Position numbers and translations under genes: made by a program. The notes beneath the pieces were generated by a model, which saw nothing but the letters and a program-made list of their open reading frames with translations, was not told the origin of the DNA and did no database searches. 64,000 nt of DNA from Roseimicrobium sp. ORNL1 (lineage in GTDB: Bacteria; Verrucomicrobiota; Verrucomicrobiia; Verrucomicrobiales; Verrucomicrobiaceae), in contig NZ_CP049143.1 in the NCBI RefSeq assembly GCF_011044495.1, forward strand, positions 7,378,001-7,442,000, in the 5' to 3' direction. Below, piece after piece: positions 1-64,000 of the stretch (position 1 is its first letter; every line of letters begins with the position of its first letter).

Positions 1-160
1 TCTCCGCGGTCGGGAGCTTCACTGGCATATGCGTTTCCTTCTTCTCCTTCTTCTTCCACGTGGTGGTGACCACGATGAACAGCAGCACGATCACAAGAAT
101 ATCCACCAGCGCCACGATGGGGATCACGGGCGAGGAGCGGCGGCGGCGGCGAAGATTCAC
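1..160 (-). CDS. exbD: ExbD/TolR biopolymer transport protein, 3' part outside window
   Basis: This is the start of an ExbD/TolR-type subunit, which works with ExbB to couple the proton gradient to TonB. The visible 53 residues have a basic cytoplasmic head (RRRRRSSPVIPIV), then the single membrane helix with the family's membrane aspartate (ALVDILVIVLLFIVVTT), then the start of the periplasmic domain. The gene runs off the left window edge. A GTG at 160 is the first plausible start codon in frame. The frame is open further upstream, so the real start may overlap the end of exbB. It follows exbB by about 38 bases on the same strand and is surely in its operon. Function is inferred from the transmembrane motif and the neighbours. 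Confidence 0.85.
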   Translation of the reverse strand, partial: MNLRRRRRSSPVIPIVALVDILVIVLLFIVVTTTWKKKEKKETHMPVKLPTAE

Positions 161-198
161 AGGCGGTGCAGGTGCGGTGCGCAGGATTCGGTTCGAGA

Positions 199-897
199 CT
201 AGCGGAACATCGCACGCTTCACTTCGAAGTGACGGTGGAAGTCATGGATGGCGTTGCGCAGGATGAGCTCCATGCGCACGGAGATGGCGTCCAGCTTGCG
301 GCTGAAGTAGCCGTGCGCAATCACCGTGGGAATGGCGACGAGCAGGCCGGCAATCGTGCTGTGCAGCGCCTCGGCAATACCCCGGGCGACCATCGCCGTG
401 TCACCGTCCGCGCCCTCGGCGCCACTGCCGCCGAAGGAGCCGAACACCGTCACCAGACCCACCACCGCGCCCAGCAGGCCGAGCAGCGGAGCGATGGTCA
501 CGATGACTTCGAGAATGGGGATGCCCTCCTCCAGCTTGTGCAGGATGCCGCGCGCGGCGGTCTCGCAGGCTTCGTTGTTCTCCTCGCGCGTCTCATGCTT
601 GCCGGAGATGGCGATGATGCCGAGCTGTGCCGCCACACTGCCATCCTCCTCCAGGATGTGCTGCAGCGGGGAGATGTCCCCCGTGGAAGCGTAGTTTTCG
701 ATCTTCTTGATCTCCTCCACGATGTTCGGGGGGAAGAGCATCCGATCGCGGAGCTGCAGCGCCTTGATGATGATGATGGTCACACTGGCCAGGGAGCACA
801 GGGCAATGAGGATCATCACCTCGCCACCTCCGCGTGCGAAGTTCCAGACGGTGTCGATGCCGCTGCTGACGGAGGCGAGAAGTTCGAGATCGGGCAT
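199..897 (-). CDS. exbB: MotA/TolQ/ExbB proton channel family protein
   Basis: This is an inner-membrane proton channel subunit that energises TonB. The protein has 232 residues, the usual size. It has three predicted membrane helices at about residues 27-46, 127-152 and 178-198. The last two carry the family signature: a Gly-rich LLGLLGAVVGLVTVF segment, then GIAEALHSTIAGLLVAIP with its conserved small and hydroxyl residues. The long loop between helices 1 and 2 is cytoplasmic. The gene starts 17 bases after the tonB-like gene and is followed by exbD, giving the order tonB-exbB-exbD. The family assignment is firm. The transported ligands cannot be told because no TonB-dependent receptor lies in the window. 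Confidence 0.93.
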   Translation of the reverse strand: MPDLELLASVSSGIDTVWNFARGGGEVMILIALCSLASVTIIIIKALQLRDRMLFPPNIVEEIKKIENYASTGDISPLQHILEEDGSVAAQLGIIAISGKHETREENNEACETAARGILHKLEEGIPILEVIVTIAPLLGLLGAVVGLVTVFGSFGGSGAEGADGDTAMVARGIAEALHSTIAGLLVAIPTVIAHGYFSRKLDAISVRMELILRNAIHDFHRHFEVKRAMFR

Positions 898-914
898 GGT
901 TCAGATCGGGCAGT

Positions 915-2270
915 CTATTTCGGAGTGATGACAATGTTGTAGATCATCTCCATCCGCTTTTCGAGTCGGCCCTTGTTGAGCTTGGGCACAAAGTCGGCGG
1001 GAAGTGGAGGAATCTCAGCCTTCAGGATGGCTTCAATCGTAAAGTCGGCCAAAAGTGGACTGGCCTTGTCTTCGAGAATCTCAAGGTCCTCGATTTTTCC
1101 CTGCTCGTTGACGTAAAACCGCAGGCTCATGTGGCCGGATTGGACAGCGTCCCTCCGAAGGTTGTAATACTCGTGCCACTTCTTCTCAATGGCACTGGTC
1201 ACGAGCCGCTGGTAGCGACCGGAAGGAGTCGCTGCCGCAGCGACGGCGTCTTCTTCACCCACATTGCTGATGGACCCTTTCACCTTGCCGCGATGCGTCT
1301 CTGGCTGGAAGGCGTTCTCCTCAGGCTTCGGGGTGTTCTTGACTGGCTCCGCCACCGGGACGGCCTTGGGAATGGGCACCTCCTCGGCAGCCTCACGCAT
1401 GAGGGGTGGCTTCACCGGTTCGGGCGGGGGCAGGGTCTTCGGAGGCTCGGGCTCAGGCTTGGGAGGTTCCGGTTTAGGCGGCTCCTGCATGAGCTTCTGG
1501 TCCAGCTCCTTCATCATGGTTTCCGCCGGGGAGTCTTCCTTCTTCGCAATCTCGGGCGGCGCAGGGGCCTCTTCCTTCATTGCCTCCTTGGGCTTTTCCT
1601 CGGTCACCGGCGGTGGGGGCGGAGGCGGAGTGGCCTTTACCACGGGAGCAGGGGGTGCAGGTTCCGGCTTGGGCTCTGGCTTGACTTCAGGCTTCGGCTC
1701 CGGCTTTGGCTCAGGCTTGGGAGCGGGTGGAGTCTCGGCCACCTTGGGAGGAGTCGGTGGCGGAGTGGGTTTCACCGGGGGAGCCGCGGGAGCGGAGTCA
1801 TCCTTCGTCTCACCGGCCTTGAAGGTGCGATCCGCGAGCTCCTTGGTCACGCGATCCATCTTCCCATCCATGGAGGGCATCGCAGGGCCATCTGGAGAAG
1901 AGGCAGCATTCCCCCGCGTCATGGCCACCGTGTTCCGGTCCGATTCAAAATCCGCGTTCTTGGGCGCCTCTGCCACCGCAGTGTTCTGCGTAGTGCGGAT
2001 GTAGGACTCCGTCTTCTTCTCCGGCTCAGGCGGAGGTGGCGGCGCAACCGGCTTGGTCACATCCAGATTCGGCGGGTCAGGGAAAAGCACCACCACATCC
2101 GGCAGCTCGGCCTCTTCCTTCTTCGGCATCGTCATCATCCGGTGGAAGGACGACACCCCAATCCACACCGCGAACGCCAGAGCAAGCACCACGTGCACCG
2201 CCAGCGAACCGACGATGGCGTACGTGATGGTCCGGGACTCAGCGTGCGTCATGAAAAAGGAGGAATACAT
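915..2270 (-). CDS. TonB-like energy transducer, proline-rich
   Basis: This is a 451-residue TonB-family protein that would reach across the periplasm to outer-membrane receptors. It has a short cytoplasmic head, one membrane helix (about residues 17-38), then about 230 residues dominated by Pro, Glu and Lys with PKPEPKPEP-type repeats. It ends in a C-terminal globular domain (about 365-451) with the TonB pattern of an upstream helix, MSLRFYVNEQGKIEDLEIL, and a final helix/strand. The Pro-rich spacer is much longer than in E. coli TonB, which has 239 residues in all. Codon 7 is a second ATG (2252) and may be the true start; neither has a clear ribosome binding site. First gene of the tonB-exbB-exbD operon, divergent from the epimerase gene at 2398. 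Confidence 0.85.
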   Translation of the reverse strand: MYSSFFMTHAESRTITYAIVGSLAVHVVLALAFAVWIGVSSFHRMMTMPKKEEAELPDVVVLFPDPPNLDVTKPVAPPPPPEPEKKTESYIRTTQNTAVAEAPKNADFESDRNTVAMTRGNAASSPDGPAMPSMDGKMDRVTKELADRTFKAGETKDDSAPAAPPVKPTPPPTPPKVAETPPAPKPEPKPEPKPEVKPEPKPEPAPPAPVVKATPPPPPPPVTEEKPKEAMKEEAPAPPEIAKKEDSPAETMMKELDQKLMQEPPKPEPPKPEPEPPKTLPPPEPVKPPLMREAAEEVPIPKAVPVAEPVKNTPKPEENAFQPETHRGKVKGSISNVGEEDAVAAAATPSGRYQRLVTSAIEKKWHEYYNLRRDAVQSGHMSLRFYVNEQGKIEDLEILEDKASPLLADFTIEAILKAEIPPLPADFVPKLNKGRLEKRMEMIYNIVITPK

Positions 2271-2397
2271 ACCATGCCAGCTGGCTCCAAAGTCGCAAGT
2301 GCCGCGCCTGCCCGGTTTGCTGCCTCTTGCGGAATACCTATTGCAGCGTTCTCGATGTGGCTATGATCCCGGGCAAATCCGCCCCCCCAAGCGATCC

Positions 2398-2907
2398 ATG
2401 AAGACACCGCTGAAAGATCCCCAGAGCGTGACCCCAGATGGCGAAAGAGTGGCCCCTCTCATCGAGGGAGTTCGGATTCGCCGCGCCGTGACCCATCCAG
2501 ATGAACGAGGCACCGTGTGTGAACTCTTCAACCCCGCCTGGGGTTTCCACGCCGATCCGCTGGTCTACGTATATCAGGTCACCATCCGCCCCGGCCAGGT
2601 CAAGGGCTGGGTGGTGCATCGCATTCAGGATGACCGACTCTTCCTCAGCCAGGGCACCATGAAGGCCGTGCTCTTCGATGACCGTGAAGGCTCCCCCACG
2701 CGTGGGCAGGTGAACGAGCTGTTCCTGGACCACCACAATCGCGGGCTGCTCGTCATTCCTGCCGGGGTCTACCACGCCATTCAGAATGTGGGTGCGGATG
2801 ACCTGTTCTTCATCAACATGCCCACCCGGGCGTACGACCACGCCAATCCCGACAAGTACCGGCTTCCCCTCGTTAATGACCTCATCCCGTACCGGTTCCA
2901 GTCGTAG
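2398..2907 (+). CDS. dTDP-4-dehydrorhamnose 3,5-epimerase-like cupin
   Basis: This is a 169-residue cupin of the RmlC/dTDP-sugar 3,5-epimerase superfamily. These enzymes epimerise nucleotide-linked deoxyketosugars for surface polysaccharide. Visible family features are the early DERGTVCELF segment, RPGQVKGWVVHRIQDDRLF (the sheet carrying the active-site His region), GTMKAVLFDDREGS, and the later PAGVYHAIQNVGADD strand. The start at 2398 gives the expected length; the frame extends upstream, but that stretch is not protein-like. It lies 5 bases before a family 2 glycosyltransferase, so the two are probably co-transcribed and act in glycan synthesis. Exact substrate is unknown. It could also be a non-catalytic WxcM-like relative. 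Confidence 0.8.
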   Translation: MKTPLKDPQSVTPDGERVAPLIEGVRIRRAVTHPDERGTVCELFNPAWGFHADPLVYVYQVTIRPGQVKGWVVHRIQDDRLFLSQGTMKAVLFDDREGSPTRGQVNELFLDHHNRGLLVIPAGVYHAIQNVGADDLFFINMPTRAYDHANPDKYRLPLVNDLIPYRFQS

Positions 2908-2912
2908 ATGAG

Positions 2913-4220
2913 ATGACCACGACCCCACGCGTCAGCGTCATCATCGCCACGTACAACTGGAGCAGCGTGCTCCGGTACTCGATGGAGTCCGTGCTGGCGC
3001 AGACATTCACCGATTTCGAACTGCTGGTCGTGGGTGATGGCTGCACGGACGACAGTGCCCAAGTCGCCGCATCCTTTGGGGACAGCCGCATCCGCTGGCA
3101 CAACCTCCCAGAAAACTCCGGCAACCAGTCCGCGCCGAATAACGAGGGTCTGCGCCTCGCCCGCGGCGAGTATGCCGCCTACCTCGGCCACGATGACATC
3201 TGGCATCCGCAGCATCTGGCCCTGCTGGTGCGTGCTCTGGAGGAGACCGGCGCGGACTTCGCCTATACCTGGCTGCAAATGCTCGGCCCCGAGGCACCGG
3301 GCCGGGAGCGCGTACGCCTCCTCACCGGCGTGGCTCCCGGAGGCGCGCATGACCCCAGCATGGCCATCCCGCCCTCTTCCGTGATGCATCGCCGGGACGC
3401 CGGACTCGCCATCGGCGGCTGGAAGGACTACCGCACGATCCAGTTGCCGCCCGACTCCGAATTCATCTACCGCGCGAGTCAACAGGGCATGCGCTTCACC
3501 TCCGTACCGGAGCTCACCGTTTTCAAATTCAATGCTTCCTGGAGGAAAAACTCCTACGTGGAGCGGCCCAGCCACGAACAGCGGGAGTGCCTCCGCCGCA
3601 TGCGCGAGGAGCCGGACTTCCGCGCGACGGAGCTGCAGGCCATCATCGCAGGCATGATTCGTCAGCACCCGGAGGGCGTGCCACGCATCCAGCTCTCCGA
3701 AGATGTGCCGCCGGGCGAAATCGTGCGCCGCAACCGGCGGCTGCGGGGTCTGAAAGACGCTGGCTCGATCCCCTTGGAACCCAAACCCCTGCCCGCGCGG
3801 CTGGAGCTGGCCAGCCCCGAGGCAGACGCCTTCCTCGGCCATGGCTGGAGCGTGCCGGAATCCGGCTGGCGCTGGACGGACGGCTCCGAGGCGCTGATCG
3901 TCTTTGCCTCGGGCTCCCCGGAAAACAGTACGCTGCGGATGAGCCTGTATCCCCTTCTCATTCCGGGACGCGTGGACACACAGCTTGTCCGCGTGCTCAT
4001 GAACGGTCATGAGATCGCGACCTGGCATGTGGCCGGGGATTGCTGGCAGGAACACGTGGCCGCCGTCCCGCGAGAATGTCTGACACCGGTAAACACCCTC
4101 ACGCTCGAGCTGCCCGCCGCGGTATCTCCTCTTCAGCTTGGCCTCAGCGCTGATGCACGGGAGCTGGGAGTACGTGCAGCGTGGTTGGAGCTTCAGCCAG
4201 CCCCGGATAGTCCCAGCTGA
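2913..4220 (+). CDS. Family 2 glycosyltransferase
   Basis: This cytoplasmic GT-A glycosyltransferase transfers a sugar from a nucleotide sugar. The N-terminal 110 residues are typical: PRVSVIIATYNWSSVLRYSM, then VVGDGCTDDSA, then GEYAAYLGHDDIW, where the DD pair stands at the DxD metal/nucleotide position. The catalytic domain ends near residue 230. The last 150 residues (from about 285) form a separate beta-rich region (SPEADAFLGHGWSVPESGW onward) that looks like a carbohydrate-binding or accessory domain, which is not standard for GT2. Starts 5 bases after the epimerase stop codon. The acceptor is unknown. Confidence 0.87.
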   Translation: MTTTPRVSVIIATYNWSSVLRYSMESVLAQTFTDFELLVVGDGCTDDSAQVAASFGDSRIRWHNLPENSGNQSAPNNEGLRLARGEYAAYLGHDDIWHPQHLALLVRALEETGADFAYTWLQMLGPEAPGRERVRLLTGVAPGGAHDPSMAIPPSSVMHRRDAGLAIGGWKDYRTIQLPPDSEFIYRASQQGMRFTSVPELTVFKFNASWRKNSYVERPSHEQRECLRRMREEPDFRATELQAIIAGMIRQHPEGVPRIQLSEDVPPGEIVRRNRRLRGLKDAGSIPLEPKPLPARLELASPEADAFLGHGWSVPESGWRWTDGSEALIVFASGSPENSTLRMSLYPLLIPGRVDTQLVRVLMNGHEIATWHVAGDCWQEHVAAVPRECLTPVNTLTLELPAAVSPLQLGLSADARELGVRAAWLELQPAPDSPS

Positions 4221-4229
4221 GCAGACCCC

Positions 4230-5096
4230 TCACTCCCGCCGGCGTGAGAAGATCCCACTCGTGCGCGCGTGGTGGAAGATCCACTGCTGGGCATACCCGC
4301 GGTACGGGCCGAAATGGTCGTGCGCGAACTCCCGCAGCACCCGCGAGGTCACCTTGTCCTTCTCATCCGCGAAATACAGTTCCCGCAGCGCCCGCTCGAT
4401 CCACACATCGATGGGGAAGACGCCAAGCCGCCCATACGAGAACAGCAAAGTGCACTGCGCGATCTTCGGTCCCACACCGGGCAGCTCGCAGAGGCGCAGC
4501 AGGGCCTCCTCATCAGGCAGCGCGGCGACCGATTCCAGGTCGAACTCCCCGCTCGCGATGCGCGCCGCTGTCTGGTGCAGGAACCCGGCGCGGTAGCCCA
4601 GGGCACAGTTGCGCAACGCCTTCTCTCCTGCTTTCGCCAGTGCCGCCGGCGTGGGGTAGGCATGCAACTTCACGCCTTCCTTGGTGACGATCGTCTCGCC
4701 GTACCGTTCCCTCAGGGTCAGCGAGATCTGGCGGATATGCGCCACTTGCTTCATGGAGGATGTGATGAAGGTCGCCAGGCATTCCCACTTCGGCTGGCGC
4801 AGGATGCGGATGCCGGGAGCATACTTCAGCGCGCGCTTCAGATGCACATCCCCCTTCGGCAGTGTGCGGCGGATCTTCGTGAAATCATGATCCAGCGCCA
4901 GGTAGTGGGATACCAGAGTGTCCGTACCGGCCACAGCCTCCACGAAGTCCTGCTTCACCTGGCGCACCCGCACCGGCGTGTTGCCAATCAGCCCGTGGAA
5001 CGTGTCCCCTTCCCGGTGCCAGTGAAAGGCCTGCCCGCTCTCCAGCGTCGCCGCCAGTTCGAACCCGGGTGCAGCCAGCTTGATCCACTTTTCCAT
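4230..5096 (-). CDS. ogg: 8-oxoguanine DNA glycosylase (OGG1 family)
   Basis: This is a 288-residue helix-hairpin-helix DNA glycosylase that excises 8-oxoguanine and nicks the abasic site. The helix-hairpin-helix reads LCELPGVGPKIAQC (about 202-215). Lys211 is at the position of the catalytic lysine of human OGG1, and Asp230 in FPIDVWIERAL is at the conserved catalytic aspartate. The N-terminal part (ESGQAFHWHREGDTFHG) matches the OGG_N domain. In bacteria this eukaryote-like form is less common than MutM. It is convergent with the glycosyltransferase gene, 9 bases apart, and lies 13 bases downstream of the truncated haemoglobin on the same strand, so these two may share a transcript. Confidence 0.9.
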   Translation of the reverse strand: MEKWIKLAAPGFELAATLESGQAFHWHREGDTFHGLIGNTPVRVRQVKQDFVEAVAGTDTLVSHYLALDHDFTKIRRTLPKGDVHLKRALKYAPGIRILRQPKWECLATFITSSMKQVAHIRQISLTLRERYGETIVTKEGVKLHAYPTPAALAKAGEKALRNCALGYRAGFLHQTAARIASGEFDLESVAALPDEEALLRLCELPGVGPKIAQCTLLFSYGRLGVFPIDVWIERALRELYFADEKDKVTSRVLREFAHDHFGPYRGYAQQWIFHHARTSGIFSRRRE

Positions 5097-5109
5097 GCGC
5101 GTTGCGTCG

Positions 5110-5484
5110 TTACTCCTGCCGGTTTCTCATGAAGTCCGCAAGCTGGGCAAAGAACTCGCGCAGCACGGCCGCCTCTTCTTCCGGCACGCCCGTTTCCTGA
5201 ATGGCGCCTTCCATGAGTTCCATCCAGCGGTCCCGCTCCTTCACCCCGATGCTGAAGGGCATATGCCTGCCACGCAGCCTCGGATGCCCGCGCTCCTGGA
5301 TGTAGCGATCCGGACCGCCGAAGCGGTAGATGAAAAAGTCACGCAGGCGCTTCTCTGAGCCCTCCCAATCATCCGGCGGGTACAGCGGGCCGATGACATC
5401 GTCCGTGCGCACACGCCGATAGAAGGCCGCCACCAAACGTGTCAGGCCATCTTCACCGAGTCGCGCATAAATCTGATCTACCAT
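5110..5484 (-). CDS. Group II truncated haemoglobin
   Basis: This is a 124-residue 2-over-2 globin that binds haem and probably handles O2, NO or peroxide. Group II features are visible: FYRRVRTDD with the B10 Tyr (Tyr22), IGPLYPPDDW, and the proximal-histidine segment GHPRLRGRHMPFSIG (His74) followed by RDRW, which has the group II Trp at G8. Full length for the family. It starts 13 bases upstream of the OGG1-type glycosylase gene on the same strand. A link between oxygen or nitrosative stress and oxidative DNA repair is a reasonable inference from the pairing only. Confidence 0.92.
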   Translation of the reverse strand: MVDQIYARLGEDGLTRLVAAFYRRVRTDDVIGPLYPPDDWEGSEKRLRDFFIYRFGGPDRYIQERGHPRLRGRHMPFSIGVKERDRWMELMEGAIQETGVPEEEAAVLREFFAQLADFMRNRQE

Positions 5485-5553
5485 GCATCAGTCTACCAGC
5501 CTCACGAGTGACCGCAACGGGATGGGCAGTACCGCACCGCATTCGCTTTCCCA

Positions 5554-7176
5554 TTGCCAGATGCGCAGATGCCGCAAGAGTGTTGTGTGACCCGCGCACT
5601 CCGCATCGCCCTCGCCCTGCCGTTGACCCTTCTGCTGAGCGCCTGTGGCGAGACCCAGAAGCGGGCGGACCTGGTCTTCGTGAACAGCGCGGAAATCGAA
5701 ACCCCGGATCCCGCGAAGGCCACGGACCAGGTGAGCATGCGCATCAGCGAGTCCCTGTTCGAAGGCCTGTGCCGCAACACCGCCGGTGTGCCCGAGCCCG
5801 CCGTCGCCGAGCGCTGGGACGTGAGCGAAGACAAGAAGCACTATGTGTTTCATCTCCGCAAAGATGCCGTGTGGAGCAATGGCGACCCGGTGACCGCGCA
5901 TGACTTTGTGTGGTCCTGGCAGCGCGCGCTCGATCCGAAAACCGCCTCCGACTACGCCCCGCAGCTCTACCCGCTGGTGAATGCCCGGGCCTTCAACGAA
6001 GGCAAGATCACTGACTTCTCCCAGGTTGGCGTGAAGGCGGTGGATGACCGCACGCTGGAGTGCGTGCTGGAGAATCCCATCCCCTACTGGATTGACCTGT
6101 GCGCCTTCCTCACACTCGCACCCGTACACCGGCCCACCGTGGAGAAGTACGGCGACTCATGGATCAAAGTCGGCAAGATCATCGGCAACGGCCCCTACGT
6201 GATGGACAAGTGGCTCATCGACGAAAAGATCCGCCTCGTCAAAAGCCACAACTACTGGGACCGCGACAACGTGCGGATGGGCACGGTAGATGTGCTGCCC
6301 ATCAGCGAGGCGAACACGGCGCTGAACTACTTCCTCACCGGTCAGGCGGATCTGCTGATGGACAAAGGCATGGTGCCGCTCTCGCTGGTGCCCAAGCTCA
6401 AAAAGCAGGACTTCTTCCACACTGGCCCCTTCCTCGGCACCTGGTTCATCCGCGTGAATACCACGAAGCCGCACTTCCGGGATCCGCGTGTGCGGCTCGC
6501 CTTCGCCTACGCAGTGGATCGCAAACGCATCGTGGAGAAGATCACGCAACTCGGTGAGCCCATCGCCTTTTCCCTCACGCCTCCAGGCACCGGCCAGAAC
6601 TACCAGCCCCCGCCCGGCCCCGAATACAATCCAGAGAAGGCCAAAGCACTCATGGCCGAGGCTGGCTACCCCGGTGGCCGTGGCTTCCCACGCGTAGAAT
6701 ACCTGCACCTGCCGCTCCCGATTGAGCGCAACATCGCGGTGGAACTGCAATCCATGTGGCAGGAGACCCTGGGAGTCACCGTCAACCTCGACAAGAAGGA
6801 GCAGAAGATCTGGCTGAGTGCCATGCGCGAACTCAGCTACGACCTCTGCCGCTCCAGCTGGGTGGGTGATTACAATGATCCCAACACGTTCCTGGAGATG
6901 TTCACCATCGGCAACGGCAACAACCGCACCGGCTGGGAAAGCCCCCCGTACGATGCCTTCATCGCCGCTGCGGCAGCCGAGGGCAACCCCGTGAAGCGTC
7001 ACGAGATTTTCAATAATGCGGAAAAACTATTGATCAGTGATCAGGCGCCCATCATTCCCGTCTACCACTACGTGGGCGTGCAGTTCCGCCGCGAGAACCT
7101 CCGGGGTGTGAAAGCCAACCTCATCGACAACCACCCCTTCCGCGCGATGTATTGGGATCCGCTGCCGCAGCGGTGA
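5554..7176 (+). CDS. oppA: Oligopeptide ABC transporter substrate-binding lipoprotein (OppA-like, SBP family 5)
   Basis: This is a 540-residue extracytoplasmic solute-binding protein of family 5, which delivers peptides to an ABC permease. The N-terminus is a lipoprotein signal ending in LLLSAC, so the mature protein is lipid-anchored. Family landmarks follow in order: SLFEGLCRN, HYVFHLRKDAVWSNGDPVTAHDFVWSWQ split by gaps, then FRDPRVRLAFAYAVDRKRIV. The closing region IPVYHYVGVQFRRENLRGV is also typical of OppA. Start is uncertain: ATG at 5554 or 5569, or a GTG at 5587 that would give a more ordinary signal peptide. No permease or ATPase gene is adjacent. Confidence 0.9.
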   Translation: MPDAQMPQECCVTRALRIALALPLTLLLSACGETQKRADLVFVNSAEIETPDPAKATDQVSMRISESLFEGLCRNTAGVPEPAVAERWDVSEDKKHYVFHLRKDAVWSNGDPVTAHDFVWSWQRALDPKTASDYAPQLYPLVNARAFNEGKITDFSQVGVKAVDDRTLECVLENPIPYWIDLCAFLTLAPVHRPTVEKYGDSWIKVGKIIGNGPYVMDKWLIDEKIRLVKSHNYWDRDNVRMGTVDVLPISEANTALNYFLTGQADLLMDKGMVPLSLVPKLKKQDFFHTGPFLGTWFIRVNTTKPHFRDPRVRLAFAYAVDRKRIVEKITQLGEPIAFSLTPPGTGQNYQPPPGPEYNPEKAKALMAEAGYPGGRGFPRVEYLHLPLPIERNIAVELQSMWQETLGVTVNLDKKEQKIWLSAMRELSYDLCRSSWVGDYNDPNTFLEMFTIGNGNNRTGWESPPYDAFIAAAAAEGNPVKRHEIFNNAEKLLISDQAPIIPVYHYVGVQFRRENLRGVKANLIDNHPFRAMYWDPLPQR

Positions 7177-7570
7177 AGGGGGGAGCGTGCTATAGGCTCG
7201 AGTTGCAGATGGAGAACTGCGTCCGCATCGAACAACGACGCTGGTTCGCTTTCATCTGGCATGTGGAAGGAGCGCTTTGCGTCGTGGAGTGCGTGTGGCA
7301 AGCGTTAGCGCGACACCGCTTTGAACGGAGAGGGTGGGCATCATGGAGCACAATCACTTTCCAATTCCCAAGAGGCACCCCAACTCGGAAACTTCGGACG
7401 CTGGATTCCGCCGAAATTCTCCAGAACATCAGAACGAGATTCCAAAAGGCCAATGACTCGGGCAGCTGAATAACTTAGTCGAAGTTGCTGCCTGAAAGGC
7501 TGCGGGAGCCCAGCCCAGGGTTAGGGAGCTTCATGCGACCGACACACTGGGTGGTGTATCAGAATGTATT
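7177..7570. other. Non-coding region downstream of oppA
   Basis: I see no convincing gene between the oppA stop and the first clear inverted repeat. Short reading frames exist on both strands, but none has recognisable protein content. A stretch at about 7270-7325 (GTGGCAAGCGTTAGCGCGAC and surroundings) is palindrome-rich and looks like another dispersed repeat, but no second copy was seen in this window. Confidence 0.5.
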
Positions 7571-7656
7571 CGACCCTGAAGGGGTCGCAGAGTTGTTGCA
7601 TCGCCAGTATGGCATTGCAGACCATGGCGGCACTCTCCCTGACCCCTTCAGGGTCG
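7571..7656. repeat. Inverted pair of 16-bp palindrome-like arms
   Basis: The 16 bases at 7571-7586 (CGACCCTGAAGGGGTC) return as an exact reverse complement at 7641-7656, with 54 bases between. Each arm can itself fold (GACCC/GGGTC). This is a REP-doublet (REPIN-like) layout. It lies 55 bases from the next, unrelated inverted pair. Confidence 0.8.
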
Positions 7657-7712
7657 GATGATTTTTTTGGATGCCGTCCCTGATTCGACCTGCATGGCGA
7701 ACTGGAATTTGC

Positions 7713-7970
7713 TCCCGGAGGGAGCGCGGATGGTAGCCGGTCGGTGGAGAGAGCCTCAGCGACCGCAACCACCGGATCTATGGCGAAAACATGGTGGCGT
7801 CCCGGAGGGCACGCCGGAAGGTGTGCCAAGGCGATAGCACCTGCCTTTACCCAGCGACCCACCTCCGCCGTCCCATCCGGGACGGAGCATCTCTTTGACG
7901 ACGTAATCCGGTGGTTGCGGTCGTCTAGACTCCCTCCACCGACCGGCTACCATCCACTGTCCCTCCGGGA
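7713..7970. repeat. Large inverted repeat with ~66-bp arms
   Basis: Bases 7713-7778 match the reverse complement of 7905-7970 at about 57 of 66 positions by eye. The common core contains GGTAGCCGGTCGGTGGAG and GACCGCAACCACCGGAT. The 126-base centre has further small palindromes, such as GTCCCATCCGGGAC near 7870. No open frame or transposase gene is inside, so this is a non-autonomous, MITE-like or REPIN-like element. Arm tips carry TCCCGGAGGGA-type palindromes. Confidence 0.85.
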
Positions 7971-8077
7971 CAAAGCATCCATGACAACCGAAGTCAGCGC
8001 TTATGGGCACTCCTTCCCCCATTTTCACCGGTGCATCTTCAAGGACTTCTTTATCAGCCTTCGTCTGGGGAACTCAT

Positions 8078-8130
8078 GTCCCCCTGTAGAAACGGAAAAG
8101 GGGACAGGAGTGCCCCCGATCCTTGGAAGG
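8078..8130. repeat. Palindromic repeat unit, GGGGACAGGA(A/G)TG family
   Basis: Contains TGTCCCC followed after about 15 bases by GGGGACAGGAGTGCCCCCGA and ATCCTTGGAAG. The second part belongs to the same family as units at 27837-27926 and 37806-37886, which have GCAGGAATGCCCCC or GGGGACATTCCTGTCCCC cores. It is a single diverged unit just downstream of the STAS gene end. Confidence 0.6.
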
Positions 8131-8184
8131 CGTATGCGCCTTCAGAGCAGCAGCCTCCATCGGCCACTTCACTCACATTCACAC

Positions 8185-8712
8185 TCACACCCCCGCATGC
8201 GCGCGCACTTCCTTCTCAAGGAAGTCGATCACGTCCTTGAAGCGGCTGGCATTCTTCTCATTTGCCTTGGTCAGGGCTTCGTGGGCTTCGAGTACATGCT
8301 CGGCCTGTTCTTGTTTGCTGGAGGAGGCGGGTTCGGTACAGGTGCCGAGTTCGGCGCACACTTCACGGCGCTCAGCGCTGTGCATGGTGCCTTCCGTATC
8401 CACATCGAGAATGTGATCCAGGCCCAGGCTACAAAGGAGCTGCTGGTTGCGCGTGTTCACATTCACCACGGAGACTTCGCCCTCGCCCTTCTCACGGAGA
8501 TTCATCGCAGCGCCCGTGAGGGTGCCCAGAAAAGTGCTGTCCATGATGGGACAGCGCTCCAGATCCACCACGAAATGACGCTCACCCTTGTCGATCATCG
8601 TCTGGAAACAACGCTTCACCTGCACGCTGTTTTGGAAAGATCCCTTGCCCTCGACACGCAGCCAAAAAAACGGGCCTACTTGTCCTACTAAAATGGGGGC
8701 GGGAGCAGTCAT
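8185..8712 (-). CDS. STAS-domain protein (anti-sigma factor antagonist-like)
   Basis: This is a 175-residue cytoplasmic protein. Residues 1-110 form a STAS domain: FVVDLERCPIMDSTFLGTL carries the conserved Asp-Ser, with Ser59 as the likely phosphoacceptor, followed by LTGAAMNLREKGEGEVSVVN and LLCSLGLDHIL. Such proteins bind anti-sigma kinases in partner-switching regulation. The last 60 residues are an Ala/Glu/Lys-rich helical tail not found in SpoIIAA-type proteins. No kinase or phosphatase partner gene is next to it, so the partner is unknown. Confidence 0.85.
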   Translation of the reverse strand: MTAPAPILVGQVGPFFWLRVEGKGSFQNSVQVKRCFQTMIDKGERHFVVDLERCPIMDSTFLGTLTGAAMNLREKGEGEVSVVNVNTRNQQLLCSLGLDHILDVDTEGTMHSAERREVCAELGTCTEPASSSKQEQAEHVLEAHEALTKANEKNASRFKDVIDFLEKEVRAHAGV

Positions 8713-8925
8713 GGTGGGGGGGCGGGCGGAAGGGTGGAAGAATGGGGGGGATTTATCTTCTCACGCGCGAACGCCACCGATGGTCTGTCGAGCCACCCAG
8801 GATTTTCGGGAGGCTGCAGCGCCACATCGGAGGTGATGAGCTGGCACGTGGGTAGTCACTGGCATCAATTATAAGCAATAATCTAAAGACTGTTACGCGT
8901 CTGTCACGCAAACAGTTCAAGGCAC

Positions 8926-8957
8926 GAAAAAGCGCGTGCCGATGAAAGCACGCGCTT
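8926..8957 (-). terminator. Rho-independent terminator for the lipoprotein gene at 8969-9466
   Basis: A perfect 10-bp stem (AAGCGCGTGC / GCACGCGCTT, loop 8 bases) ends in a T tract when read on the minus strand, starting 12 bases after that gene's stop codon. Confidence 0.85.
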
Positions 8958-8968
8958 CAGAAGGAATA

Positions 8969-9466
8969 TTATTCCCAGAGATAAGACTTATAGTCAGCAA
9001 TGGTCTCTTTTCCACGGACCAGGCTGGCGCGCCATGAGGTCACGCGGCCATTGGTCACGTAGTCGTTGCCGATGAACTCGAACTTCGTCACGTGGTTCTT
9101 CTTGGAGTCGGTGACTTCCTGTTCCACCTTCTTCACGGTGAGGCCGGTATTGGCCTGGCGGTACTCGAGGCGCACCGTGGCAGGCTGCTTGTCTTCCACG
9201 GTCCAGAAGACGGTGAAGTAGTTCCCCTGGCGGGCCTTGCGCTCTTCATTCGAGATGGCGCCGTGCAGCAAAGCATTCCGTTCATGCACGATGGAGGGGT
9301 CCTGAGCGCGTACGGGCTGGGCGATATCCGCGAGCCAGTAGGGATTCACCTTGGTAATCTTGGCCCCACTCGTGTTCTTCGGAGTGGTGGAGCAGGCGGC
9401 GAGCAACGACACCAGTCCCGCGGCCAACAGCAGGCGGGAAGAGAAGACAAGGCGGTGGAAACTCAT
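8969..9466 (-). CDS. Lipoprotein of unknown function
   Basis: This is a 165-residue predicted lipoprotein. The signal peptide (MSFHRLVFSSRLLLAAG onward) ends in the lipobox LLAAC. The mature part contains TKVNPYWLADIAQPVRAQD and a beta-rich C-terminal half (YFTVFWTVEDKQPATVRLEY). I chose the ATG at 9466 because it precedes the signal peptide; the frame runs further upstream without sense. It is a single gene, followed by a good terminator and divergent from the exonuclease-ligase gene. I do not recognise a named family. Confidence 0.75.
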   Translation of the reverse strand: MSFHRLVFSSRLLLAAGLVSLLAACSTTPKNTSGAKITKVNPYWLADIAQPVRAQDPSIVHERNALLHGAISNEERKARQGNYFTVFWTVEDKQPATVRLEYRQANTGLTVKKVEQEVTDSKKNHVTKFEFIGNDYVTNGRVTSWRASLVRGKETIADYKSYLWE

Positions 9467-9538
9467 AAGCGGCGGAGAATAGGGAGCGGGTGAGTGGATG
9501 TCAACGGACTCCATGGGGAAATCGAGATACAAAAACCG

Positions 9539-12442
9539 ATGGGCACCACCGTGGCGATCCACGAAGGGAAGCGTATTGAGTTTCAGAAGTTTTTGACCCC
9601 TGTACCTGTCTCCGTGCCCGCCCCAGCTCACATCAAGGTCCACCATGCGGACGGCATCTACCTGCCGGAGCCGGACTTGTGGCTGGATCCGCCGTTTCAG
9701 AAGGGCCGGGCCTTCGTCTCACACGCCCACAGCGACCACTTCGCCCGGCACGCCCAGACCATCTGCTCCCCGGTCACCCGCACCCTGATTGAGCGGCGGT
9801 ACGGAGCCTTCCGGAATCGCGAAGCCATCTCCCCAGCCTACGGAGACGTGGTCGAGGAGGGGGGATTTGCCATCCGGCTGCTGCCCGCCGGCCACATTTA
9901 TGGCTCCGCCATGCTGCACCTGACCCGCCTCTCAGACGGGGCCAGCCTGCTTTACACGGGGGATTTCAAGCTGCGCCAGGGCCTCACGGCGGAACCGGCA
10001 GAACTGCTCCCGGCGGACACCCTGATCCTGGAGACGACCTTCGGCCTGCCCCAATTCCATTTTCCGCCGATGGCCAAGATCCTGGAGCAGATGCTCCGCT
10101 TCGTGCGGGAGACGCTGGAGGACGGCGGCATCCCCGTGCTGCTGGGCTATTCGCTGGGGAAAGCGCAGGAAATCATCTCCGCCCTGCATCTGGCCGGCGT
10201 GCCGGTAATGCTGCACGAGTCCATCCTGAAGATGACCGCCGCGTATCGGGAACTGCATCCCGGGCACGAATTTCCCGAGTATGAGCCCTTCGACCCCGCT
10301 CAAGCCCACGGCCACGTGCTGGTGCTGCCGCCCAGCGCGGCCCGGTCCCAGGCTGTCCGCCGGCTCAAGGTCTGCCGCACGGCCATGCTCAGCGGCTGGG
10401 CCCTGACTCCGGGGGCGAAGTACCGCTACCAGGTGGATGAGGTCTTTCCCCTGAGCGATCACGCCGACTACCCGGAGCTTATCCGCTGCGTGGAGGTGGT
10501 GAAACCGAAAGTGGTGTACACAGTTCACGGCTACACGAGCGAGTTCGCCCAGGACCTGCGGCAGCGCGGCTGGGAGGCGTGGTCCCTGGTCTCGGATGAC
10601 CAGATGGAGCTGAGCCTCAGCGCGGACTTCGTGCCGACAACCACGCCCGCTTCCGGTACCGCCAGCCCGGAAGTACTCCACACCACAGCCGAGGAACCCC
10701 CGAAGGTGCACGCGCCCGAATCCTTTGCCACATGGTGCGTGACGTGTGAGCGGGTGGCAGCCGATGCCTCCCGGCTGAAGAAGCAGGAACACCTCGCCGC
10801 CTGCCTCGGAGCCTTGCGAGAGGAGAATCTCGCGACCGCCGCCCGCTGGTTCTCCGGTCTGTTGGACGATCCCGCAGCCCAGACAGGACCGCTGCAGGTC
10901 GGCTGGTCCGTCATCCGGCGTGCGCTACTGCAGGCCAGCCAGCTTCGCGAGCAGGAATACCGCGCCATCTCCCGGCAGCAGGCAGACACGGGACGCACCG
11001 CGTTCTTGGTGCTGCAGCGGAGGCCGTCTCAAGTTTCAGATGGAAGCACGATTACCATTTCCGATGTCGCTGCCATCTTTCGCAACCTGCGGGCGGCACG
11101 TGGACCCAATGAAAAAGCCAGCGTGCTTCAGCAGGCATTGAAAGACATGCCGGCGCTGGAGGGCAGTTTCCTGGTGCGCCTCCTCACCGGGGAGCTGCGG
11201 GTAGGCTCACGCGAAGGTCTCGTGGAGGAAGCGGTGGCCAAGGCATTCAACGTGGAAGCCGATGCGCTGCGCGAAGCGGCGATGCTCTCCGGTGACATCG
11301 GCCGTGCTGCCGTGCTCGCGTCCAGGGATGCCCTCGATGAGGCCCAGCCCACGCTCTTCATCCCCATCAAGGTGATGCTCGCCAGTCCGGAAGAAACGGC
11401 GGAGGACATCTGGGAGCGCATCTGTGATGGCGACGCGAAGACTGCGGACGATGGAGATGATGGTAGCACGGCAGCACCCCTGAAAAAGCAGAGCACATCT
11501 CCGGATGGCCCGTGCAAGGTGTGGCTGGAGGACAAGTTCGACGGCATCCGGGCGCAACTGCATCGCTCCAAGGATCAGGTGAAGATCTTCACCCGTGACC
11601 TGAAGGACTTCACAGATCAGTTCCCGGAGATTGTGCAATCCGCCCACGCACTGAAAGAAGACGTCATCCTCGATGGCGAACTGATTGCCTTCTCCGAAAA
11701 CAAGAAGCTTACCTTCCACGATCTGCAGAAACGCCTCGGTCGCCGCGACCAGGGCGATCTGTTTGTATCATCTGATATCACAGTGCGATACATCGCCTTT
11801 GACATGCTGTGGAAGAATGGCGTGGGACTCCTGCACGAGACCCTGGCCACGAGACGGCAACATCTGGAGGCCATGAAGATGCCCTCGCTGCTGCGCCGCA
11901 TCGCAGTGACCGAGGCCAGATCTCCGGAGGAAGTCGAGGATGCCTTCCACGCAGCACGCCGAAACGGCAATGAGGGCCTGATTGCCAAGGATCGCGACAG
12001 CCTCTACACCCCCGGACGACGCGGCAAGACATGGCTGAAACTGAAGAAGGCCTTCTCCACCCTCGATGTGGTGGTGGTGAAAGCCGAGCAGGGCCATGGC
12101 AAACGCAGCCATGTGCTCAGCGACTACACCTTTGCCGTGCGCGAGGAAGGCACCGGCGCCTTGAAGGTCATCGGCAAGGCCTACTCTGGACTCACGGATG
12201 TGGAGATCGAAACGCTCACGGAACATTTCAAGGAACACACCCTGAGCCAGCGCGGCCATGTGCGCACCGTGACGCCCAATGTGGTGCTGGAAATCGCCTT
12301 CGACTCCATCCAAGCCAGCCAGCGGCACGACAGCGGACTCGCCCTGCGCTTCCCGCGCATCAAGGCCATCCGCACCGACAAGACTCCCGCCGACATCGAC
12401 ACCCTCGCCTACGCCCGCAAGCTCGCAGGCGTGGGGCAGTAG
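9539..12442 (+). CDS. Fused MBL-fold DNA exonuclease and ATP-dependent DNA ligase
   Basis: One chain of about 967 residues joins two enzymes. Residues ~30-360 are a metallo-beta-lactamase/beta-CASP exonuclease of the ligase-associated type: PEPDLWLDPP, the metal motif HAHSDH at 62-67, TGDFKLRQG, ETTFGLP and late SDHADYPE. Residues ~395-967 are an ATP-dependent DNA ligase. A helical DNA-binding region (WSVIRRALLQASQLREQEYR) comes first, then the adenylation motif EDKFDGIRAQL with Lys666 as AMP acceptor, DGELIAF, EGLIAKDRDSLYTPGRRGK, and an OB domain. In many bacteria these are two adjacent genes that act with an Lhr-type helicase in DNA repair, and such a helicase lies 3.4 kb away. Start is uncertain: GTG at 9494 is also in frame. 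The fusion is seen directly because the frame is open throughout. Confidence 0.9.
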   Translation: MGTTVAIHEGKRIEFQKFLTPVPVSVPAPAHIKVHHADGIYLPEPDLWLDPPFQKGRAFVSHAHSDHFARHAQTICSPVTRTLIERRYGAFRNREAISPAYGDVVEEGGFAIRLLPAGHIYGSAMLHLTRLSDGASLLYTGDFKLRQGLTAEPAELLPADTLILETTFGLPQFHFPPMAKILEQMLRFVRETLEDGGIPVLLGYSLGKAQEIISALHLAGVPVMLHESILKMTAAYRELHPGHEFPEYEPFDPAQAHGHVLVLPPSAARSQAVRRLKVCRTAMLSGWALTPGAKYRYQVDEVFPLSDHADYPELIRCVEVVKPKVVYTVHGYTSEFAQDLRQRGWEAWSLVSDDQMELSLSADFVPTTTPASGTASPEVLHTTAEEPPKVHAPESFATWCVTCERVAADASRLKKQEHLAACLGALREENLATAARWFSGLLDDPAAQTGPLQVGWSVIRRALLQASQLREQEYRAISRQQADTGRTAFLVLQRRPSQVSDGSTITISDVAAIFRNLRAARGPNEKASVLQQALKDMPALEGSFLVRLLTGELRVGSREGLVEEAVAKAFNVEADALREAAMLSGDIGRAAVLASRDALDEAQPTLFIPIKVMLASPEETAEDIWERICDGDAKTADDGDDGSTAAPLKKQSTSPDGPCKVWLEDKFDGIRAQLHRSKDQVKIFTRDLKDFTDQFPEIVQSAHALKEDVILDGELIAFSENKKLTFHDLQKRLGRRDQGDLFVSSDITVRYIAFDMLWKNGVGLLHETLATRRQHLEAMKMPSLLRRIAVTEARSPEEVEDAFHAARRNGNEGLIAKDRDSLYTPGRRGKTWLKLKKAFSTLDVVVVKAEQGHGKRSHVLSDYTFAVREEGTGALKVIGKAYSGLTDVEIETLTEHFKEHTLSQRGHVRTVTPNVVLEIAFDSIQASQRHDSGLALRFPRIKAIRTDKTPADIDTLAYARKLAGVGQ

Positions 12443-12448
12443 GTTCTA

Positions 12449-13573
12449 CTAACCCACCGCCAGCCGCGGCACTCTCGGGCCGATGCCAGTGAACACATGC
12501 CACTCGATGGTGTTTGACCAGGCCGCGATCTCCGTGGCCGTGACTTTGGTCGAACGCTGCGCGCCGATGAGGACCGCTTCGTCACCAGGCTTGGCATCAC
12601 CACAGGTGCTCACGTCCACCATGATCTGGTCCATCGTCACACGACCGAGCACCGGACACACGGTATTGCCGATGATTACCTGGGCTCCATGTCCGGATGC
12701 CTGTCGCGGATAACCATCCGCATAACCACACGCCAGAGTCGCCACGCGGGTGGGACGCTCGGTGATGTAGGTGCTGCCGTAGCTCACACCATGACCGGCG
12801 GGAAGCTCGCGCACCAGCGTGACGCGTGTCTTCCAGGTGAGCACCGGCTTGAGACGTGACTGTTCCTCCGGAAGGGGTGATACACCGTAGAGCATCAGCC
12901 CGGGCCGGGTGAGATTGCACAACCCGCGCTGCTCTTCATAGCCCAGCAGTCCGGCGCTGTTGGAGGCGTGGATCCATTTCGGGCGAAAGCCCATGCCTTG
13001 GGCCTTTTCCACCGCCTGACGAAACCTGGCCAGCTGCGCGCGCGTGAAAGCTGCATCTTCATCCGCGGAAGGCAGATGCGTATTGAGACCCTCCCACGAC
13101 ACATGCTTCACGGACATCAGCGCGGCGATCGCAGAGTGGTCCCATGCCTCCTCAAGGAAACCGATGCGGCCCATGCCGGTATCCACCACCGCATGCAGCA
13201 GGGCCTTCGTCTCCAGACGCTGCGCCAGTTTATCCAGCGCAATCGCCTCCTGAAGCGAGCTCACGGAAATATGACAGCCCATGCGCACCGCGAGTTCCCA
13301 TTCTTCCGGAAGGCAGGGACTAAGCAAGTAGTTGGGCTTCTCAATGCCTGCCGCCCGCAACTCCAGAGCCTCCTGTACATTGGCCACGCCGAACATGGCC
13401 ACGCTGTCCTGCAAGGTCCGCGCCGCCCACACCGCGCCGTGCCCATAAGCGTTTGCTTTGACCACCGCCATCATCTCCGCGGCGCCTTGAGTGCGCGCGA
13501 CTGTGGCATTGTGCCGCAGGGCATCAGCATTGAGTTCGATCCAGCAACGGTGCGGAAGGGTCTGGGGTTCCAT
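12449..13573 (-). CDS. alr: Alanine racemase
   Basis: PLP enzyme that interconverts L- and D-alanine for peptidoglycan. It has 374 residues. The N-terminal TIM barrel carries the PLP lysine in AVVKANAYGHG (Lys39). The C-terminal beta domain has the second catalytic base region, GHGVSYGSTYI, and the late motifs CPVLGRVTMDQIMVDV and IEWHVFTGIGPRVPR. The ATG at 13573 fits the family start; a TTG 36 bases upstream is in frame but less likely. Convergent with the ligase gene with only 6 bases between stop codons, so no room for a separate terminator. Confidence 0.96.
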   Translation of the reverse strand: MEPQTLPHRCWIELNADALRHNATVARTQGAAEMMAVVKANAYGHGAVWAARTLQDSVAMFGVANVQEALELRAAGIEKPNYLLSPCLPEEWELAVRMGCHISVSSLQEAIALDKLAQRLETKALLHAVVDTGMGRIGFLEEAWDHSAIAALMSVKHVSWEGLNTHLPSADEDAAFTRAQLARFRQAVEKAQGMGFRPKWIHASNSAGLLGYEEQRGLCNLTRPGLMLYGVSPLPEEQSRLKPVLTWKTRVTLVRELPAGHGVSYGSTYITERPTRVATLACGYADGYPRQASGHGAQVIIGNTVCPVLGRVTMDQIMVDVSTCGDAKPGDEAVLIGAQRSTKVTATEIAAWSNTIEWHVFTGIGPRVPRLAVG

Positions 13574-13758
13574 GCGCGAGAGCAGAACATGTGCGAACCG
13601 CGGCGACAAGTAAAACTCAATGCATCACGCGAGGCACCTTGCAACACCCATGCCCGCTGCAAGCGACGGAACTGTCATGAACCATGGACATTGCACACCT
13701 GCACAGTGTTTCTACCATCGCACTTTCGCGACTACGATTTCTGACTATTCTCAGATAG

Positions 13759-15150
13759 ATGGAAAAGCCCTCCCTGTGGCGGAGCATTGTTCAATCGCTG
13801 CGGGGCGAGGAGCATGACTACACCGCCGAATCTCTCAATCGAGCCGTCTTCCTCCTCTCCGTGCCCATGGTGCTGGAGATGCTCATGGAGTCGTTGTTCG
13901 CGATCACGGACATCTTCTGGGTCTCACACCTTGGAAAGAATGCGGTCGCTGTCGTAGGCATCACGGAGTCCGTGATGAGCCTGGTCTATGCCGTGGCCAT
14001 TGGCATGTGCTTTGCCGCCTCTGCCATTGTGTCGCGACGCATCGGTGAGAAAGATCCCGAACGTGCTTCACAAGCCGCGGGACAAATCGTCGTGCTTGGC
14101 ATCCTGATGGCTTCCGGCATGGGTGTCGTACTCGGCTACTTCGCGGAAGACATCCTGCGACTCATGAGTCAGAGCGAGGCCGTGGTGGAGATGGGCACCC
14201 CCTTCATCCGCATCATGCTGGGCGGGAACATCACCGTCTTCATGATCTTCCTCATCAACGCCATCTTCCGTGGCGCGGGTGATGCGGTCATCGCCATGCG
14301 CACCTTGATGCTCGCGAACGTCATCAACATGGCGCTGGGCCCGTGCTTTGTGTTTGGCTGGGGACCTTTCCCCGAGATGGGTGTGACCGGCGCCGCCGTG
14401 GCCACCAATATCGGTCGCGGCATCGGTGTGCTCTACCAGCTCTGGCATTTGCTCGGGCATCACAGCCGCATTCATGTGCATCTGTATCACCTGCGTCCCG
14501 CGCGTGAGGTGTTGCACACGATCATCAGCACTTCGAAGAATGGCATCGCGCAGTTGCTCATCAGCACCACGAGCTGGGTGGGCCTGTACAAGATCCTCGC
14601 GATGTTTCATGAGGCCGCTCTCGCGGGCTATACCATCGCGTTGCGTTTGATCATGTTCATGCTGCTACCCGCGTGGGGCATTGCCAATGCAGGCTCCACC
14701 CTCGTGGGACAGAACCTCGGCGCCGAGCGGCCGGACCGCGCGGAGAGAGCCGTGTGGATCGCCGTGAAGTGGAACACCATCTTCCTCGGCGCGGTCGGTG
14801 TGTTGTATGTCATCTTCGCACATTCCCTCGCCTCCATCTTCGCCTCCGAACCAGACGTGCTTCACGAAGCCACCCGCTCCCTGTGGATCGTCTCTCTCGC
14901 CTTCCCCTTCTACGCCGCCGGCATGTGCTTCGAAGGCGCCTTCAACGGCTCCGGTGACACCTGGACCCCCACCCGACTGAACTTCTTCTGCTTCTGGCTC
15001 GGCCAGGTGCCTCTCGCCTTGATTTTCGCCGTGCCCTTGAAGATGGGAGCGCTGGGCGTATACATCGCCGTGCCTGTTTCGTTCGGCGTGCTCACCCTGT
15101 GGAGCGCCGTGCTCTTCAGGCGCGGTAAGTGGAAGGAGAAGAAGGTGTAG
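13759..15150 (+). CDS. MATE family multidrug/cation efflux protein
   Basis: This inner-membrane antiporter has 463 residues and about 12 predicted membrane helices in two similar halves. Family signs are LSVPMVLEMLMESLFAITD near the start, DIFWVSHLGKNAVAVVGI, and GIGVLYQ. In the second half, GIANAGSTLVGQNLGAERPD is the well conserved QNLGA segment. It exports organic cations or metabolites using Na+ or H+; the substrate cannot be predicted. Stand-alone gene, divergent from alr and convergent with the toxin-antitoxin pair. Confidence 0.92.
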   Translation: MEKPSLWRSIVQSLRGEEHDYTAESLNRAVFLLSVPMVLEMLMESLFAITDIFWVSHLGKNAVAVVGITESVMSLVYAVAIGMCFAASAIVSRRIGEKDPERASQAAGQIVVLGILMASGMGVVLGYFAEDILRLMSQSEAVVEMGTPFIRIMLGGNITVFMIFLINAIFRGAGDAVIAMRTLMLANVINMALGPCFVFGWGPFPEMGVTGAAVATNIGRGIGVLYQLWHLLGHHSRIHVHLYHLRPAREVLHTIISTSKNGIAQLLISTTSWVGLYKILAMFHEAALAGYTIALRLIMFMLLPAWGIANAGSTLVGQNLGAERPDRAERAVWIAVKWNTIFLGAVGVLYVIFAHSLASIFASEPDVLHEATRSLWIVSLAFPFYAAGMCFEGAFNGSGDTWTPTRLNFFCFWLGQVPLALIFAVPLKMGALGVYIAVPVSFGVLTLWSAVLFRRGKWKEKKV

Positions 15151-15161
15151 AGGCTAGTATT

Positions 15162-15494
15162 TCAATTATCACCGCCAAATCGCCTTTTGGCGTCATTGAT
15201 ACGGTTCCGCCAGTAGTAAGGGCGGCGTTTAGCGTGTGCGATAGCCAGAATAACTACACGATCCCGCCAGACCATAAAAGGTAGATAGTACTCACCAAAT
15301 CTGGGCAAAAGATTAGCTCTTCGTACAAGGCCGCGGCGGATACTGAAATGCTGAGGATTTGCGGCCAGCTTTGTGCTGTACTGAAGAATACAAGCAGTGA
15401 ATGCTTCGGCCAATGCAGAATCAACGGCTTCAAAGTAGGAAGTGACCTCGGCAAGTTCCCGCTCTGCCGCAGGATGCAGTACCACTGCCTTCAT
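15162..15494 (-). CDS. RelE/ParE-type toxin
   Basis: This is a 110-residue small basic protein of the RelE/ParE toxin superfamily: HPAAERELAEVTSYFEA near the start, then LVRRANLLPRFGEYYLPFMVWRD, then VVILAIAHAKRRPYYWRNR. RelE members cleave mRNA on ribosomes and ParE members block gyrase; the sequence alone does not decide which. Its ATG overlaps the antitoxin stop codon (ATGA), so the two are translationally coupled with antitoxin first, the usual order. Confidence 0.85.
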   Translation of the reverse strand: MKAVVLHPAAERELAEVTSYFEAVDSALAEAFTACILQYSTKLAANPQHFSIRRGLVRRANLLPRFGEYYLPFMVWRDRVVILAIAHAKRRPYYWRNRINDAKRRFGGDN

Positions 15495-15766
15495 TGCCCA
15501 GAGCTGCGCAGCTTTCGTTGCTCTGCAAGCTTGGTTCGGATACGCTCTATGGCTTCGTCCACCGGAATCAGATCGACTTTGCCCTCCTGAACTTCTCGCA
15601 CTCGTGCATCGATTTCGATGTCCCAAGCAGCTTCCACAGCCTCCTCGTCCTCTTCCGAGCTCTCCACAGGGTCGAACTCCCGGGAGAGTTCACTCCAGAG
15701 ATCATACCGTTCCGCAGGGCGGAGGGCCTTGATTTCCTCTTTGATGTGTTCCAGCGCGGAGGGCAT
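15491..15766 (-). CDS. Antitoxin, addiction module component type
   Basis: This is a 91-residue acidic protein upstream of the toxin. It begins with a helical segment, LEHIKEEIKALRPAERYDLW, then an acidic stretch (DPVESSEEDEEAVEAAWDIE), then VREVQEGKVDLIPVDEAIER near the end, the pattern of the putative addiction-module antitoxins that partner ParE/RelE-like toxins. The start at 15766 removes an unlikely N-terminal extension. Overlaps the toxin start by 4 bases. Probably represses its own operon by analogy. Confidence 0.82.
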   Translation of the reverse strand: MPSALEHIKEEIKALRPAERYDLWSELSREFDPVESSEEDEEAVEAAWDIEIDARVREVQEGKVDLIPVDEAIERIRTKLAEQRKLRSSGQ

Positions 15767-15820
15767 GAGTGACTGTAAGGTCCCAGGCGCAAGTTGTCGA
15801 GGACTTGATCGCTGCACGGC

Positions 15821-18439
15821 CTACCCCTTCCCCTCCAGCAGATCCGCCCGTTCAAACTCCTTCCACAAACGCTCAATCGCCTCCTCCGGATCCTCCAACA
15901 TCATGCCTTCCTTGATCTTGCTGGCGTAGATGCCAAACGAGAACGGCGTGACCACGGGCACCTCGATGAGGTCCCACTTCATCGTGTGTACGCGGTTGAG
16001 AAAATCCTGCGCACGCGATAGATCGAGAAAGACGTGCTCGGCTTCGCGATAGGCCTGCTCCAGCAGCGGATGATCCGGTTCGTGGGCGGAGAGGACTTTG
16101 AAGAGGATCTCGGAACTCCAGCGAAGCTGCTTCAGCTTGCGCTCCGCACCGGGAAGATTGCGCGGCACCATGAGGCCAGTCTGCGCGACGCCGCGGAATT
16201 GCCACTTCACCAGGGCGCTTTCCTTCAGCGCAGCCCGCAAGTCCTTCGCGACATCTTCCGGATGGAAGAGCTCGCGCCACTCTTCTAATCCTAGTTTCTG
16301 AAAGGGACGCAGTGTGAGCAGGAAGCCGTAGTCATCGATGGTCACGAGCGCATTGCCGCCCACGGCATCATTGAGGCGATGGCTGATCACGCGGGAGAGG
16401 GCGTCATTCGCGGAGCGACCGATGAGGGAATGGAAGAAGACCTGGATGTTCGCCTCGCCCTCCCCGCTCTCCATGCGGGCGCGTTTGGCTTTGAGCGTCA
16501 CGCGCCGCCCTTCCTTGTCCAGCTCGGGATCTTCAGTGGGTTCGTGATACACCTCGATAAGGAAGAGCTTCTCCGTGGGCATGCGTGAGAAGCGAAACTG
16601 GTTCTTGCAGTGCTTCACAATCGCATCTGCATTCACGCTGGAGATGCTGAAGTTCTCCACCAGCCAGTCGTTGATGGCATCTGCGGGTTGCTCCTTCGTG
16701 AAGAGATCGGAGAGCTGGGTGCGTAGCTTCGTGACCTGATTCGCAAGCCCGCTGGCGAGTGGCATCTTGTTTGCATTCCAGCTCGGCACCGTGGGCAGGC
16801 GTCCATCGGCGGCCTCCACGAAGACTTCCATGACACCCGTTTCGATAAGCTTCAACGTACGGCCAGAGAGCACGAAGATGTCGCCAAGCTTCAACCCCTT
16901 CACAAACCCCTCCTCCACCTCGCCGATGCGCCGGCTGCCGAGATACACACGCACCGCGCCTTCACTCGCGATGGTGCCAATGTTCACCAGGTAGTCGCGC
17001 TCCACCTTCTTGCTCGGGGTGCGGAGGATGCCGTCCTCACCTTCGATGACCTTGCCGAAGGTCTCACGGTACTGCGTTTCCAAGCTGCGGCCACCGCCCA
17101 TGACATAGCGCAGGATCTTCTCAAAGCTCTCGCGTGTGAGCTCGCGATACGGCCATGCCTTCCTCACGATGGCGAAGGCGTCATCCCGCGTGTGCTTCTT
17201 CTCCATGCCCAGCCCCACCAGGTGCTGCGCCAGCACATCACCGGGCGAGTCCATGATGCGCACGTCGTCGAGCTGCGCCTTGCGTGTCATCTCTGCGCAG
17301 ACCACGCACTCCATGAGGTCATTCACATTTGTGGCCACGAGCACGCCATGGCTCTCCTCATGAATGCTATGCCCGCTGCGGCCGATGCGCTGCAGCGCGC
17401 GGCTGATGCCCTTGGGCGTGGAGATCATCACGACGCAGTCCACCGCTCCGATATCAATGCCCAGTTCCAGACTCGTACTGCACACCACGGCGCGGAGTTC
17501 GCCCGCTTTCAACCGGTCCTCCACCTCCAGGCGCACATCGCGATCCAGCGAGGCATGGTGTGTCTCGATGACATCCGCCAGTTCCGGTAGTGCCTGCTTG
17601 AGGCGCAGCGAAATGTTCTCCGTACCACTGCGCGTGTTGCAGAAGATGATGACACTGCGCTTCTGTTTCACGAGTCGCGCGAGGTCCTCCATGACCCTGC
17701 CTGCGGTCCACCCAGCCGGCGGATAGGGATTGCGTTTCAAGGGCGAGAGCACTTCCACGCGACGCTTCCGTTCGATGCGCCCCTCGGCGATCTCACATTT
17801 CCTTCCCACGCCACAGAGCAGATGGCCCAGTTCCTTCAGTGGCGCGGCCGTCGCGCTCAGTCCGATGCGCACCAGCGGCTTTCCATTTCCCGTGAGGTCC
17901 TCCAGGCGCTCCAGCGAGAGCGTGAGATGTGAGCCGCGCTTGTTCTCCGCGATGGCGTGCAGCTCATCCACAATGACGAACCGGCACGATTGCAGGGCTT
18001 CGCGATGACCTTCTTGTGGCAGCAGGATGGAGAGGCTCTCCGGCGTGGTGAGCAGCAGATGCGGCGGATGCTTCTTCTGTTTCGTGCGTTCGGTGGCCGT
18101 CGTGTCGCTGTTCCTCAGGCCGATGCGCACCTGACTCTCCAAGCCCATCTCCTGTAGTGGCAGGAGCAGATTCTTCTGCATGTCATAGGTCAGCGCACGC
18201 AGCGGCGAGACATACACCGCGTGGATGCCATGCGGCAGCGGCCCCTTGTCCAGCAGGCGCACCAGATGGTCCAGCACCCCGAGGAACCCGGCGAGGGTCT
18301 TTCCCGTGCCGGTAGGTGAGGAAAGCAGCACGGACCGCCCGGCCAGCACGTGGGGCAGGGTCACCTCCTGCGCATGCGTGAGCCTGCCAAAGCGCCCGCG
18401 GAACCAGGCGGCCAGGGTGGGGTGCAGGTCATCCAGCAT
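15821..18439 (-). CDS. Lhr-type DEXH-box DNA helicase, ligase-associated
   Basis: This ATP-dependent superfamily 2 helicase has 872 residues. Motifs in order: Q-motif region RLTHAQEVTLPHVLAG; Walker A SPTGTGKT with Lys47; DELH at 158-161; SATAAP; ALQRIGRSGHS (motif VI). It then has the Lhr-core winged helix and C-terminal domain (GGGRSLETQYRETFGK, LYRSMP-like FRFSRMPTEKLFLI). The length and C-terminus match the shorter helicases that travel with an MBL-fold exonuclease and an ATP-dependent ligase, which here are fused and lie at 9539-12442. The phosphoesterase PdeM, often the fourth member, is not in the window. I chose ATG 18439, just before the first helicase motif. Confidence 0.92.
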   Translation of the reverse strand: MLDDLHPTLAAWFRGRFGRLTHAQEVTLPHVLAGRSVLLSSPTGTGKTLAGFLGVLDHLVRLLDKGPLPHGIHAVYVSPLRALTYDMQKNLLLPLQEMGLESQVRIGLRNSDTTATERTKQKKHPPHLLLTTPESLSILLPQEGHREALQSCRFVIVDELHAIAENKRGSHLTLSLERLEDLTGNGKPLVRIGLSATAAPLKELGHLLCGVGRKCEIAEGRIERKRRVEVLSPLKRNPYPPAGWTAGRVMEDLARLVKQKRSVIIFCNTRSGTENISLRLKQALPELADVIETHHASLDRDVRLEVEDRLKAGELRAVVCSTSLELGIDIGAVDCVVMISTPKGISRALQRIGRSGHSIHEESHGVLVATNVNDLMECVVCAEMTRKAQLDDVRIMDSPGDVLAQHLVGLGMEKKHTRDDAFAIVRKAWPYRELTRESFEKILRYVMGGGRSLETQYRETFGKVIEGEDGILRTPSKKVERDYLVNIGTIASEGAVRVYLGSRRIGEVEEGFVKGLKLGDIFVLSGRTLKLIETGVMEVFVEAADGRLPTVPSWNANKMPLASGLANQVTKLRTQLSDLFTKEQPADAINDWLVENFSISSVNADAIVKHCKNQFRFSRMPTEKLFLIEVYHEPTEDPELDKEGRRVTLKAKRARMESGEGEANIQVFFHSLIGRSANDALSRVISHRLNDAVGGNALVTIDDYGFLLTLRPFQKLGLEEWRELFHPEDVAKDLRAALKESALVKWQFRGVAQTGLMVPRNLPGAERKLKQLRWSSEILFKVLSAHEPDHPLLEQAYREAEHVFLDLSRAQDFLNRVHTMKWDLIEVPVVTPFSFGIYASKIKEGMMLEDPEEAIERLWKEFERADLLEGKG

Positions 18440-18548
18440 GGGAAAACGAACAGAATAAATGGCAACGGGAACCCGAAAACGTTGTCTCTGTAACACTTAT
18501 ACTCCGCCAGCCGGTAGCCCGGCCGGACTTTTGCACGTCTCCCATCTC

Positions 18549-19415
18549 ATGATCAAACTCATCAAGTCGATTGGCCGTACCCTGGCCATCGCGCTGCTCA
18601 CCTGTGTCGTGTTTCTCCTCTCCTGCCAGTCCAAGATCATCTACTACCCGCGTCCCTATGACACGGCACAGGTGAAGGCATTCGAAGGCGAGGGCGGCCG
18701 AAAACTGGAATACACCACCTCGCAGGGAAAGCAGACCGCCTTCTACCTGCCACCGCAGGAGGGCGCGAACCCTTCGCAGCCGCCGCCGTTTGTCTGGTTT
18801 GTGTTCGGCGGGAACGGCTCGCTTTCCCTGGACTACTCCGATGAACCACCCTTCTGGGACAAGAAGCTGGGCTATGTCTTCGTGGACTATCCTGGCTATG
18901 GCATGTGCCAGGGCAGCCCCAACCCCAAGCGCATCGGGGAAAACGCCGTGACCGTGGCAGAGAAGATGCGCAAAGAGTTTGGTTGGACCGAGGAGGAATT
19001 GCGCGCCCGCAGCGGCGTCTTTGGCCACTCCATCGGCTGTGCCAGCGCCCTCATCATGGCGGATGACATGCACCTGCGCCGCGCCGTGCTATGCGCCCCC
19101 TTCACCTCCCTCACGGACATGGGCAGGGTCGTCCTGGGCTGGCCCCTGTGCTACATCAACATGCACCGGTTCGACAATGTGGCGCGGCTGAACTCCATCA
19201 CCGCACGGGGAAACGCTGAGGTGCGCATCTTCCATGGCACTCACGATGAGGTGATTCCCGTGCGCATGGCCCACACCCTGCGCGACCGTTTCCCCAAGCA
19301 GATCCGCTACACGGAAATGAACAAAAGCCATCACAACGACGTCGTAACAGACGCGCGCGAGGACATCGGGCGGGCCATCCGGGAGCTGTCCACCCCCGCG
19401 TCCACACCGGACTAA
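18549..19415 (+). CDS. Alpha/beta hydrolase lipoprotein
   Basis: This is a 288-residue hydrolase with a lipoprotein-like N-terminus (VFLLSC lipobox). Catalytic features of the alpha/beta fold are a GGNGSLSLDY oxyanion-loop region, the nucleophile elbow GHSIG with Ser161, GTHDEVIPV with the acid Asp, and KSHHNDV with the His. It resembles the FrsA/BAAT/YfhR (Bem46-like) hydrolases, whose substrates are mostly unknown. Start at 18549 is chosen because it begins the signal peptide. Divergent from the helicase. Confidence 0.85.
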   Translation: MIKLIKSIGRTLAIALLTCVVFLLSCQSKIIYYPRPYDTAQVKAFEGEGGRKLEYTTSQGKQTAFYLPPQEGANPSQPPPFVWFVFGGNGSLSLDYSDEPPFWDKKLGYVFVDYPGYGMCQGSPNPKRIGENAVTVAEKMRKEFGWTEEELRARSGVFGHSIGCASALIMADDMHLRRAVLCAPFTSLTDMGRVVLGWPLCYINMHRFDNVARLNSITARGNAEVRIFHGTHDEVIPVRMAHTLRDRFPKQIRYTEMNKSHHNDVVTDAREDIGRAIRELSTPASTPD

Positions 19416-19466
19416 GAACGCCACTTGTCATTCGTATAGTCCCCCTCTAGCTTCCCCGCCCTTATC

Positions 19467-19880
19467 ATGACCGTGAAGACTTGCACCTCCGCCCTGTTCT
19501 GTGCTGTCGCCGCGATGGCCCTCACCTCGTGCGGCACGTCCGGCTTTAACCTTGGCTTCGGTTCGAAGTCTTCCTCCCCCACCCCCGCCTACACCGGCGG
19601 TGGTCAGGAGTTTGACCCGTACTCGAACTCCTGGCGCCCGGCACGCTCGGTCGCGGTGCCGACCTCCCAACCCAATGTCTACCTCGCGCAAAAGGCCGAG
19701 GAGCAGAAGAAGGAGAACAGCATCATGAAGAAGACCAGCCGCGCCATGAGCAACACGGCGACTGCCACTGCTGAGGCCGTTAAGAAGCCCCTGAAGTGGG
19801 TGCCTTTCGTCGGCGGCAAGGAAAAGAGCCAGGACCAGGTGGATCCGAACTACTATCCTGCACCGGCTCCGGGGCAGTAA
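19467..19880 (+). CDS. Small lipoprotein, unknown function
   Basis: This is a 137-residue protein with a clear lipoprotein signal (ALFCAVAAMALTSC). The mature part is low in complexity, rich in Ser, Pro, Lys and Gln. It contains QEFDPYSNSW, a charged helix (LAQKAEEQKKENSIMKK) and a Pro-rich end (PNYYPAPAPGQ). No family recognised. Probably envelope-located. Lies 51 bases after the hydrolase on the same strand, so it may be co-transcribed with it. Confidence 0.75.
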   Translation: MTVKTCTSALFCAVAAMALTSCGTSGFNLGFGSKSSSPTPAYTGGGQEFDPYSNSWRPARSVAVPTSQPNVYLAQKAEEQKKENSIMKKTSRAMSNTATATAEAVKKPLKWVPFVGGKEKSQDQVDPNYYPAPAPGQ

Positions 19881-19929
19881 GCTTGGTGGTCCGCACACTC
19901 GGTGTGCAGTCAGTTGAAGCAATAGATAC

Positions 19930-19955
19930 CCTTTCCCGTGAAGTATCGGGAAAGG
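19930..19955. other. Perfect 9-bp hairpin between lipoprotein and TPR genes
   Basis: CCTTTCCCG and CGGGAAAGG flank an 8-base loop. No T tract follows on either strand, so it may be a weak terminator, a leader hairpin of the TPR gene 75 bases downstream, or a repeat unit. Confidence 0.4.
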
Positions 19956-20029
19956 TGTGACTTCCCCGCAGGCGATCTGCCTTCCCTGCGGCCAACCTCC
20001 CAACCAGACAAGGAGGAGCACACGCACCC

Positions 20030-20713
20030 ATGAGCAAGAAGCCTCAATCGGTCGACGAGCTGTGCACCCAAGGCGAGCGCCTGCTGGATCTCGGCCGGAA
20101 TGCACAAGCTCTTCGCGCACTGGAAAAAGCCGCCACGCTCGATCCGCATTCCACCACGGCACACTTTTATCTCGCCCTGGCCAAGATGCGCCTCGACCGT
20201 TTGGACGAAGCTGAGTGGCACGCGCGAAAGGTTCTGCGGCTTAATCCCCGCGAAGGCAACGCGCACCTGAATTTGGGCGTGATCTTCCACAAGAAGGGCA
20301 ATGACCGGCTCGCCGCCGTGCACTACAAGCGCGAGCTCGCGCTGCGCCCCGAGAGCATGGAAGCGCACTACAATCTGGGTTTGATCAGCTTCAGCCGGAA
20401 CCGATGGAGCGCCGCTCGCAGGCACCTTGAGATCTGCTGGAGAAAGCGGCATCAGGCGGACAAGTTGGAGAATGATCTCGCATGGTGCGCACAGAAGGTG
20501 GGTGATTTGGATCTCGAAGCTGAGATCTACCGCAAAGCCCTGGCCAAAGATCCCAACGACACCTGGGCGCTAAACAATGCGGGAGCCGTCTGCATGGACC
20601 GTGAGCAATACCGCAAAGCGCGTGCCCTTCTGGAGCGCGCCGCGGCCTTGGATCCCCACGACCGGAGGGTGCGGCGGAACCTCAAGAGAACCCTGACATT
20701 GATGCAGTCATGA
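20030..20713 (+). CDS. Tetratricopeptide repeat protein
   Basis: This is a 227-residue cytoplasmic protein built of about five TPR units, each marked by patterns such as ALRALEKAATLDPHSTTAHF, LGVIFHKKGNDRLAAVHYKR and AGAVCMDREQYRKARALLER. TPRs hold protein partners. An AGGAGG lies 14 bases upstream of the ATG. Its stop codon overlaps the start of the next gene (ATGA), so the two products may act together. Confidence 0.85.
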   Translation: MSKKPQSVDELCTQGERLLDLGRNAQALRALEKAATLDPHSTTAHFYLALAKMRLDRLDEAEWHARKVLRLNPREGNAHLNLGVIFHKKGNDRLAAVHYKRELALRPESMEAHYNLGLISFSRNRWSAARRHLEICWRKRHQADKLENDLAWCAQKVGDLDLEAEIYRKALAKDPNDTWALNNAGAVCMDREQYRKARALLERAAALDPHDRRVRRNLKRTLTLMQS

Positions 20714-21261
20714 ACTTCCTGGGCCAGTTCGCCCGTGCATGCACACGCTTGCGTGTGCGCATGACTGGCCGCCTCTCGAATTTCCACCTGCCGGAAGAGC
20801 CGGGGACACAATTCGTGGTCGAAACTTGCAGTGTTGGTCCAAGAGGTCGCGAGTGGCTATTCTTCGTTTCCAAGCGCAACGGACGTTTGTGGGCCGCCTG
20901 CAGCGACATGTATGAATGGCCGGTCGAGGAGAGCCAGTACCGTGCCTTATTGGAGTGGGTCCAGGCCAAAAAGAAAAGCGGTTGGCTTCGCTCCGGCAAC
21001 TGGCGCCAAAACTGTGGCGACTGTGGGATCCGCTTGCGAATCTCCTGTATCGACAAGGAATTGCCTGTGTGCCTTTCCATCACCGTCGCCAAGCCGACAC
21101 CGGAATCGGTGCTTCAGGTCCTGCATGAGCTGCTGGACCGATGCGGCGCGCTGGTGGGCCAAGTACCGGGATTCCTGTCGCAAGAACACCTGCCCACAGA
21201 GTTCATGTCCCACGAGGAGTGGCTCGCCGAGCTTGAATCACGTGCTCGTGAAAACAGCTAG
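20710..21261 (+). CDS. Hypothetical protein coupled to TPR gene
   Basis: This is a 183-residue soluble protein with no recognised family. It has a beta-rich middle (GREWLFFVSKRNGRLWAACS) with QNCGDCGIRLRISC, a four-cysteine patch spread over about 15 residues that could bind metal. The C-terminal part is helical (SVLQVLHELLDRCGALVG). Translation starts inside the stop codon of the TPR gene. Its 3' end overlaps the convergent 806-residue gene by 4 bases. Real gene on grounds of coupling and codon use; function unknown. Confidence 0.65.
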   Translation: MNFLGQFARACTRLRVRMTGRLSNFHLPEEPGTQFVVETCSVGPRGREWLFFVSKRNGRLWAACSDMYEWPVEESQYRALLEWVQAKKKSGWLRSGNWRQNCGDCGIRLRISCIDKELPVCLSITVAKPTPESVLQVLHELLDRCGALVGQVPGFLSQEHLPTEFMSHEEWLAELESRARENS

Positions 21262-23678
21262 CTGGCAGCGGCAGTGTCCGTCGCCGGCGATTTGGTTTCT
21301 TGAAGGAGCCAATGTTGGGTAATCGTCCAGCCCAGGAAGCGACAACCTTCTCCCGTGGAGGGTGATTTCCCGTGATGGGCAGCTTCCAACCCCAGCAGAG
21401 CCGGCGTGAACCGCTCATGGAAAGCCGGAGACTGCTTCGCCAAATGCTCCTTCGCCCAAGCCAGAAACTCAGCCACCTTTTCGGAAGGCAGCAGGGAGAG
21501 GAAGAAGATCATCTGGCGCCAGGCGTAGGCCGTGTTCTTGAGCTTGATGAGCTTGGCATGCCAGCTGTCTGACTTCACCTGCTGGCGCCTGCAGATCCAT
21601 TCGAAGCATCGCATTGCCATGCCGGATAGATCAGGTTGGAGTTCGCTGCGCAATTCAAAGATGCGGAAGAGGACCGCCAGGTTGTGAGTGGTCAAGATTT
21701 GCGCCTGCTCAATGACCATGCCATTTCTCGCCACAGACCAGTTCGCTGAGTTTTCCAGGCCGGATCTCGCGGTGCAAAGATAGGCCAGCGGATCTCCCTC
21801 TTCTTTCGAGCTCGACCAGGGCCAGCGACTTGCCGGTTTCTTTTCACGATCTGGCAGTTTTTGGATGGTGTCCGGATCCAGCTCAAAGTAGCGTTCGTAA
21901 AGGGTGCCTTTCAGGTAGATAGCTGCCTGCTTCGCTGCTGCGATGAACGCAGGCGAGAAGGCATTCATGAAGATGTCCGCCGCAAGTTCTTCCACCAGCG
22001 GAAGGTTGAGCTGTGCCGTGCTCGATAACGCGCGGAATTCCTTGAGGAGCTTGTTCGGAATGATCGCCTCGGGAAACGAGCGCATCGCGAGCATCGCCAC
22101 TTCTTTCAGCGTGACCGCAGCTTCTTCGCCGGCAGATTGATGCCGTGTCTTCAGCGAATCCAACGCCGCGATCCACGGCAGCTCCTTGAGCTTCACCTGG
22201 CTCTCCAAATTGAGCAGCAGCAACGACCGACGACGACGGAACGCCCGATAGACGGCTGCATAGAGCGTGCGCGCCACCGGATCTTCCAGAGCCGCCGACG
22301 CCGCATTCGAGGTGAACTGCGGTATCAGTACGGCGAGGGTATCTGCGGAGCTGATGATGCCTTTGTCGATAAGTACATCGGCTGTGGCGCACAGGCAGCG
22401 GGAAGCCTTCCTGACTATGGAACCCGGAATCTGGGTGCCTGCGGGAACATTAAACTGCACTGCCTCTGTAGCACTGATGGGCTCGGCGAGGGCATCCACG
22501 GATTCCAGGCCACTGTCTGCATCTGGTACGCCCAATCGATTCCTGACTACCGCAGCGATGTCATGGAAGCCGGGCGGTGCGATCTGCGCTTGCTGCCGCT
22601 TCTCGTGTTCGACAGCTTTCTCAGCTCCCGGTGTGCCGTACTTCGCGATGTGGCGCGCGAGAATGAGCCGGACCTTTCCCACATCCCGACCCGTCAGAGA
22701 CTTGGGATCCGCGGCGCAACGCTCCAGATAGGCCCGAAGCTGCGCGAAGCTGTCGCCGTACTTTTCCGGACGGCTGCAGCGGGTGTTGGTTGCACGCGTC
22801 TCGCGGTAGCGTTGGACCAGACGTTGCGCACGCGCCTGCCAGTCGGCGGGATATTTCTGACATGGCCAGCCTCCTTCGACATGGAACTTTCCTGTCTCGG
22901 GGGAAACCCAGCTACCTGCTTCATCGGGGCGGATGCTCGGAGGATCGCCTTCCACCGTTTCGAGAAACAACCCAATCACCTCGCGATAGTAGGGCAGCCA
23001 CACTTGAATCGCCTCCCGCTGGGCGCTGATGCCAGGACGAGGCTGGATATTCTTCAGGCGACTCTTCACCGATTGGGCGCTTTCCAGAAGTACGCGGGCG
23101 CCGGAGTTCACCGGCTTTTCCCTCCATGCGGGATAGAAGCGAAGCTCAGCAAAGTAAGGTGCCAGCTCCTGGAGCAGATGTTCTGCAGCCTCCAGATGTC
23201 CTGACGAGGCGAGCCACACGATCACCGGCAGAGCACCTTCCTCGGGCACGTTGATTTCATAGCGTCCACTGAGGACACGTTCGCGGAGCACCTTGAAGCC
23301 GGGCTCGCTGAGGAAGTACCTGTTCAGCACTTCTCTCGGAGCCATGGCTGCCGGATTCGGTATCTGCAGGAGCAGTTCCTCCTCATGTTGCAGCAGATGT
23401 CCACCTGCGAGCAAGCGTCCCGTTGCGAACCCACCGGTGACGACTTCGAGTGTGGCCCATACGGGTTTGTCCTTCAGCGGCTGGCGTGAGCCCACGCCCA
23501 GAGCGCCGGAGAGCAAGCCTTGGATCACACTCGACCACTTCTGCGCTTTGGCTTCAGCGCGGTCGCGAGTCGTCTGGTCAGGGTGAGTGACGGCGGTCTC
23601 CATGGCTTTGTGCATCTGGCCGGCCGCGTAGCCGGGGTTCACAGATGGCTGGCCTTGGAGCGTTTTGTCATCGGACAT
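21258..23678 (-). CDS. Large protein of unknown function (806 residues)
   Basis: This is an 806-residue, mostly alpha-helical soluble protein without signal peptide. I do not recognise a family. Visible landmarks: an N-terminal segment AAGQMHKAMETAVTHPDQTT, PVWATLEVVTGGFATGRLLAGGH, a charged conserved-looking block SLTGRDVGKVRLILARHIAK (about 325-345), and a Trp-rich WPWSSSKEEGDP stretch near residue 630. The last third is helical with HEAT-like spacing. It starts 18 bases downstream of tRNA-Thr on the same strand, so the tRNA and this gene may be one transcript. Its end overlaps the convergent gene at 20710-21261 by 4 bases. Codon use is as in the neighbours, so no sign of recent transfer. 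Confidence 0.8.
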   Translation of the reverse strand: MSDDKTLQGQPSVNPGYAAGQMHKAMETAVTHPDQTTRDRAEAKAQKWSSVIQGLLSGALGVGSRQPLKDKPVWATLEVVTGGFATGRLLAGGHLLQHEEELLLQIPNPAAMAPREVLNRYFLSEPGFKVLRERVLSGRYEINVPEEGALPVIVWLASSGHLEAAEHLLQELAPYFAELRFYPAWREKPVNSGARVLLESAQSVKSRLKNIQPRPGISAQREAIQVWLPYYREVIGLFLETVEGDPPSIRPDEAGSWVSPETGKFHVEGGWPCQKYPADWQARAQRLVQRYRETRATNTRCSRPEKYGDSFAQLRAYLERCAADPKSLTGRDVGKVRLILARHIAKYGTPGAEKAVEHEKRQQAQIAPPGFHDIAAVVRNRLGVPDADSGLESVDALAEPISATEAVQFNVPAGTQIPGSIVRKASRCLCATADVLIDKGIISSADTLAVLIPQFTSNAASAALEDPVARTLYAAVYRAFRRRRSLLLLNLESQVKLKELPWIAALDSLKTRHQSAGEEAAVTLKEVAMLAMRSFPEAIIPNKLLKEFRALSSTAQLNLPLVEELAADIFMNAFSPAFIAAAKQAAIYLKGTLYERYFELDPDTIQKLPDREKKPASRWPWSSSKEEGDPLAYLCTARSGLENSANWSVARNGMVIEQAQILTTHNLAVLFRIFELRSELQPDLSGMAMRCFEWICRRQQVKSDSWHAKLIKLKNTAYAWRQMIFFLSLLPSEKVAEFLAWAKEHLAKQSPAFHERFTPALLGLEAAHHGKSPSTGEGCRFLGWTITQHWLLQETKSPATDTAAAS

Positions 23679-23696
23679 TGCGGAGGGGGAATCGGA

Positions 23697-23771
23697 TGGA
23701 TCCGGGGGCGGGATTCGAACCAGCGACCTCTCGGTTACAAGCCGAGCGTTCTACCACTGAACTACCCCGGA
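23697..23771 (-). tRNA. tRNA-Thr (anticodon TGT)
   Basis: Read on the minus strand, a full cloverleaf is visible. The acceptor stem is TCCGGGG / CCCCGGA and the D arm GTTCAGTGGTAGAAC. The anticodon stem CTCGG/CCGAG has loop CTTGTAA, giving anticodon TGT, and the T arm has GGTTCGAATCC. The discriminator base is T and CCA is encoded at 23699-23697. It reads ACA threonine codons. Confidence 0.97.
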
Positions 23772-23916
23772 ATACGGGTTTGGCAGAGTTGTGGATTTAA
23801 CTGAATCCGTGGGCAAAAGCAACGCATTGATGGCTTAGTGTTCGGCGCTCTCCTCGCCCAAGGCTGGCTCGTGGAAAGTGTCCGTGAAACTTGGACACTA
23901 TAGCCCAAACGCTGGA

Positions 23917-24345
23917 TTAGTCTGGTGAGCGTCCCGGGCCAAAGAGCTTTTGCCAAAAAGTGGGTCTAGACTCCCGCCTTCTGACAGAATCAATCAGCGC
24001 TTCTTGGTCGCGAAAAACCTCAACCGTTTTGCCGGAACCAGATCCATCAAACAAAGCCCATTCGGTAAGTGGATCTGTCTCCAGCATCTGCAGAGCATAG
24101 GCCCGCGCGTCACTCAGTGACGGAAAGAGGAGAAATTGCTCTTCATCTGTCCTCAACCATGCACCAGACTGGTGGTCGACCAGCCTTCCGTTGTTGGGGT
24201 CCAGCCTGATCAAAGCACCTTGCTCTGGTCTTAAGCAGTCGAGAGTCTGAACGAGTGCGATGGGGTCCACCTGAAGCTGGGATGAGTTGTATCTGCCTTT
24301 GAGTGTACCACCCACGGGCGAATTTTGCAGATTTCCACTCGACAC
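23917..24345 (-). CDS. Hypothetical protein (142 residues)
   Basis: This is a 142-residue acidic soluble protein that starts with GTG at 24345, preceded by GGGAAGG. It contains VDPIALVQTLDCLRPEQGAL, then LFPSLSDARAYALQMLETDP, then SRPTFWQKLFGPGRSPD at the end. No family recognised. Divergent from the GbsR/MarR-like regulator with 44 bases between starts, so the two share a control region and the gene could be regulated by it. Confidence 0.6.
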   Translation of the reverse strand: MSSGNLQNSPVGGTLKGRYNSSQLQVDPIALVQTLDCLRPEQGALIRLDPNNGRLVDHQSGAWLRTDEEQFLLFPSLSDARAYALQMLETDPLTEWALFDGSGSGKTVEVFRDQEALIDSVRRRESRPTFWQKLFGPGRSPD

Positions 24346-24389
24346 CTTCCCATTCTTCAGCTATTTCTGTCTTAACCGAAAAGACTGAC

Positions 24390-24932
24390 ATGACGGACCT
24401 GCCGCCCATCACCCGCAAATTCATCCTCCACTGGGGTGAGATGGGCGTGCGCTGGGGCATCAACCGGACCATGGCTCAGATCCACGCGCTCCTGTACCTC
24501 TCGGAGCGCCCGCTCAATGCAGAGGAAATCTGCGAGGCGCTGGAGCTGGCGCGGTCGAATGTCAGTGTGTCCCTCCGTGAGCTTCAGGGCTGGGGCATTG
24601 TGAAGCTGGTGCACCTGTCGGGCGACCGCCGGGACCACTTCGAGAGCATGAAGGACGTCTTTGAGATGTTCCGCGTCATTGCGAACGAGCGCCGCCGCCG
24701 CGAGGTGGATCCTACGCTGAAGCTCATCGAGGACTGCCTGGAAGACGCGGGCAAGGAGAAGAAGGGCGAGGAATATGTGCGCGCCCGGCTGACCTCGATG
24801 AAGGAATTTTTCGAACTGGCCACGACCTTTGCCAATCAACTCGAGCGCCTTCCCACCGGTTCGCTGGTGAAGGTCGCCCGCATGGGGGACAAGGCGGTCA
24901 AGCTGCTCGGTCTGGGAGGCCAGGGAAGCTGA
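24390..24932 (+). CDS. GbsR/MarR-like winged-helix transcriptional regulator
   Basis: This is a 180-residue DNA-binding regulator. The winged helix spans about residues 20-90 (NRTMAQIHALLYLSERPLNA, then EEICEALELARSNVSVSLRE, then LQGWGIVKLVHLSGDRRDHF). The C-terminal half is a long helical dimerisation region, as in GbsR-type MarR relatives. ATG 24390 is chosen at the domain start. It is the first gene of the plus-strand cluster to 29.7 kb and is followed after 50 bases by the MBOAT gene. The 19 bases before its ATG (AACCGAAAAGACTGAC) resemble those before the MBOAT ATG, a possible shared control site, so self-control plus control of the cluster is likely. Confidence 0.85.
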   Translation: MTDLPPITRKFILHWGEMGVRWGINRTMAQIHALLYLSERPLNAEEICEALELARSNVSVSLRELQGWGIVKLVHLSGDRRDHFESMKDVFEMFRVIANERRRREVDPTLKLIEDCLEDAGKEKKGEEYVRARLTSMKEFFELATTFANQLERLPTGSLVKVARMGDKAVKLLGLGGQGS

Positions 24933-24982
24933 GGTCGCTTTTTATTTGCCATTGAATTTCGTTTTCTACCGAAACTACCGAC

Positions 24983-25810
24983 ATGAACGCCACAACCGCC
25001 ATTGCCGAAACCCTGCCCCGCTGGGTCACCATGTGGCTGCTCGCGGCGGCAATCTTCTACCTGGGCAAGGCGGCCATGTGGATGCTCACCCCCGCGCCGA
25101 AGGGCGGCAGAAACACGATGCTCACCGCCGGCTGGTGGCTCGCCTGGCCGGGCATGAGCTTGAACGGCTGGAACAAGTGGCCTGCACGGAAGGAAACGAA
25201 AGACGCGGGCAAGATAGGTGCCCTCTGGCTGGATGGCATCCGCAACATCCTCTTCGGTGCGGCGCTGCTGTGGGGAATGGCGCGACTCTTCAGCCACCAC
25301 CCGCTCGCTGCAGGCTGGGTGGGCATGATCGGGCTTATCTTCCTGCTGCACTTCGGTGTGTTCCATCTCGTCACCGCCTTCTGGGGTGGACTCGGCATGA
25401 AGGTGAAACCGGTGATGCGCAATCCCCTTGCCGCCACCACCCTGGCGGAGTTCTGGGGTCAGAGGTGGAACACCTCGTTCCGGGACCTCGCGCACCGTAC
25501 GCTCTTCATTCCGGTGGCGCGTCGTTTCGGTGAGAACGGAGCCACGTGGTTCGTCTTCGCCATCTCGGGACTCGTGCATGAGCTGGTGATCAGCGTGCCA
25601 GCGGGCGCGGGGTATGGACTGCCCACCGCCTACTTCCTGGTGCAGGGCGCGGGACTCATCATGGAGCGGCGCTACTGCAAGCTGCCCACCACCATCAAAC
25701 ACCTCCGCACCCTGCTCTTCACCACGGTGCCTGCCTTCTTTCTCTTCCATCCGCCTTTCGTGGAGGGCGTCATGGTCCCCTTCTTCCACGCCATCGGAGC
25801 CCTGCCATGA
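24983..25810 (+). CDS. MBOAT / wax-synthase-like membrane O-acyltransferase
   Basis: This is a 275-residue inner-membrane protein with about seven hydrophobic segments. The signature is EFWGQRWNTSFRDLAHRTLF followed by the invariant-looking His in FAISGLVHELVIS, as in wax synthases and related membrane-bound O-acyltransferases. Such enzymes move an acyl group to a hydroxyl acceptor, for example a fatty alcohol or a glycan. It is shorter than typical MBOATs (about 400-500 residues) but near the size of the wax-synthase branch core. Its stop overlaps the next gene by 4 bases (ATGA). The acceptor and donor are unknown. Confidence 0.82.
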   Translation: MNATTAIAETLPRWVTMWLLAAAIFYLGKAAMWMLTPAPKGGRNTMLTAGWWLAWPGMSLNGWNKWPARKETKDAGKIGALWLDGIRNILFGAALLWGMARLFSHHPLAAGWVGMIGLIFLLHFGVFHLVTAFWGGLGMKVKPVMRNPLAATTLAEFWGQRWNTSFRDLAHRTLFIPVARRFGENGATWFVFAISGLVHELVISVPAGAGYGLPTAYFLVQGAGLIMERRYCKLPTTIKHLRTLLFTTVPAFFLFHPPFVEGVMVPFFHAIGALP

Positions 25811-26244
25811 ATGCCTATTCGCTCATCACTCTGGAGAACCTGCTGCTGCTCGCAGGTCTCGGCCACTTCGCCATCCTCTCTGCCACCGCGCTGGTGCCAA
25901 AGGTGCTCGACTGGAAGAGCACGCTGAAGCCACTGCCACCCTTCCTGCGCACTCTGTTCTGGGTGTATGGGGTGTTCATTGTGCTGACCATCATCGGCCT
26001 GGGGACGCTCACGCTGTTTCATGCGGATGCCATGGTGAAGGGTGAACCCACGGCGCGTGGGCTGGCCGCATTCACCGCGGTGTTCTGGGGTGCGCGACTC
26101 CTCGTGCAGCTCTTTGTCTTCGAGACTGGTCCCTACCTCACCAATGCCTGGCTGAAGCTGGGCTACCACGTGCTGACCGCGGCCTTCGTCTTCTTCACCA
26201 CCGTGTACACCGTCGCGGCGCTGCACCTGACGATTTGTTTCTGA
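25807..26244 (+). CDS. Small four-helix membrane protein
   Basis: This is a 145-residue integral membrane protein with four predicted helices (LITLENLLLLAGLGHFAIL, VYGVFIVLTIIGLGTLTLF, AAFTAVFWGARLLVQLFVF, HVLTAAFVFFTTVYTVAAL). No named family. It is translationally coupled to the MBOAT gene. It shares layout and short motifs with the gene at 27226-27660 (VLDWK/ILGWK, FWGARL/FWGIRC, four helices), so the two look like diverged paralogues. Confidence 0.75.
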   Translation: MNAYSLITLENLLLLAGLGHFAILSATALVPKVLDWKSTLKPLPPFLRTLFWVYGVFIVLTIIGLGTLTLFHADAMVKGEPTARGLAAFTAVFWGARLLVQLFVFETGPYLTNAWLKLGYHVLTAAFVFFTTVYTVAALHLTICF

Positions 26245-26274
26245 TACACCACGAATCCCCATCTATTCACGGTT

Positions 26275-27192
26275 ATGCACAAGGGAAAGATCATCATCGC
26301 CGGAGGCAGCGGATTCCTGGGAATCGCCCTGGCGCGTCATCTCACCGATGAAGGCTACGAGGTCTTCATCTTGTCGCGTCACCTCCTGCCACCCGGTGTG
26401 CCTGCGAGATACATCCACTGGGATGGGAAGACCCTGGGCGCGTGGGCAGCGGAGCTGGAAGGCGCCACGGCCGTGGTGAATCTCACCGGGAAGAATGTGA
26501 ACTGCCGCTACACCACGACGGCGCTGGATGAAATCAACGGATCACGGGTGGACTCGGTGAAGGTGCTTGGCGAAGCCATCCGTGCCTGCCGTTTCCCGCC
26601 CGGTGTGTGGGTGCAGGCTGGATCGCTGGCCATCTATGGAGATGGCGGTGAGCACGAATGTGATGAAACCACACCCCATGGTGAAGGCATCCCGGTGGAC
26701 ACTTGTTTGAAATGGGAGAGTACTTTCGATGCGGAGGTCACACCGCACACGCGCAAAGTCATCTACCGCATCAGCTTCGTACTCGGAAATGGCGGCGGTG
26801 CCCTGCGCATGCTGACCAATCTCACCAAGTGCTACCTCGGCGGCGCGATTGGAAACGGCCGCCAGTACATTTCGTGGCTCCACGTGGAGGACATGAACCG
26901 CCTGTGGCTGCGTGCCATCGAGGACGAGCGCATGAACGGCACGTACAACGCGACGGCGCCGAACGCAGTGACGAACGCCGCATTCATGCACGAGCTGCGC
27001 AGCGTGCTGCACCGTCCGTGGAGTCCGCCCATGCCGGCATTCCTCGTGCCTATTGGCTGCTTCTTCCTGCGCACGGAGCCGGTGCTCGCGCTCACGGGAC
27101 GGCGGGGCATTCCCGCTCGACTCACACAGGAGGGCTTTGAGTTCCACCACACGGAACTGCCCGAAGCACTGCGCGATCTTTTTGCCAAGTAA
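26275..27192 (+). CDS. TIGR01777-type NAD(P)-dependent epimerase
   Basis: This is a 305-residue short-chain dehydrogenase/reductase-fold protein of the TIGR01777 (YfcH/SulA-like) group. Visible: the nucleotide-binding GGSGFLGIAL, the VVNLTGKNVNCRYT segment diagnostic for the group (usually NLAG..I..RRW), SRVDSVKVLGEAI, the QAGSLAIYGDGGE active-site segment, and KVIYRISFVLGNGGGAL. It differs from the norm in having Asn/Thr where NLAG is usual. These proteins occur in envelope and lipid gene clusters but their reaction is not established. Lies 30 bases after the small membrane protein. Confidence 0.88.
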   Translation: MHKGKIIIAGGSGFLGIALARHLTDEGYEVFILSRHLLPPGVPARYIHWDGKTLGAWAAELEGATAVVNLTGKNVNCRYTTTALDEINGSRVDSVKVLGEAIRACRFPPGVWVQAGSLAIYGDGGEHECDETTPHGEGIPVDTCLKWESTFDAEVTPHTRKVIYRISFVLGNGGGALRMLTNLTKCYLGGAIGNGRQYISWLHVEDMNRLWLRAIEDERMNGTYNATAPNAVTNAAFMHELRSVLHRPWSPPMPAFLVPIGCFFLRTEPVLALTGRRGIPARLTQEGFEFHHTELPEALRDLFAK

Positions 27193-27225
27193 CCAACCTA
27201 CACCGCATCACACCACACTACTGCC

Positions 27226-27660
27226 ATGAACACGCTCATTGAATTCGCCCGCACGCATCTGGAACTGTTCCTCCGCATCGTCGCCGTGGCGCAGTTCTCC
27301 CTGGTGATCGCGAACCTCTTCATCGCGCGCATCCTGGGCTGGAAGCCGGAGATCGATCGCATGTCGCTCCTGGTACGGGAGGTGTTCATCATCCACTCGT
27401 GGTTCATCACCATCACCCTGGCCATCTGGACGGTGCTCACGTGGCGCTTCGCGCATGAAATGGCGCATGCGCCCACCGAGCTCTCGCGCTGGCTGTGCTG
27501 GGCCATGGCGGGATTCTGGGGCATCCGCTGCGCCGCCCAGTGGCTGCACTACAGCCCGAGCCACTGGCGCGGCATTCCGAGCCGGACGTTTTTTCACTGG
27601 CTGTTCTTCCTCGGCTATGGCACGTGGACCGCGGTGTATGCACTAGCGGCGACGGCGTAG
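27226..27660 (+). CDS. Small four-helix membrane protein, paralogue of 25807-26244
   Basis: This is a 144-residue integral membrane protein with four predicted helices. Compared with the gene at 25807-26244 it keeps the order of helices and short motifs (ARILGWKPEIDR vs PKVLDWKSTLKP; FWGIRCAAQWL vs FWGARLLVQLF). Two such paralogues flank the epimerase gene, which suggests they form a heteromeric membrane unit with the MBOAT enzyme. No named family; function unknown. Confidence 0.75.
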   Translation: MNTLIEFARTHLELFLRIVAVAQFSLVIANLFIARILGWKPEIDRMSLLVREVFIIHSWFITITLAIWTVLTWRFAHEMAHAPTELSRWLCWAMAGFWGIRCAAQWLHYSPSHWRGIPSRTFFHWLFFLGYGTWTAVYALAATA

Positions 27661-27836
27661 CGGGGAAGTTTTGGATGAAATGGAGACTTGTGAATTGCTG
27701 AGAGAAAAGAAAGGGGAACATGGTCATGAAACACTCCGGCGAAATGGAAGCGGGAGTTGGAGGATTGGGTGAGCGAAGGAAAGTGTGCGCTGTCGAGGAG
27801 GATGGAGATGCGCTGGGACATGCCACACCAATGGGG

Positions 27837-27926
27837 GCAGGAATGCCCCCACTCCTTGAAGGCGGGCTACACGTTGCACGCGAAGGAGCACCCATTGCTT
27901 TCTCAAGGAGCGGGGGCATTCCTGCC
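27837..27926. repeat. Inverted pair of ~26-bp repeat units (GCAGGAATGCCCCC family)
   Basis: GGCAGGAATGCCCCCACTCC at 27837 onward returns in inverted form at 27902-27926 (CTCAAGGAGCGGGGGCATTC), with about 38 bases between. The first 26 bases are identical to 37806-37831. This is a REPIN-like doublet inside the otherwise tight cluster, between the membrane-protein gene and the DUF2071 gene. The 353 bases from 27661 to 28013 hold nothing else convincing. Confidence 0.85.
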
Positions 27927-28013
27927 CCCGACTACGTTGCATCACCCCTGATACACCATCACACCCCAGCAGAAGAACCACCCAGCGCCTCCGCCCGCGC
28001 CCGCCTGCTCGCC

Positions 28014-28766
28014 ATGCGCGGCGGCGAACCGCTGCTCTTCGCCGATTGGGAGCGCGCCCTCATGCTGCACTACGAGGTCGCACCGGAGAAGCTGCAACCC
28101 TTTGTCCCCTTCCCTCTCGATATCCGCGAGGGCAAGGCCTACGTGAGCCTCGTCGCCTTCACCATGCGCGGCATGCGACCGCGGCATGGCGGGAAGCTCG
28201 GCAAGCTTTCCTTCAAGCCCATCGCTACCCACGGCTTTCTCAACGTGCGTACGTATGTGAAGCACCACGGCGAGCGCGGCATCTACTTCCTGTCCGAGTG
28301 GTTGCCCAACAAACTCGCCGTGCTGCTGGGCCGCCCCGTGTTTGGCTTGCCCTATCGCTTGGGCAAGCTGGACTACCGGCATCATCACGAGCGCGGGCGG
28401 CTGCGTGGTAGTGTGATCCCTCGCAGCAGTAAACGCATAGACACGGGAGCCGCTGTGCTGCGCTATCGCGCGACCTTGCCCATGCACCCCACGTTCCGCC
28501 CTGCGGAGCCCGGCTCACTCACCGAGTTCCTCATGGAGCGCTACACCGCCTTCACCACCTGGCTGGGTTGGAAGCGTTGCTTCCGCATCTGGCATGAACC
28601 GTGGCCGCAGTGCGAGGTGGAGGCTGTCATCGAAGACGACAGCCTCATGTCCCTCACCGGCGACTGGGCCAGACACGCCCGCTTCATCGGCGCCAACTAC
28701 TCGCCTGGCTTGCGGGATGTGTGGATGTCTCGCCCCACCCGCGCCAGTCGCCGCCCTCGTCTCTAA
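28014..28766 (+). CDS. DUF2071 family protein
   Basis: This is a soluble protein of about 250 residues in the DUF2071 (YqjF-like) family. Landmarks are LLFADWERALMLHYEVAPEK, then LQPFVPFPLDIREGKAYVSL with VAFTMRG, FLNVRTYVKHHGERGIYFLS, and a C-terminal FLMERYTAFT. The fold is related to acetoacetate decarboxylase, but no function is established. The start is doubtful: the frame is open back to 27720 through the palindromic repeat at 27837-27926, and about ten residues before Met28014 (SARARLL) also look family-like. The repeat may have landed in or just before the original 5' end. Confidence 0.82.
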   Translation: MRGGEPLLFADWERALMLHYEVAPEKLQPFVPFPLDIREGKAYVSLVAFTMRGMRPRHGGKLGKLSFKPIATHGFLNVRTYVKHHGERGIYFLSEWLPNKLAVLLGRPVFGLPYRLGKLDYRHHHERGRLRGSVIPRSSKRIDTGAAVLRYRATLPMHPTFRPAEPGSLTEFLMERYTAFTTWLGWKRCFRIWHEPWPQCEVEAVIEDDSLMSLTGDWARHARFIGANYSPGLRDVWMSRPTRASRRPRL

Positions 28767-28791
28767 CCAACTTCAGAAAGGAATCAACACC

Positions 28792-29253
28792 ATGAACACC
28801 ACTGCACTCGCAACCATGAACCATGCTCCGGACGTAGGAGCCACCACGCCTCAACTCACACTCGGTGAATGGAAAACGCTTCACCGCATCAAGACCGCCG
28901 CACGCCTGAGCATCGGCCTCGTGTGGGTATGGGAGGGTTTGATGCCGAAGATGCTGTTTCCCAATGCGACCCAGTTTGAAATGGTGCGCCGCAGCGGCTG
29001 GTGGGTCGGCTCTCCGGAAGCCACACTGTGGTGGCTAGGCGCCGCGATGGTCGTGGCAGGCCTCGCCATCATGAGCGGCATCTGGGAACGTGCCGCCGCC
29101 CTTGTTTCAACCCTGGCCGTTCTGATGTTGATGGTGCTGGTCATCGGCACCAACCCCGAGGCGCTGCATGACCCCTTCGGCGGTCTCGTGAAGGACGCCT
29201 GCCTCTTCACCTGCGCCGCACTTGTGTGGTGGTGGCCGCGGGGAAACAAATAA
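28792..29253 (+). CDS. DoxX-like membrane protein
   Basis: This is a 153-residue membrane protein of the DoxX-like superfamily with four predicted helices. Start ATG 28792 follows AAAGGA at a good distance. Motif region: ARLSIGLVWVWEGLMPKMLF, then WWLGAAMVVAGLAIMSGIWE, then a closing helix CLFTCAALVWWWP. DoxX-like proteins often accompany redox or lipid enzymes; the role is not defined. Lies 25 bases after DUF2071 and 9 bases before the next small membrane gene. Confidence 0.8.
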   Translation: MNTTALATMNHAPDVGATTPQLTLGEWKTLHRIKTAARLSIGLVWVWEGLMPKMLFPNATQFEMVRRSGWWVGSPEATLWWLGAAMVVAGLAIMSGIWERAAALVSTLAVLMLMVLVIGTNPEALHDPFGGLVKDACLFTCAALVWWWPRGNK

Positions 29254-29262
29254 TCCATTGCG

Positions 29263-29739
29263 ATGGCACTTGGCTACCTAGAACCCAGAGCGTTGGTTTT
29301 CATTTGTGGGCTGGTCGTACTGCTTTTCTTGTTGGTCCACAGGGAAGCAAAGGGCCATGTCTTGCTTGTGACGGTCTTGGCCTATTGGGCCGCTGTCATG
29401 TTTGTGCTTTACCGGCCCGAGGTGGGTCGTGAGGAACTCCAGGATTTCAAGATGAGTTGGTGCGTAGGTGCCAAGTCTTCCGCGGCACGGGAAGGCGCAC
29501 AAGTGACTTTGACGTTCGTGGACTATCCCGAGCATCATCTGATAGAATACTCCGATGAATTGGCGGAGCACCTGTCCAGGAACGCAAAGGATTGGGTGTC
29601 TGTGAAATTCAAGGTGACCACCGACCACGGAAATGTCAGAGGATTTCAAATGATCGAAATCGACGGCATGACCGATTGGAGATCGAACGGTGGGTATTTG
29701 CATATCGCGGGAGGTACTTCCAGGTCTCCTTGGGATTGA
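29263..29739 (+). CDS. Small membrane-anchored protein, unknown function
   Basis: This is a 158-residue protein with two N-terminal membrane helices (LVFICGLVVLLFLLV and VLLVTVLAYWAAVMFVLY), then an 105-residue soluble domain containing QVTLTFVDYPEHHLIEYSDE and VSVKFKVTTDHGNVRGF. No family recognised. GC and codon use look lower than for the genes before it (AGG, TTG and GGA codons are common), a hint of different origin or weak expression. Starts 9 bases after the DoxX-like stop, so it is the likely last gene of the cluster. Confidence 0.65.
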   Translation: MALGYLEPRALVFICGLVVLLFLLVHREAKGHVLLVTVLAYWAAVMFVLYRPEVGREELQDFKMSWCVGAKSSAAREGAQVTLTFVDYPEHHLIEYSDELAEHLSRNAKDWVSVKFKVTTDHGNVRGFQMIEIDGMTDWRSNGGYLHIAGGTSRSPWD

Positions 29740-29893
29740 ATTCGGTGCACGACTGACCGGGCTGCGGGCTTCTCTTTAGAGCCCCGTCCTTGCCAGACCC
29801 CCATTTGCATGCGGAGAAAAACGTCGTACATCACCCAGCAAGCACGCGGCCTCGCAAAATTCGGGCGCGTGATCCTGTACCGACCTTCTCTTC

Positions 29894-31618
29894 ATGCCAT
29901 TCATCAAGAGCATTGCCTCACGCATCTTCGGTCTCGCGCTCATCCTCGTGTGCCTGATGATCGCCCTGGTCGGATTCCTTCTCTACCAGGTGGCGGCCTT
30001 GAACGGGCATCTAAAGATCATCGCCGGCTACTACGCCCCCCTGCGACTGACCCTGGTCGATCTCAATGAAGCCGGACTGCGGCGGCGGCTCGCCTTTGAG
30101 CGGTGGCATGCCGCTCTTGAAGCGGGTCAGAGTCGCTCAGCAGCCGTCACCGAAGCTTCGAAGAACTACGAGATCTACAATGCGGCGGTGAAGGAGCGCA
30201 TCGCCGAGGCGCGTGACATGCTGGCCAATGCCCCGGCCGGAAGCACCAACCTGCTGCGCATCCAGCAGGTCAGCGCCCTCCTGGATCAACTGGTGGCCAA
30301 CTACAGCGTGATCCTGAAACGTCAGAACGAGGTGATCGAGCTCATCAAGAGCGGTGAGAAACAGCGCGCTACCGACATCTTGGGAGTCCTCGATGAACTC
30401 CAGGTCATTGTGCAGAAGCAACGCAGCGACATGCAGGGCATCATGGGCGAGGTGATCGCTGCGGCCACGAACGAATCCGCGGCGCGACATGTCAAAATCG
30501 TGTGGACCACCGTGCTGGCCACCGTCACTTCCGTGCTTCTGGGGCTGAGTGTAGCCGCCCTGGTGACGCGCAAGCTGGTGCGGCCGGTGCGTTCCCTGAT
30601 GACGGGGATTCAATCCGTCGAAAAAGGTGACCTCACCGTCCAGCTCCCCGTGGCGACCGCAGATGAGATCGGGGCCCTCACGCGAGCCTTCAATTTCTTC
30701 ATCGCCGAGCTTCGCCAGAAGGAGCAGATGCGCAGCACCTTCGGCAAATACATCGACCCGCGCATCCTGAAGCAGGTGCTCCTCGGGCCGGAGTCCGTTG
30801 CGGCATCCAGCGGAAGGCGTGAGATGTCGGTGTCGTTTTGCGACCTCTCCGGCTTCACCACGATAGGCGAGCAACTCACGCCTGCAGGCGTAGTCAATCT
30901 CCTGAACCGGCACTTCACCCTGCAAGCGGAGGCCATCCAGCAGCAGCATGGCATCGTGGACAAGTTCATGGGCGACGCCGTCATGGCCTTCTGGGGGCCA
31001 CCCTTTTCCACCGAGCAGGGAGACGCCCTGCTCGCGTGCCGCGCCGCCCTGGAGCAAAGGAAGGCGGTGGAGCGCTTGCAAACCATGCTGCCCGAAGTCA
31101 CGGGCCTGCGGAAGAATCTGCCGCAACTCGATCTGCGCCTGGGCATCAGCACCGGCGAAGTGGTGGTGGGAAACATCGGCTCGGAGAACACCCGCAGCTA
31201 CACCGTCATCGGTGACACCGTGAATCTGGCATCGCGCCTTGAGCACGTGAACCGCTTCTACGGCACCCACATCCTCATCTGCGGCAACACCCGCACCGCC
31301 GCCGGCGAGGCGATCGTCACGCGTGAGATCGATACCATCATCGTCAAAGGCAAAACCGAAACGACCAGCATCTACGAACTGCTGGGGCTGGCCGGAGAAG
31401 TGCCGGAGAGTACGCTCGCCCTTTGCCACCGCTCCGCCGCCGGCCTTGCCGCGTATCATGCCCAGGACTGGGACACAGCGGAGACAGCATTCCGCGAGTG
31501 CCTCGCCATGGACCACGAGGACGCCCCTGCCCGGATCCTTCTCGAGCGCGTCTACAATTTCCGTCTCTCACCACCCGCTCCGGATTGGAATGGCGCGTGG
31601 GTTTTCGACGTGAAGTAA
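29894..31618 (+). CDS. Membrane adenylate cyclase with HAMP domain (class III)
   Basis: This is a 574-residue sensor cyclase that would make cAMP. Order: membrane helix (about 10-33), a periplasmic helical sensor (34-200), a second helix (about 202-222), HAMP (about 223-275, KLVRPVRSLMTGIQSVEKGD), and the class III catalytic domain (about 300-490). Metal aspartates are Asp317 (FCDLSGFT) and Asp361 (GDAVMAFWG). Lys357 just before the second suggests ATP rather than GTP. VIGDTVNLASRLE gives the transition-state Asn/Arg region. The last 75 residues (LALCHRSAAGLAAYHAQDWD onward) form a TPR-like helical tail as in some CHASE2/HAMP cyclases. Sensor ligand unknown. No cAMP-binding regulator nearby. 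Confidence 0.92.
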   Translation: MPFIKSIASRIFGLALILVCLMIALVGFLLYQVAALNGHLKIIAGYYAPLRLTLVDLNEAGLRRRLAFERWHAALEAGQSRSAAVTEASKNYEIYNAAVKERIAEARDMLANAPAGSTNLLRIQQVSALLDQLVANYSVILKRQNEVIELIKSGEKQRATDILGVLDELQVIVQKQRSDMQGIMGEVIAAATNESAARHVKIVWTTVLATVTSVLLGLSVAALVTRKLVRPVRSLMTGIQSVEKGDLTVQLPVATADEIGALTRAFNFFIAELRQKEQMRSTFGKYIDPRILKQVLLGPESVAASSGRREMSVSFCDLSGFTTIGEQLTPAGVVNLLNRHFTLQAEAIQQQHGIVDKFMGDAVMAFWGPPFSTEQGDALLACRAALEQRKAVERLQTMLPEVTGLRKNLPQLDLRLGISTGEVVVGNIGSENTRSYTVIGDTVNLASRLEHVNRFYGTHILICGNTRTAAGEAIVTREIDTIIVKGKTETTSIYELLGLAGEVPESTLALCHRSAAGLAAYHAQDWDTAETAFRECLAMDHEDAPARILLERVYNFRLSPPAPDWNGAWVFDVK

Positions 31619-31642
31619 GAGAGCCAAGTCAGGGCTCACATC

Positions 31643-32137
31643 TTACGTTTTCCGCGCCTGCATCTCCCGGCTCATCTTCAGGCAATACAGCAGGGGCACA
31701 GCGCCGAACAGGCCGAAGGAGGTATCAATCAACTGCCAGTAGAAAGGAATGCCGCGCATCGAGCCCGCGATGAAGGCGAGCGGCAGGATGCCGAGGCAGC
31801 AGATGAGGCCGCACTTCAGCACCCAATCACTCTCCAGCGGCTTCCACAGCGGGCGGATAAAAAATACCGCGATGCTGAGGTGGCCGAACGCCAGCCAGTC
31901 CGTGCCGTACGCGATGAAGGGAAACTTTGCGTACGTCTCCTCCAGTCCATGCGCCACGAAGCCGATCCAGTGCCGCAGGCCGGTCAGTTCCGCGTAGCGC
32001 GACGGATCTTCTATCCCCAGCCAGTGGCACAGGAGACGCAGCTCATGCAGCAGTGGGAAGGCCGTGACCCCGGAGATGATGAGCCCGATGATGAAAAGCA
32101 CGAGGGAGACACGGTAGCGAAAAAGCGCGGATGCCAT
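31643..32137 (-). CDS. Integral membrane protein, unknown function
   Basis: This is a 164-residue protein with four predicted helices (VSLVLFIIGLIISGVTAFPL; WLAFGHLSIAVFFIRPLW; CGLICCLGILPLAFIAG; and FGLFGAVPLLYCLKM). Between helices 1 and 2 is a conserved-looking loop with HWIGFVAHGLEETYAKFPFI. Not a family I can name. Convergent with the cyclase gene with 24 bases between them, single-gene unit. Confidence 0.75.
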   Translation of the reverse strand: MASALFRYRVSLVLFIIGLIISGVTAFPLLHELRLLCHWLGIEDPSRYAELTGLRHWIGFVAHGLEETYAKFPFIAYGTDWLAFGHLSIAVFFIRPLWKPLESDWVLKCGLICCLGILPLAFIAGSMRGIPFYWQLIDTSFGLFGAVPLLYCLKMSREMQARKT

Positions 32138-32356
32138 GGAGGCTCACACCATGGCACAGGCCGGCGCAACGCGCCACGGACGCAAAGCGTGTCTCAGGCG
32201 ACGCGCCCTCCCTCAGTCAGAAAACAACCGCCGTGTTTCAAAAAGACTTCTTGAAAGGAAAGCCACTCTGCCTCTCGTAAATGCGGCGGAGATGCGGCAC
32301 AGTGTGTGCGTATTCTTCTCCGCTACCGCATTCCCCGCTCCTTCCTGTTCCTGCTC

Positions 32357-32875
32357 ATGAAACTCCGCCCCACGCTCCTTTCGCTCGCCACCGTTCTTGG
32401 GTGCCTCATGGCTTTGCCCACCGTATCCCCCGCCCAGGACAAGGGGGACAAGCCGCTCAAGCTCGACAAGTCCACCACCGACAAGGCCAAGCAGATGTTC
32501 GACAAGCTGGTGGGTGAGGCCAAGGAAGCCGTGAAAGAAGGCGGAGAAAAAGGGAAGGACCTTTGGGAGCGCACCAAAGAAAACTTCAGCATGAGCCGCG
32601 AGGACTACATCAAGAAGGTGAACTCCGGCCTCGCCACCATGGACGCGGAGATCCAGGCCCTCGTGGAAAGCGGCGGCGCGGTGATCTCGCGGGATTATTT
32701 CAAGACCCGCATTGAATCGCTCAAGCAGCAGCTGGACTACTGCAGACGCGACTTCGCGCGCCTGCAAGAGGCGGCCACCGATGAAGCCTTCCGTGTGAAA
32801 CAAAGAGGTTTCGACCGTGGGCTTGACTTCCTTGGTGAGAACATTGGACTCGCGAAGGAAGAGGCCGGGCTATAA
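32357..32875 (+). CDS. Secreted helical protein, unknown function
   Basis: This is a 172-residue protein with a signal peptide (MKLRPTLLSLATVLGCLMAL, cleavage likely after SPA). The mature part is highly charged and helical: KAKQMFDKLVGEAKEAVKEG, then an 85-residue predicted coiled coil (LATMDAEIQALVESG, YFKTRIESLKQQLDYCRRDF). Probably periplasmic; could oligomerise. Start ATG 32357 chosen for the signal peptide. No family recognised. Confidence 0.75.
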   Translation: MKLRPTLLSLATVLGCLMALPTVSPAQDKGDKPLKLDKSTTDKAKQMFDKLVGEAKEAVKEGGEKGKDLWERTKENFSMSREDYIKKVNSGLATMDAEIQALVESGGAVISRDYFKTRIESLKQQLDYCRRDFARLQEAATDEAFRVKQRGFDRGLDFLGENIGLAKEEAGL

Positions 32876-32989
32876 CGGCAACCGGCTGCAGATCGAGCCG
32901 GTCACCGGCATTTTCGATTCCAGTTTTTTCGTCACAACACGCACGCGGGGAAACAAGAACAGGCACATCACACCTCAAGGACATCGAAA

Positions 32990-33739
32990 ATGAACTACAT
33001 CGCCTCCATCACTGACTTCTTCAAAAGCCCCAAGTGGGTAATGAATCTCTTGTTCGCGGGACTCTGTGTCCTGTCCACGATGATCATTCCCGTTCTTGGA
33101 CTCATCGTGCTCGCAGGCTGGTTGATCACCGGCTTCTGGGCCCGGCAGGATGATCGCTTCGAAACATTCCCCGATTTCGATCTCAACCAGTTCAGCACCT
33201 ACCTGCAGCGCGGCGTCTGGCCCTGCCTGGTACTCATCGTGGCCGGCCTCGCCATCGGGTTTGTCATGTGGATCGTCATCATGATTCCCATGTTTCTTCT
33301 CACCATGGTTCTCGGCGGTGGTGGCGATAGCGCTGCCAGCAGCATTCTGGGCGCGCTGCTGGGACTTATTTCCATGGGCCTGTACTTCGTGATGTTTGCG
33401 GTGATTAATCTGGTGATCATTCCGCTGGGTCTCCGTGCGACGCTCATGCAGGACTTTGCGACGGCCTTCAATCTGGACTGGGTGAAGCGCTTCGTGATTC
33501 TCATGTGGAAGGAGATTCTGATTAGCAGCCTCTTCATGATGGCAGCATCGATGGTGCTCATGTTTGGAGGTATGATTGCGCTGTGCGTGGGGATGTTTGC
33601 AGGCCTTGCCCTTGTGTATTTTGCCTGGGCGCACCTGACGAAGCAGCTCTACTTGCTCTTCCTCAGCCGCGGTGGTGACCCCATTCCAGTCAGCCCGAAG
33701 CTCACCGGTGCGACGACCACTCCTCCGCAGCTCGGTTAA
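32990..33739 (+). CDS. DUF4013-like membrane protein
   Basis: This is a 249-residue integral membrane protein with about six helices. The N-terminus MNYIASITDFFKSPKWVMNL, the loop GWLITGFWARQDDRFETFPD and the Gly-rich helix regions fit the DUF4013 group, which has unknown function. The C-terminal cytoplasmic end is short (SPKLTGATTTPPQLG). Followed by a strong terminator. It may form a pair with the secreted helical protein 114 bases upstream, but there is no overlap to prove it. Confidence 0.72.
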   Translation: MNYIASITDFFKSPKWVMNLLFAGLCVLSTMIIPVLGLIVLAGWLITGFWARQDDRFETFPDFDLNQFSTYLQRGVWPCLVLIVAGLAIGFVMWIVIMIPMFLLTMVLGGGGDSAASSILGALLGLISMGLYFVMFAVINLVIIPLGLRATLMQDFATAFNLDWVKRFVILMWKEILISSLFMMAASMVLMFGGMIALCVGMFAGLALVYFAWAHLTKQLYLLFLSRGGDPIPVSPKLTGATTTPPQLG

Positions 33740-33766
33740 AGCCTTCATTTAAAGTAATTTACGCTG

Positions 33767-33803
33767 CAAGGCGGGCTGGAAACGGCCCGCCTTGTTTGCT
33801 TTT
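33767..33803 (+). terminator. Rho-independent terminator after the DUF4013-like gene
   Basis: Stem CAAGGCGGGC (33767-33776) pairs with GCCCGCCTTG (33785-33794), followed by TTTGCTTTT. Confidence 0.85.
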
Positions 33804-33911
33804 CGAGCCGGAGGCATCGGAACAGTGTCTGAAGGTAGCTGCCTCCTCCTGTAAGAAGCCCGGGAAAGGAGGCGTTCCGTCCTCCCGAAAATCGCTAGAA
33901 CTCCTACTTTC

Positions 33912-35249
33912 ATGCCCCACAAACACGCCAGTCGTCGTCGTTTCCTCACTGCGGCCGCCGCCTCCGCTGCCGCCCCCTTCATCCTTCCGGGCCGCGTCTG
34001 GTCGGCGGACGTGCCACCCAGCGAGAAGCTCCGCATGGGCTTCATCGGCATGGGCACCCAGGCTCGTGGCCTGCTGAGCAAGTTCCTCGGTGACGAGCGC
34101 GTCCTGGTCACTGCCGTGTGCGACGTCGACACCGACCGCCGCAACGCCGCCAAAGAGAAGGTCGACACCAAGTACGGCAACAAGGACTGCAAGGCCGTGA
34201 ACGATTTCCGTGAAATCACGGAGAGCAAGGACTTCGATGCCGTGTGCATCGCCACGCCCGACCACTGGCACGCCGTCATCTCCATTTCCGCCCTCTCGAA
34301 CGGCAAGGACGTGTATTGCGAAAAGCCCCTGACGCACAACATCCACGAAGCCGTGGCCGTGACCGCCGCCGCCCGCCAGCACAACCGCGTGCTGCAGACC
34401 GGCTCCATGCAGCGCAGCATGAGCGAATTCCGCATCGCTGCCGAGCTCGTGCGCAACGGTGTCATCGGCGACATCAAGACCGTGGAGACCAGCTTCGGTG
34501 ATCCGGCCAAGCCGAACGCCAATCCCGAGGAGCCCATGCAGCCCGGCCTCGACTGGGATCGCTGGTGCGGCCCGGGCCCGCTGGTGCCGTACAGCCCCGT
34601 GCTCAGCCCACGTGGCGTGCACCAGGGTTTCCCTGCCTGGCGCATGACCCGCGAATTCGGCGGCGGCATGATCACCGACTGGGGCGCGCATCACATCGAC
34701 ATCGCCCAGTGGGGTCTCAACATGGACGGCAGCGGTCCGGTGGAAGTGAAGGCTCCCGCCGACTGGGACAGCCCGAAGGCCCGCGGCGCGCAGCTCATCT
34801 ACGCGAACGGTGTGGTGCTCACGCACGTGAATGGCAAGGGCTGCAGCTTCTTCGGCACCGAGGGTGAAGTGCATGTGAACCGCGGCAAGTTCGAGCTCGT
34901 GCTCGGCGGGAAGCGCAAGTTCGGCTTCTGGGACAAGGAAGTGGACAAGGGCACCAGCCTGCAGCGCGAGTACACCCTGGCAGAGCGCGAATTCCTCGCG
35001 AATGCCAAGGTGAAGCTCTACAACAGCAAGGACCAGATCCAGGACTTCCTCGCTTGTGTGAAGAGCCGCGAGAAGCCGGTTTGCGACGTGGCCATCGGCG
35101 CTAGCAGCGCCATCGCCTGCCACCTGATGAACTTCGCTTACTGGTACAACGGCAGCTTCAAGTGGGACCCCGCCAAGACCAACTTCGTCAGCGGCGGCGA
35201 TCCCAAGTGGCTCACCCGCGAGTACCGCGGCGAGTTCAAGGTGGCCTGA
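33912..35249 (+). CDS. Gfo/Idh/MocA family oxidoreductase with Tat signal
   Basis: This is a 445-residue NAD(P)-dependent sugar oxidoreductase exported by the Tat pathway. The twin-arginine signal is SRRRFLTAAAASAAAPF. The Rossmann domain follows with MGFIGMGTQARGLLSKFLGD, then CIATPDHWHAVI and the catalytic-lysine motif CEKPLTHN. The C-terminal alpha/beta domain has GGMITDWGAHHIDIAQWGLN, typical of the large planctomycete/verrucomicrobial branch. Substrate unknown, probably a sugar or inositol derivative in the periplasm. A second member is at 54187-55644. Single-gene unit between two strong terminators. Confidence 0.92.
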   Translation: MPHKHASRRRFLTAAAASAAAPFILPGRVWSADVPPSEKLRMGFIGMGTQARGLLSKFLGDERVLVTAVCDVDTDRRNAAKEKVDTKYGNKDCKAVNDFREITESKDFDAVCIATPDHWHAVISISALSNGKDVYCEKPLTHNIHEAVAVTAAARQHNRVLQTGSMQRSMSEFRIAAELVRNGVIGDIKTVETSFGDPAKPNANPEEPMQPGLDWDRWCGPGPLVPYSPVLSPRGVHQGFPAWRMTREFGGGMITDWGAHHIDIAQWGLNMDGSGPVEVKAPADWDSPKARGAQLIYANGVVLTHVNGKGCSFFGTEGEVHVNRGKFELVLGGKRKFGFWDKEVDKGTSLQREYTLAEREFLANAKVKLYNSKDQIQDFLACVKSREKPVCDVAIGASSAIACHLMNFAYWYNGSFKWDPAKTNFVSGGDPKWLTREYRGEFKVA

Positions 35250-35300
35250 GGTCAACGCCAAGCCTGAGGGCCCCACTCCGGCCTGCCCATCAAACAATCC

Positions 35301-35335
35301 AAAGACCGCGGAAGGAACCTTCCGCGGTCTTTTTG
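35301..35335 (+). terminator. Rho-independent terminator after the first Gfo/Idh/MocA gene
   Basis: A perfect 15-bp stem (AAAGACCGCGGAAGG / CCTTCCGCGGTCTTT) has a 2-base loop, then TTTT runs. Works in both directions in principle. Confidence 0.9.
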
Positions 35336-35420
35336 TTTCCCATCCTCCGCACCTCGGAGAAGCAGGCGGTGATACCACCAACGGTTGAAAAAGGGTCTTA
35401 GTACAGGAAGCGAACGACTA

Positions 35421-35592
35421 GGCAAAGGAGCGTGGACACTCTTGTCCGCCGTTCTGTTGCGCAGCGACCTCCATCATGTGGAAACAACTCGTGACGCTTC
35501 TGGAGCAGCTGGTGGGAATGTGGCCTTGCCTGCCAGATGAAAGAGGGTGGTATGTCAGGGATGGCGGACAAGAGTGTCCGCGCTCCTTTGCA
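35421..35592. repeat. ~172-bp palindrome-ended element, copy 1
   Basis: The left arm at 35422-35450 (GCAAAGGAGCGTGGACACTC...) and the right arm at 35563-35591 are 29-base inverted repeats with a single mismatch. The 112-base centre (GTTCTGTTG, GCGACCTCC, GTGACGCTT, TGGCCTTGC blocks) recurs in copy 2 at 48496-48665 in the same orientation. Small terminal palindromes and a conserved centre make it REPIN- or MITE-like. No coding capacity. The bases from here to the leuC promoter hold A/C-rich leader sequence only. Confidence 0.9.
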
Positions 35593-35788
35593 AGGTGCGG
35601 CGCTTCATCGTTGGGATTGAACGGTTCCTCACAGGACTCGCGCCGAGACCTGTTTTCAACTCTTCCGAGTATGACGGCTTGAGAATGAGGCCGGTGAACC
35701 GAGCGCGAGCGCCCCAAACAACAACCGCTCAACCATCGCAAACCACCGCTCAGCAACCGCAAACTCCCCTCAACTCCCTCTCCCGCCA

Positions 35789-35816
35789 TTGCACCCTTGC
35801 AGAACCATGTTAGACT
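35789..35816 (+). promoter_or_regulatory. Possible promoter of leuC
   Basis: TTGCAC at 35789-35794 and TAGACT at 35811-35816, spacer 16 bases, lie 58 bases before the leuC ATG. Match to the sigma-70 consensus is partial. Inferred only. Confidence 0.35.
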
Positions 35817-35873
35817 CATTCCCCCCGCCCCGTCCGGATGGCGGTTTCACTCGTAAGTAAGGAATCACGCAAC

Positions 35874-37286
35874 ATGGGCAAGACACTCTTCGCAAAAGTC
35901 TGGGAATCGCACTCCGTCGCCACCCTTTCCAATGGGCAGACTCAGCTTTTGATTGATACCCATTTGATTCACGAGGTGACCAGCCCCCAGGCATTCGGCA
36001 TGCTGCGTGATCTGGGACTGAAGGTCGCCTACCCGAGCCGCACCTTTGCCACCGTGGACCACATCGTGCCCACGGATGTGCAGACCGAGCCTTTCGCCGA
36101 CCCGCTCGCCGCGGAGATGATCAAGGAACTCCGCCGCAATGCGGAAGAGTTCGGCGTGACCTATTTCGACCTGAGCACCGGCAAGCAGGGCATCGTGCAC
36201 GTGGTGGGACCCGAGCAGGGCATCACCCAGCCTGGCACGACCATCGCCTGCGGTGACTCCCATACCGCCACGCACGGTGCGTTCGGTGCGATCGCCTTCG
36301 GCATCGGCACCACCCAGGTGCGCGACGTGCTCGCCACGCAGACCATGGCGCTCAGCCCCATGAAGGTCCGCCGCATCAATGTGGACGGCACCCTGCGTCC
36401 CGGCGTGTATGCGAAGGACGTCATCCTGCACATCATCCGCCTCCTCGGCGCCGGTGGTGGCAAGGGCTTCGCCTATGAATACGGCGGCAGCGTCTTTGAC
36501 GGCTTCACGATGGAAGAGCGCATGACCGTGTGTAACATGAGCATCGAAGGCGGTGCCCGTTGCGGTTATGTGAATCCCGACCTCAAGACCTTTGAATACC
36601 TCAAGGGCCGTCCCTACGCGCCGAAGGGCGCCGAGTGGGATGCCGCCGTGCAACACTGGACTGCCATCGCCTCCGATCGCGACGCGCAGTATGACGACGT
36701 GGTGAACATCAAGGCGGAAGACGTGCCGCCGACCGTGACCTGGGGCGTGAGCCCGGACCAGGCCATCGCCGTGACCGAAGCCGTCCCCACCGTGGACAGC
36801 GCTGGCAGCGACGAGCAACGCGTGAGCATCCAGGAAGCACTGGAGTACATGAAGCTCGAAGGCGGCGCGCCCATCAAGGGCACCAAGATCGATGTAGCCT
36901 TCGTCGGCTCCTGCACGAACGGACGCCTGAGCGACTTCCGCGAAGTGGCGAAGTTCCTGAAGGGCAAGAAGGTGGCCAGCCATGTGAAGGCCATCGCCGT
37001 TCCCGGATCCCAGATCGTCGCCGTGATGGCGGAGAAGGAAGGCCTGAACAAGGTCTTCACCGACGCTGGCTTTGAATGGCGTGGTGCCGGCTGCTCCATG
37101 TGCCTGGCCATGAACCCCGACAAGCTCGTGGGCGACCAACTCTGTGCCAGCTCCAGCAATCGCAACTTCAAGGGACGTCAGGGCAGCCCCACCGGCCGCA
37201 CCATTCTCATGTCCCCTGTGATGGTCGCCGCCGCTGCCGTGACTGGTGAAGTGGCGGATGCGCGCGAAGTGTTTGAGTTGGCGTAA
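35874..37286 (+). CDS. leuC: 3-isopropylmalate dehydratase large subunit
   Basis: This 4Fe-4S aconitase-fold enzyme subunit of leucine synthesis isomerises 2- to 3-isopropylmalate with LeuD. It has 470 residues, the usual length. The cluster cysteines are Cys347 (GSCTNGR), Cys407 and Cys410 ([11 protein letters not shown]), the same numbers as in E. coli Leu[22 protein letters not shown] is the substrate-domain signature. The ATG at 35874 follows a GGA ribosome binding site. LeuD is not next to it in this window; nadB follows instead after two repeats. A clear terminator ends the unit. Confidence 0.97.
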
Positions 37287-37312
37287 GCAAGCTAGAGCAC
37301 CCAGAGACGATA

Positions 37313-37345
37313 AAAGGGCCGCAGGAAACTAGCGGCCCTTTTTCG
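37313..37345 (+). terminator. Rho-independent terminator after leuC
   Basis: Stem AAAGGGCCGC (37313-37322) pairs with GCGGCCCTTT (37332-37341), followed by TT. Lies 27 bases after the stop codon. Confidence 0.88.
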
Positions 37346-37462
37346 TGTCTTGGGATGGTGATGGCGTGCGACCCCGAAATGAGGGCAGGAGCACCCATAA
37401 GCATCAACCTGAAGATTTCATTTGCACCGGAGGGACAATGGCCTGCGAGTTCATCGTCGAAA

Positions 37463-37760
37463 CGAACACTCTCTCGAGCCCCTGAGGTACCCTTGGCTCT
37501 GCATCTTAACGCCCCTCCAAAAAATGGGACGGTAGGGATGCGCTCCTGCGCGTCCGTAGATAGTGGGCGGAGGCGGAGGAGCTGCCACGTGGCGAGGCCG
37601 TTTCGTGTCGCAGTTCCACACCACCTCCGCCCGCCTGAAGTCGGACGCGCAGGAGCGCATCCCTACCGCCTCTTTGGTGGAAGGGCGTTTGCCTTTAAGG
37701 GCGTAGTCCGCAGAACTGCTTCGACTGTGCCTCATAGGCCACTGCGAAAGGCACGTGCTC
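37463..37760. repeat. ~300-bp inverted-repeat element, copy A
   Basis: Internal arms at 37531-37556 and 37642-37667 (GGTAGGGATGCGCTCCTGCG...) are a perfect 26-base inverted repeat around an 85-base centre. Similarity to copy B at 55736-56036, which is in the opposite orientation, continues outward for about 70-90 bases on each side, from GAGCCCCTGAGG on the left to GCTTCGACTGTG on the right. No gene is supported inside, although a short frame is shared by both copies. Confidence 0.9.
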
Positions 37761-37805
37761 GCCCAGCGGAGGCTTCGGCACGCTCTCATTTGGGTCAATG
37801 CGTAT

Positions 37806-37886
37806 GGCAGGAATGCCCCCACTCCTTGAAGTGACGCAGGCCGCACCCAAGGATCGGGGACATTCCTGTCCCCGATGGAGGGTGGC
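37806..37886. repeat. Repeat doublet of the GCAGGAATGCCCCC family
   Basis: The first 26 bases (37806-37831) are identical to 27837-27862. The right part (37852-37880, AAGGATCGGGGACATTCCTG) is an inverted, diverged unit. It directly abuts the 300-bp element. The rest of the 37287-37994 gap has no gene I can support. Confidence 0.82.
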
Positions 37887-37994
37887 CGCTCGCATGATCC
37901 ATTTTTCTCCGATGCACTCTATTCATCGCACACCACCCTCGCACTTTTCCACCCCACCACTTGCATCTAAGCGACTCCGCAACGAAATCGTCGG

Positions 37995-39596
37995 ATGCAC
38001 GAATACGACTTTATTGTCGTGGGCAGCGGAGCTGCCGGGCTCACTGCGGCATTGAGGGCCGCCAGACACGGCAAGGTGGCCGTGATTACCAAGAAGAGCG
38101 CGGAGGATTCCAACTCCGCCTGGGCTCAAGGAGGCGTGGCCTGTGTGCAGAGCGAAGAGGACTCCATCGACCAGCATGTCCAGGACACGCTCATCGCCGG
38201 CGGTGGCCTGTGCAAAGAGGACGTGGTACGCACCATCGCGAGCGAAGGTCCCGCACGCATGGCAGAACTCATCGCGCTGGGAGTGCAGTTCGACCGGCGC
38301 GAGGTGAATGGCACGCTGGAGTTTGACCTCACCCGCGAGGGCGGCCACACGCGCCGCCGGGTGCTGCATCACCACGATGCCACCGGAAAGGAAATCTCGG
38401 ACAAGCTCGTGGCCGCTGCGAAGGCGGAGCCGAACATCACCCTGCTGGAGAATCACTACGCCATCGATCTCATCACCACGGCGAAGCTTGGCTTTGTCTC
38501 GGAGGATCGTGTCATCGGCGTCTACGTGCTGGATGAAACCAGCGGCGACGTGAGGGCCATGCGTAGCGACCGCATCATCCTGGCGACCGGCGGGTGTGGG
38601 AGGGTGTATCAATACACCACCAATCCTCGTGTAGCCACCGGCGACGGCGTGGCCATTGCCTGGCGTGCCGGAGCGCAGGTGGCGAACATGGAGTTCATCC
38701 AGTTCCACCCCACCTGTCTCTACCATCCGCAGAAGCGCTCGTTCCTCATCACCGAGGCCATGCGTGGCGAGGGCGCGGTCCTCGTTGGGAAGGACGGCAA
38801 GGAATTCATGCACCGCTATGATCCGCGTGGTTCCCTCGCGCCTCGCGACATCGTGGCGCGCGCGATTGACCACGAGATCAAGCGCACCGGCGGTCCCTGT
38901 GTGTATCTGGACATCACGAGCAAGCCGGCAGACTTCATCCTCGCGCACTTCCCGAATATCTACAAGGCATGCCAGGACGTGGGCATCGACATCACGAAGG
39001 AGCCCATCCCCGTGGTGCCTGCGGCCCACTACCAGTGTGGCGGCGTGCGCACGGATGTGAATGGCGCCACCAGCCTCCGCGGCTTGTGCGCTGTGGGTGA
39101 AGTGGGATGCACCGGCCTGCACGGGGCGAACCGCCTCGCGAGCAACTCCCTGCTGGAGTGCTTCGTCCTAGGCCATCGCGCCGTGGACTTCCTGATGCAC
39201 AAGCTGCCCATGGGTCGCGAGGAGTTGCAAGAGTACGAAATTCCCCCGTGGCAGAGCGGCGATGCGCAGAACATCGATGAGCTGGTGGTCATCTACCACA
39301 ACTGGGACGAAATCCGCCGCCTCATGTGGGACTACGTCAGCATCGTGCGTACATCGAAGCGACTGCAGCGCGCTGCGGCACGTCTGCGCAATCTGAAGCG
39401 CGAGGTGCAGGAGTTCTACTGGCACTACCGTGTCACCGCCGAGGTGCTGGAACTGCGCAACCTCGTGGAGTGCGCTTCACTCATCGTCGACTGCGCCGTG
39501 CGCCGCCATGAGAGCCGTGGCCTGCATTACACGCTGGACTATCCCAACGTGGATGCCACCAAGCCGCCACAGGATACGGTGTTGCGCAGGTATTAG
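37995..39596 (+). CDS. nadB: L-aspartate oxidase
   Basis: This FAD enzyme of NAD synthesis oxidises L-aspartate to iminoaspartate, which NadA uses. It has 533 residues. FAD-binding motif YDFIVVGSGAAGLTAALRA is at the start, SNSAWAQGGVACV follows, then the active-site region REGGHTRRRVLHHHDATGKE and the covalent-type loop RGLCAVGEVGCTGLHGANRL with ASNSLLE. The C-terminal helical domain is complete. Belongs to the succinate dehydrogenase/fumarate reductase flavoprotein family; the HHHDATG and the context fit NadB. nadA and nadC are not in the window. Confidence 0.95.
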   Translation: MHEYDFIVVGSGAAGLTAALRAARHGKVAVITKKSAEDSNSAWAQGGVACVQSEEDSIDQHVQDTLIAGGGLCKEDVVRTIASEGPARMAELIALGVQFDRREVNGTLEFDLTREGGHTRRRVLHHHDATGKEISDKLVAAAKAEPNITLLENHYAIDLITTAKLGFVSEDRVIGVYVLDETSGDVRAMRSDRIILATGGCGRVYQYTTNPRVATGDGVAIAWRAGAQVANMEFIQFHPTCLYHPQKRSFLITEAMRGEGAVLVGKDGKEFMHRYDPRGSLAPRDIVARAIDHEIKRTGGPCVYLDITSKPADFILAHFPNIYKACQDVGIDITKEPIPVVPAAHYQCGGVRTDVNGATSLRGLCAVGEVGCTGLHGANRLASNSLLECFVLGHRAVDFLMHKLPMGREELQEYEIPPWQSGDAQNIDELVVIYHNWDEIRRLMWDYVSIVRTSKRLQRAAARLRNLKREVQEFYWHYRVTAEVLELRNLVECASLIVDCAVRRHESRGLHYTLDYPNVDATKPPQDTVLRRY

Positions 39597-39617
39597 AAGC
39601 TCACCCTTCGAGCTTCT

Positions 39618-40601
39618 TCACCCTTCACCCCGCCGCGCTGCAATCTGCGCCTGGTCTTCCTCGCTCAAGCGGGTCAGGAAGGTCTTGAAAGGTTCACCCC
39701 ACTCGGTGGTAAAGGTGGCCATGTTCGCATCCAGCGTATCAAGACGGGCGAAGACTTTGCTGCCATCCTTGCTGGTCCACATACGGTAGCGCTGGGACTC
39801 CATCTTCTGACGCCGTGCATCCACCGCCTTCTTGCTGTCCGCCACGGCGATCTCCAGGCGCTTCAGGTAGGCCTTGGTGTAGGCGCTGCCCTCACCCGCG
39901 GATTTCTCGTTATAGCCGGCGATGCGCTCAATCTCGGTACCGTCCGGGAGCGTGATTACCACCGTCGGATAACCTTTGGCTTCCAGCTTCGACTTGAAGT
40001 CGCGATAGTACGGGCTCTGACGGGTGTCGGCATCGCCGTAGTTGATGCGCAGGGGGATGAACTGCTCCGTCACCAGCGTGCGGAAGTCGGGTGTCAGCAC
40101 CAGCGTATTCTCCAGCGCCTGGGCCGCACTGCTTCCCTGATGCGTGAAAAGGATGAGTATGGGCTTGCCCGTCCGGCGCGCGTCCTGCGTGGCGGTGGTG
40201 AGGCTGCTGTGCCAGCCCACCCGTCCGAAACCCTGCACCTGCGTCTGGACCACATTGGAGAAATCGAATACGCCGCCTTCACCCGCGGCGCCACCTGCTG
40301 CAGCTCCCGCTCCCGCACCACCAGCCCCGCTTGCGCCAGCGAGGGCCTGTCCGTTATTCATCAGGCCGTGAAGCCCATTCTCAGGCCCGGCTGGCTTTCC
40401 CCCTTCTCCCTGTCCGTCTGCTTTCTCAGGTTTTTTCTGCTTCTTTGGTTTCTTCCCAAAAGTCTCGGCCCGGTACTTGGCCTTGACGAATGCGAGCTTC
40501 GCCCGGTCGGGGAGCTGGCGCGCCACGTGACACTGCGTCAGCAGCAGGCACGGCAGGAGCAGCAGCAGATGGGCGCGTGGACTCACAGTGCGAAGCATCA
40601 T
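39618..40601 (-). CDS. Thioredoxin-fold lipoprotein lacking the CXXC
   Basis: This is a protein of about 327 residues. The N-terminus is a lipoprotein signal (HLLLLLPCLLLTQC), followed by a Lys/Gly-rich linker (KKPKKQKKPEKADGQ) to about residue 130. Then comes a thioredoxin-like domain: GWHSSLTTATQDARRTGKPI, LILFTHQGSSAAQ, TLVTEQFIPLRINYGD, YPTVVITLPDGTEI. At the usual CXXC position the sequence is HQGSSAAQ, with no cysteine, so it cannot do disulfide exchange and may serve as a binding domain. The ATG overlaps the stop of the upstream lipoprotein gene (TGATG). Convergent with nadB. Confidence 0.78.
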   Translation of the reverse strand: MMLRTVSPRAHLLLLLPCLLLTQCHVARQLPDRAKLAFVKAKYRAETFGKKPKKQKKPEKADGQGEGGKPAGPENGLHGLMNNGQALAGASGAGGAGAGAAAGGAAGEGGVFDFSNVVQTQVQGFGRVGWHSSLTTATQDARRTGKPILILFTHQGSSAAQALENTLVLTPDFRTLVTEQFIPLRINYGDADTRQSPYYRDFKSKLEAKGYPTVVITLPDGTEIERIAGYNEKSAGEGSAYTKAYLKRLEIAVADSKKAVDARRQKMESQRYRMWTSKDGSKVFARLDTLDANMATFTTEWGEPFKTFLTRLSEEDQAQIAARRGEG

Positions 40602-41080
40602 CACCGCGAGCCTCCCAGAGAACCAGACATGGACCCCGGCTGATAGCCTCTCCACATGGCGCCGCCTCCTGCAGCGCCGTAGTTGGAGCTGTTCAGGTCA
40701 CCTCCCTGTTGGTTGTAGGGCCGGTAAAAACCACCCGCCGCTCCGGCGCTGGGGAGCACCTGCTCCACCGGGTTACCTCCGGTGGGGATGCCGAGCTGGC
40801 GTTTTTGAGCATCGGAGATCTCATGCCGCGCCCAGGCCATGTCCTGCGCCTGGTTGGGAATATTGTTCTGGATGGAGCGCCGGCGGTCATTGTACTCCTG
40901 CTGGCTGATCTCCCCACGGCTCAACTGGCCCTCGATGATGGCAATCTGTGACTGCGCCATCTCCTCCGCCTTCGCATAATAACGATCCATCTGCGCCGCA
41001 GTGGGGGTGGTGCTGGAGCAGGAGCTCAGCGCCAATGCCCCCAGGAGGAGGGCGGTTGCCGATAGAGAGCGGAGAATCAT
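40601..41080 (-). CDS. Small lipoprotein coupled to the thioredoxin-fold lipoprotein
   Basis: This is a 159-residue lipoprotein with lipobox LALSSC. The mature part has a helical segment (AQMDRYYAKAEEMAQSQIAI, QLSRGEISQQEYNDRRRSIQ), then a Gly/Asn/Ser-rich tail (GGAMWRGYQPGSMSGSLGG). The tail looks flexible. No family recognised. Stop codon overlaps the next start codon, so both are made together and probably sit in the same membrane. Confidence 0.75.
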   Translation of the reverse strand: MILRSLSATALLLGALALSSCSSTTPTAAQMDRYYAKAEEMAQSQIAIIEGQLSRGEISQQEYNDRRRSIQNNIPNQAQDMAWARHEISDAQKRQLGIPTGGNPVEQVLPSAGAAGGFYRPYNQQGGDLNSSNYGAAGGGAMWRGYQPGSMSGSLGGSR

Positions 41081-41224
41081 GAGGGAGAAATTCTAAGGAG
41101 TGGGCAGAACGATTTCAACGAAAACTACCGCCACGCTGAAGGCATGGACATCCCGGACCGGGAACGGTTCATTCCAAGCATTCTACCAGGACTGCATCTG
41201 GCACAGCAGCCCGGGACATGCCGC

Positions 41225-44200
41225 TCACTTCGCCAGAAATTCCAGCGTACGCCTTCCTGGCACAAAGAAATAGCCTCCACCTCGTACGGTCACAAAGCTC
41301 GAAAGGCCTGTAAGCTTGATGGGAGGTCCATCCGGCATCGGAATGGTGAAGCTGCACCGGTCCTTCCCCCCGGTGGAGAGCACGGGGTCCATCTCGCCGT
41401 TCAAGCCGTGGAAGGAGGTGTTGTTCACCCAGGTCTGTTGGATGAACTCAAACTGCCTTTCCAGATCGGCGTTGAAGCAGGCGAACATCAGGCCGGGCTT
41501 CTGCTCGCCTTGAGGAATGTACTGCCTGCCGCGCCGCAGGATCCGATGCCGGTTGCTGATGTCGATCTGCTCCTGTGACCCCGGCGTAAAACTGTCCCGG
41601 GGATTCGCCCGGCGAATGTGGGCACCGAAGGGGCAGCGCAAACCCTGCTCATCATCGCGACCGTAGAGAAAGTCATTATCCGGACGGGACTCTGGTTTTT
41701 TCGCTGTCTTTGATTCTTTTTCGTTGTCGGCTTTGCCGGATTCGGCAGCCGGGCCTGGCTCGGAAATCGCCTCGAGGGGCGGCTCCCCAGCGTTCACACG
41801 GACAACAAGCTGCGCGGTATTCTCCGCCACCGGAGTCGGGACAGGAACGCTGGCCTCCAGCGACGGCGCGGCGTTGCCGGCTCCAGACGCAGGTATCGCA
41901 CTCCCCGTGACGAGTGCCGCTCGCTCGCCGCGATCCGCCGCCTTCGCTGCAAACGTGGGATTGCGTACAAGCGACGATCCGTTTTTCCAACGCCCCATCA
42001 TCTTCGCCTGCACCCACTCAGGTTCTTGATTCACCTCGTGTGCGAGTCGCCCGGTTTCCAGATTAAAGCGATCAACATCCTGCTCCAACTGGCGGAGCAC
42101 CAGAAATGTGCCGTTGCGCCCCAAATCTCTCGGCGCTTCGACGACCGTGGTGGAGAAGGCCGTCTGTGGATCTCGCGAACCGGGCACCAGTGCCAGGCGG
42201 TTCTCGGGATCCTCTGTGGCTGCAATGCTCGGAGAGGGCGGGAAATATCCCCGATTATCCGGATAACCGAGGATGAACTCGCCAGCCGCGACCAGATTGA
42301 GAGGATCTGGATTTCTCCTGGCCAAAAAGGTTCCTTGGATGATGGGCTGGGAGATTCCATCTTGGAAGCCGAATGGCTCCTTGGATGTGACCTCCATGAG
42401 CGGCACCTGATTCACGATGGCGCCTCCATGACCATTCAGATTCTTCACCAGCTCCGAGGTGGCGCACTCCAGGATCTCCTGGGTACTGCAGTAAAGCATC
42501 ACCACTCCATCGATGCCCTCGCCTCTTTTCCCCCACCACCAGTTTGCCGGATCGTTTTTGCCGGAGTCGCCCAACACACGTGACCGGACCGGTGCGGTCA
42601 TGCCTTGCTGGAAGACATTGGGAAAGGTGTCAATGGCTTCACTGGGGAGGTTCAGCTTGGTGAGGATCGAGGGTGCAAGCCCCAGAACGAATGCGCACTC
42701 GTCAGGCTGCATGTCCCCATAGGACACTTGGGATTTCACCGAGCGCAGCCAATCGACCGCCTTGTTGGAATCTCCAAGGTCGAAGAACAGGCACTTCGCA
42801 TGCTTGAGGCTCTTGAGCCCGCCGTACAGCAGGCACTGAATCTCGCTGGTTTCAAGAGCAGCAGACGGGCGCGGCTTGGATCCAAACAAGCTCAGCCAGT
42901 GACGGGCTTCGTCCTCCGTCTGGGCAGCGGCAAGCCCCTGGCGCATCGCCGCGTTCGTCCGGATGCCGGCCGTCGTAATATCTTCATAAGCGGTGTACCA
43001 AAACAGGGAAGGCTGCTGCTGCCCGCGTGCCCAGCGTTTGAACCGATCTCCGTCCGTCGCTCCTTTGTTCACGAGCCATTCCGTGCGTGGATATCCCAGT
43101 GTGTTGCTCCACACAGCGGTAAGTCCTCCATGAGCCTTCGTGATGAAGTCTTCCAGATAGCTCTCCCAGCTTCCTCCATAGTTGCTGAAGAACAACAGAT
43201 CCCCCGTGCCCGGCACGAGGATCCAGCGGGCAAAGTGAATGGTCCCCAGGGTATCCAGAAAGCCCGGACGGTACTTCCGCACAGCGAGCTGCCCGATGGT
43301 GAAAAACGAAAGCCGGATCAGGAACCTACGGATCCAGCCCGCTTTCATGACCGACTGGACGCAAAGATGATTCTGCGCGGCCACGTTCTCGCGCTTGGTG
43401 ATCTCGGCATAGTGCTTCGGATCCGGATTGAGATCATCCGCCAGGTCGGAGTCCTCCATCTTGCGAAGCTTGGCGGCGATGTACCATGCCACAATGAGTG
43501 TCGCAATCACCACAGCGCCCGTTGCCATCACGATGGCGAAAAAGGCATCCAACCGGCTGTGACCGCTCCACCTCACGAACCATCCGGTGATAACCCACGC
43601 AACCACGGTGAGCAGCAGTACCGGCCAGAGGAAGTTCAAAACTCCCGCAATGGCGATCTGCGGAATGGGTACCGCCTGGCTTTTCTCAGGACCCAGCAAA
43701 GGCGTCGGTTCCGCAGTCAGAGCCCATTTCCAGTTCACCTCTGCACCAATCCGCTGACGGATATCCGTGAGGATCTTGAGCGCACTGGATTCAGTCGGGT
43801 GACGAAGATATTCGTCCGGCAACATCCCGGCCACATGGTACGCCAGATCTCTTTCGGCGCGGATGCGTTTCACGGACATGCCGGGTGTGCCTGCAAAACC
43901 GAGCCCCACCGTGGAGAAGTAACCTTGTTTCAAGGTATGCGCCTTGCTCTTCAGGAACTCGGCAAGACTTTGCGCAGCCTCGAAGCCATGAGCGTGCTGA
44001 AAGATCGGCTTCAGCCACTCCCCCAGATCCTTTTCGATTTGGTCCAGCAAAGCGGACTCTTCACCATCGCCTGAGAATTCCAGCACCAGATGGCCATCCG
44101 GACCGGAAGCCGACTCGAGCGCGTGGAGACTCGCGAAATGAATGACTCCGGTCTTATCCAGTGCTTCCTTAATTTCGTCGCCAGCAGGATTCCCCAGCGC

Positions 44201-44275
44201 TTCTATCTCTTTGCGAATCGTGGGGATATCACTCCCCTTCACTGTTGCGACAATGGTCACCAAGGCATGGCTCAT
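41225..44275 (-). CDS. Large membrane-anchored DyP-type haem peroxidase
   Basis: This is a 1016-residue protein whose C-terminal ~540 residues are a dye-decolorising peroxidase. The GxxDG motif with catalytic Asp639 (FGFQDGISQP) and the proximal haem ligand His886 in CPFGAHIRRANPRD are both present. The end, LSSFVTVRGGGYFFVPG, is typical. The N-terminal ~470 residues are extra. They have two predicted membrane helices (about 206-235 and 244-269), flanked by regions that look like degenerate alpha/beta-barrel halves with similar IHFA starts (IHFASLHAL, IHFARWILV). A ~100-residue low-complexity insert (Pro/Ala/Glu/Lys-rich) lies just before the haem ligand. Normal DyPs have 300-500 residues. 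It is coupled to the upstream GST/glutaredoxin-like gene by a 4-base overlap. Confidence 0.88.
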   Translation of the reverse strand: MSHALVTIVATVKGSDIPTIRKEIEALGNPAGDEIKEALDKTGVIHFASLHALESASGPDGHLVLEFSGDGEESALLDQIEKDLGEWLKPIFQHAHGFEAAQSLAEFLKSKAHTLKQGYFSTVGLGFAGTPGMSVKRIRAERDLAYHVAGMLPDEYLRHPTESSALKILTDIRQRIGAEVNWKWALTAEPTPLLGPEKSQAVPIPQIAIAGVLNFLWPVLLLTVVAWVITGWFVRWSGHSRLDAFFAIVMATGAVVIATLIVAWYIAAKLRKMEDSDLADDLNPDPKHYAEITKRENVAAQNHLCVQSVMKAGWIRRFLIRLSFFTIGQLAVRKYRPGFLDTLGTIHFARWILVPGTGDLLFFSNYGGSWESYLEDFITKAHGGLTAVWSNTLGYPRTEWLVNKGATDGDRFKRWARGQQQPSLFWYTAYEDITTAGIRTNAAMRQGLAAAQTEDEARHWLSLFGSKPRPSAALETSEIQCLLYGGLKSLKHAKCLFFDLGDSNKAVDWLRSVKSQVSYGDMQPDECAFVLGLAPSILTKLNLPSEAIDTFPNVFQQGMTAPVRSRVLGDSGKNDPANWWWGKRGEGIDGVVMLYCSTQEILECATSELVKNLNGHGGAIVNQVPLMEVTSKEPFGFQDGISQPIIQGTFLARRNPDPLNLVAAGEFILGYPDNRGYFPPSPSIAATEDPENRLALVPGSRDPQTAFSTTVVEAPRDLGRNGTFLVLRQLEQDVDRFNLETGRLAHEVNQEPEWVQAKMMGRWKNGSSLVRNPTFAAKAADRGERAALVTGSAIPASGAGNAAPSLEASVPVPTPVAENTAQLVVRVNAGEPPLEAISEPGPAAESGKADNEKESKTAKKPESRPDNDFLYGRDDEQGLRCPFGAHIRRANPRDSFTPGSQEQIDISNRHRILRRGRQYIPQGEQKPGLMFACFNADLERQFEFIQQTWVNNTSFHGLNGEMDPVLSTGGKDRCSFTIPMPDGPPIKLTGLSSFVTVRGGGYFFVPGRRTLEFLAK

Positions 44276-44718
44276 AAAGCAGTCTCCCTCTCTTGAGTTA
44301 ATCGAACGACCAGCCGATCCAAAAACGGCCCTTCAAACTGGGGCGTGGATGGATGCTCCGCGCCGAACAAAAGCAGCTGCTGCAGTAGCGCGAGCATTTC
44401 ATCGATCACTTGCAGCGTTTTCTCACGCTCGGAATCCGTTTCACCGAGGAACCGCTGGCCTGGTCGCGATTTCGCGTCGATGCCCACCAGGAATGACCGG
44501 GCGCCTTCCCACACACCTTCCGACGTGACTACCACTGGCACCTCAACACCACCACCCGCCCGGCGGGTTGCGAGCACGTGCAACAGCGGCGCGTGGGCCT
44601 CTTCTGCATAAGGAATCCCATATCGCTCGAATATCCAGCGGGCCATTTCAACCATCGGGCTTGCCCGTGTGGAAATGAGCCGATGACGTGGTCGCTCCAT
44701 GGGAGGACTTGCAAGCAT
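44272..44718 (-). CDS. GST/glutaredoxin-like small protein, partner of the DyP peroxidase
   Basis: This is a 148-residue soluble protein. The first 90 residues look like a glutathione S-transferase N-terminal (thioredoxin-like) domain: RLISTRASPMVEMARWIFER, GIPYAEEAHAP, then VPVVVTSEGVWEGARSFLVG, where the cis-Pro and downstream Glu/Gly-type substrate-binding positions fit. There is no CXXC and the usual Ser/Tyr nucleophile is not obvious. The last 50 residues are helical. Its stop codon overlaps the start of the DyP gene. A role in peroxide defence is an inference. Start could also be Met7 (44700). Confidence 0.65.
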   Translation of the reverse strand: MLASPPMERPRHRLISTRASPMVEMARWIFERYGIPYAEEAHAPLLHVLATRRAGGGVEVPVVVTSEGVWEGARSFLVGIDAKSRPGQRFLGETDSEREKTLQVIDEMLALLQQLLLFGAEHPSTPQFEGPFLDRLVVRLTQERETAL

Positions 44719-44908
44719 AGGATTGGCTCTTGGATTTCACGCAAACCGGTATTTTGCAAGTTCAACTAGTGGACTAGGAAACTTTTCAGGGGCCACATTC
44801 CTCCTGAATCGGATGTTGGTGAAAAAGGCCCGTGGGCAATGAATCTGGATTCGCATCGCTTCTTTGCCACCCCGGTGTTGACCTTCCGCCGCGAACCATG
44901 GATCCTCA

Positions 44909-46171
44909 ATGCCAATGACTTTCTCACGCATCGGCCAGTTGCTCTCCGGGCCCAGCGGCATTCAGGAGCTGATGGACGACCTCGGCGCCGCCATGACCTC
45001 CCATCCGGACATGCGGATGCTGGGGGGCGGCCAGCCGGCCGCCATCCCGGAAGTACAGGCCCTCTGGCGGCGGCAGATGCACGCCCTGGTGGAGGACGGT
45101 CCTGTGCTGGATCGCATGCTGCTGAACTACGATCCCCCCTCGGGGAACCCCCAGTTCCGCGAGGCATTCGCGTCTTTCTTGAAACGGGAATGCGGCTGGG
45201 AGGTGACGCGTGAGAACATCTGTGTGCTGCCCAGCAGCCAGGCTGCCTTTTTCCTCCTGTTCAACCTCCTCGCCGGTGACTCCCCCTCTGGAAAAAAGCG
45301 CATCCTCTGTCCCTTGGTGCCGGAGTACATCGGCTACGCCAATCAGGGCCTGAGCGAGGAACACTTCGCCGCCTGCCTGCCGCAGATCGAGGAGCATGGC
45401 CCGCATGAAATCAAATACCGCGTGGACTTTGACCGGCTGCGTAGCGCTATCACACCGGACATCGCGGCCATGGCTGTCTCGTGTCCCACGAACCCGACGG
45501 GGAATGTGCTCACGCCGGAGGAGTTTACCCGACTGCGCGACCTCGCACGTGCGCGCGGCATCCCCCTCATCGTGGACAACGCGTACGGACACCCCTTTCC
45601 GGATGTGCTCTACACCGGCTTTCACCCGCACTGGGAGGAGGGCATGATCTTCTCCATCAGCATGTCCAAGGTGGGACTGCCCGGCGTGCGCAATGCGATG
45701 ATTGTTGCCTCACCGCAGATCGTGAAGGCGCTCAGCAACATGAACGCCATTCTCGCGCTCGCGAATCCCAATCTCGGCCAGACCCTGCTCACGCCGCTGC
45801 TGGCTGATGACACCCTGCCGCGCCTGAGCCGCGAGGTCATTCGCCCCTTCTACAAGGCACGCTCCGACTTCGCCGCCGAGGTGCTCACGAACTCCCTCGG
45901 CGACCGTACCCGCTGGGCACTGCATGCCCGGGAGGGCGCCTTCTTCCTCTGGCTCTGGCTCAAGGATCTGCGCATCACCTCCGCGGAACTCTACCAGCGG
46001 CTGAAGGAACGCAGCGTGCTGGTCATCCCCGGCCACTATTTCTCCTTTGGTCTCAAGGAACCTTGGGCTCACGCCTCCCAGTGCCTGCGCATCACCTTCT
46101 CCCAACCGCACCAGATCGTTCAGGACGGACTGGAGATCCTCGCTGAGGAAGCGGTGAGGGCGAGCCAATGA
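44909..46171 (+). CDS. avtA: Valine-pyruvate aminotransferase
   Basis: This PLP aminotransferase of fold type I exchanges amino groups between alanine/valine and their keto acids. It has 420 residues. The sequence follows E. coli AvtA throughout from memory: MTFSRIGQLLSGPSGIQ at the start, MLGGGQPAAIPE, CPLVPEYIGYANQGL, CPTNPTGNVLTPEEF, VDNAYGHPFPDV and the PLP lysine SISMSKVGLPG (Lys254). Start at 44909 or the ATG at 44915. Divergent from the DyP pair, 190 bases apart. This intergenic region shows no clear regulatory motif. Confidence 0.93.
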   Translation: MPMTFSRIGQLLSGPSGIQELMDDLGAAMTSHPDMRMLGGGQPAAIPEVQALWRRQMHALVEDGPVLDRMLLNYDPPSGNPQFREAFASFLKRECGWEVTRENICVLPSSQAAFFLLFNLLAGDSPSGKKRILCPLVPEYIGYANQGLSEEHFAACLPQIEEHGPHEIKYRVDFDRLRSAITPDIAAMAVSCPTNPTGNVLTPEEFTRLRDLARARGIPLIVDNAYGHPFPDVLYTGFHPHWEEGMIFSISMSKVGLPGVRNAMIVASPQIVKALSNMNAILALANPNLGQTLLTPLLADDTLPRLSREVIRPFYKARSDFAAEVLTNSLGDRTRWALHAREGAFFLWLWLKDLRITSAELYQRLKERSVLVIPGHYFSFGLKEPWAHASQCLRITFSQPHQIVQDGLEILAEEAVRASQ

Positions 46172-46253
46172 CCGGCGTCCGAACAGGCGGACGCATTCGA
46201 TCTGAACAGCTCGTCAGTAGACATCGGTATCGCGCGCTCGTCACCATCATGTC

Positions 46254-48425
46254 ATGAAGCAACTTTTCTACTGGTTGGTTCTTCTCACTCTCATGCCGGT
46301 GGTCGCCATCAGGGCGCAAACTACGGGCGGTTATGTGTTTGAACTCGACGGGAAACCTTTCACTCCCCCAGTGCACACCACAGAGGGAGAGGAGCCTGTA
46401 CCGGGAGATGTGGCACTGGTGCAGGGCTTCAAGCTGTGTCTGGATGCGCCGGGGAAATACTCCTTCACCATCAAGAATGGAAAACTCTACCGAACACTCG
46501 CAGACGGCCGGTCCATGGTGGTCGCTTGCAGCATTGAGGAAAAGGCGCAGGACAAACCAATCGGCTTGGCAACGGAACCGCAAGCACCCGCGACTGTCCT
46601 CAATCCGCTGGCAGACATGGATGACGAAGCCTTGCGTTCACTGCGTGGCCTTACGCTCCGGAAGTGGCCGGATGGGATCGAGAAACTTCTGGTGAAGCTC
46701 GACTGGGAACATGTCTGTCTCGATGTCAATGCAGGCGTACTCTGGCAATGGGATGAGAAGATGCCTCCCATTCCTGCAGAGGTACGCATCTTGGTGATGG
46801 ATTCCGGTGGTAACTGGCAGTGCACCGACATGTCTGGTTTCTCCAAACTACAGAACCTGCGTTTTTTGGACCTGCGGGACGTCCGTCCAAAACACTTTGA
46901 TTTTGCGGTCTTGAAAAGCCTCCCTCTGGAATACCTTATCCTGCCTTCAGGACCACAGGTCTCCCATCTGGAAGTGCTCGGTTCGCTTTCAGCACTCAAG
47001 GTCCTGGTGGCGAACTACTGTGACTATCTCGGCGATGCCCGCTGGCTGGGCCAGTTGCAGAATCTGCGGGAATTCTACGCGGGCCAGATCCTGGCATTCG
47101 ATCACAGGCCACTTCCCGGACTGGAGCTCTCCGCACTCGCCAATCTGCCCAAGCTCACCAAGTTTTACGTGTCCGGCAGCAAAGTGGCGAGTCTGCCGGA
47201 TGCCCCAATGCCCAAGCTCAAGAGCGCCTTCCTGCTTTTCAGCAATGCTCCTCCAAAAGCGATCGAGGCGTTTGTGAAGGCCAATCCCCAAGCGCGAATT
47301 CACAAGAGCATGAACGAGGACCTCGCAGAGGTCCTCGATGGGGTGGACAGGATTTGCGCCAAATCAATAGGCGTGGACATCCGAAATCCTGAAGAAGTGC
47401 AGACCCTGCGGGACACTCGTGACCTGACGGAGGTCAGGGAGCTGCTGAAGCACTTTTCCGTCGACGAAACCAAAAACCACGGGCAGTGCAGTTGCCTGGG
47501 CAATGTCGTTTTTGCACTCTACAAAGGTGAGGACCTGGTGGCCGTGATTGGATATCACCATGGCAGCGCCCTCCGCTGGCACTACGGCACCTGGCCCAGT
47601 GATGGCATCCTCACGGGAGACAGCGCGCGCTATCTCGCCGGATGGCTTGCCAAATATGGATACAAAGATTCCCGGCAGCTTGAGAAAGAGAAGTCCCAGC
47701 GCCGGGCCGAGGCCGAGCGCCGCCAGCAGGAGCGCTATGCGGCTTTGCTTCCCCCTGCATTGGACAGGTCAAAGTTATCGACAGCCACAGAGGACGATGC
47801 CCTCGCAGAATTCGAAAAGCATTTCCCCGCTGTCGAGACGAGAGCTGCGCTCTATCTGAAACTCTTCGGCTGCGGGCAGGATCCTTGGGAGATGGCTTCA
47901 CCGCTGGACAAGCTCCTCGCCCGGGTGCTGCTTCCCTATCTGCCCAAGGAGGTGCTGCACGAAGCCATCAAGTCCGCGCCTGTCCGGAGTGGAGAAAGCC
48001 TTGGAGCCCTTCGCTGGGTATTCGGCGAAGAACATGCGAAGGAGTGGCAGTACGACCAGGCAACCTTCGAACGCCTGGCGCGACTCGCCCTGAACGATCC
48101 CCATCCGAGCAATCGCTGGCTAACCATGGCCGTCCTCCGGAATCAAAAGACACCTGAAGCCCTCCAAGTCCTTCGATCCGTTTTGAAGGATGGCACCAAG
48201 CCATCACCCAAAAGCAAAAAGGCGGACGACGAAGAGTATGCTTGCGAGCGCATCTACCAGCCGAGCGCCATCAAGCTTCCCGCGGGAACCCCTGACAAAA
48301 CCGTCGCAGCGCTCTGCCTGAGGATGCTTCAGGACAAGGAGTCCGCCACTGAGGTGGAGAAAATCTACCTGCACCTCAATGCCGAGACGAAGAAGGCTTG
48401 GGATGAGATAGTAGGCCAGGAGTGA
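46254..48425 (+). CDS. Secreted LRR-like and HEAT-like protein, unknown function
   Basis: This is a 723-residue exported protein. Signal peptide MKQLFYWLVLLTLMPVVAIR is followed by a short beta-rich domain. Then comes a leucine-rich-repeat-like array at about 180-345 with LQNLRFLDLRDVRP, LEVLGSLSALKVLVANY and LANLPKLTKFYVSG. A middle domain with CSCLGNVVFALYKGEDLVAV follows, then a charged helix, and last a helical C-terminal half with HEAT-like spacing. No family recognised as a whole. Periplasmic or surface-bound, probably a protein-binding role. Single gene; 82 bases after avtA. Confidence 0.75.
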   Translation: MKQLFYWLVLLTLMPVVAIRAQTTGGYVFELDGKPFTPPVHTTEGEEPVPGDVALVQGFKLCLDAPGKYSFTIKNGKLYRTLADGRSMVVACSIEEKAQDKPIGLATEPQAPATVLNPLADMDDEALRSLRGLTLRKWPDGIEKLLVKLDWEHVCLDVNAGVLWQWDEKMPPIPAEVRILVMDSGGNWQCTDMSGFSKLQNLRFLDLRDVRPKHFDFAVLKSLPLEYLILPSGPQVSHLEVLGSLSALKVLVANYCDYLGDARWLGQLQNLREFYAGQILAFDHRPLPGLELSALANLPKLTKFYVSGSKVASLPDAPMPKLKSAFLLFSNAPPKAIEAFVKANPQARIHKSMNEDLAEVLDGVDRICAKSIGVDIRNPEEVQTLRDTRDLTEVRELLKHFSVDETKNHGQCSCLGNVVFALYKGEDLVAVIGYHHGSALRWHYGTWPSDGILTGDSARYLAGWLAKYGYKDSRQLEKEKSQRRAEAERRQQERYAALLPPALDRSKLSTATEDDALAEFEKHFPAVETRAALYLKLFGCGQDPWEMASPLDKLLARVLLPYLPKEVLHEAIKSAPVRSGESLGALRWVFGEEHAKEWQYDQATFERLARLALNDPHPSNRWLTMAVLRNQKTPEALQVLRSVLKDGTKPSPKSKKADDEEYACERIYQPSAIKLPAGTPDKTVAALCLRMLQDKESATEVEKIYLHLNAETKKAWDEIVGQE

Positions 48426-48495
48426 TACGAGAAGAGTTGAAAACAGGTCTTGGTACGAGAGGCCATTCAATTCCAAGGTGAAGTGCCGGGCATTT

Positions 48496-48665
48496 CAAGG
48501 GAGCGTGGACACTCTTGTCCGCTGTTCTGTTGTACTGCGACCTCCTTCATGTGGAGGCTACTGGTGACGCTTTTGGAGTAGCTCTGGTGGAATATGGCCT
48601 TGCGTGCCAGATAAAAGAGAGATGTGCGTCAGGGGCGGCGGACAAGAGTGTCCACGCTCCTTTGC
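48496..48665. repeat. ~170-bp palindrome-ended element, copy 2
   Basis: The right arm at 48637-48665 is an exact reverse complement of the left arm of copy 1 (35422-35450). The left arm (from 48496) keeps AGGGAGCGTGGACACTCTTG. The centre is alignable with copy 1 block by block and in the same orientation. The rest of the 48426-48844 gap holds only a terminator. Confidence 0.9.
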
Positions 48666-48768
48666 TTGGCCCCTCGTTTCCTTCCCCAAGACCCATTTTA
48701 ACTGTTGATGGTATGAGATGTTCGCTTCCCTAATCGGGTCTGTGCCAGCTAGTCAGGAAGACAAAACA

Positions 48769-48803
48769 AAAACCGCCGGAGCCTTTCAGCATCCGGCGGT
48801 TTT
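48769..48803 (-). terminator. Bidirectional terminator next to the Cys-rich lipoprotein gene
   Basis: A 12-bp stem (AAAACCGCCGGA / TCCGGCGGTTTT, loop 11 bases) ends in T/A runs on both sides. It ends the minus-strand gene at 48845-49033. Confidence 0.85.
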
Positions 48804-48844
48804 TAAAAAGGAGATGAAGCCTTGTCGGCTTCGCTCAGCTTGGA

Positions 48845-49033
48845 CTAGTGCTTGTGGCCCTTGGCGGCGCACACTTCGCACTTCTTGCCGGCCTTCTCTG
48901 CCTTCACGCAGCACTCTTCTTTCTTCACGGCGGGCTTGGAGGAGCAGCAGGAGTCGCAGTCCTTCTTGATGGCAGCGCAGGAAGCGAGGCTCAGAGCGGC
49001 GGCAGCAAGGGCGAGGGTAAGAATACGGGTCAT
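48845..49033 (-). CDS. Small cysteine-rich lipoprotein, probably metal-binding
   Basis: This is a 62-residue lipoprotein (lipobox SLASC). The mature ~44 residues hold CDSCC, ECC, CEVC and an end KGHKH: seven cysteines besides the lipid-carrying one, and two histidines. This density suggests binding of a soft metal such as Cu, Zn or Ni. The sequence is too short for a family call. It starts 152 bases after the next upstream lipoprotein gene on the same strand, each with its own terminator. Confidence 0.75.
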   Translation of the reverse strand: MTRILTLALAAAALSLASCAAIKKDCDSCCSSKPAVKKEECCVKAEKAGKKCEVCAAKGHKH

Positions 49034-49122
49034 GATTTTGGGGAGCAGTACAGTTGGTTGAATGAGCGGTTTAGACTGAATAACAACGCCTGATGCGTGG
49101 CATCTGTGTCGCCAGATGCAAT

Positions 49123-49157
49123 AAAAAAGCACGCCAGGATAAACCTGACATGCTTTT
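49123..49157 (-). terminator. Terminator after the 40-residue lipoprotein gene
   Basis: On the minus strand, AAAGCATGTCAGG pairs with CCTGGCGTGCTTT (with G:T pairs, 5-base loop), then TTTT. Confidence 0.75.
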
Positions 49158-49184
49158 GAAGATGTTGAATCTGCTCAGCTCAGC

Positions 49185-49307
49185 TTACTTGCTGCTGTGC
49201 ATGCCCATGTCCACGGAGGGCTGGGGGGGCGGGGGATTCTTGGAAGCACAGGAGGAAAGGGTGAGGCCGGCAACGGCCAGGACAAGGGCGGCAATGGTGG
49301 CTTTCAT
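49185..49307 (-). CDS. 40-residue lipoprotein
   Basis: Very small lipoprotein: signal MKATIAALVLAVAGLTLSSC, then a Pro-rich tail (NPPPPQPSVDMGMHSSK). The layout is like entericidin-type or lipoprotein-attachment peptides, but without their family motifs. Supported by the lipobox, own start and a downstream terminator. Function unknown. Confidence 0.6.
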   Translation of the reverse strand: MKATIAALVLAVAGLTLSSCASKNPPPPQPSVDMGMHSSK

Positions 49308-49456
49308 GGTCGGGTATCGTTGAATGGATTGAATTGCTGTTTTTCTGGGGGTGGCGGGTAACGCCATTCCTTAATTCGGCCTATAACGGCGAGCAGGCTG
49401 GATGCCAACTCCGATTTCTGGGAATTCGTGCATGTTGCCCACGACAGGCAACCCGT

Positions 49457-49933
49457 TCATTCCGCGATCCAAACGGGCGTTCCCACGCCCACCATGTCAT
49501 AGAGGGCGGCCACATCCGCATTCCGGAGGCGCACACAGCCATGGCTGGCGGCGCGGCCGATGCTGCCCTCGTCATTCGTGCCGTGGATGTAAATGTAGCG
49601 GTCGAGGGTGTTCGCATTCCGCTCTTCGCAGCCCTCCAGCCAGAGGATGCGGGACAGGATGAGATCCCCATCTGTGGGACCATCTGGCTGCCACTCGCCC
49701 ACGGGCTTGCGCGACTTGAAGATGGTGTGCTGCGGCAGGCCGTCCCCGTGCTTCTCCGCCACGCGGAAGGCGCCCAGCGGCGTCTGGTTCGAGCCCGGCA
49801 TGAAGCCGATGCCGAACTTCGAGGTGCTGCAGGGCCACTGCTTCACCATGCGGCGCCCATCCCACAGGCTGAGGAGCTGGGTCCCGATGGAGACTTCAAG
49901 ACGGGGCTGCGAGAGCTGCTGCATTTGTTGCAT
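49457..49933 (-). CDS. L,D-transpeptidase (YkuD family)
   Basis: This is a catalytic domain of about 158 residues with the YkuD signature: YIYIHGTNDEGSIGRAASHG followed by the catalytic Cys133 (SHGCVRLRN). These enzymes make 3-3 peptidoglycan cross-links or attach proteins to it. I start it at 49933; the frame runs to 50020, overlapping asd, but that part lacks a signal-like sequence, so export is unexplained. Divergent from asd, 49 bases apart. Confidence 0.88.
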   Translation of the reverse strand: MQQMQQLSQPRLEVSIGTQLLSLWDGRRMVKQWPCSTSKFGIGFMPGSNQTPLGAFRVAEKHGDGLPQHTIFKSRKPVGEWQPDGPTDGDLILSRILWLEGCEERNANTLDRYIYIHGTNDEGSIGRAASHGCVRLRNADVAALYDMVGVGTPVWIAE

Positions 49934-49982
49934 TTTACGTCCGGGAGCGTAGTCTGCGCGCCCCTCAAATCCAAACACAAAT

Positions 49983-51011
49983 ATGAGCCAACTCAAGCAC
50001 GTCGCCATTGCCGGTGCCACCGGCGCCGTCGGCGTGGAAATGCTGCGCTGCCTCGAGCAGCGGAACTTTCCCGTCGGTCAACTGACCCTTCTCGCTTCCG
50101 CGCGCAGCGCTGGAAAGACTATGAAGTTCAAAGGCACCGACGTGACTATCAAAGAGCTCAAGGCGGACTCCTTTGAGGGCGTGGACATTGCGCTCTTCAG
50201 CGCGGGCGGCGGCATCAGCAAGGAATTCATCCCGCACGCGGTGAAGGCCGGTGCCGTGGTGGTGGACAACTCCTCCGCCTACCGCATGGATGACTCCGTG
50301 CCCCTCGTGGTCCCGGAAATCAACGCGGACGACGTGAAGAAGCACAAGGGCATCATCGCGAACCCGAACTGCACGACCGCGATCACACTGATGGCGCTGT
50401 GGCCGCTGCATCAGGCCTTTGGCGTGAAGCGCCTCTTTGCCTCCAGCTACCAGGCCGTATCCGGCACGGGCGCGCAGGCCATTGAAGAACTCGAGCGCCA
50501 GACCCGCGAATGGGCCAAAGCCGAACGCAAGTGGGACGATGTGCGTCTGCCTGCCGACCAGGTGAAGGTGTACCCGCACCAGATCGCCTTCAACGCCCTG
50601 CCCCATGTGGATTCCTTCCTCGACTCCGGTTACACGAAAGAGGAGATGAAGATGGAGAACGAGGGTCGCAAGATCATGCACCACCCCACGCTCCGCGCGA
50701 GTGTGACCTGCGTGCGTGTGCCCGTCTTCCGCGCCCATAGCGTGGCCGTGAGCGCCGAGTTCGAAAAGCCCGTGACCGTGGAAGCCGCCTATGAAGTGCT
50801 CCGCACGGCGAAGGGCCTGGACCTCGTGGACGATCCCACGCTGAAGAAGTACCCCCTCGCCCTCGATGTGGCCGGCAAGGACAACTGCGCCGTGGGCCGC
50901 CTCCGCCTGGACTGCGCCCTCGACAATGGCCTCGCCTTCTGGGTCGCCGGCGACCAGCTCCTCAAGGGAGCGGCGCTGAATGCGGTGCAGATCGCGGAGT
51001 GTCTGGTGTAG
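49983..51011 (+). CDS. asd: Aspartate-semialdehyde dehydrogenase
   Basis: NADPH-dependent enzyme that reduces aspartyl phosphate to aspartate semialdehyde, precursor of lysine/diaminopimelate, threonine and methionine. It has 342 residues. The N-terminal nucleotide motif AIAGATGAVG, DNSSAYRM, the nucleophile Cys130 in NPNCTT, the catalytic His region TCVRVPVFRAHS and the QIAECLV end are all present. It is the shorter gram-positive/archaeal-like branch, common in Verrucomicrobiota. A strong terminator follows. Confidence 0.96.
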   Translation: MSQLKHVAIAGATGAVGVEMLRCLEQRNFPVGQLTLLASARSAGKTMKFKGTDVTIKELKADSFEGVDIALFSAGGGISKEFIPHAVKAGAVVVDNSSAYRMDDSVPLVVPEINADDVKKHKGIIANPNCTTAITLMALWPLHQAFGVKRLFASSYQAVSGTGAQAIEELERQTREWAKAERKWDDVRLPADQVKVYPHQIAFNALPHVDSFLDSGYTKEEMKMENEGRKIMHHPTLRASVTCVRVPVFRAHSVAVSAEFEKPVTVEAAYEVLRTAKGLDLVDDPTLKKYPLALDVAGKDNCAVGRLRLDCALDNGLAFWVAGDQLLKGAALNAVQIAECLV

Positions 51012-51043
51012 CGTACGGGCTGTTCCTATCTTCGATAGATTCG

Positions 51044-51075
51044 GGCTTCCTCGTTCACCGCGAGGAAGCCTTTTT
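51044..51075 (+). terminator. Rho-independent terminator after asd
   Basis: Stem GGCTTCCTCG / CGAGGAAGCC with a 7-base loop, then TTTTT. 33 bases after the stop codon. Confidence 0.93.
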
Positions 51076-51099
51076 GTTGCAACGAAGCGGGCCGAAGGC

Positions 51100-51300
51100 T
51101 TTGGACTGCGTGCAGCCTGCTGCCGCTGTCCTCAGCGCAACCTGCTGCGCATTTCACCGCGACGAAGTCGCCTATCCTCTCCCCGTACCATTACGCTTTG
51201 GGCGAGCATCGCCATCGCCGCAGCAGGCTGCGGCCTCTTCAAAGCGGCAGCAAGCTGCCGCAATCCAAGGAGGCTTCGCCTCGGAGCGCTTGCCCCCCAC
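51100..51300. repeat. Cluster of short perfect hairpins
   Basis: Two perfect palindromes lie close together: GCCGCAGC/GCTGCGGC (51217-51234) and GCGGCAGC/GCTGCCGC (51244-51261). CCTGCTGCCGCTG-type units are upstream and GAGGCTTCGCCTC downstream. Repeat of the REP kind; only this copy is in the window. Fills most of the gap between asd and the polyprenyl synthase. Confidence 0.65.
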
Positions 51301-51340
51301 CTCCCACATCCCGTTTGACTCCGCCCCGCGCCCACGCTTG

Positions 51341-52258
51341 ATGACCGTTTCCACCCCCGCTGTCTTCATGCCCGAGCTCGACCTCAAGACCTACCTCTCC
51401 CAGCGCGTCGCCTTCGTGGATGCGGCGCTGGAGCGTTTCCTGCCTGCTGCAACCACCCGTCCGGCGAATCTGCACGCGGCCATGCGGCACAGCATTTTCG
51501 CAGGTGGCAAGCGTCTGCGGCCCATTCTTTGCCTGGCGGCAGCCGAGGCGTGCGGTGGCTCGCGTGAGAGCGCGCTCTTCGCCGCGGGCGCGGTGGAGTG
51601 CCTGCACACGTATTCGCTCATCCACGATGACCTGCCCTGCATGGATGATGACGACATGCGCCGCGGCGTGCCAACCTGCCACAAGGTCTATGGCGAAGCA
51701 GTGGCCCTGCTCGCAGGAGATGCGCTCCAGGCCCTCTCGTTCGAACTCGTGGCCCGCACGCCGGTGACACATCGGCATTCCCCGGCAGACATGGTGGCGC
51801 TCCTTGCACGTACCGCTGGCAGCCTGCATCTCGTGGGCGGCCAGGTGGCGGACCTCGAGGGCGAGGGCAAGAAGCTCCCGCTGGAGGATTTGCGCTACAT
51901 CCATGAGAGCAAGACCGCCGCGCTGCTCACCGCGAGTGTGAAGCTCGGCGGCATGAGCGCGGATGCCACTGCAGAGCAGATGCAGGCGCTGCATGACTTC
52001 GGCATGGCCACCGGCCTCGCCTTCCAGATCATCGATGACATCCTGGACGTCACCCAGACCAGCGAGAAGCTAGGCAAGAGTGCCGGCAAGGACGTGGCCA
52101 CGGAGAAGAGCACCTATCCCGCACTCATGGGCTTGGATGCGTCACGCGCGGAAGCGCACCGGCTGACTGAGGCGGCGCATGCAGCCCTCGAAGTCTTCGG
52201 CCCGAATGGCGTTTGGCTGCGTGCGCTCGCGGACTATCTCCTCCAGCGCGACTACTAG
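51341..52258 (+). CDS. ispA: Polyprenyl (farnesyl/geranylgeranyl) diphosphate synthase
   Basis: Isoprenoid chain-elongating enzyme that condenses isopentenyl diphosphate with allylic diphosphates. It has 305 residues. The first Asp-rich motif DDLPCMDDDDMRRG, the GGKRLRP motif before it and the second motif FQIIDDILD are clear. The first motif has the two extra residues between the aspartates, as in bacterial (type II) FPP synthases and type I-like GGPP synthases, so product length (C15 or C20) cannot be fixed. Start 51341 or ATG 51368. Confidence 0.93.
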   Translation: MTVSTPAVFMPELDLKTYLSQRVAFVDAALERFLPAATTRPANLHAAMRHSIFAGGKRLRPILCLAAAEACGGSRESALFAAGAVECLHTYSLIHDDLPCMDDDDMRRGVPTCHKVYGEAVALLAGDALQALSFELVARTPVTHRHSPADMVALLARTAGSLHLVGGQVADLEGEGKKLPLEDLRYIHESKTAALLTASVKLGGMSADATAEQMQALHDFGMATGLAFQIIDDILDVTQTSEKLGKSAGKDVATEKSTYPALMGLDASRAEAHRLTEAAHAALEVFGPNGVWLRALADYLLQRDY

Positions 52259-52298
52259 GTCGCGCAACGTCACACCACGCCGCCCCGCGGCACTGGGC

Positions 52299-53102
52299 TC
52301 AGTTCGTCGAAAACTGGCTGGGATTGTTCCCAGTCTTCTTGTTGTTCTTGTCGAACAAATCATTGGCTCCCAGTTTGAGAAGATCATCCGCTGATTTTTC
52401 AAGGGTGCTGCTGCTGCCCACAATGGCGACGGTCTTCCCGGTCTGGTCCTTCACCACCAGCAGGTATCCTGAGTATTTGTAGCCGTACTTGTAGTAGATG
52501 TTGTCGTAGCTAACCTTCACCTCCTTGGTGTCCTGCGTCAGCATCTTCAGTGGCTCCAAGGTCACCTCAAACTCCTCCCGGCTGACGACCTTGGATTCCT
52601 GGTTGTCCTGCAAGTTCTTGGCAAAGGCCATCATCACCGCCTTGCCGCCGTTGAAAGCACGCTGCTGTTCACCGTTCTTGATATCCACCCGGAATCCTAT
52701 TCGTGCCGTGCGCTCGTCGTAGTAGTTGTTCGTGGGCCGGTCGCTCTTGGCAGGATAGACCTTGGCCTCGATGCGCATGGGCGGGCCTGCAGCGCTGGAG
52801 GCCGCGCTTGCCGCAGAAGCGGAAGCAGCGCTCACATTGGCAGCCGCCGCTGCCGGTGTTTGCTTCACGACGGCGCCCTTGCTCACAAAGTAATCCTGAT
52901 CCGCCTTGCTGAAGTTGGCCGCCTTCACGGTGAAAACGAGGCCATCGCTGGTGCGCTTGATGGTGACCATGTCTCCGCTGGCGCTGACCAACTCGCCATC
53001 CAGCGAACGTCCGTTCTGGTCGATGAAAGTGCGCGTCTCCGCAGACAGCGATGCCAAACCGCACATTCCCAACACCCCAAGAATAAGAAAAAGAGTCTTC
53101 AT
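52299..53102 (-). CDS. Secreted protein with SLA1-homology (SHD1)-like domain
   Basis: This is a 267-residue exported protein with signal peptide MKTLFLILGVLGMCGLASLS. Just after it comes RTFIDQNGRSLDGELVSASG followed by VTIKRTSDGLVFTV and FSKADQDYF, the SHD1-like pattern that is very common in secreted proteins of this phylum. Then an Ala/Ser linker, and a beta-rich C-terminal domain with RIGFRVDIKNGEQQRAFNGG and YKYGYKYSGYLLVV. Role unknown; probably periplasmic. Convergent with the polyprenyl synthase. Confidence 0.82.
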   Translation of the reverse strand: MKTLFLILGVLGMCGLASLSAETRTFIDQNGRSLDGELVSASGDMVTIKRTSDGLVFTVKAANFSKADQDYFVSKGAVVKQTPAAAAANVSAASASAASAASSAAGPPMRIEAKVYPAKSDRPTNNYYDERTARIGFRVDIKNGEQQRAFNGGKAVMMAFAKNLQDNQESKVVSREEFEVTLEPLKMLTQDTKEVKVSYDNIYYKYGYKYSGYLLVVKDQTGKTVAIVGSSSTLEKSADDLLKLGANDLFDKNNKKTGNNPSQFSTN

Positions 53103-53170
53103 GGCTACGATCTACCCCTCCGAAAAGACTAACGGAAGTTACCGGAAAATATTGGTTTCGGGCAGCTTTT

Positions 53171-53989
53171 TTACGATTCTTTTACCTTCACCGCGTCCCA
53201 CAGCTCATCCAGCTCCACCAGAGTGCAGTCCTGGGGCTTTTTCCCCTGAGCTTCAAGGGCCAGCTCGACCTGGCCGAAACGCCGCTCGAACTTGGCGCTG
53301 GCAGCCGCCAGCGCACTCTCTGAGTCCACGCCCAGCTTCCGTGCCAGATTCACTACCGTAAACAGCAGATCCCCAACCTCCTCGGTGACTGCGGCGGCAT
53401 TGCGGGCCTCCATGGCATGCGTGATCTCTGCGGCCTCCTCGCGAATCTTCTCCAATACCGGCGCCGCATCCGGCCAGTCAAAGCCGACCTTGGCCGCCTT
53501 CTTCTGCAGCTTCTGGGCGCGCATGAGGGCCGGCAGCCCATGAGAGATGCCATGCAGAATGGACTCACGCTGCGTGCCCTTTTCCTCGCGTTTGATGGCA
53601 TCCCACTGCTTCAGCACCGCATCGCTGGTCTCGGCATTGGCTTCGCCGAACACATGCGGGTGGCGGCGGATGAGCTTCTCCGTGAGCTCATGAGCCATGG
53701 CATCCAGATCAAACGCGCCTGTCTCTGAAGCGATCTCCGCGTGTAGCACGGGCTGGAGCAGCAGGTCCCCCAGTTCCTCCCGCAGGTGGGGCATGTCGTT
53801 GTTCTTGATGGCCTCCGCCACCTCATACGCCTCCTCCAGAAGATGCGGAATCAGGGACTCATGCGTCTGCTCCCGGTCCCACGGGCACCCTCCCGGCGCA
53901 CGCAGGCGGTGCACCACGGCGCGCAGGCGCGTGAGGGCATCTGGAATCTCCGTCGTGGTGGGAGCAGCAGCAGTAGCAGATTGAGTCAC
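53171..53989 (-). CDS. mazG: Nucleoside triphosphate pyrophosphohydrolase MazG
   Basis: Hydrolyses (d)NTPs to monophosphate and pyrophosphate, a house-cleaning enzyme. It has 272 residues with two MazG repeats. The first has the metal-binding EEAYEVAEAI followed by HLREELGDLLLQPVLHAEIA, and CPWDREQTHESLIPHLLEE is the classical MazG start. The second repeat has REEAAEITHAMEARNAAAVT and EEVGDLLFTVVNLARKL. 69 bases upstream of the SHD1 gene's start on the same strand; no clear link. Confidence 0.95.
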   Translation of the reverse strand: MTQSATAAAPTTTEIPDALTRLRAVVHRLRAPGGCPWDREQTHESLIPHLLEEAYEVAEAIKNNDMPHLREELGDLLLQPVLHAEIASETGAFDLDAMAHELTEKLIRRHPHVFGEANAETSDAVLKQWDAIKREEKGTQRESILHGISHGLPALMRAQKLQKKAAKVGFDWPDAAPVLEKIREEAAEITHAMEARNAAAVTEEVGDLLFTVVNLARKLGVDSESALAAASAKFERRFGQVELALEAQGKKPQDCTLVELDELWDAVKVKES

Positions 53990-54186
53990 GCAGCATCATG
54001 GGACCGATGCGGGTGGCGTCAACCGTCGATCCCGTCATCGATCCGCCAGTCTTCATGTCCAATTTCTCCTCGCATGGCCTCCACATTTCGCGCGATCCGG
54101 CGCAAAGAACCTGTGGCAGCGCTCGTTACCAAGCGCTACTCTGACCGCCCCTTTTTCAATCGCTAAACCCTAACCCTGCTTAAATC

Positions 54187-55644
54187 ATGCCAAGCAATGC
54201 TTTGAACCGCCGTCGCTTTCTCACCACTGCCGCCGGAGTCGCGGGTAGCACCTTTGCCTTCCCGAACCTGCTCGTGCGTGGCCAAAACACCGCCGGCAAG
54301 AAGCTGAACCTCGCGGTCATCGGCGCAGGCGGCAAGGGTCAGTCCGACACCCAGGCCATCGCGCTGGACCACAACATCGTGGCCCTCGTGGATGTGGCGA
54401 AGGATCGCCTGGAAGACGCCGCGAAGCGTCACACGAAGCTTTTCCTCGACGCTGGTGAAGCCGCTCCCGCCACTCCGCCGAAGCTCTACACCGACTTCCG
54501 CAAGATGCTGGACGAGTGCCACAAGGAACTCGATGGCGTGATCATCAGCACTCCGGACCACACCCACTTCCCCGCTGCCATGTGGGCGCTGGGCTACAAG
54601 AAGAACGTGTGCGTGCAGAAGCCGCTGTGCAACACCATCTGGGAAGTACGTGAACTCCACAAGGCTGCCAAGGCGGCTGGCGTGATCACGCAGATGGGCA
54701 ACCAGGGCCGCACCATGGAAGGCCAGCGCCTCGCCAAGGAATGGATCGAGCAGGGCGCGATTGGCACGCTCAAGAGCATCGACCTCTGGACGAACCGCCC
54801 CATCTGGCCGCAGGGCCCGATCAAGACGAAGCCCGCCGAAGTCCCCGCTGGATTCGATTGGGATACCTGGCTGAACGTCGAGGCCTATGAGCCCTACTTC
54901 GAGTACGACCTGCCCGAAAGCGACCTCAAGCGCGGCAAGGGCCTGCATCCCTTCAACTGGCGTGGTTGGTGGCAGTTCGGCTCCGGCGCTCTGGGTGACA
55001 TGGGCTGCCATATCATGGACGCCACCTTCAGCATCCTCGGCCAGGCCATCCCGGTGAAGATCGAGGTCGAAAGCAGTGAAGTCACCGAGCGCAATGCGCC
55101 CGTCTGGAGCTCGCTGAAGTACCACTTCGCCGCCGGCAAGAACAATCCCGAGCCCCTCGTCGTCTCCTGGCGCGATGGCATGCGCGACGGCCAGCCTCAC
55201 AAGCCCGTGAAACCCGCCATGATGGACGGCCTCTCCGAAGAAGGCTGGAAGAAGGCCACCAGCGGCATGATCTTCCAGGGCACGGATGCGGTGGTCTTCG
55301 AAGGCGACGCCTACTGCGCCAGCCCCTCCATCTACCCCAGCCCGAAGTTCATGGAAACGAAGCAGGCCATGGCCGACGGCAAGATCAAGAAGACCGAGGC
55401 GCGCAGCCCCAAGCCGAACAATCCGCAGGGCGAGTGGGCCCACTGCATCGTGAACGGCGGCACGCCGAGCTCGAACTTCGACTACTCCGCCAAGCTCACG
55501 GAATTCGTGCTGCTGGGCAACCTCGCCATCCGCTCCGGCCAGACCATCTCCTGGGATGCCGAGAACATGAAGGTGACCAACGTGGAAGCCGCCAACAAGT
55601 TCATCAAGCGCCCCGCCTATCGCGACGGCTGGCTGAAGGCGTAA
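54187..55644 (+). CDS. Gfo/Idh/MocA family oxidoreductase with Tat signal, second copy
   Basis: This is a 485-residue Tat-exported NAD(P)-dependent oxidoreductase. Twin-arginine signal NRRRFLTTAAGVAGSTFAF; NVAVIGAGGKGQSDTQ-like Rossmann start; IISTPDHTHFPAAMWAL; the catalytic-lysine motif VQKPLCNT; and C-terminal GALGDMGCHIMDATFSILGQ. The C-terminal domain is about 40 residues longer than that of the first copy. Catabolic sugar role inferred. Ends in a strong terminator. Confidence 0.92.
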   Translation: MPSNALNRRRFLTTAAGVAGSTFAFPNLLVRGQNTAGKKLNLAVIGAGGKGQSDTQAIALDHNIVALVDVAKDRLEDAAKRHTKLFLDAGEAAPATPPKLYTDFRKMLDECHKELDGVIISTPDHTHFPAAMWALGYKKNVCVQKPLCNTIWEVRELHKAAKAAGVITQMGNQGRTMEGQRLAKEWIEQGAIGTLKSIDLWTNRPIWPQGPIKTKPAEVPAGFDWDTWLNVEAYEPYFEYDLPESDLKRGKGLHPFNWRGWWQFGSGALGDMGCHIMDATFSILGQAIPVKIEVESSEVTERNAPVWSSLKYHFAAGKNNPEPLVVSWRDGMRDGQPHKPVKPAMMDGLSEEGWKKATSGMIFQGTDAVVFEGDAYCASPSIYPSPKFMETKQAMADGKIKKTEARSPKPNNPQGEWAHCIVNGGTPSSNFDYSAKLTEFVLLGNLAIRSGQTISWDAENMKVTNVEAANKFIKRPAYRDGWLKA

Positions 55645-55691
55645 GCGACGCTGCCCGCAAGCATAAGGTAACAACGACGACCACTCTGAAC

Positions 55692-55725
55692 AAACAACCC
55701 ACCGGTGAGAGCCGGTGGGTTGTTT
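55692..55725 (+). terminator. Rho-independent terminator after the second Gfo/Idh/MocA gene
   Basis: A 14-bp stem (AAACAACCCACCGG / CCGGTGGGTTGTTT) with a 6-base loop, then T-rich sequence. Confidence 0.92.
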
Positions 55726-55735
55726 CGTTTTTGCG

Positions 55736-56036
55736 CGAGCATATGCTTTCACGGCGATCGATGACGCACAGTCGAAGCAGTTCCGCGAACCACGCCCTTC
55801 CAGGCAAACGTCCTTCCACCAAGGATGCGGTAGGGATGCGCTCCTGCGCGTCCGACTTCAGGCGGGCGGAGGTGGTGTGGAACTGCGGCACGAAACGGCC
55901 CCGCCATGTGACATCTCCCTCCACCTCCGCCCGTTATCTACGGACGCGCAGGAGCGCATCCCTACCGTCCCCTTTGTTTGGAGAGACGCTAACATTCCGA
56001 GCGAATAGTGCCTCAGGGGCTCCAGTACGTGTTCTG
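55736..56036. repeat. ~300-bp inverted-repeat element, copy B
   Basis: Arms at 55829-55854 and 55941-55966 are the same perfect 26-base inverted repeat as in copy A (37463-37760). The flanks match copy A in reverse orientation. It lies right after the terminator of the oxidoreductase gene and before the trxB terminator. No gene is supported inside. Confidence 0.9.
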
Positions 56037-56067
56037 TCCTTTGGTGCCAGAACGCTCCAAACAAAGA

Positions 56068-56091
56068 GGATGCACTGCTCGCAGTGCATCC
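56068..56091 (-). terminator. Likely terminator of trxB
   Basis: A perfect 10-bp stem (GGATGCACTG / CAGTGCATCC, 4-base loop) is followed on the minus strand by TCTTTGTTT. A second small stem TTCGGCT/AGCCGAA lies between it and the stop codon. Confidence 0.7.
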
Positions 56092-56142
56092 AAATCCAAA
56101 GCCATTCGGCTGAAGCCGAAGCTACTTTCTTTTCGTTGAGCC

Positions 56143-57066
56143 TCACCCATGCGCCAGATAGCGCTCGGCTTCGAGCGCGGCGGCACAGCCTTGTCCGGCA
56201 GCGGTGATGGCCTGGCGGTACACATGGTCTGCCACGTCACCAGCGGCGAAGAGGCCGTCCACATTCGTGTGCGTGCCACGGGTCTGGATGATGTAGCCGT
56301 TCTCGTCGAGCGTCACGAGGCCGTTGAGGAACTGGGTGTTGGGCACGTGGCCGATGGCCACAAACACGCACTTCAGCTCCAGCTCGCTCTTTTCGTCAGT
56401 GACCAGGTTCAGCAGCTCCACGGCGCGCACCTCGCCTTTTTCATCGGTGAGGTACTGGCTCACGGTGCTGTTCCAGATGGGCTTGATCTTGGGATTCGCG
56501 AGCGCGCGGTCCGCCATGATCTTGGAAGCGCGCAGTTCATCGCGGCGATGGATGAGGTACACCGTGCTGGCGAAGCGCGTGAGGAAGGTGGCTTCCTCCG
56601 CCGCACTGTCGCCACCGCCGATCACCGCTACAGGCACGTTGCGGTAGAAGGCGCCGTCGCACGTGGCACAGCTCGTGAGACCGCGGCCGATAAGGCTCTT
56701 CTCATTCGGCAGGCCCAAGTGACGCGGAGAGGCGCCGGTGGCCACGATCACGGTCTTGCTCTGCAGCACCTTGCCACCTTCGATCTGCACATCGAAGTGA
56801 CCTTCAGCAGTCTTCTTCACACTCTCCACATGGGTGTACTCCATGCGCGCGCCGAATTTCTCGGCCTGCTCCTGCATCTTCATCATCAGGTCAGGGCCCT
56901 GGATGCCCTCGGGGAACCCGGGGAAATTCTCCACCTCCGTGGTCGTGGTGAGCTGTCCGCCGGGCTGGGTGCCGGCGAGCATCAGCGGATTCAGATTGGC
57001 GCGCGCCGTGTAGATGGCTGCGGTGTAGCCCGCGCAGCCGGTGCCGATGATGATGACGTTTTCCAT
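56143..57066 (-). CDS. trxB: Thioredoxin reductase
   Basis: This flavoprotein reduces thioredoxin with NADPH. It has 307 residues. The FAD motif is [13 protein letters not shown], in which the usual Pro after GTG-S/G is Cys. The NADPH motif is [13 protein letters not shown], and the redox pair Cys133-Cys136 lies in [10 protein letters not shown]. The ending [19 protein letters not shown] is typical. It is a stand-alone gene whose product could serve thioredoxin-fold proteins elsewhere in the genome. Confidence 0.97.
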
Positions 57067-57233
57067 GTGAGGTGGTGAGGGAGATGAGTAGCCTGAAAAG
57101 GGATACGCTACGGCTAGGTAGCGCGGTGCGGCCCCGGCGCAATGGCTTTGATGCGTCCAAATCCACCTCCGTGGATTCGGCTTCGCAACCGATTGAGACG
57201 CAGCCCGCTGCCAGAGCTCCGGGAACGGTCAGG

Positions 57234-57599
57234 TTATGACGGATTCCTCAATGCGCGCAACCAGTAGTCCTCCCTCCAGTAATACAAATGCTGGCAGGCG
57301 CCCTCAGCCCAATGCGTGTGCAAGAGCTTGTGGTCTTCCTCCGAATCCCAGTCCAGATATACATCCGAATTGGGATCCAACGGGCGCCATCCGGGATCCA
57401 CCAGGGGCAGTGACGAGTTCCTTTTCGCAAAGATTTGCTGTTCCTCCATCAGGCTCCGCCCATTGGGACCGCCACCCATCGCCGGATAAGACAATTGCAC
57501 CGCACAATCCTCCCAATCACACACCTCGCAGATGGCATAGCTCCCCGGCAGCTCACCAACATCAGATCGGCCACAGCAGGGACAGGGATACACCGGCAT
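57234..57599 (-). CDS. CPCC family cysteine-rich protein
   Basis: This is a 121-residue protein with the defining start YPCPCCGRSDV followed by ICEVCDWEDCAVQL, two CxxC-like pairs that probably bind zinc. The C-terminal part is Trp-rich (HWAEGACQHLYYWREDYW). This matches the CPCC domain family of unknown function, seen in many bacteria. Divergent from ribE, 130 bases apart. Confidence 0.85.
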   Translation of the reverse strand: MPVYPCPCCGRSDVGELPGSYAICEVCDWEDCAVQLSYPAMGGGPNGRSLMEEQQIFAKRNSSLPLVDPGWRPLDPNSDVYLDWDSEEDHKLLHTHWAEGACQHLYYWREDYWLRALRNPS

Positions 57600-57729
57600 G
57601 CAGGATGAACGCGACTGGTGGCGGATTTCTTTGAGAGCTGTATGTCCCGCGCGTGCGTATGGTGAGAAAACACTCGTTTCACGGCTTCTGTTGTTGCATG
57701 GCCCTGAGCTGGGCTACGTTCGCGACATC

Positions 57730-58332
57730 ATGTTCACCGGCATTGTTGAGACCACAGGCACCGTAGAAAGCATCGCCTTCCGCGAGGGCGGGGCGCGCAT
57801 CGTGCTCAAGGTGGGACCCATGGCAGCGGAGCTGGCCCTGGGTGAAAGCGTGGCCTGCAACGGCTGCTGCCTCACCGTCACGGAGTTTGACCCCGAACAG
57901 GGCACGGCAGCATTTGATTTGCTCATCGAGACCCTGCGCGTCACCAGCCTGGGTCAGTTGAAGGAAGGCTCGCTGGTGAATCTGGAACGCTCCCTGAGAA
58001 TCGGCGACCGACTGAGCGGGCATTTTGTGCAGGGACATATCGATACCACCGCGACCATCCTGAAACTGGAACCCGTGGGGAAGGATCACCAGTTCACCGT
58101 GGCCCTGCCCGAGAGCGGGAAGAAGCTCGTGGTGCACAAGGGGTCCATCTGCATTGATGGCATGAGCCTTACTATTGCGGACCTCGGTGAAGACTCGCTC
58201 ACCTTCTGGATCACGCCGCACACCTTTGCCGTGACGAATCTCGCGAAGCTGAAGGCTGGCGAGGTGGTGAATGTGGAGTTCGACATGCTGGCGAAGCACA
58301 TCCAGCGCCTCGTCGCGGTGCGCACGGCGTGA
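57730..58332 (+). CDS. ribE: Riboflavin synthase, alpha subunit
   Basis: Last enzyme of riboflavin synthesis: two 6,7-dimethyl-8-ribityllumazines give riboflavin. It has 200 residues in two similar lumazine-binding beta-barrels. The start MFTGIVETTGTVESI and CNGCCLTVT mark the first. SGHFVQGHIDTTATI and GSICIDGMSLTI mark the second. Start at 57730. I looked for an FMN riboswitch upstream and found none. Followed by a DedA-like gene 25 bases on. Confidence 0.96.
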   Translation: MFTGIVETTGTVESIAFREGGARIVLKVGPMAAELALGESVACNGCCLTVTEFDPEQGTAAFDLLIETLRVTSLGQLKEGSLVNLERSLRIGDRLSGHFVQGHIDTTATILKLEPVGKDHQFTVALPESGKKLVVHKGSICIDGMSLTIADLGEDSLTFWITPHTFAVTNLAKLKAGEVVNVEFDMLAKHIQRLVAVRTA

Positions 58333-58357
58333 TGATGCCGGTCACAAGGCCACTGCC

Positions 58358-59098
58358 ATGAGCACAGAAGCGCCGGCCCCTGCACCGCATCCGGAGCCGC
58401 ATCGTTCGCGCCTGTGGCTGCTCGTAGTGGCGGTGCTGGTGTTCATCATCCTGCCTTTCATCTTCTGGGGTGAACTCTTCGAGAAGATGTTCGACCTGCA
58501 AGGGGCGCGCGCCTGGCTGGAGTCGCTCGGATCGTGGGCATGGCTGGGGGGCATCGCTCTACTGGTGAGTGATCTCGTACTCCCCATTCCCGGCACGGTG
58601 GTGATGTCTGCGTTGGGATTGCGCTATGGGTGGTTCCTCGGGGGCGTCTTCAGCACGGCGGGTTCGGTGCTCTCCGGAGTGGTGGCGTACTGGCTGTGCA
58701 AACACTTCGGCCACAGTGTGGCCGTGTGGCTCGCAGGCCGCGATGGCTTGGCGAAAGGAAAACGTCTCTTCCACGGCAATCGCGGGGGGTGGATCGTGGC
58801 CCTCTCCCGCTGGATGCCGGTACTGCCAGAGGCGGTGGCATGCCTCGCCGGTCTCTCGGCGATGCCGTTTCGCGTATTTCTGGCCGCCTTGATTTCCGGT
58901 GGCATCCCGCTGGGCTTCACCTTTGCCACCATTGGCGCGTTGGGGGTGGATCATCCGGGACTGACCATCGCACTCAGTGCGCTGGTGCCGGTGGTGTTGT
59001 ATGCAGCGGCGTTGTTGTTCCTGCGCCACCGACACCAGCAGCATCCGCATCAGGAGGACGCATCCGCGGATGACAGGGAATCATCCCGTAGACTGTGA
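58358..59098 (+). CDS. TVP38/DedA-like membrane protein (VTT domain)
   Basis: This is a 246-residue inner-membrane protein with about six helices. The VTT-type core has VLPIPGTVVMSALGLRYGWF, a re-entrant loop with GGVFSTAGSVLSG, and the late LPEAVACLAGLSAMPFRVFL. DedA-family proteins take part in lipid (for example undecaprenyl phosphate) flipping or membrane homeostasis; here the role is inferred. The C-terminus is His/Gln-rich (RHRHQQHPHQ). Probably in one unit with ribE. Confidence 0.85.
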   Translation: MSTEAPAPAPHPEPHRSRLWLLVVAVLVFIILPFIFWGELFEKMFDLQGARAWLESLGSWAWLGGIALLVSDLVLPIPGTVVMSALGLRYGWFLGGVFSTAGSVLSGVVAYWLCKHFGHSVAVWLAGRDGLAKGKRLFHGNRGGWIVALSRWMPVLPEAVACLAGLSAMPFRVFLAALISGGIPLGFTFATIGALGVDHPGLTIALSALVPVVLYAAALLFLRHRHQQHPHQEDASADDRESSRRL

Positions 59099-59120
59099 AT
59101 ACTATGTCGCAGCGCCTTTC

Positions 59121-59363
59121 TCAAAACGACCTGCCGATGGCGAAATCCACCCATCCCGCCGGAGCATAGAAGTAATCAAGAGCTGACATCAGCCAACTGT
59201 TTGGTGGCACGATCTCCAGAAAGGCAACAAAGCAATACACCGGATACGAAAGCAGGTACAAGACGACTGCGAGAAGCGACCACCACACCCATGCATAGCT
59301 TGCGCCACTCTGGTCCATGAGGATCCGACGTACCAACGTGTTCGGAGTCAAATCACTCCTCAC
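59121..59363 (-). CDS. Small membrane protein, translationally coupled to lipoprotein
   Basis: An 80-residue frame that starts with GTG overlapping the stop codon of the lipoprotein gene (GTGA). It has one strong hydrophobic segment, VWWSLLAVVLYLLSYPVYCF, and a second weaker one. If Met16 (59318) is the start, it is 65 residues. No family recognised. Support comes from the overlap and the membrane segment only. Confidence 0.5.
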   Translation of the reverse strand: MRSDLTPNTLVRRILMDQSGASYAWVWWSLLAVVLYLLSYPVYCFVAFLEIVPPNSWLMSALDYFYAPAGWVDFAIGRSF

Positions 59364-59863
59364 GGATAATCCTGCTTCTCAAACCGCAGGAGCTGCGTGC
59401 CATTGAAGCGCTCGTTCGGCTTGAAGAGCCAGCCGGGGGAGCTGCTGATGAGTTCCCAGTTGGTGATCTTGAACTCGGGCAGGAAGAGGTCGCTGTTCGG
59501 GTCGTAGATGGTGCGGCCGGTGAAGCCACCCCAGATCTTGTACTCGTGGTTGTGGTCGAAGCCGTGGGCATTCCCCCCATCCGTCGGGATTTCCTGGAGG
59601 CGGTCGGGGGCATTGCGCACGGTCTCATTCATCATCACGAGACGAGCGTCATCCCAGGACTGGCCAGGGCGGCGCAGGTAACCCCAAAACTGGGTTCTCG
59701 GAATGCAGAAGCGGCGGCCGATGAACCAGTCCCCCTGCGGTTCGCTCGCGATCTGGGCGCGGCGGGCGGCTATCTTCTGCTCGATCATCGGATCGGTGGC
59801 GCAGGCGGAGAGCAGCAGGGAGAGGGCCAGGAGGAACAGGGGGGCGAGGCGAAAGCGGCGCAT
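59360..59863 (-). CDS. Lipoprotein of unknown function
   Basis: This is a 167-residue lipoprotein with lipobox LLSAC after a long hydrophobic run. The mature domain holds the segments GDWFIGRRFCIPRTQFWGYL, RPGQSWDDARLVMMNE, and IYDPNSDLFLPEFKITNWEL. It looks like a compact alpha/beta or beta domain. Start ATG 59863 is chosen for the signal peptide. No named family. Downstream of the rpmA terminator on the same strand, so probably a separate transcript. Confidence 0.75.
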   Translation of the reverse strand: MRRFRLAPLFLLALSLLLSACATDPMIEQKIAARRAQIASEPQGDWFIGRRFCIPRTQFWGYLRRPGQSWDDARLVMMNETVRNAPDRLQEIPTDGGNAHGFDHNHEYKIWGGFTGRTIYDPNSDLFLPEFKITNWELISSSPGWLFKPNERFNGTQLLRFEKQDYP

Positions 59864-59921
59864 GAGAGGGAAAGTGATGTGGATGAAAGCTGAAACGCAG
59901 CCGGACACAACGGACAAAATA

Positions 59922-59956
59922 AAAATCCCCGCGGCACGTGGTGCGGCGGGGATTTT
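59922..59956 (-). terminator. Terminator after rpmA
   Basis: AAAATCCCCGC pairs with GCGGGGATTTT, 13-base loop; on the minus strand it is followed by TTTTTATTTT. Lies 23 bases after the rpmA stop. Confidence 0.88.
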
Positions 59957-59978
59957 CAAAAAGCTTTTGGGGCTGGGC

Positions 59979-60242
59979 TTAGGCGCTCACGACGACTTCA
60001 GCTTCGTCCACATTGATGCGGCGGCCTTCCTGATCGAAGCGCACGCGACCATCGACGAGGGCGAAGATGGTGTGGTCCTTGCCAATGCCGACGTTCTTGC
60101 CGGGGTGCCACTTGGTGCCACGCTGACGGGCGATGATGTTGCCGGCGATCACGACTTCGTTGCCGAACTTCTTGATGCCAAGACGCTTGCTGCGGCTGTC
60201 GCGTCCGTTCTTAACACTGCCTTGACCTTTCTTGTGGGCCAT
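59979..60242 (-). CDS. rpmA: 50S ribosomal protein L27
   Basis: This is an 87-residue ribosomal protein near the peptidyl transferase centre. The sequence has the L27 body [20 protein letters not shown] and [20 protein letters not shown]. The N-terminus is MAHKKGQGS, without the extra cleavable peptide found in Firmicutes. Lies 27 bases after rplU, the usual order. Confidence 0.98.
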
Positions 60243-60269
60243 CTGGGTATCCTCCTGGGGGTAAGTGAG

Positions 60270-60584
60270 TTAGGCGTTGATGCTGGTGATTTCGACCTTC
60301 GTCAGGTTCTGACGATGACCCTTCTTCCGGTGGTAGCCCTTACGGCGACGGAACTTGAAGGCGGTGACCTTCTCACCCTTGAACTGGGAGACGACCTTGG
60401 CTGCAACGCTCGCGCCGGAAAGGAAGGGAGCGCCGAAACGGAGGCCTGAGCCCTCGCCTGCTGCCAGCACTTCGCCGAACGTGATAGTGTCGCCTGCAGC
60501 GCCATCAAGCAATTCGACGTCGAGCTTGTCGCCCACGGAGACGCGGTACTGCTTGCCGCCTGTTTTGATGACTGCGTATGCCAT
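60270..60584 (-). CDS. rplU: 50S ribosomal protein L21
   Basis: This is a 104-residue protein that binds 23S rRNA. Clear L21 start MAYAVIKTGGKQYRVSVGDK and end KFRRRKGYHRKKGHRQNLTK. First gene of rplU-rpmA. The 103-base upstream region has the likely promoter, with no clear consensus. The usual third gene (obg/cgtA) is not here. Confidence 0.97.
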   Translation of the reverse strand: MAYAVIKTGGKQYRVSVGDKLDVELLDGAAGDTITFGEVLAAGEGSGLRFGAPFLSGASVAAKVVSQFKGEKVTAFKFRRRKGYHRKKGHRQNLTKVEITSINA

Positions 60585-60687
60585 AAGCCTGTGAAAATCT
60601 TTGGGGTGTTCCCACACGCACTGGCGCGAGGGGCGGGGAGATTTGCACAGGACTTGAGCGGGGGCAAGAATTTTTTGAAAAAGTCCG

Positions 60688-63414
60688 TCATGAAGTTCGC
60701 CCCGCGGTCCCCGACGCGGGGGCGGGAGTGGCCACAATAATGAAGCCTTCAGCGTCCATCAAGAGCCCAGGAAGGCGCACCTCGGCAGAACTCCCGGTCG
60801 CTAGTTTGTTGAATATCAACGTGTCTGCATCTTGCCGCACCGCCAGGGCCGGAAGCACATGGCCAAACGTCCCAGGCAGCAGCCCACGTTGAAGGTCCTC
60901 TTCCCCGGGCGGCATTTTCGGATTCGGAACGCTCAAAGTAAGTAGCGCGCCGGTGGTCGCATCATAGAGCGCCGGGGCGGGAACAGCCAGATCAGGGGCA
61001 GGAGAGCCGGTGTTTTGTGGCGGATTGGGAAGCCCGCGCTCCCTGGCCGCGCCGACCTCGATCACCTCCAGGGCAAAATCCCACACGCCCGCCTTCACCG
61101 AAGCCAGCAACGCCGGGTCACCCACGGCCACCACACGGCGTCCGGCGGATTTCTGCTTCTCCGCTTCCGTCACCTCCTTGGTGAACGCCAGCCGGCGGAG
61201 CTTGGGAATGGCCGCCAGGAAGGTAGCTGCCAGAGGATGCCCTTCCTTGAGAAGCACGAGCAACAAATCGCCCTCATGCAGCAGGCTGGTATCGAAAATG
61301 CGCGAGGCATTTGCCCATGCCTGCCTGGCTTCTTCTGTAGGAACGGTGTTGCCCCCGGGCAGGGTGAGCGTGGGCACATCCTGCACACGATGGCGGCCAA
61401 AGAAGGCCTCCGCGCTCAGGGCCATCAGCGCCTCACGCACTTTCTCCACGGTCGCGACCTTGGCATCCATGGGCTCACCGAACCACACGTTCACACGATA
61501 CGGCAGCGCCCTGGGTACCTTCTTGAAGAAGCGTCCGCCTTCAAAGCTGAAGATGCTGCCCCACAATCCATCCTGATACACCGGCAGCACGCGCACATTG
61601 TCGCCCGCCATCCGGGCCATGAGTTGATAACCTTTGTGCACTTCGTTGAGGAAACCGGTGCGGGACAGCTGTCCCTCCGGGAAGAGCGCCACGGCCTTCT
61701 CTTCCTTCAGCGCCTCCGCCACGGTGCGGATCGCTTCCTTCGCCTTCGTCGGGGAGATGGGCACGGTGCCGAAGAGCTTCAGGAACCACTGCATCCACTT
61801 GATCTTGTACAGCGAGTCCAGCATCACGAAGCTCACCATGCGCTCCGAACTCAGGCCAAGCATGATGGCATCGGCATAGCTCACGTGATTCGGCAGCACG
61901 AGCAGCGGCCCTTCCTTCGGCATGCGTTCCTCATGATGCGTGCGGAGGCGGTAGAAGGTGCGCACGATCCCATTCACCACGATGATCAACAGATTGCGCG
62001 GCAGCAGGCGCGTGATGAAGACCGCGGCGCCGAGGGTGAGAGGCGCCATGACGAGAAGCTGCGCCCAAGCCGGCACCTTGAAGAGCAACATGCCCTTCAC
62101 GAGAACGATATTCGCCACGATGCCGCCGATGCAGTCCATGAGGTTCATGGCGGAAAGGATGCGGCCACGTTCCTCCGGCTTGCAGCGATCCTGCACAAAC
62201 GCATAGAGCGGGGTCATGAAGGCGCCACCCGCCATGCCCACACCGACCAGCGCCATGTAGATGAAGGGATGCACCGGCTGGAGACCACTCCAGAGCAGCG
62301 AGGCCGCCAGGAAATAACCCGAGAGCGGCACCAGGCCCAGCTCTATCTTTCTCCGGCACACATACCCCGCCAGCACACTTCCCAGCATGATGCCGATGCC
62401 GAGTGAGGCGGGCATCATCGAGAGCTCACGCGACACTGCAGCGGCATCTGACGGGTGGAGTTCATTGGCCAGGGTCACCAGGATGCTGCCGACCGCATTC
62501 GACATGAACCAGAAGTACGTGACCCCGAGTGCGGCAAGCTTGATGGACCGCTGGGCGAAGAGCAGCTTGAGGTGCGCCACGTGCTCCGTCCAGATGCCCT
62601 TGTGAAACTTGAGCGCCTCATGTGAAGGCGTCTTTTTGATCAAAAGCGAGCCCACGATCTGCAGGCCTGCAACGCCGGTGACGATCCACAGGAGCACCGT
62701 CACGGCATGCCAGGAGACGTCATGGAGCTGCTGCACCGCGGCAGCATGGAAGGAATGCCAGAGAGCCGCGGTGGACGGATGCGTATTGGCCAGCGGCTGC
62801 ATCTGGTCCGCGAACTTCATCAAATCGGTCGCCGGCTGGATCTTCGCAGCGAACCAGAATCCCGCGAGCCCCATCCCGGCGAGGATGCCCACGAAGTTCG
62901 TCATTTGCAGCGTGCCGCTCGCCGAGCCCATGCGGCGGGAGCCCACGAGTTCCTTCACAATGCCATACTTCGCCGGGCTGAAGAAGGCGGCCTGAGTGGC
63001 CAGCAGGAAGAAACAACCCAGGCTGAGCCACAGGGTCCACTGCGTGTCATGCAGGCCATGCACCACGAGGAACAGGATGAAGATGGCCACCTGCACCACC
63101 TGCATCCAGAACATGACCTTCGTCTTGGAAAACCGGTCACTCAGCCAGCCCGTCACCGGCGCAAAGAGCACATACGGCACGGAGAAGATGGCGCCGAGAT
63201 ATACCTGCATGGAGCCGCCAAGGTCCGTTCCTTTCGCCACCACACCAGCGAAGGCCACCAGCAGGATTTTTACGAAATTGTCATTGAAGGCATTCAGCGC
63301 CTGCACCGCGATCATGGCCCAGAAGGACCGCCGGTTCTCGGCCGGCAGGTGGACGGCATTGTCCAGCTCTGGAGTGGCCGTGGTGTCAGAGGTGGGGGCG
63401 GGGGCTTCAGACAT
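60688..63414 (-). CDS. MFS transporter fused to PlsC-like acyltransferase
   Basis: This is a 908-residue membrane protein. Residues ~30-445 are an MFS transporter resembling LplT: VQALNAFNDNFVKILLVAFA, the RFSKTKVMFW loop, and about 12 helices. Residues ~475-690 are a PlsC-type acyltransferase with the catalytic His510-Asp515 (NHVSYAD, an HX4D motif) and FPEGQLSRTG. In Aas/LplT systems these regenerate phospholipids from lysophospholipids. Here the acyl-ACP synthetase is missing. The last ~215 residues (from about 690) have no clear domain and include LLVLLKEGHPLAATFLAAIP and AVGDPALLASVKAGVWDFAL; they look like a degenerate AMP-ligase or regulatory part. Lies 103 bases upstream of rplU. Confidence 0.88.
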   Translation of the reverse strand: MSEAPAPTSDTTATPELDNAVHLPAENRRSFWAMIAVQALNAFNDNFVKILLVAFAGVVAKGTDLGGSMQVYLGAIFSVPYVLFAPVTGWLSDRFSKTKVMFWMQVVQVAIFILFLVVHGLHDTQWTLWLSLGCFFLLATQAAFFSPAKYGIVKELVGSRRMGSASGTLQMTNFVGILAGMGLAGFWFAAKIQPATDLMKFADQMQPLANTHPSTAALWHSFHAAAVQQLHDVSWHAVTVLLWIVTGVAGLQIVGSLLIKKTPSHEALKFHKGIWTEHVAHLKLLFAQRSIKLAALGVTYFWFMSNAVGSILVTLANELHPSDAAAVSRELSMMPASLGIGIMLGSVLAGYVCRRKIELGLVPLSGYFLAASLLWSGLQPVHPFIYMALVGVGMAGGAFMTPLYAFVQDRCKPEERGRILSAMNLMDCIGGIVANIVLVKGMLLFKVPAWAQLLVMAPLTLGAAVFITRLLPRNLLIIVVNGIVRTFYRLRTHHEERMPKEGPLLVLPNHVSYADAIMLGLSSERMVSFVMLDSLYKIKWMQWFLKLFGTVPISPTKAKEAIRTVAEALKEEKAVALFPEGQLSRTGFLNEVHKGYQLMARMAGDNVRVLPVYQDGLWGSIFSFEGGRFFKKVPRALPYRVNVWFGEPMDAKVATVEKVREALMALSAEAFFGRHRVQDVPTLTLPGGNTVPTEEARQAWANASRIFDTSLLHEGDLLLVLLKEGHPLAATFLAAIPKLRRLAFTKEVTEAEKQKSAGRRVVAVGDPALLASVKAGVWDFALEVIEVGAARERGLPNPPQNTGSPAPDLAVPAPALYDATTGALLTLSVPNPKMPPGEEDLQRGLLPGTFGHVLPALAVRQDADTLIFNKLATGSSAEVRLPGLLMDAEGFIIVATPAPASGTAGRTS

Positions 63415-63539
63415 GCTGCGGCCCGCACCTAGGCACAGGTTTCCTTTTCAGAAAGGGAAATCCGGGCAGAGGGGTGCGTGCAGGGGATTGAAAAAATCGA
63501 TGGCTCGACAAGTTTTCGGTATTCCGATAAAGTTTCTCC

Positions 63540-64000
63540 ATGCACGGCGCACTTGCTCTTGATCGCGGTGTCAAAAGGCCCTGGCAGGCACCCTTGGCCA
63601 TCGACTCGCTGCTGCACTACAGCATGCTCGGAAGCTGCTTCGCCTGTCTCCTCGCCAGCCTTGTCGGCTTTTCATCGGTTTGGCTGGATGAGGAGGACCT
63701 GCTCATCAGCAAGCCCAAGTTTCCATTCGTCCGAACCAGTGAGGCGGAGACGACATCCGCGCTCGCCTCTCCCGCAAGAGGCGTCATTCAACTGCAGGAA
63801 GACTACAGTGTGATGCTCGACGGAAGGACCGTGGGAACACCGGTCGATGCGAAGCTGCAGCAGCTCACGTCTGCCATCTGGATCCGCAAGAAAGAGTCCT
63901 CTGCCGAGACACCGCTCGTCATTTTCGTCCCCTCACAAGTCAAGTATGTACGCGTCGTCCAAGTGCTCAATGCCCTCGATCGTGCCGACACGCGTGACTA
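63540..64000 (+). CDS. ExbD/TolR-like protein, 3' end outside window
   Basis: An uninterrupted frame from ATG 63540 to the window edge, 153 residues so far. It has a short cytoplasmic head, one membrane helix (SMLGSCFACLLASLVGFSSV), then a soluble domain that ends in ETPLVIFVPSQVKYVRVVQV with LNALDRA, the pattern of ExbD/TolR periplasmic domains. It lacks the membrane Asp seen in the exbD at the left edge, so it may be a degenerate or specialised member. Divergent from the MFS-acyltransferase gene. An ExbB partner would have to lie outside the window. Confidence 0.6.
   Translation, partial: MHGALALDRGVKRPWQAPLAIDSLLHYSMLGSCFACLLASLVGFSSVWLDEEDLLISKPKFPFVRTSEAETTSALASPARGVIQLQEDYSVMLDGRTVGTPVDAKLQQLTSAIWIRKKESSAETPLVIFVPSQVKYVRVVQVLNALDRADTRD

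Follow-up and report, generated by a model that had tools for sequence, protein, structure and literature searches.

A conserved seven-gene operon-like unit of Verrucomicrobiota that pairs a compact MBOAT_2 protein with a four-helix membrane protein and carries candidate operators

The DNA analysed here, a 64,000-nucleotide stretch of the Roseimicrobium sp. ORNL1 genome (the window, to which all coordinates refer), carries eight plus-strand ORFs that a preliminary description had listed and all of which are present. The family assignments made there were likewise borne out, with MarR_2, MBOAT_2, TIGR01777, DUF2071 and DoxX_3 all matched or above profile cut-offs. The conserved unit consists of seven genes, namely a GbsR/MarR-type regulator (marR, 24390-24932), a compact MBOAT_2 acyltransferase-like protein (wax, 24983-25810), a four-helix membrane protein (h1, 25807-26244), a TIGR01777 oxidoreductase of the atypical SDR type (26275-27192), a second four-helix protein (h2, 27226-27660), a DUF2071 protein (27720-28766) and a DoxX_3 membrane protein (28816-29253 from its likely start). 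The ATG of h1 overlaps the stop codon of wax, as previously remarked, the two genes sharing 4 nt (25807-25810). The eighth gene (29263-29739), which encodes a small membrane protein and had been counted as an operon member, lies outside the conserved operon: a search of the ORFs of 28 other loci, including one from the same genus (L022), returned only the protein itself, and blastp at 1e-8 with half coverage gave zero matches in the pooled Verrucomicrobiota and Planctomycetota loci.

The wax protein matches MBOAT_2 (PF13813) at 4.8e-11 with 43.2 bits against a cut-off of 25, and this was its sole Pfam family at E up to 1, no WS/DGAT domain being found. In its AlphaFold2 model (pLDDT 85.7) the top 24 structural matches are all MBOAT entries, with Z of 9.5-14.7, and the next row falls to Z 7.2. 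The model aligns with DGAT1 (6vyi) over 257 residues (Z 14.7, rmsd 4.7) and with DltB (8jem), its nearest bacterial structure, over 242 residues (Z 14.3, rmsd 4.0); the protein itself has 275 aa, and the alignment covers DltB residues 111-412 only. Asn163 and His199 are invariant in 25 sequences, and we take them to be the catalytic pair of the MBOAT proteins. The acyl-modification chemistry suggested earlier for the cluster thus stands as a prediction, based on the MBOAT fold of the model and the two invariant residues. A DCC1-like thiol-disulfide domain is fused to wax in 6 of the 10 full frames scanned and has a gene of its own between those for the regulator and wax in L039 and L042; a Pfam scan did not find it in the window operon.

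The two four-helix proteins are paralogous, as had been supposed, since a single profile finds both and they occupy the two sides of one branch of the tree, with clade-specific histidines in h2. This h family matches no Pfam model; its profile had a best E of 0.2 in a sequence search of the PDB, and Foldseek with the h1 model (pLDDT 90.5) returned zero matches at E 0.001 or better. Structural comparison placed a designed bundle in the best row (Z 9.9, rmsd 2.9, 116 aligned), alongside the natural membrane proteins IgE receptor beta chain (Z 8.9, rmsd 4.7, 130 aligned) and sigma-2 receptor (Z 8.0, rmsd 4.0, 128 aligned), and these matches may reflect merely the common arrangement of helical bundles. 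Among many helical-bundle rows stands TMEM35A (Z 7.4, rmsd 3.9, 114 aligned), presumably a DoxX-like protein; h aligned with the operon's own DoxX_3 at an hhalign probability of 0.1, and a relationship of h to a small 3-TM family received no support (hhalign probability 0.9). A natural fusion of wax and h1, 459 aa long, lies between the regulator and SDR genes in G127. An 897-aa frame in L105 was considered as a triple fusion of wax, h and epimerase and rejected, its N-terminal part lying in another frame and the fusion being confined to wax and h1. Where h occurs away from wax, DUF2071 is nearby in two loci (L106 and L113), and in six others (L107-L112) no common neighbours were recognised by eye.

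The SDR scores 238.6 bits against the TIGR01777 cut-off of 207.35, with Pfam matches to DUF1731 and Epimerase, and 188.7 bits against the 400 demanded by the ThyD equivalog model, to which it is thus not assigned. The DUF2071 protein matches PF09844 at 9.7e-43 (146.7 bits, cut-off 27) and also exceeds the cut-off of the Pfam acetoacetate decarboxylase family, ADC (45.7 versus 29.8 bits), in keeping with an acetoacetate-decarboxylase-like fold family. The Schiff-base lysine of that enzyme was not recovered, there being zero invariant lysine columns in 15 operon DUF2071 proteins, and a published analysis records it as not conserved in PF09844 (PMC4520260). The DUF2071 alignment, run against the sequences of the PDB, gave nothing at E 0.1. 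The start of this ORF is probably too early, judging from homology that begins near 27963, because of which the gap after h2 ranges from 59 nt, at the ORF start, to about 300 nt. DoxX_3 (PF13781; 7.1e-15, 55.8 bits, cut-off 25) has a frame open from 28594 that overlaps DUF2071, and the ATG at 28816 fits an alignment of 13 sequences. Parts of this half of the operon recur as modules elsewhere: h, DUF2071 and DoxX_3 together with a methyltransferase, and DUF2071, h and the SDR without wax.

The regulator matches the Pfam family MarR_2 at 6.9e-10, and its best solved relative is Mj223 (1ku9; 1e-15, residues 11-141); mean column identity is 60% over 20 sequences from two phyla. Against the CudC equivalog, a choline regulator, it reaches 55.3 bits and stays below the cut-off of 218. 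Promoter-like elements predicted by eye precede the gene on the plus strand at 24339-24367 (TCGACA at 24339-24344, 17 nt, TATTTC at 24362-24367). A palindrome, TTTCnGTnnnnACnGAAA, which is new in this analysis, precedes the regulator gene in 24 of 29 loci from the two phyla if one mismatch is tolerated (shuffled mean 0.01) and in 19 of the 29 as an exact match; with the same tolerance it stands before wax in 12 of 52 upstream regions (shuffled mean 0.03), all these counts being made on the same sequences from which the pattern was derived. In the window an exact match, TTTCTGTCTTAACCGAAA, lies at 24364-24381, 26 nt before the regulator start (operator candidate 1), and a copy with one mismatch, TTTCGTTTTCTACCGAAA, at 24957-24974, 26 nt before wax (operator candidate 2). 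The earlier proposal that the cluster is regulated gains from this palindrome common to both upstream regions. Among the matches listed for the window's genome (G000), the one exact match is that at the regulator's own promoter, which suggests that the regulator acts locally on its own operon, by autoregulation. A wider regulon was sought in nine genomes by comparing the operator pattern with a backward-pattern control. Away from the operon, the matches listed, which cover G000 in part and the other genomes except G012, include one exact site in G095 and one in G048. When up to one mismatch was allowed, seven of the nine genomes had fewer sites than the control gave (6 forward versus 10 backward in G000), and the count exceeded it in G048 (20 versus 9) and G095 (13 versus 9); since forward counts are mostly below the control, such sites elsewhere in the genomes are uninterpretable.

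The preliminary description had taken the genes for an operon and had named a lack of conserved gene order in related genomes as grounds against it; the order is retained across genera and families. The full series marR-wax-h1-epi-h2-DUF2071-DoxX recurs in L022, L026, L027, L030, L032, L034 and L037, of which L027 and L037 belong to one genome, so that all seven genes are found in 7 other loci of 6 genomes, with wax 39-89% identical to that of the window (in an alignment including L037 and leaving out L027). Such recurrence is more than chance. Within the family, four loci (L024-L027) also have downstream flanking genes in common with the window, so that synteny at this range is partly simple inheritance. 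In these same loci DoxX_3 is followed by a small protein whose N-terminus is signal-like; its counterpart in the window lies at 32306-32875, and all loci in which it was seen belong to the family of the window, with zero Pfam matches above cut-off.

The core of the cluster is wax plus h. Among pooled loci, all picked for having wax, h adjoins wax in 26 of 26 from Verrucomicrobiota and 20 of 23 from Planctomycetota. In samples not picked for wax, strong wax was present in 9 of 193 genomes, all 9 with h beside it, and in 18 of 195, of which 15 had h beside it; h was not detected in two genomes with strong wax (G336 and G262), and of the 14 h-bearing genomes of the first sample 5 were without strong wax. 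By the criterion of the pooled-loci comparison, the SDR and DoxX_3 occur in 0 of the 23 Planctomycetota wax loci, and the full pathway is therefore not required for wax plus h. The distribution of wax is uneven, the gene being present in 17 of the 57 relatives sampled, a count that includes the window's own genome. No wax homologue was found in the plasmids searched, and the DUF2071 plasmid neighbourhoods, seen in 3 of 29 records, had no such operon annotated.

The explanation that we prefer, and to which we give about an even chance, is that the genes make up a single autoregulated operon and encode an acyl-transfer pathway within the membrane, with h1 as a partner subunit. A GbsR/MarR dimer would bind both palindromes, the conserved one in its own promoter and the copy before wax, and the appearance of a ligand would release it from both sites, lifting repression. 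The MBOAT_2 protein, as its fold and invariant residues indicate, would be the catalyst and acylate the hydroxyl of a membrane-soluble acceptor, with acyl-CoA as the most likely donor. Its neighbour h1, adjacent throughout much of the sample and once naturally fused to it, would join it in a physical complex, and the SDR, h2, DUF2071 and DoxX_3, which are found in association, may constitute a further module, separable from the first, by which the acceptor is built or altered. The product would most likely be an acylated lipid or an isoprenoid-like small molecule. A bolder version, unlikely in our judgement, envisages a split MBOAT, in which a compact catalytic core that lacks the N-terminal helices typical of classical MBOATs would be completed by h1 as a separate four-helix subunit, fused C-terminally in one lineage, with a redox DCC1-like domain N-terminal in others. 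A dedicated local repressor would then govern the synthesis, in Verrucomicrobiota and Planctomycetota, of an acylated membrane lipid not yet described, and DUF2071, h2 and DoxX_3 would provide a general membrane platform whose partner enzyme, SDR or methyltransferase, is swapped.

Acylation of the envelope in the manner of the Dlt or alginate systems, with the MBOAT acylating an exported polymer or protein, is unlikely. It would account for DltB being the nearest bacterial structure and for the signal-like protein encoded behind DoxX_3 in L024-L027 and at 32306-32875 of the window, but that protein was found only within the window's family and exceeds no Pfam cut-off, and the partners that recur across lineages look membrane-embedded or cytosolic rather than like exported transferases, of which DltD of the Dlt system is one. 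The wax esters raised in the preliminary description have fared less well, and a plant-type wax synthase making these or similar neutral storage lipids seems quite improbable, despite the PF13813 match, the resemblance of the model to diacylglycerol and sterol acyltransferases and a single wax-h locus (L046) with an adjoining GH3 gene, which we assume to be of the acyl-adenylating type. The wax-ester pathway found no specific support, no fatty-alcohol-forming or acyl-activating family having been recognised among the recurrent neighbour clusters listed, as judged by eye from their first 80 residues, and we know of no role of the SDR, DUF2071 or DoxX_3 in storage. Moreover, WS/DGAT is the usual bacterial route to wax esters (PMC10351704).

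A further reading makes acylation secondary and sees the genes as a membrane module for redox or osmotic stress. It would draw on the DCC1-like domain, whether fused to wax (6 of 10 full frames) or encoded separately (L039, L042), on the responses of known GbsR-type regulators to choline and betaine, and of one relative to sulfate (PMC6207618), and on the participation of the TIGR01777 relative ThyD in high-light acclimation (PMC12288457). Against this, the domain is absent from the window operon, the regulator remains far under the CudC cut-off (55.3 versus 218 bits) and no recurrent osmolyte or redox neighbours were recognised among the clusters listed, which makes this possibility quite unlikely in our estimate. 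That the genes are chance neighbours, or an inherited order without functional unity, is scarcely credible; the downstream flanks common to four same-family loci agree with it, and it is contradicted by the wax and h adjacency in two phyla, the wax-h1 fusion and the palindrome common to the regulator and wax upstream regions.

The autoregulated acyl-transfer operon that we favour ties the function-orphan families TIGR01777, DUF2071 and DoxX_3, along with the Pfam-less h family, to a catalyst of predictable chemistry, and gives them all a defined candidate control site. It could bring to light an MBOAT that requires a partner subunit within the membrane, and a lipid specific to Verrucomicrobiota and Planctomycetota.

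Among known systems, the yndGHJ-type operon of Bacillus is echoed by YndJ (PF14158) in four Planctomycetota wax loci (L116, L117, L126 and L130), whereas the ten window proteins scanned included neither YndJ nor DUF4166 (E up to 1). Genes for DUF4166 and YndJ stand next to each other in a Haloarcula plasmid and in one from Bacillus; a 147-aa frame before DUF4166 in the latter, entertained as DoxX-like, had no Pfam match. In PMC8147159, yndJ serves as a biocontrol marker of unassigned function. The window SDR is akin to the TIGR01777/ThyD group in exceeding the TIGR01777 cut-off, and differs from ThyD, which resides in the thylakoid and influences both cell division and the acclimation to high light (PMC12288457), in its score on the ThyD model (188.7 against 400 bits). 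The regulator resembles the GbsR-family MarR-type repressors in having as its best solved relative Mj223, which served as the template for GbsR models in a study that also describes an aromatic inducer cage for the family (PMC6207618); unlike that family, it falls below the CudC cut-off and adjoins acyltransferase genes, and the available portions of the GbsR literature yielded no description of its palindrome and ligand. Open-licence literature contained no joint mention of DUF2071 and TIGR01777 or of any two of YndJ, DUF2071 and DoxX, and a single paper that mentions DUF2071; among the titles listed none described this operon, and the seven-gene set with its own control switch appears to be undescribed. 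Plant wax synthases carry an MBOAT_2 (PF13813) domain, and wax, above the cut-off of that family, resembles them in sequence family and differs from them in having operon partners. With the MBOATs of known structure (DltB, DGAT1, ACAT1, PORCN and HHAT) it has in common the fold, as modelled, and the invariant Asn163 and His199; it is set apart from them by its 275 aa, by an alignment limited to DltB 111-412, and by a four-helix partner to which it is once fused.

Seven plus-strand genes, spanning 24390-29253 in a genome of 7.96 Mb on a single contig, encode, in order, a GbsR/MarR regulator, an MBOAT_2 protein (a compact predicted acyltransferase, here wax), a four-helix membrane protein (h1), a TIGR01777 SDR, a second four-helix protein (h2), DUF2071 and DoxX_3. 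The wax and h1 reading frames overlap by 4 nt, the remaining early junctions are gaps of 50, 30 and 33 nt, in that order, and at least 59 nt precede DUF2071. An operon of eight genes had been suggested in the preliminary description, and the order of these seven is kept in seven loci (L022, L026, L027, L030, L032, L034 and L037), which amount to six genomes, as L027 and L037 come from one. The eighth gene, for a small membrane protein (29263-29739, plus strand), matched only itself when the ORFs of 28 other loci were searched and had no match in the pooled-locus comparison, while the cyclase-domain gene that follows it is kept in the same-genus locus L022; the eighth gene was dropped from the set. 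This following gene, just 3' of the operon (29894-31618), encodes a class III adenylate/guanylate cyclase with HAMP, 86% identical to the L022 copy. On the 5' side lies a minus-strand tRNA-Thr (tgt) gene (23697-23771), near a patchily distributed gene set.

A wax homologue was present in 17 of 57 sampled genomes, the window's own included, and in 12 of 24 genera. Wider DNA was examined around 15 of these, the others being the window itself and G037, a 20-bit match that was omitted; 13 more loci came from scanning a named collection. The operon lacks the SDR in L025, L029 and L031, DUF2071 in L023, L024 and L035, and more than either alone in further loci. In L023 and L024, with no DUF2071 near the operon, a second DoxX_3 gene lies between h1 and the SDR, which may hint at a stand-in. 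Loci with wax were pooled, and a partner was counted if it lay on the same strand within 6.5 kb (L037 omitted as a duplicate, L047-L049 as too distant). Among 26 Verrucomicrobiota loci, h is adjacent in 26, and the regulator is present in 23, the SDR in 17, DoxX_3 in 13, DUF2071 in 12 and two h genes in 14; the corresponding counts among 23 Planctomycetota loci are 20, 7, 0, 0, 3 and 3, all from loci selected for wax, with phylum labels inferred for genomes reached through loci and several loci ending at contig edges, such as L130, one of the three Planctomycetota loci without h. Some Planctomycetota wax loci additionally carry YndJ and a CAAX-type protease, and a GH3-family gene (L046:9591-11228) adjoins a planctomycete wax-h pair. 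A strongly conserved membrane protein family of about 125 aa lies beside the operon in seven loci (L126:4870-5241, L028, L042, L105, L122, L123 and L125); none of the four members scanned exceeded a Pfam cut-off.

The pairing of wax with h is also seen in samples not selected for wax. The wax profile matches 63 of 193 genomes of the window's phylum, nine at 200 bits or more and 54 at 41 bits or less, the latter chiefly in reading frames some 450-570 aa long, as is usual for ordinary MBOATs. The h family matches 14 of the 193, namely all nine strong-wax genomes, where it adjoins wax at no more than about 400 nt, and five without strong wax. In the phylum of G242 (Pirellulales), h matches 18 of 195 genomes; wax reaches 190 bits or more in 18, and in 15 of those h lies on the same contig within about 200 nt, none being found near wax in G336, G262 and G339, the last a contig-edge wax fragment.

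That h1 and h2 are paralogues, as first proposed, is borne out by a single profile that retrieves both. One branch (support 94/68) of a 38-row tree separates 23 h1 from 15 h2 rows, labelled beforehand from position and histidines. As each side holds rows of both phyla, two long L036 branches being uncertain, the duplication seems to predate the divergence of the phyla, unless transfer spread it. Pfam gave nothing better than E 0.028 for the 38 members; h1 is modelled with confidence as a four-helix bundle (pLDDT 90.5), for which structure searches returned no telling match.

In G127, wax and h1 form a single 459-aa frame (L105:6906-8285) flanked by regulator and SDR genes. The other genes also occur in other combinations: in G109 (L106), with no wax nearby, DUF2071 is tightly clustered with an h2-like gene and the SDR; in G452 (L141), one of two genomes with h among 188 in a sample centred on G250 (Proteobacteria), DoxX_3, DUF2071, a methyltransferase and h are consecutive; and in G226 (L113) DUF2071 is followed by a methyltransferase and then by an h match, with DoxX_3 alongside on the opposite strand. 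Hence wax with h1, and h with DUF2071, often DoxX_3, and an enzyme, are separable modules. The L113 h match (G226:C10:71469-71858), between the methyltransferase and DoxX_3 genes, carries one in-frame TAG.

The palindrome TTTCnGTnnnnACnGAAA stands 5' of the regulator gene exactly in 19 of 29 loci, with at most one mismatch in 24 and at most two in 26 (dinucleotide-shuffle expectations 0.0, 0.01 and 0.33), counts that describe rather than predict, as the pattern was derived from the same sequences; L123, whose regulator gene ends at a contig edge, is not among them. Ahead of wax it occurs with at most one mismatch in 12 of 52 loci and at most two in 16 (shuffles 0.03 and 0.30). Both window copies (24364-24381 and 24957-24974) begin 26 nt ahead of a start codon, and the one exact match among those listed for the genome is the regulator's own promoter. 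By eye, different palindromes stand at the corresponding position in L116 and L117, whose regulators are the most diverged. The simple reading is autorepression, in which the regulator would repress its own operon through these candidate operators.

The predictable chemistry of the operon is acyl transfer to a membrane-soluble acceptor; the wax-ester pathway, one of those suggested earlier, found no specific support as regards storage wax esters. Acylation of a polymer by the MBOAT appears rather unlikely, but speaking for it is a small protein bearing a signal-like N-terminus directly after DoxX_3 in four same-family loci (L024-L027); the window copy (32306-32875), with no above-cut-off Pfam match, lies 3 kb downstream. 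A redox or stress role, which we consider less probable still, is strengthened by the DCC1-like thiol-disulfide oxidoreductase domain (PF04134): when ten full wax frames were scanned, six (L034, L035, L122, L123, L125 and L126, all above cut-off) had it N-terminal to MBOAT_2 and four (L042, L045, L103 and L128) lacked it. In L039 and L042 a stand-alone gene of DCC1-like type separates the regulator gene from wax, and a Pfam scan of the window proteins placed no such domain in the operon.

The window DUF2071 protein also passes the cut-off of the acetoacetate decarboxylase (ADC) profile, but the aligned operon proteins lack a conserved Schiff-base lysine, and PMC4520260 reports that this ADC residue is not conserved in the DUF2071 family. 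Three further above-cut-off DUF2071 matches occur in the same genome (G000:C1:2281230, 936171 and 4297188). The wax model (pLDDT 85.7) has the MBOAT fold, with Asn163 and His199 invariant across 25 aligned sequences, and superposes on DGAT1 (6vyi; Z 14.7, rmsd 4.7, 257 aligned) and DltB (8jem; Z 14.3, rmsd 4.0, 242 aligned). As the latter alignment covers DltB residues 111-412, about 110 N-terminal DltB residues are without counterpart in wax, and we hypothesize that h1 supplies the missing part; h1 is the C-terminal portion of the sole wax-h1 fusion. The open-licence literature searched gave no description of the operon, and the four-helix partner family, palindrome and gene set are new with respect to it; the whole is an MBOAT-with-partner system, with a catalyst of known kind.
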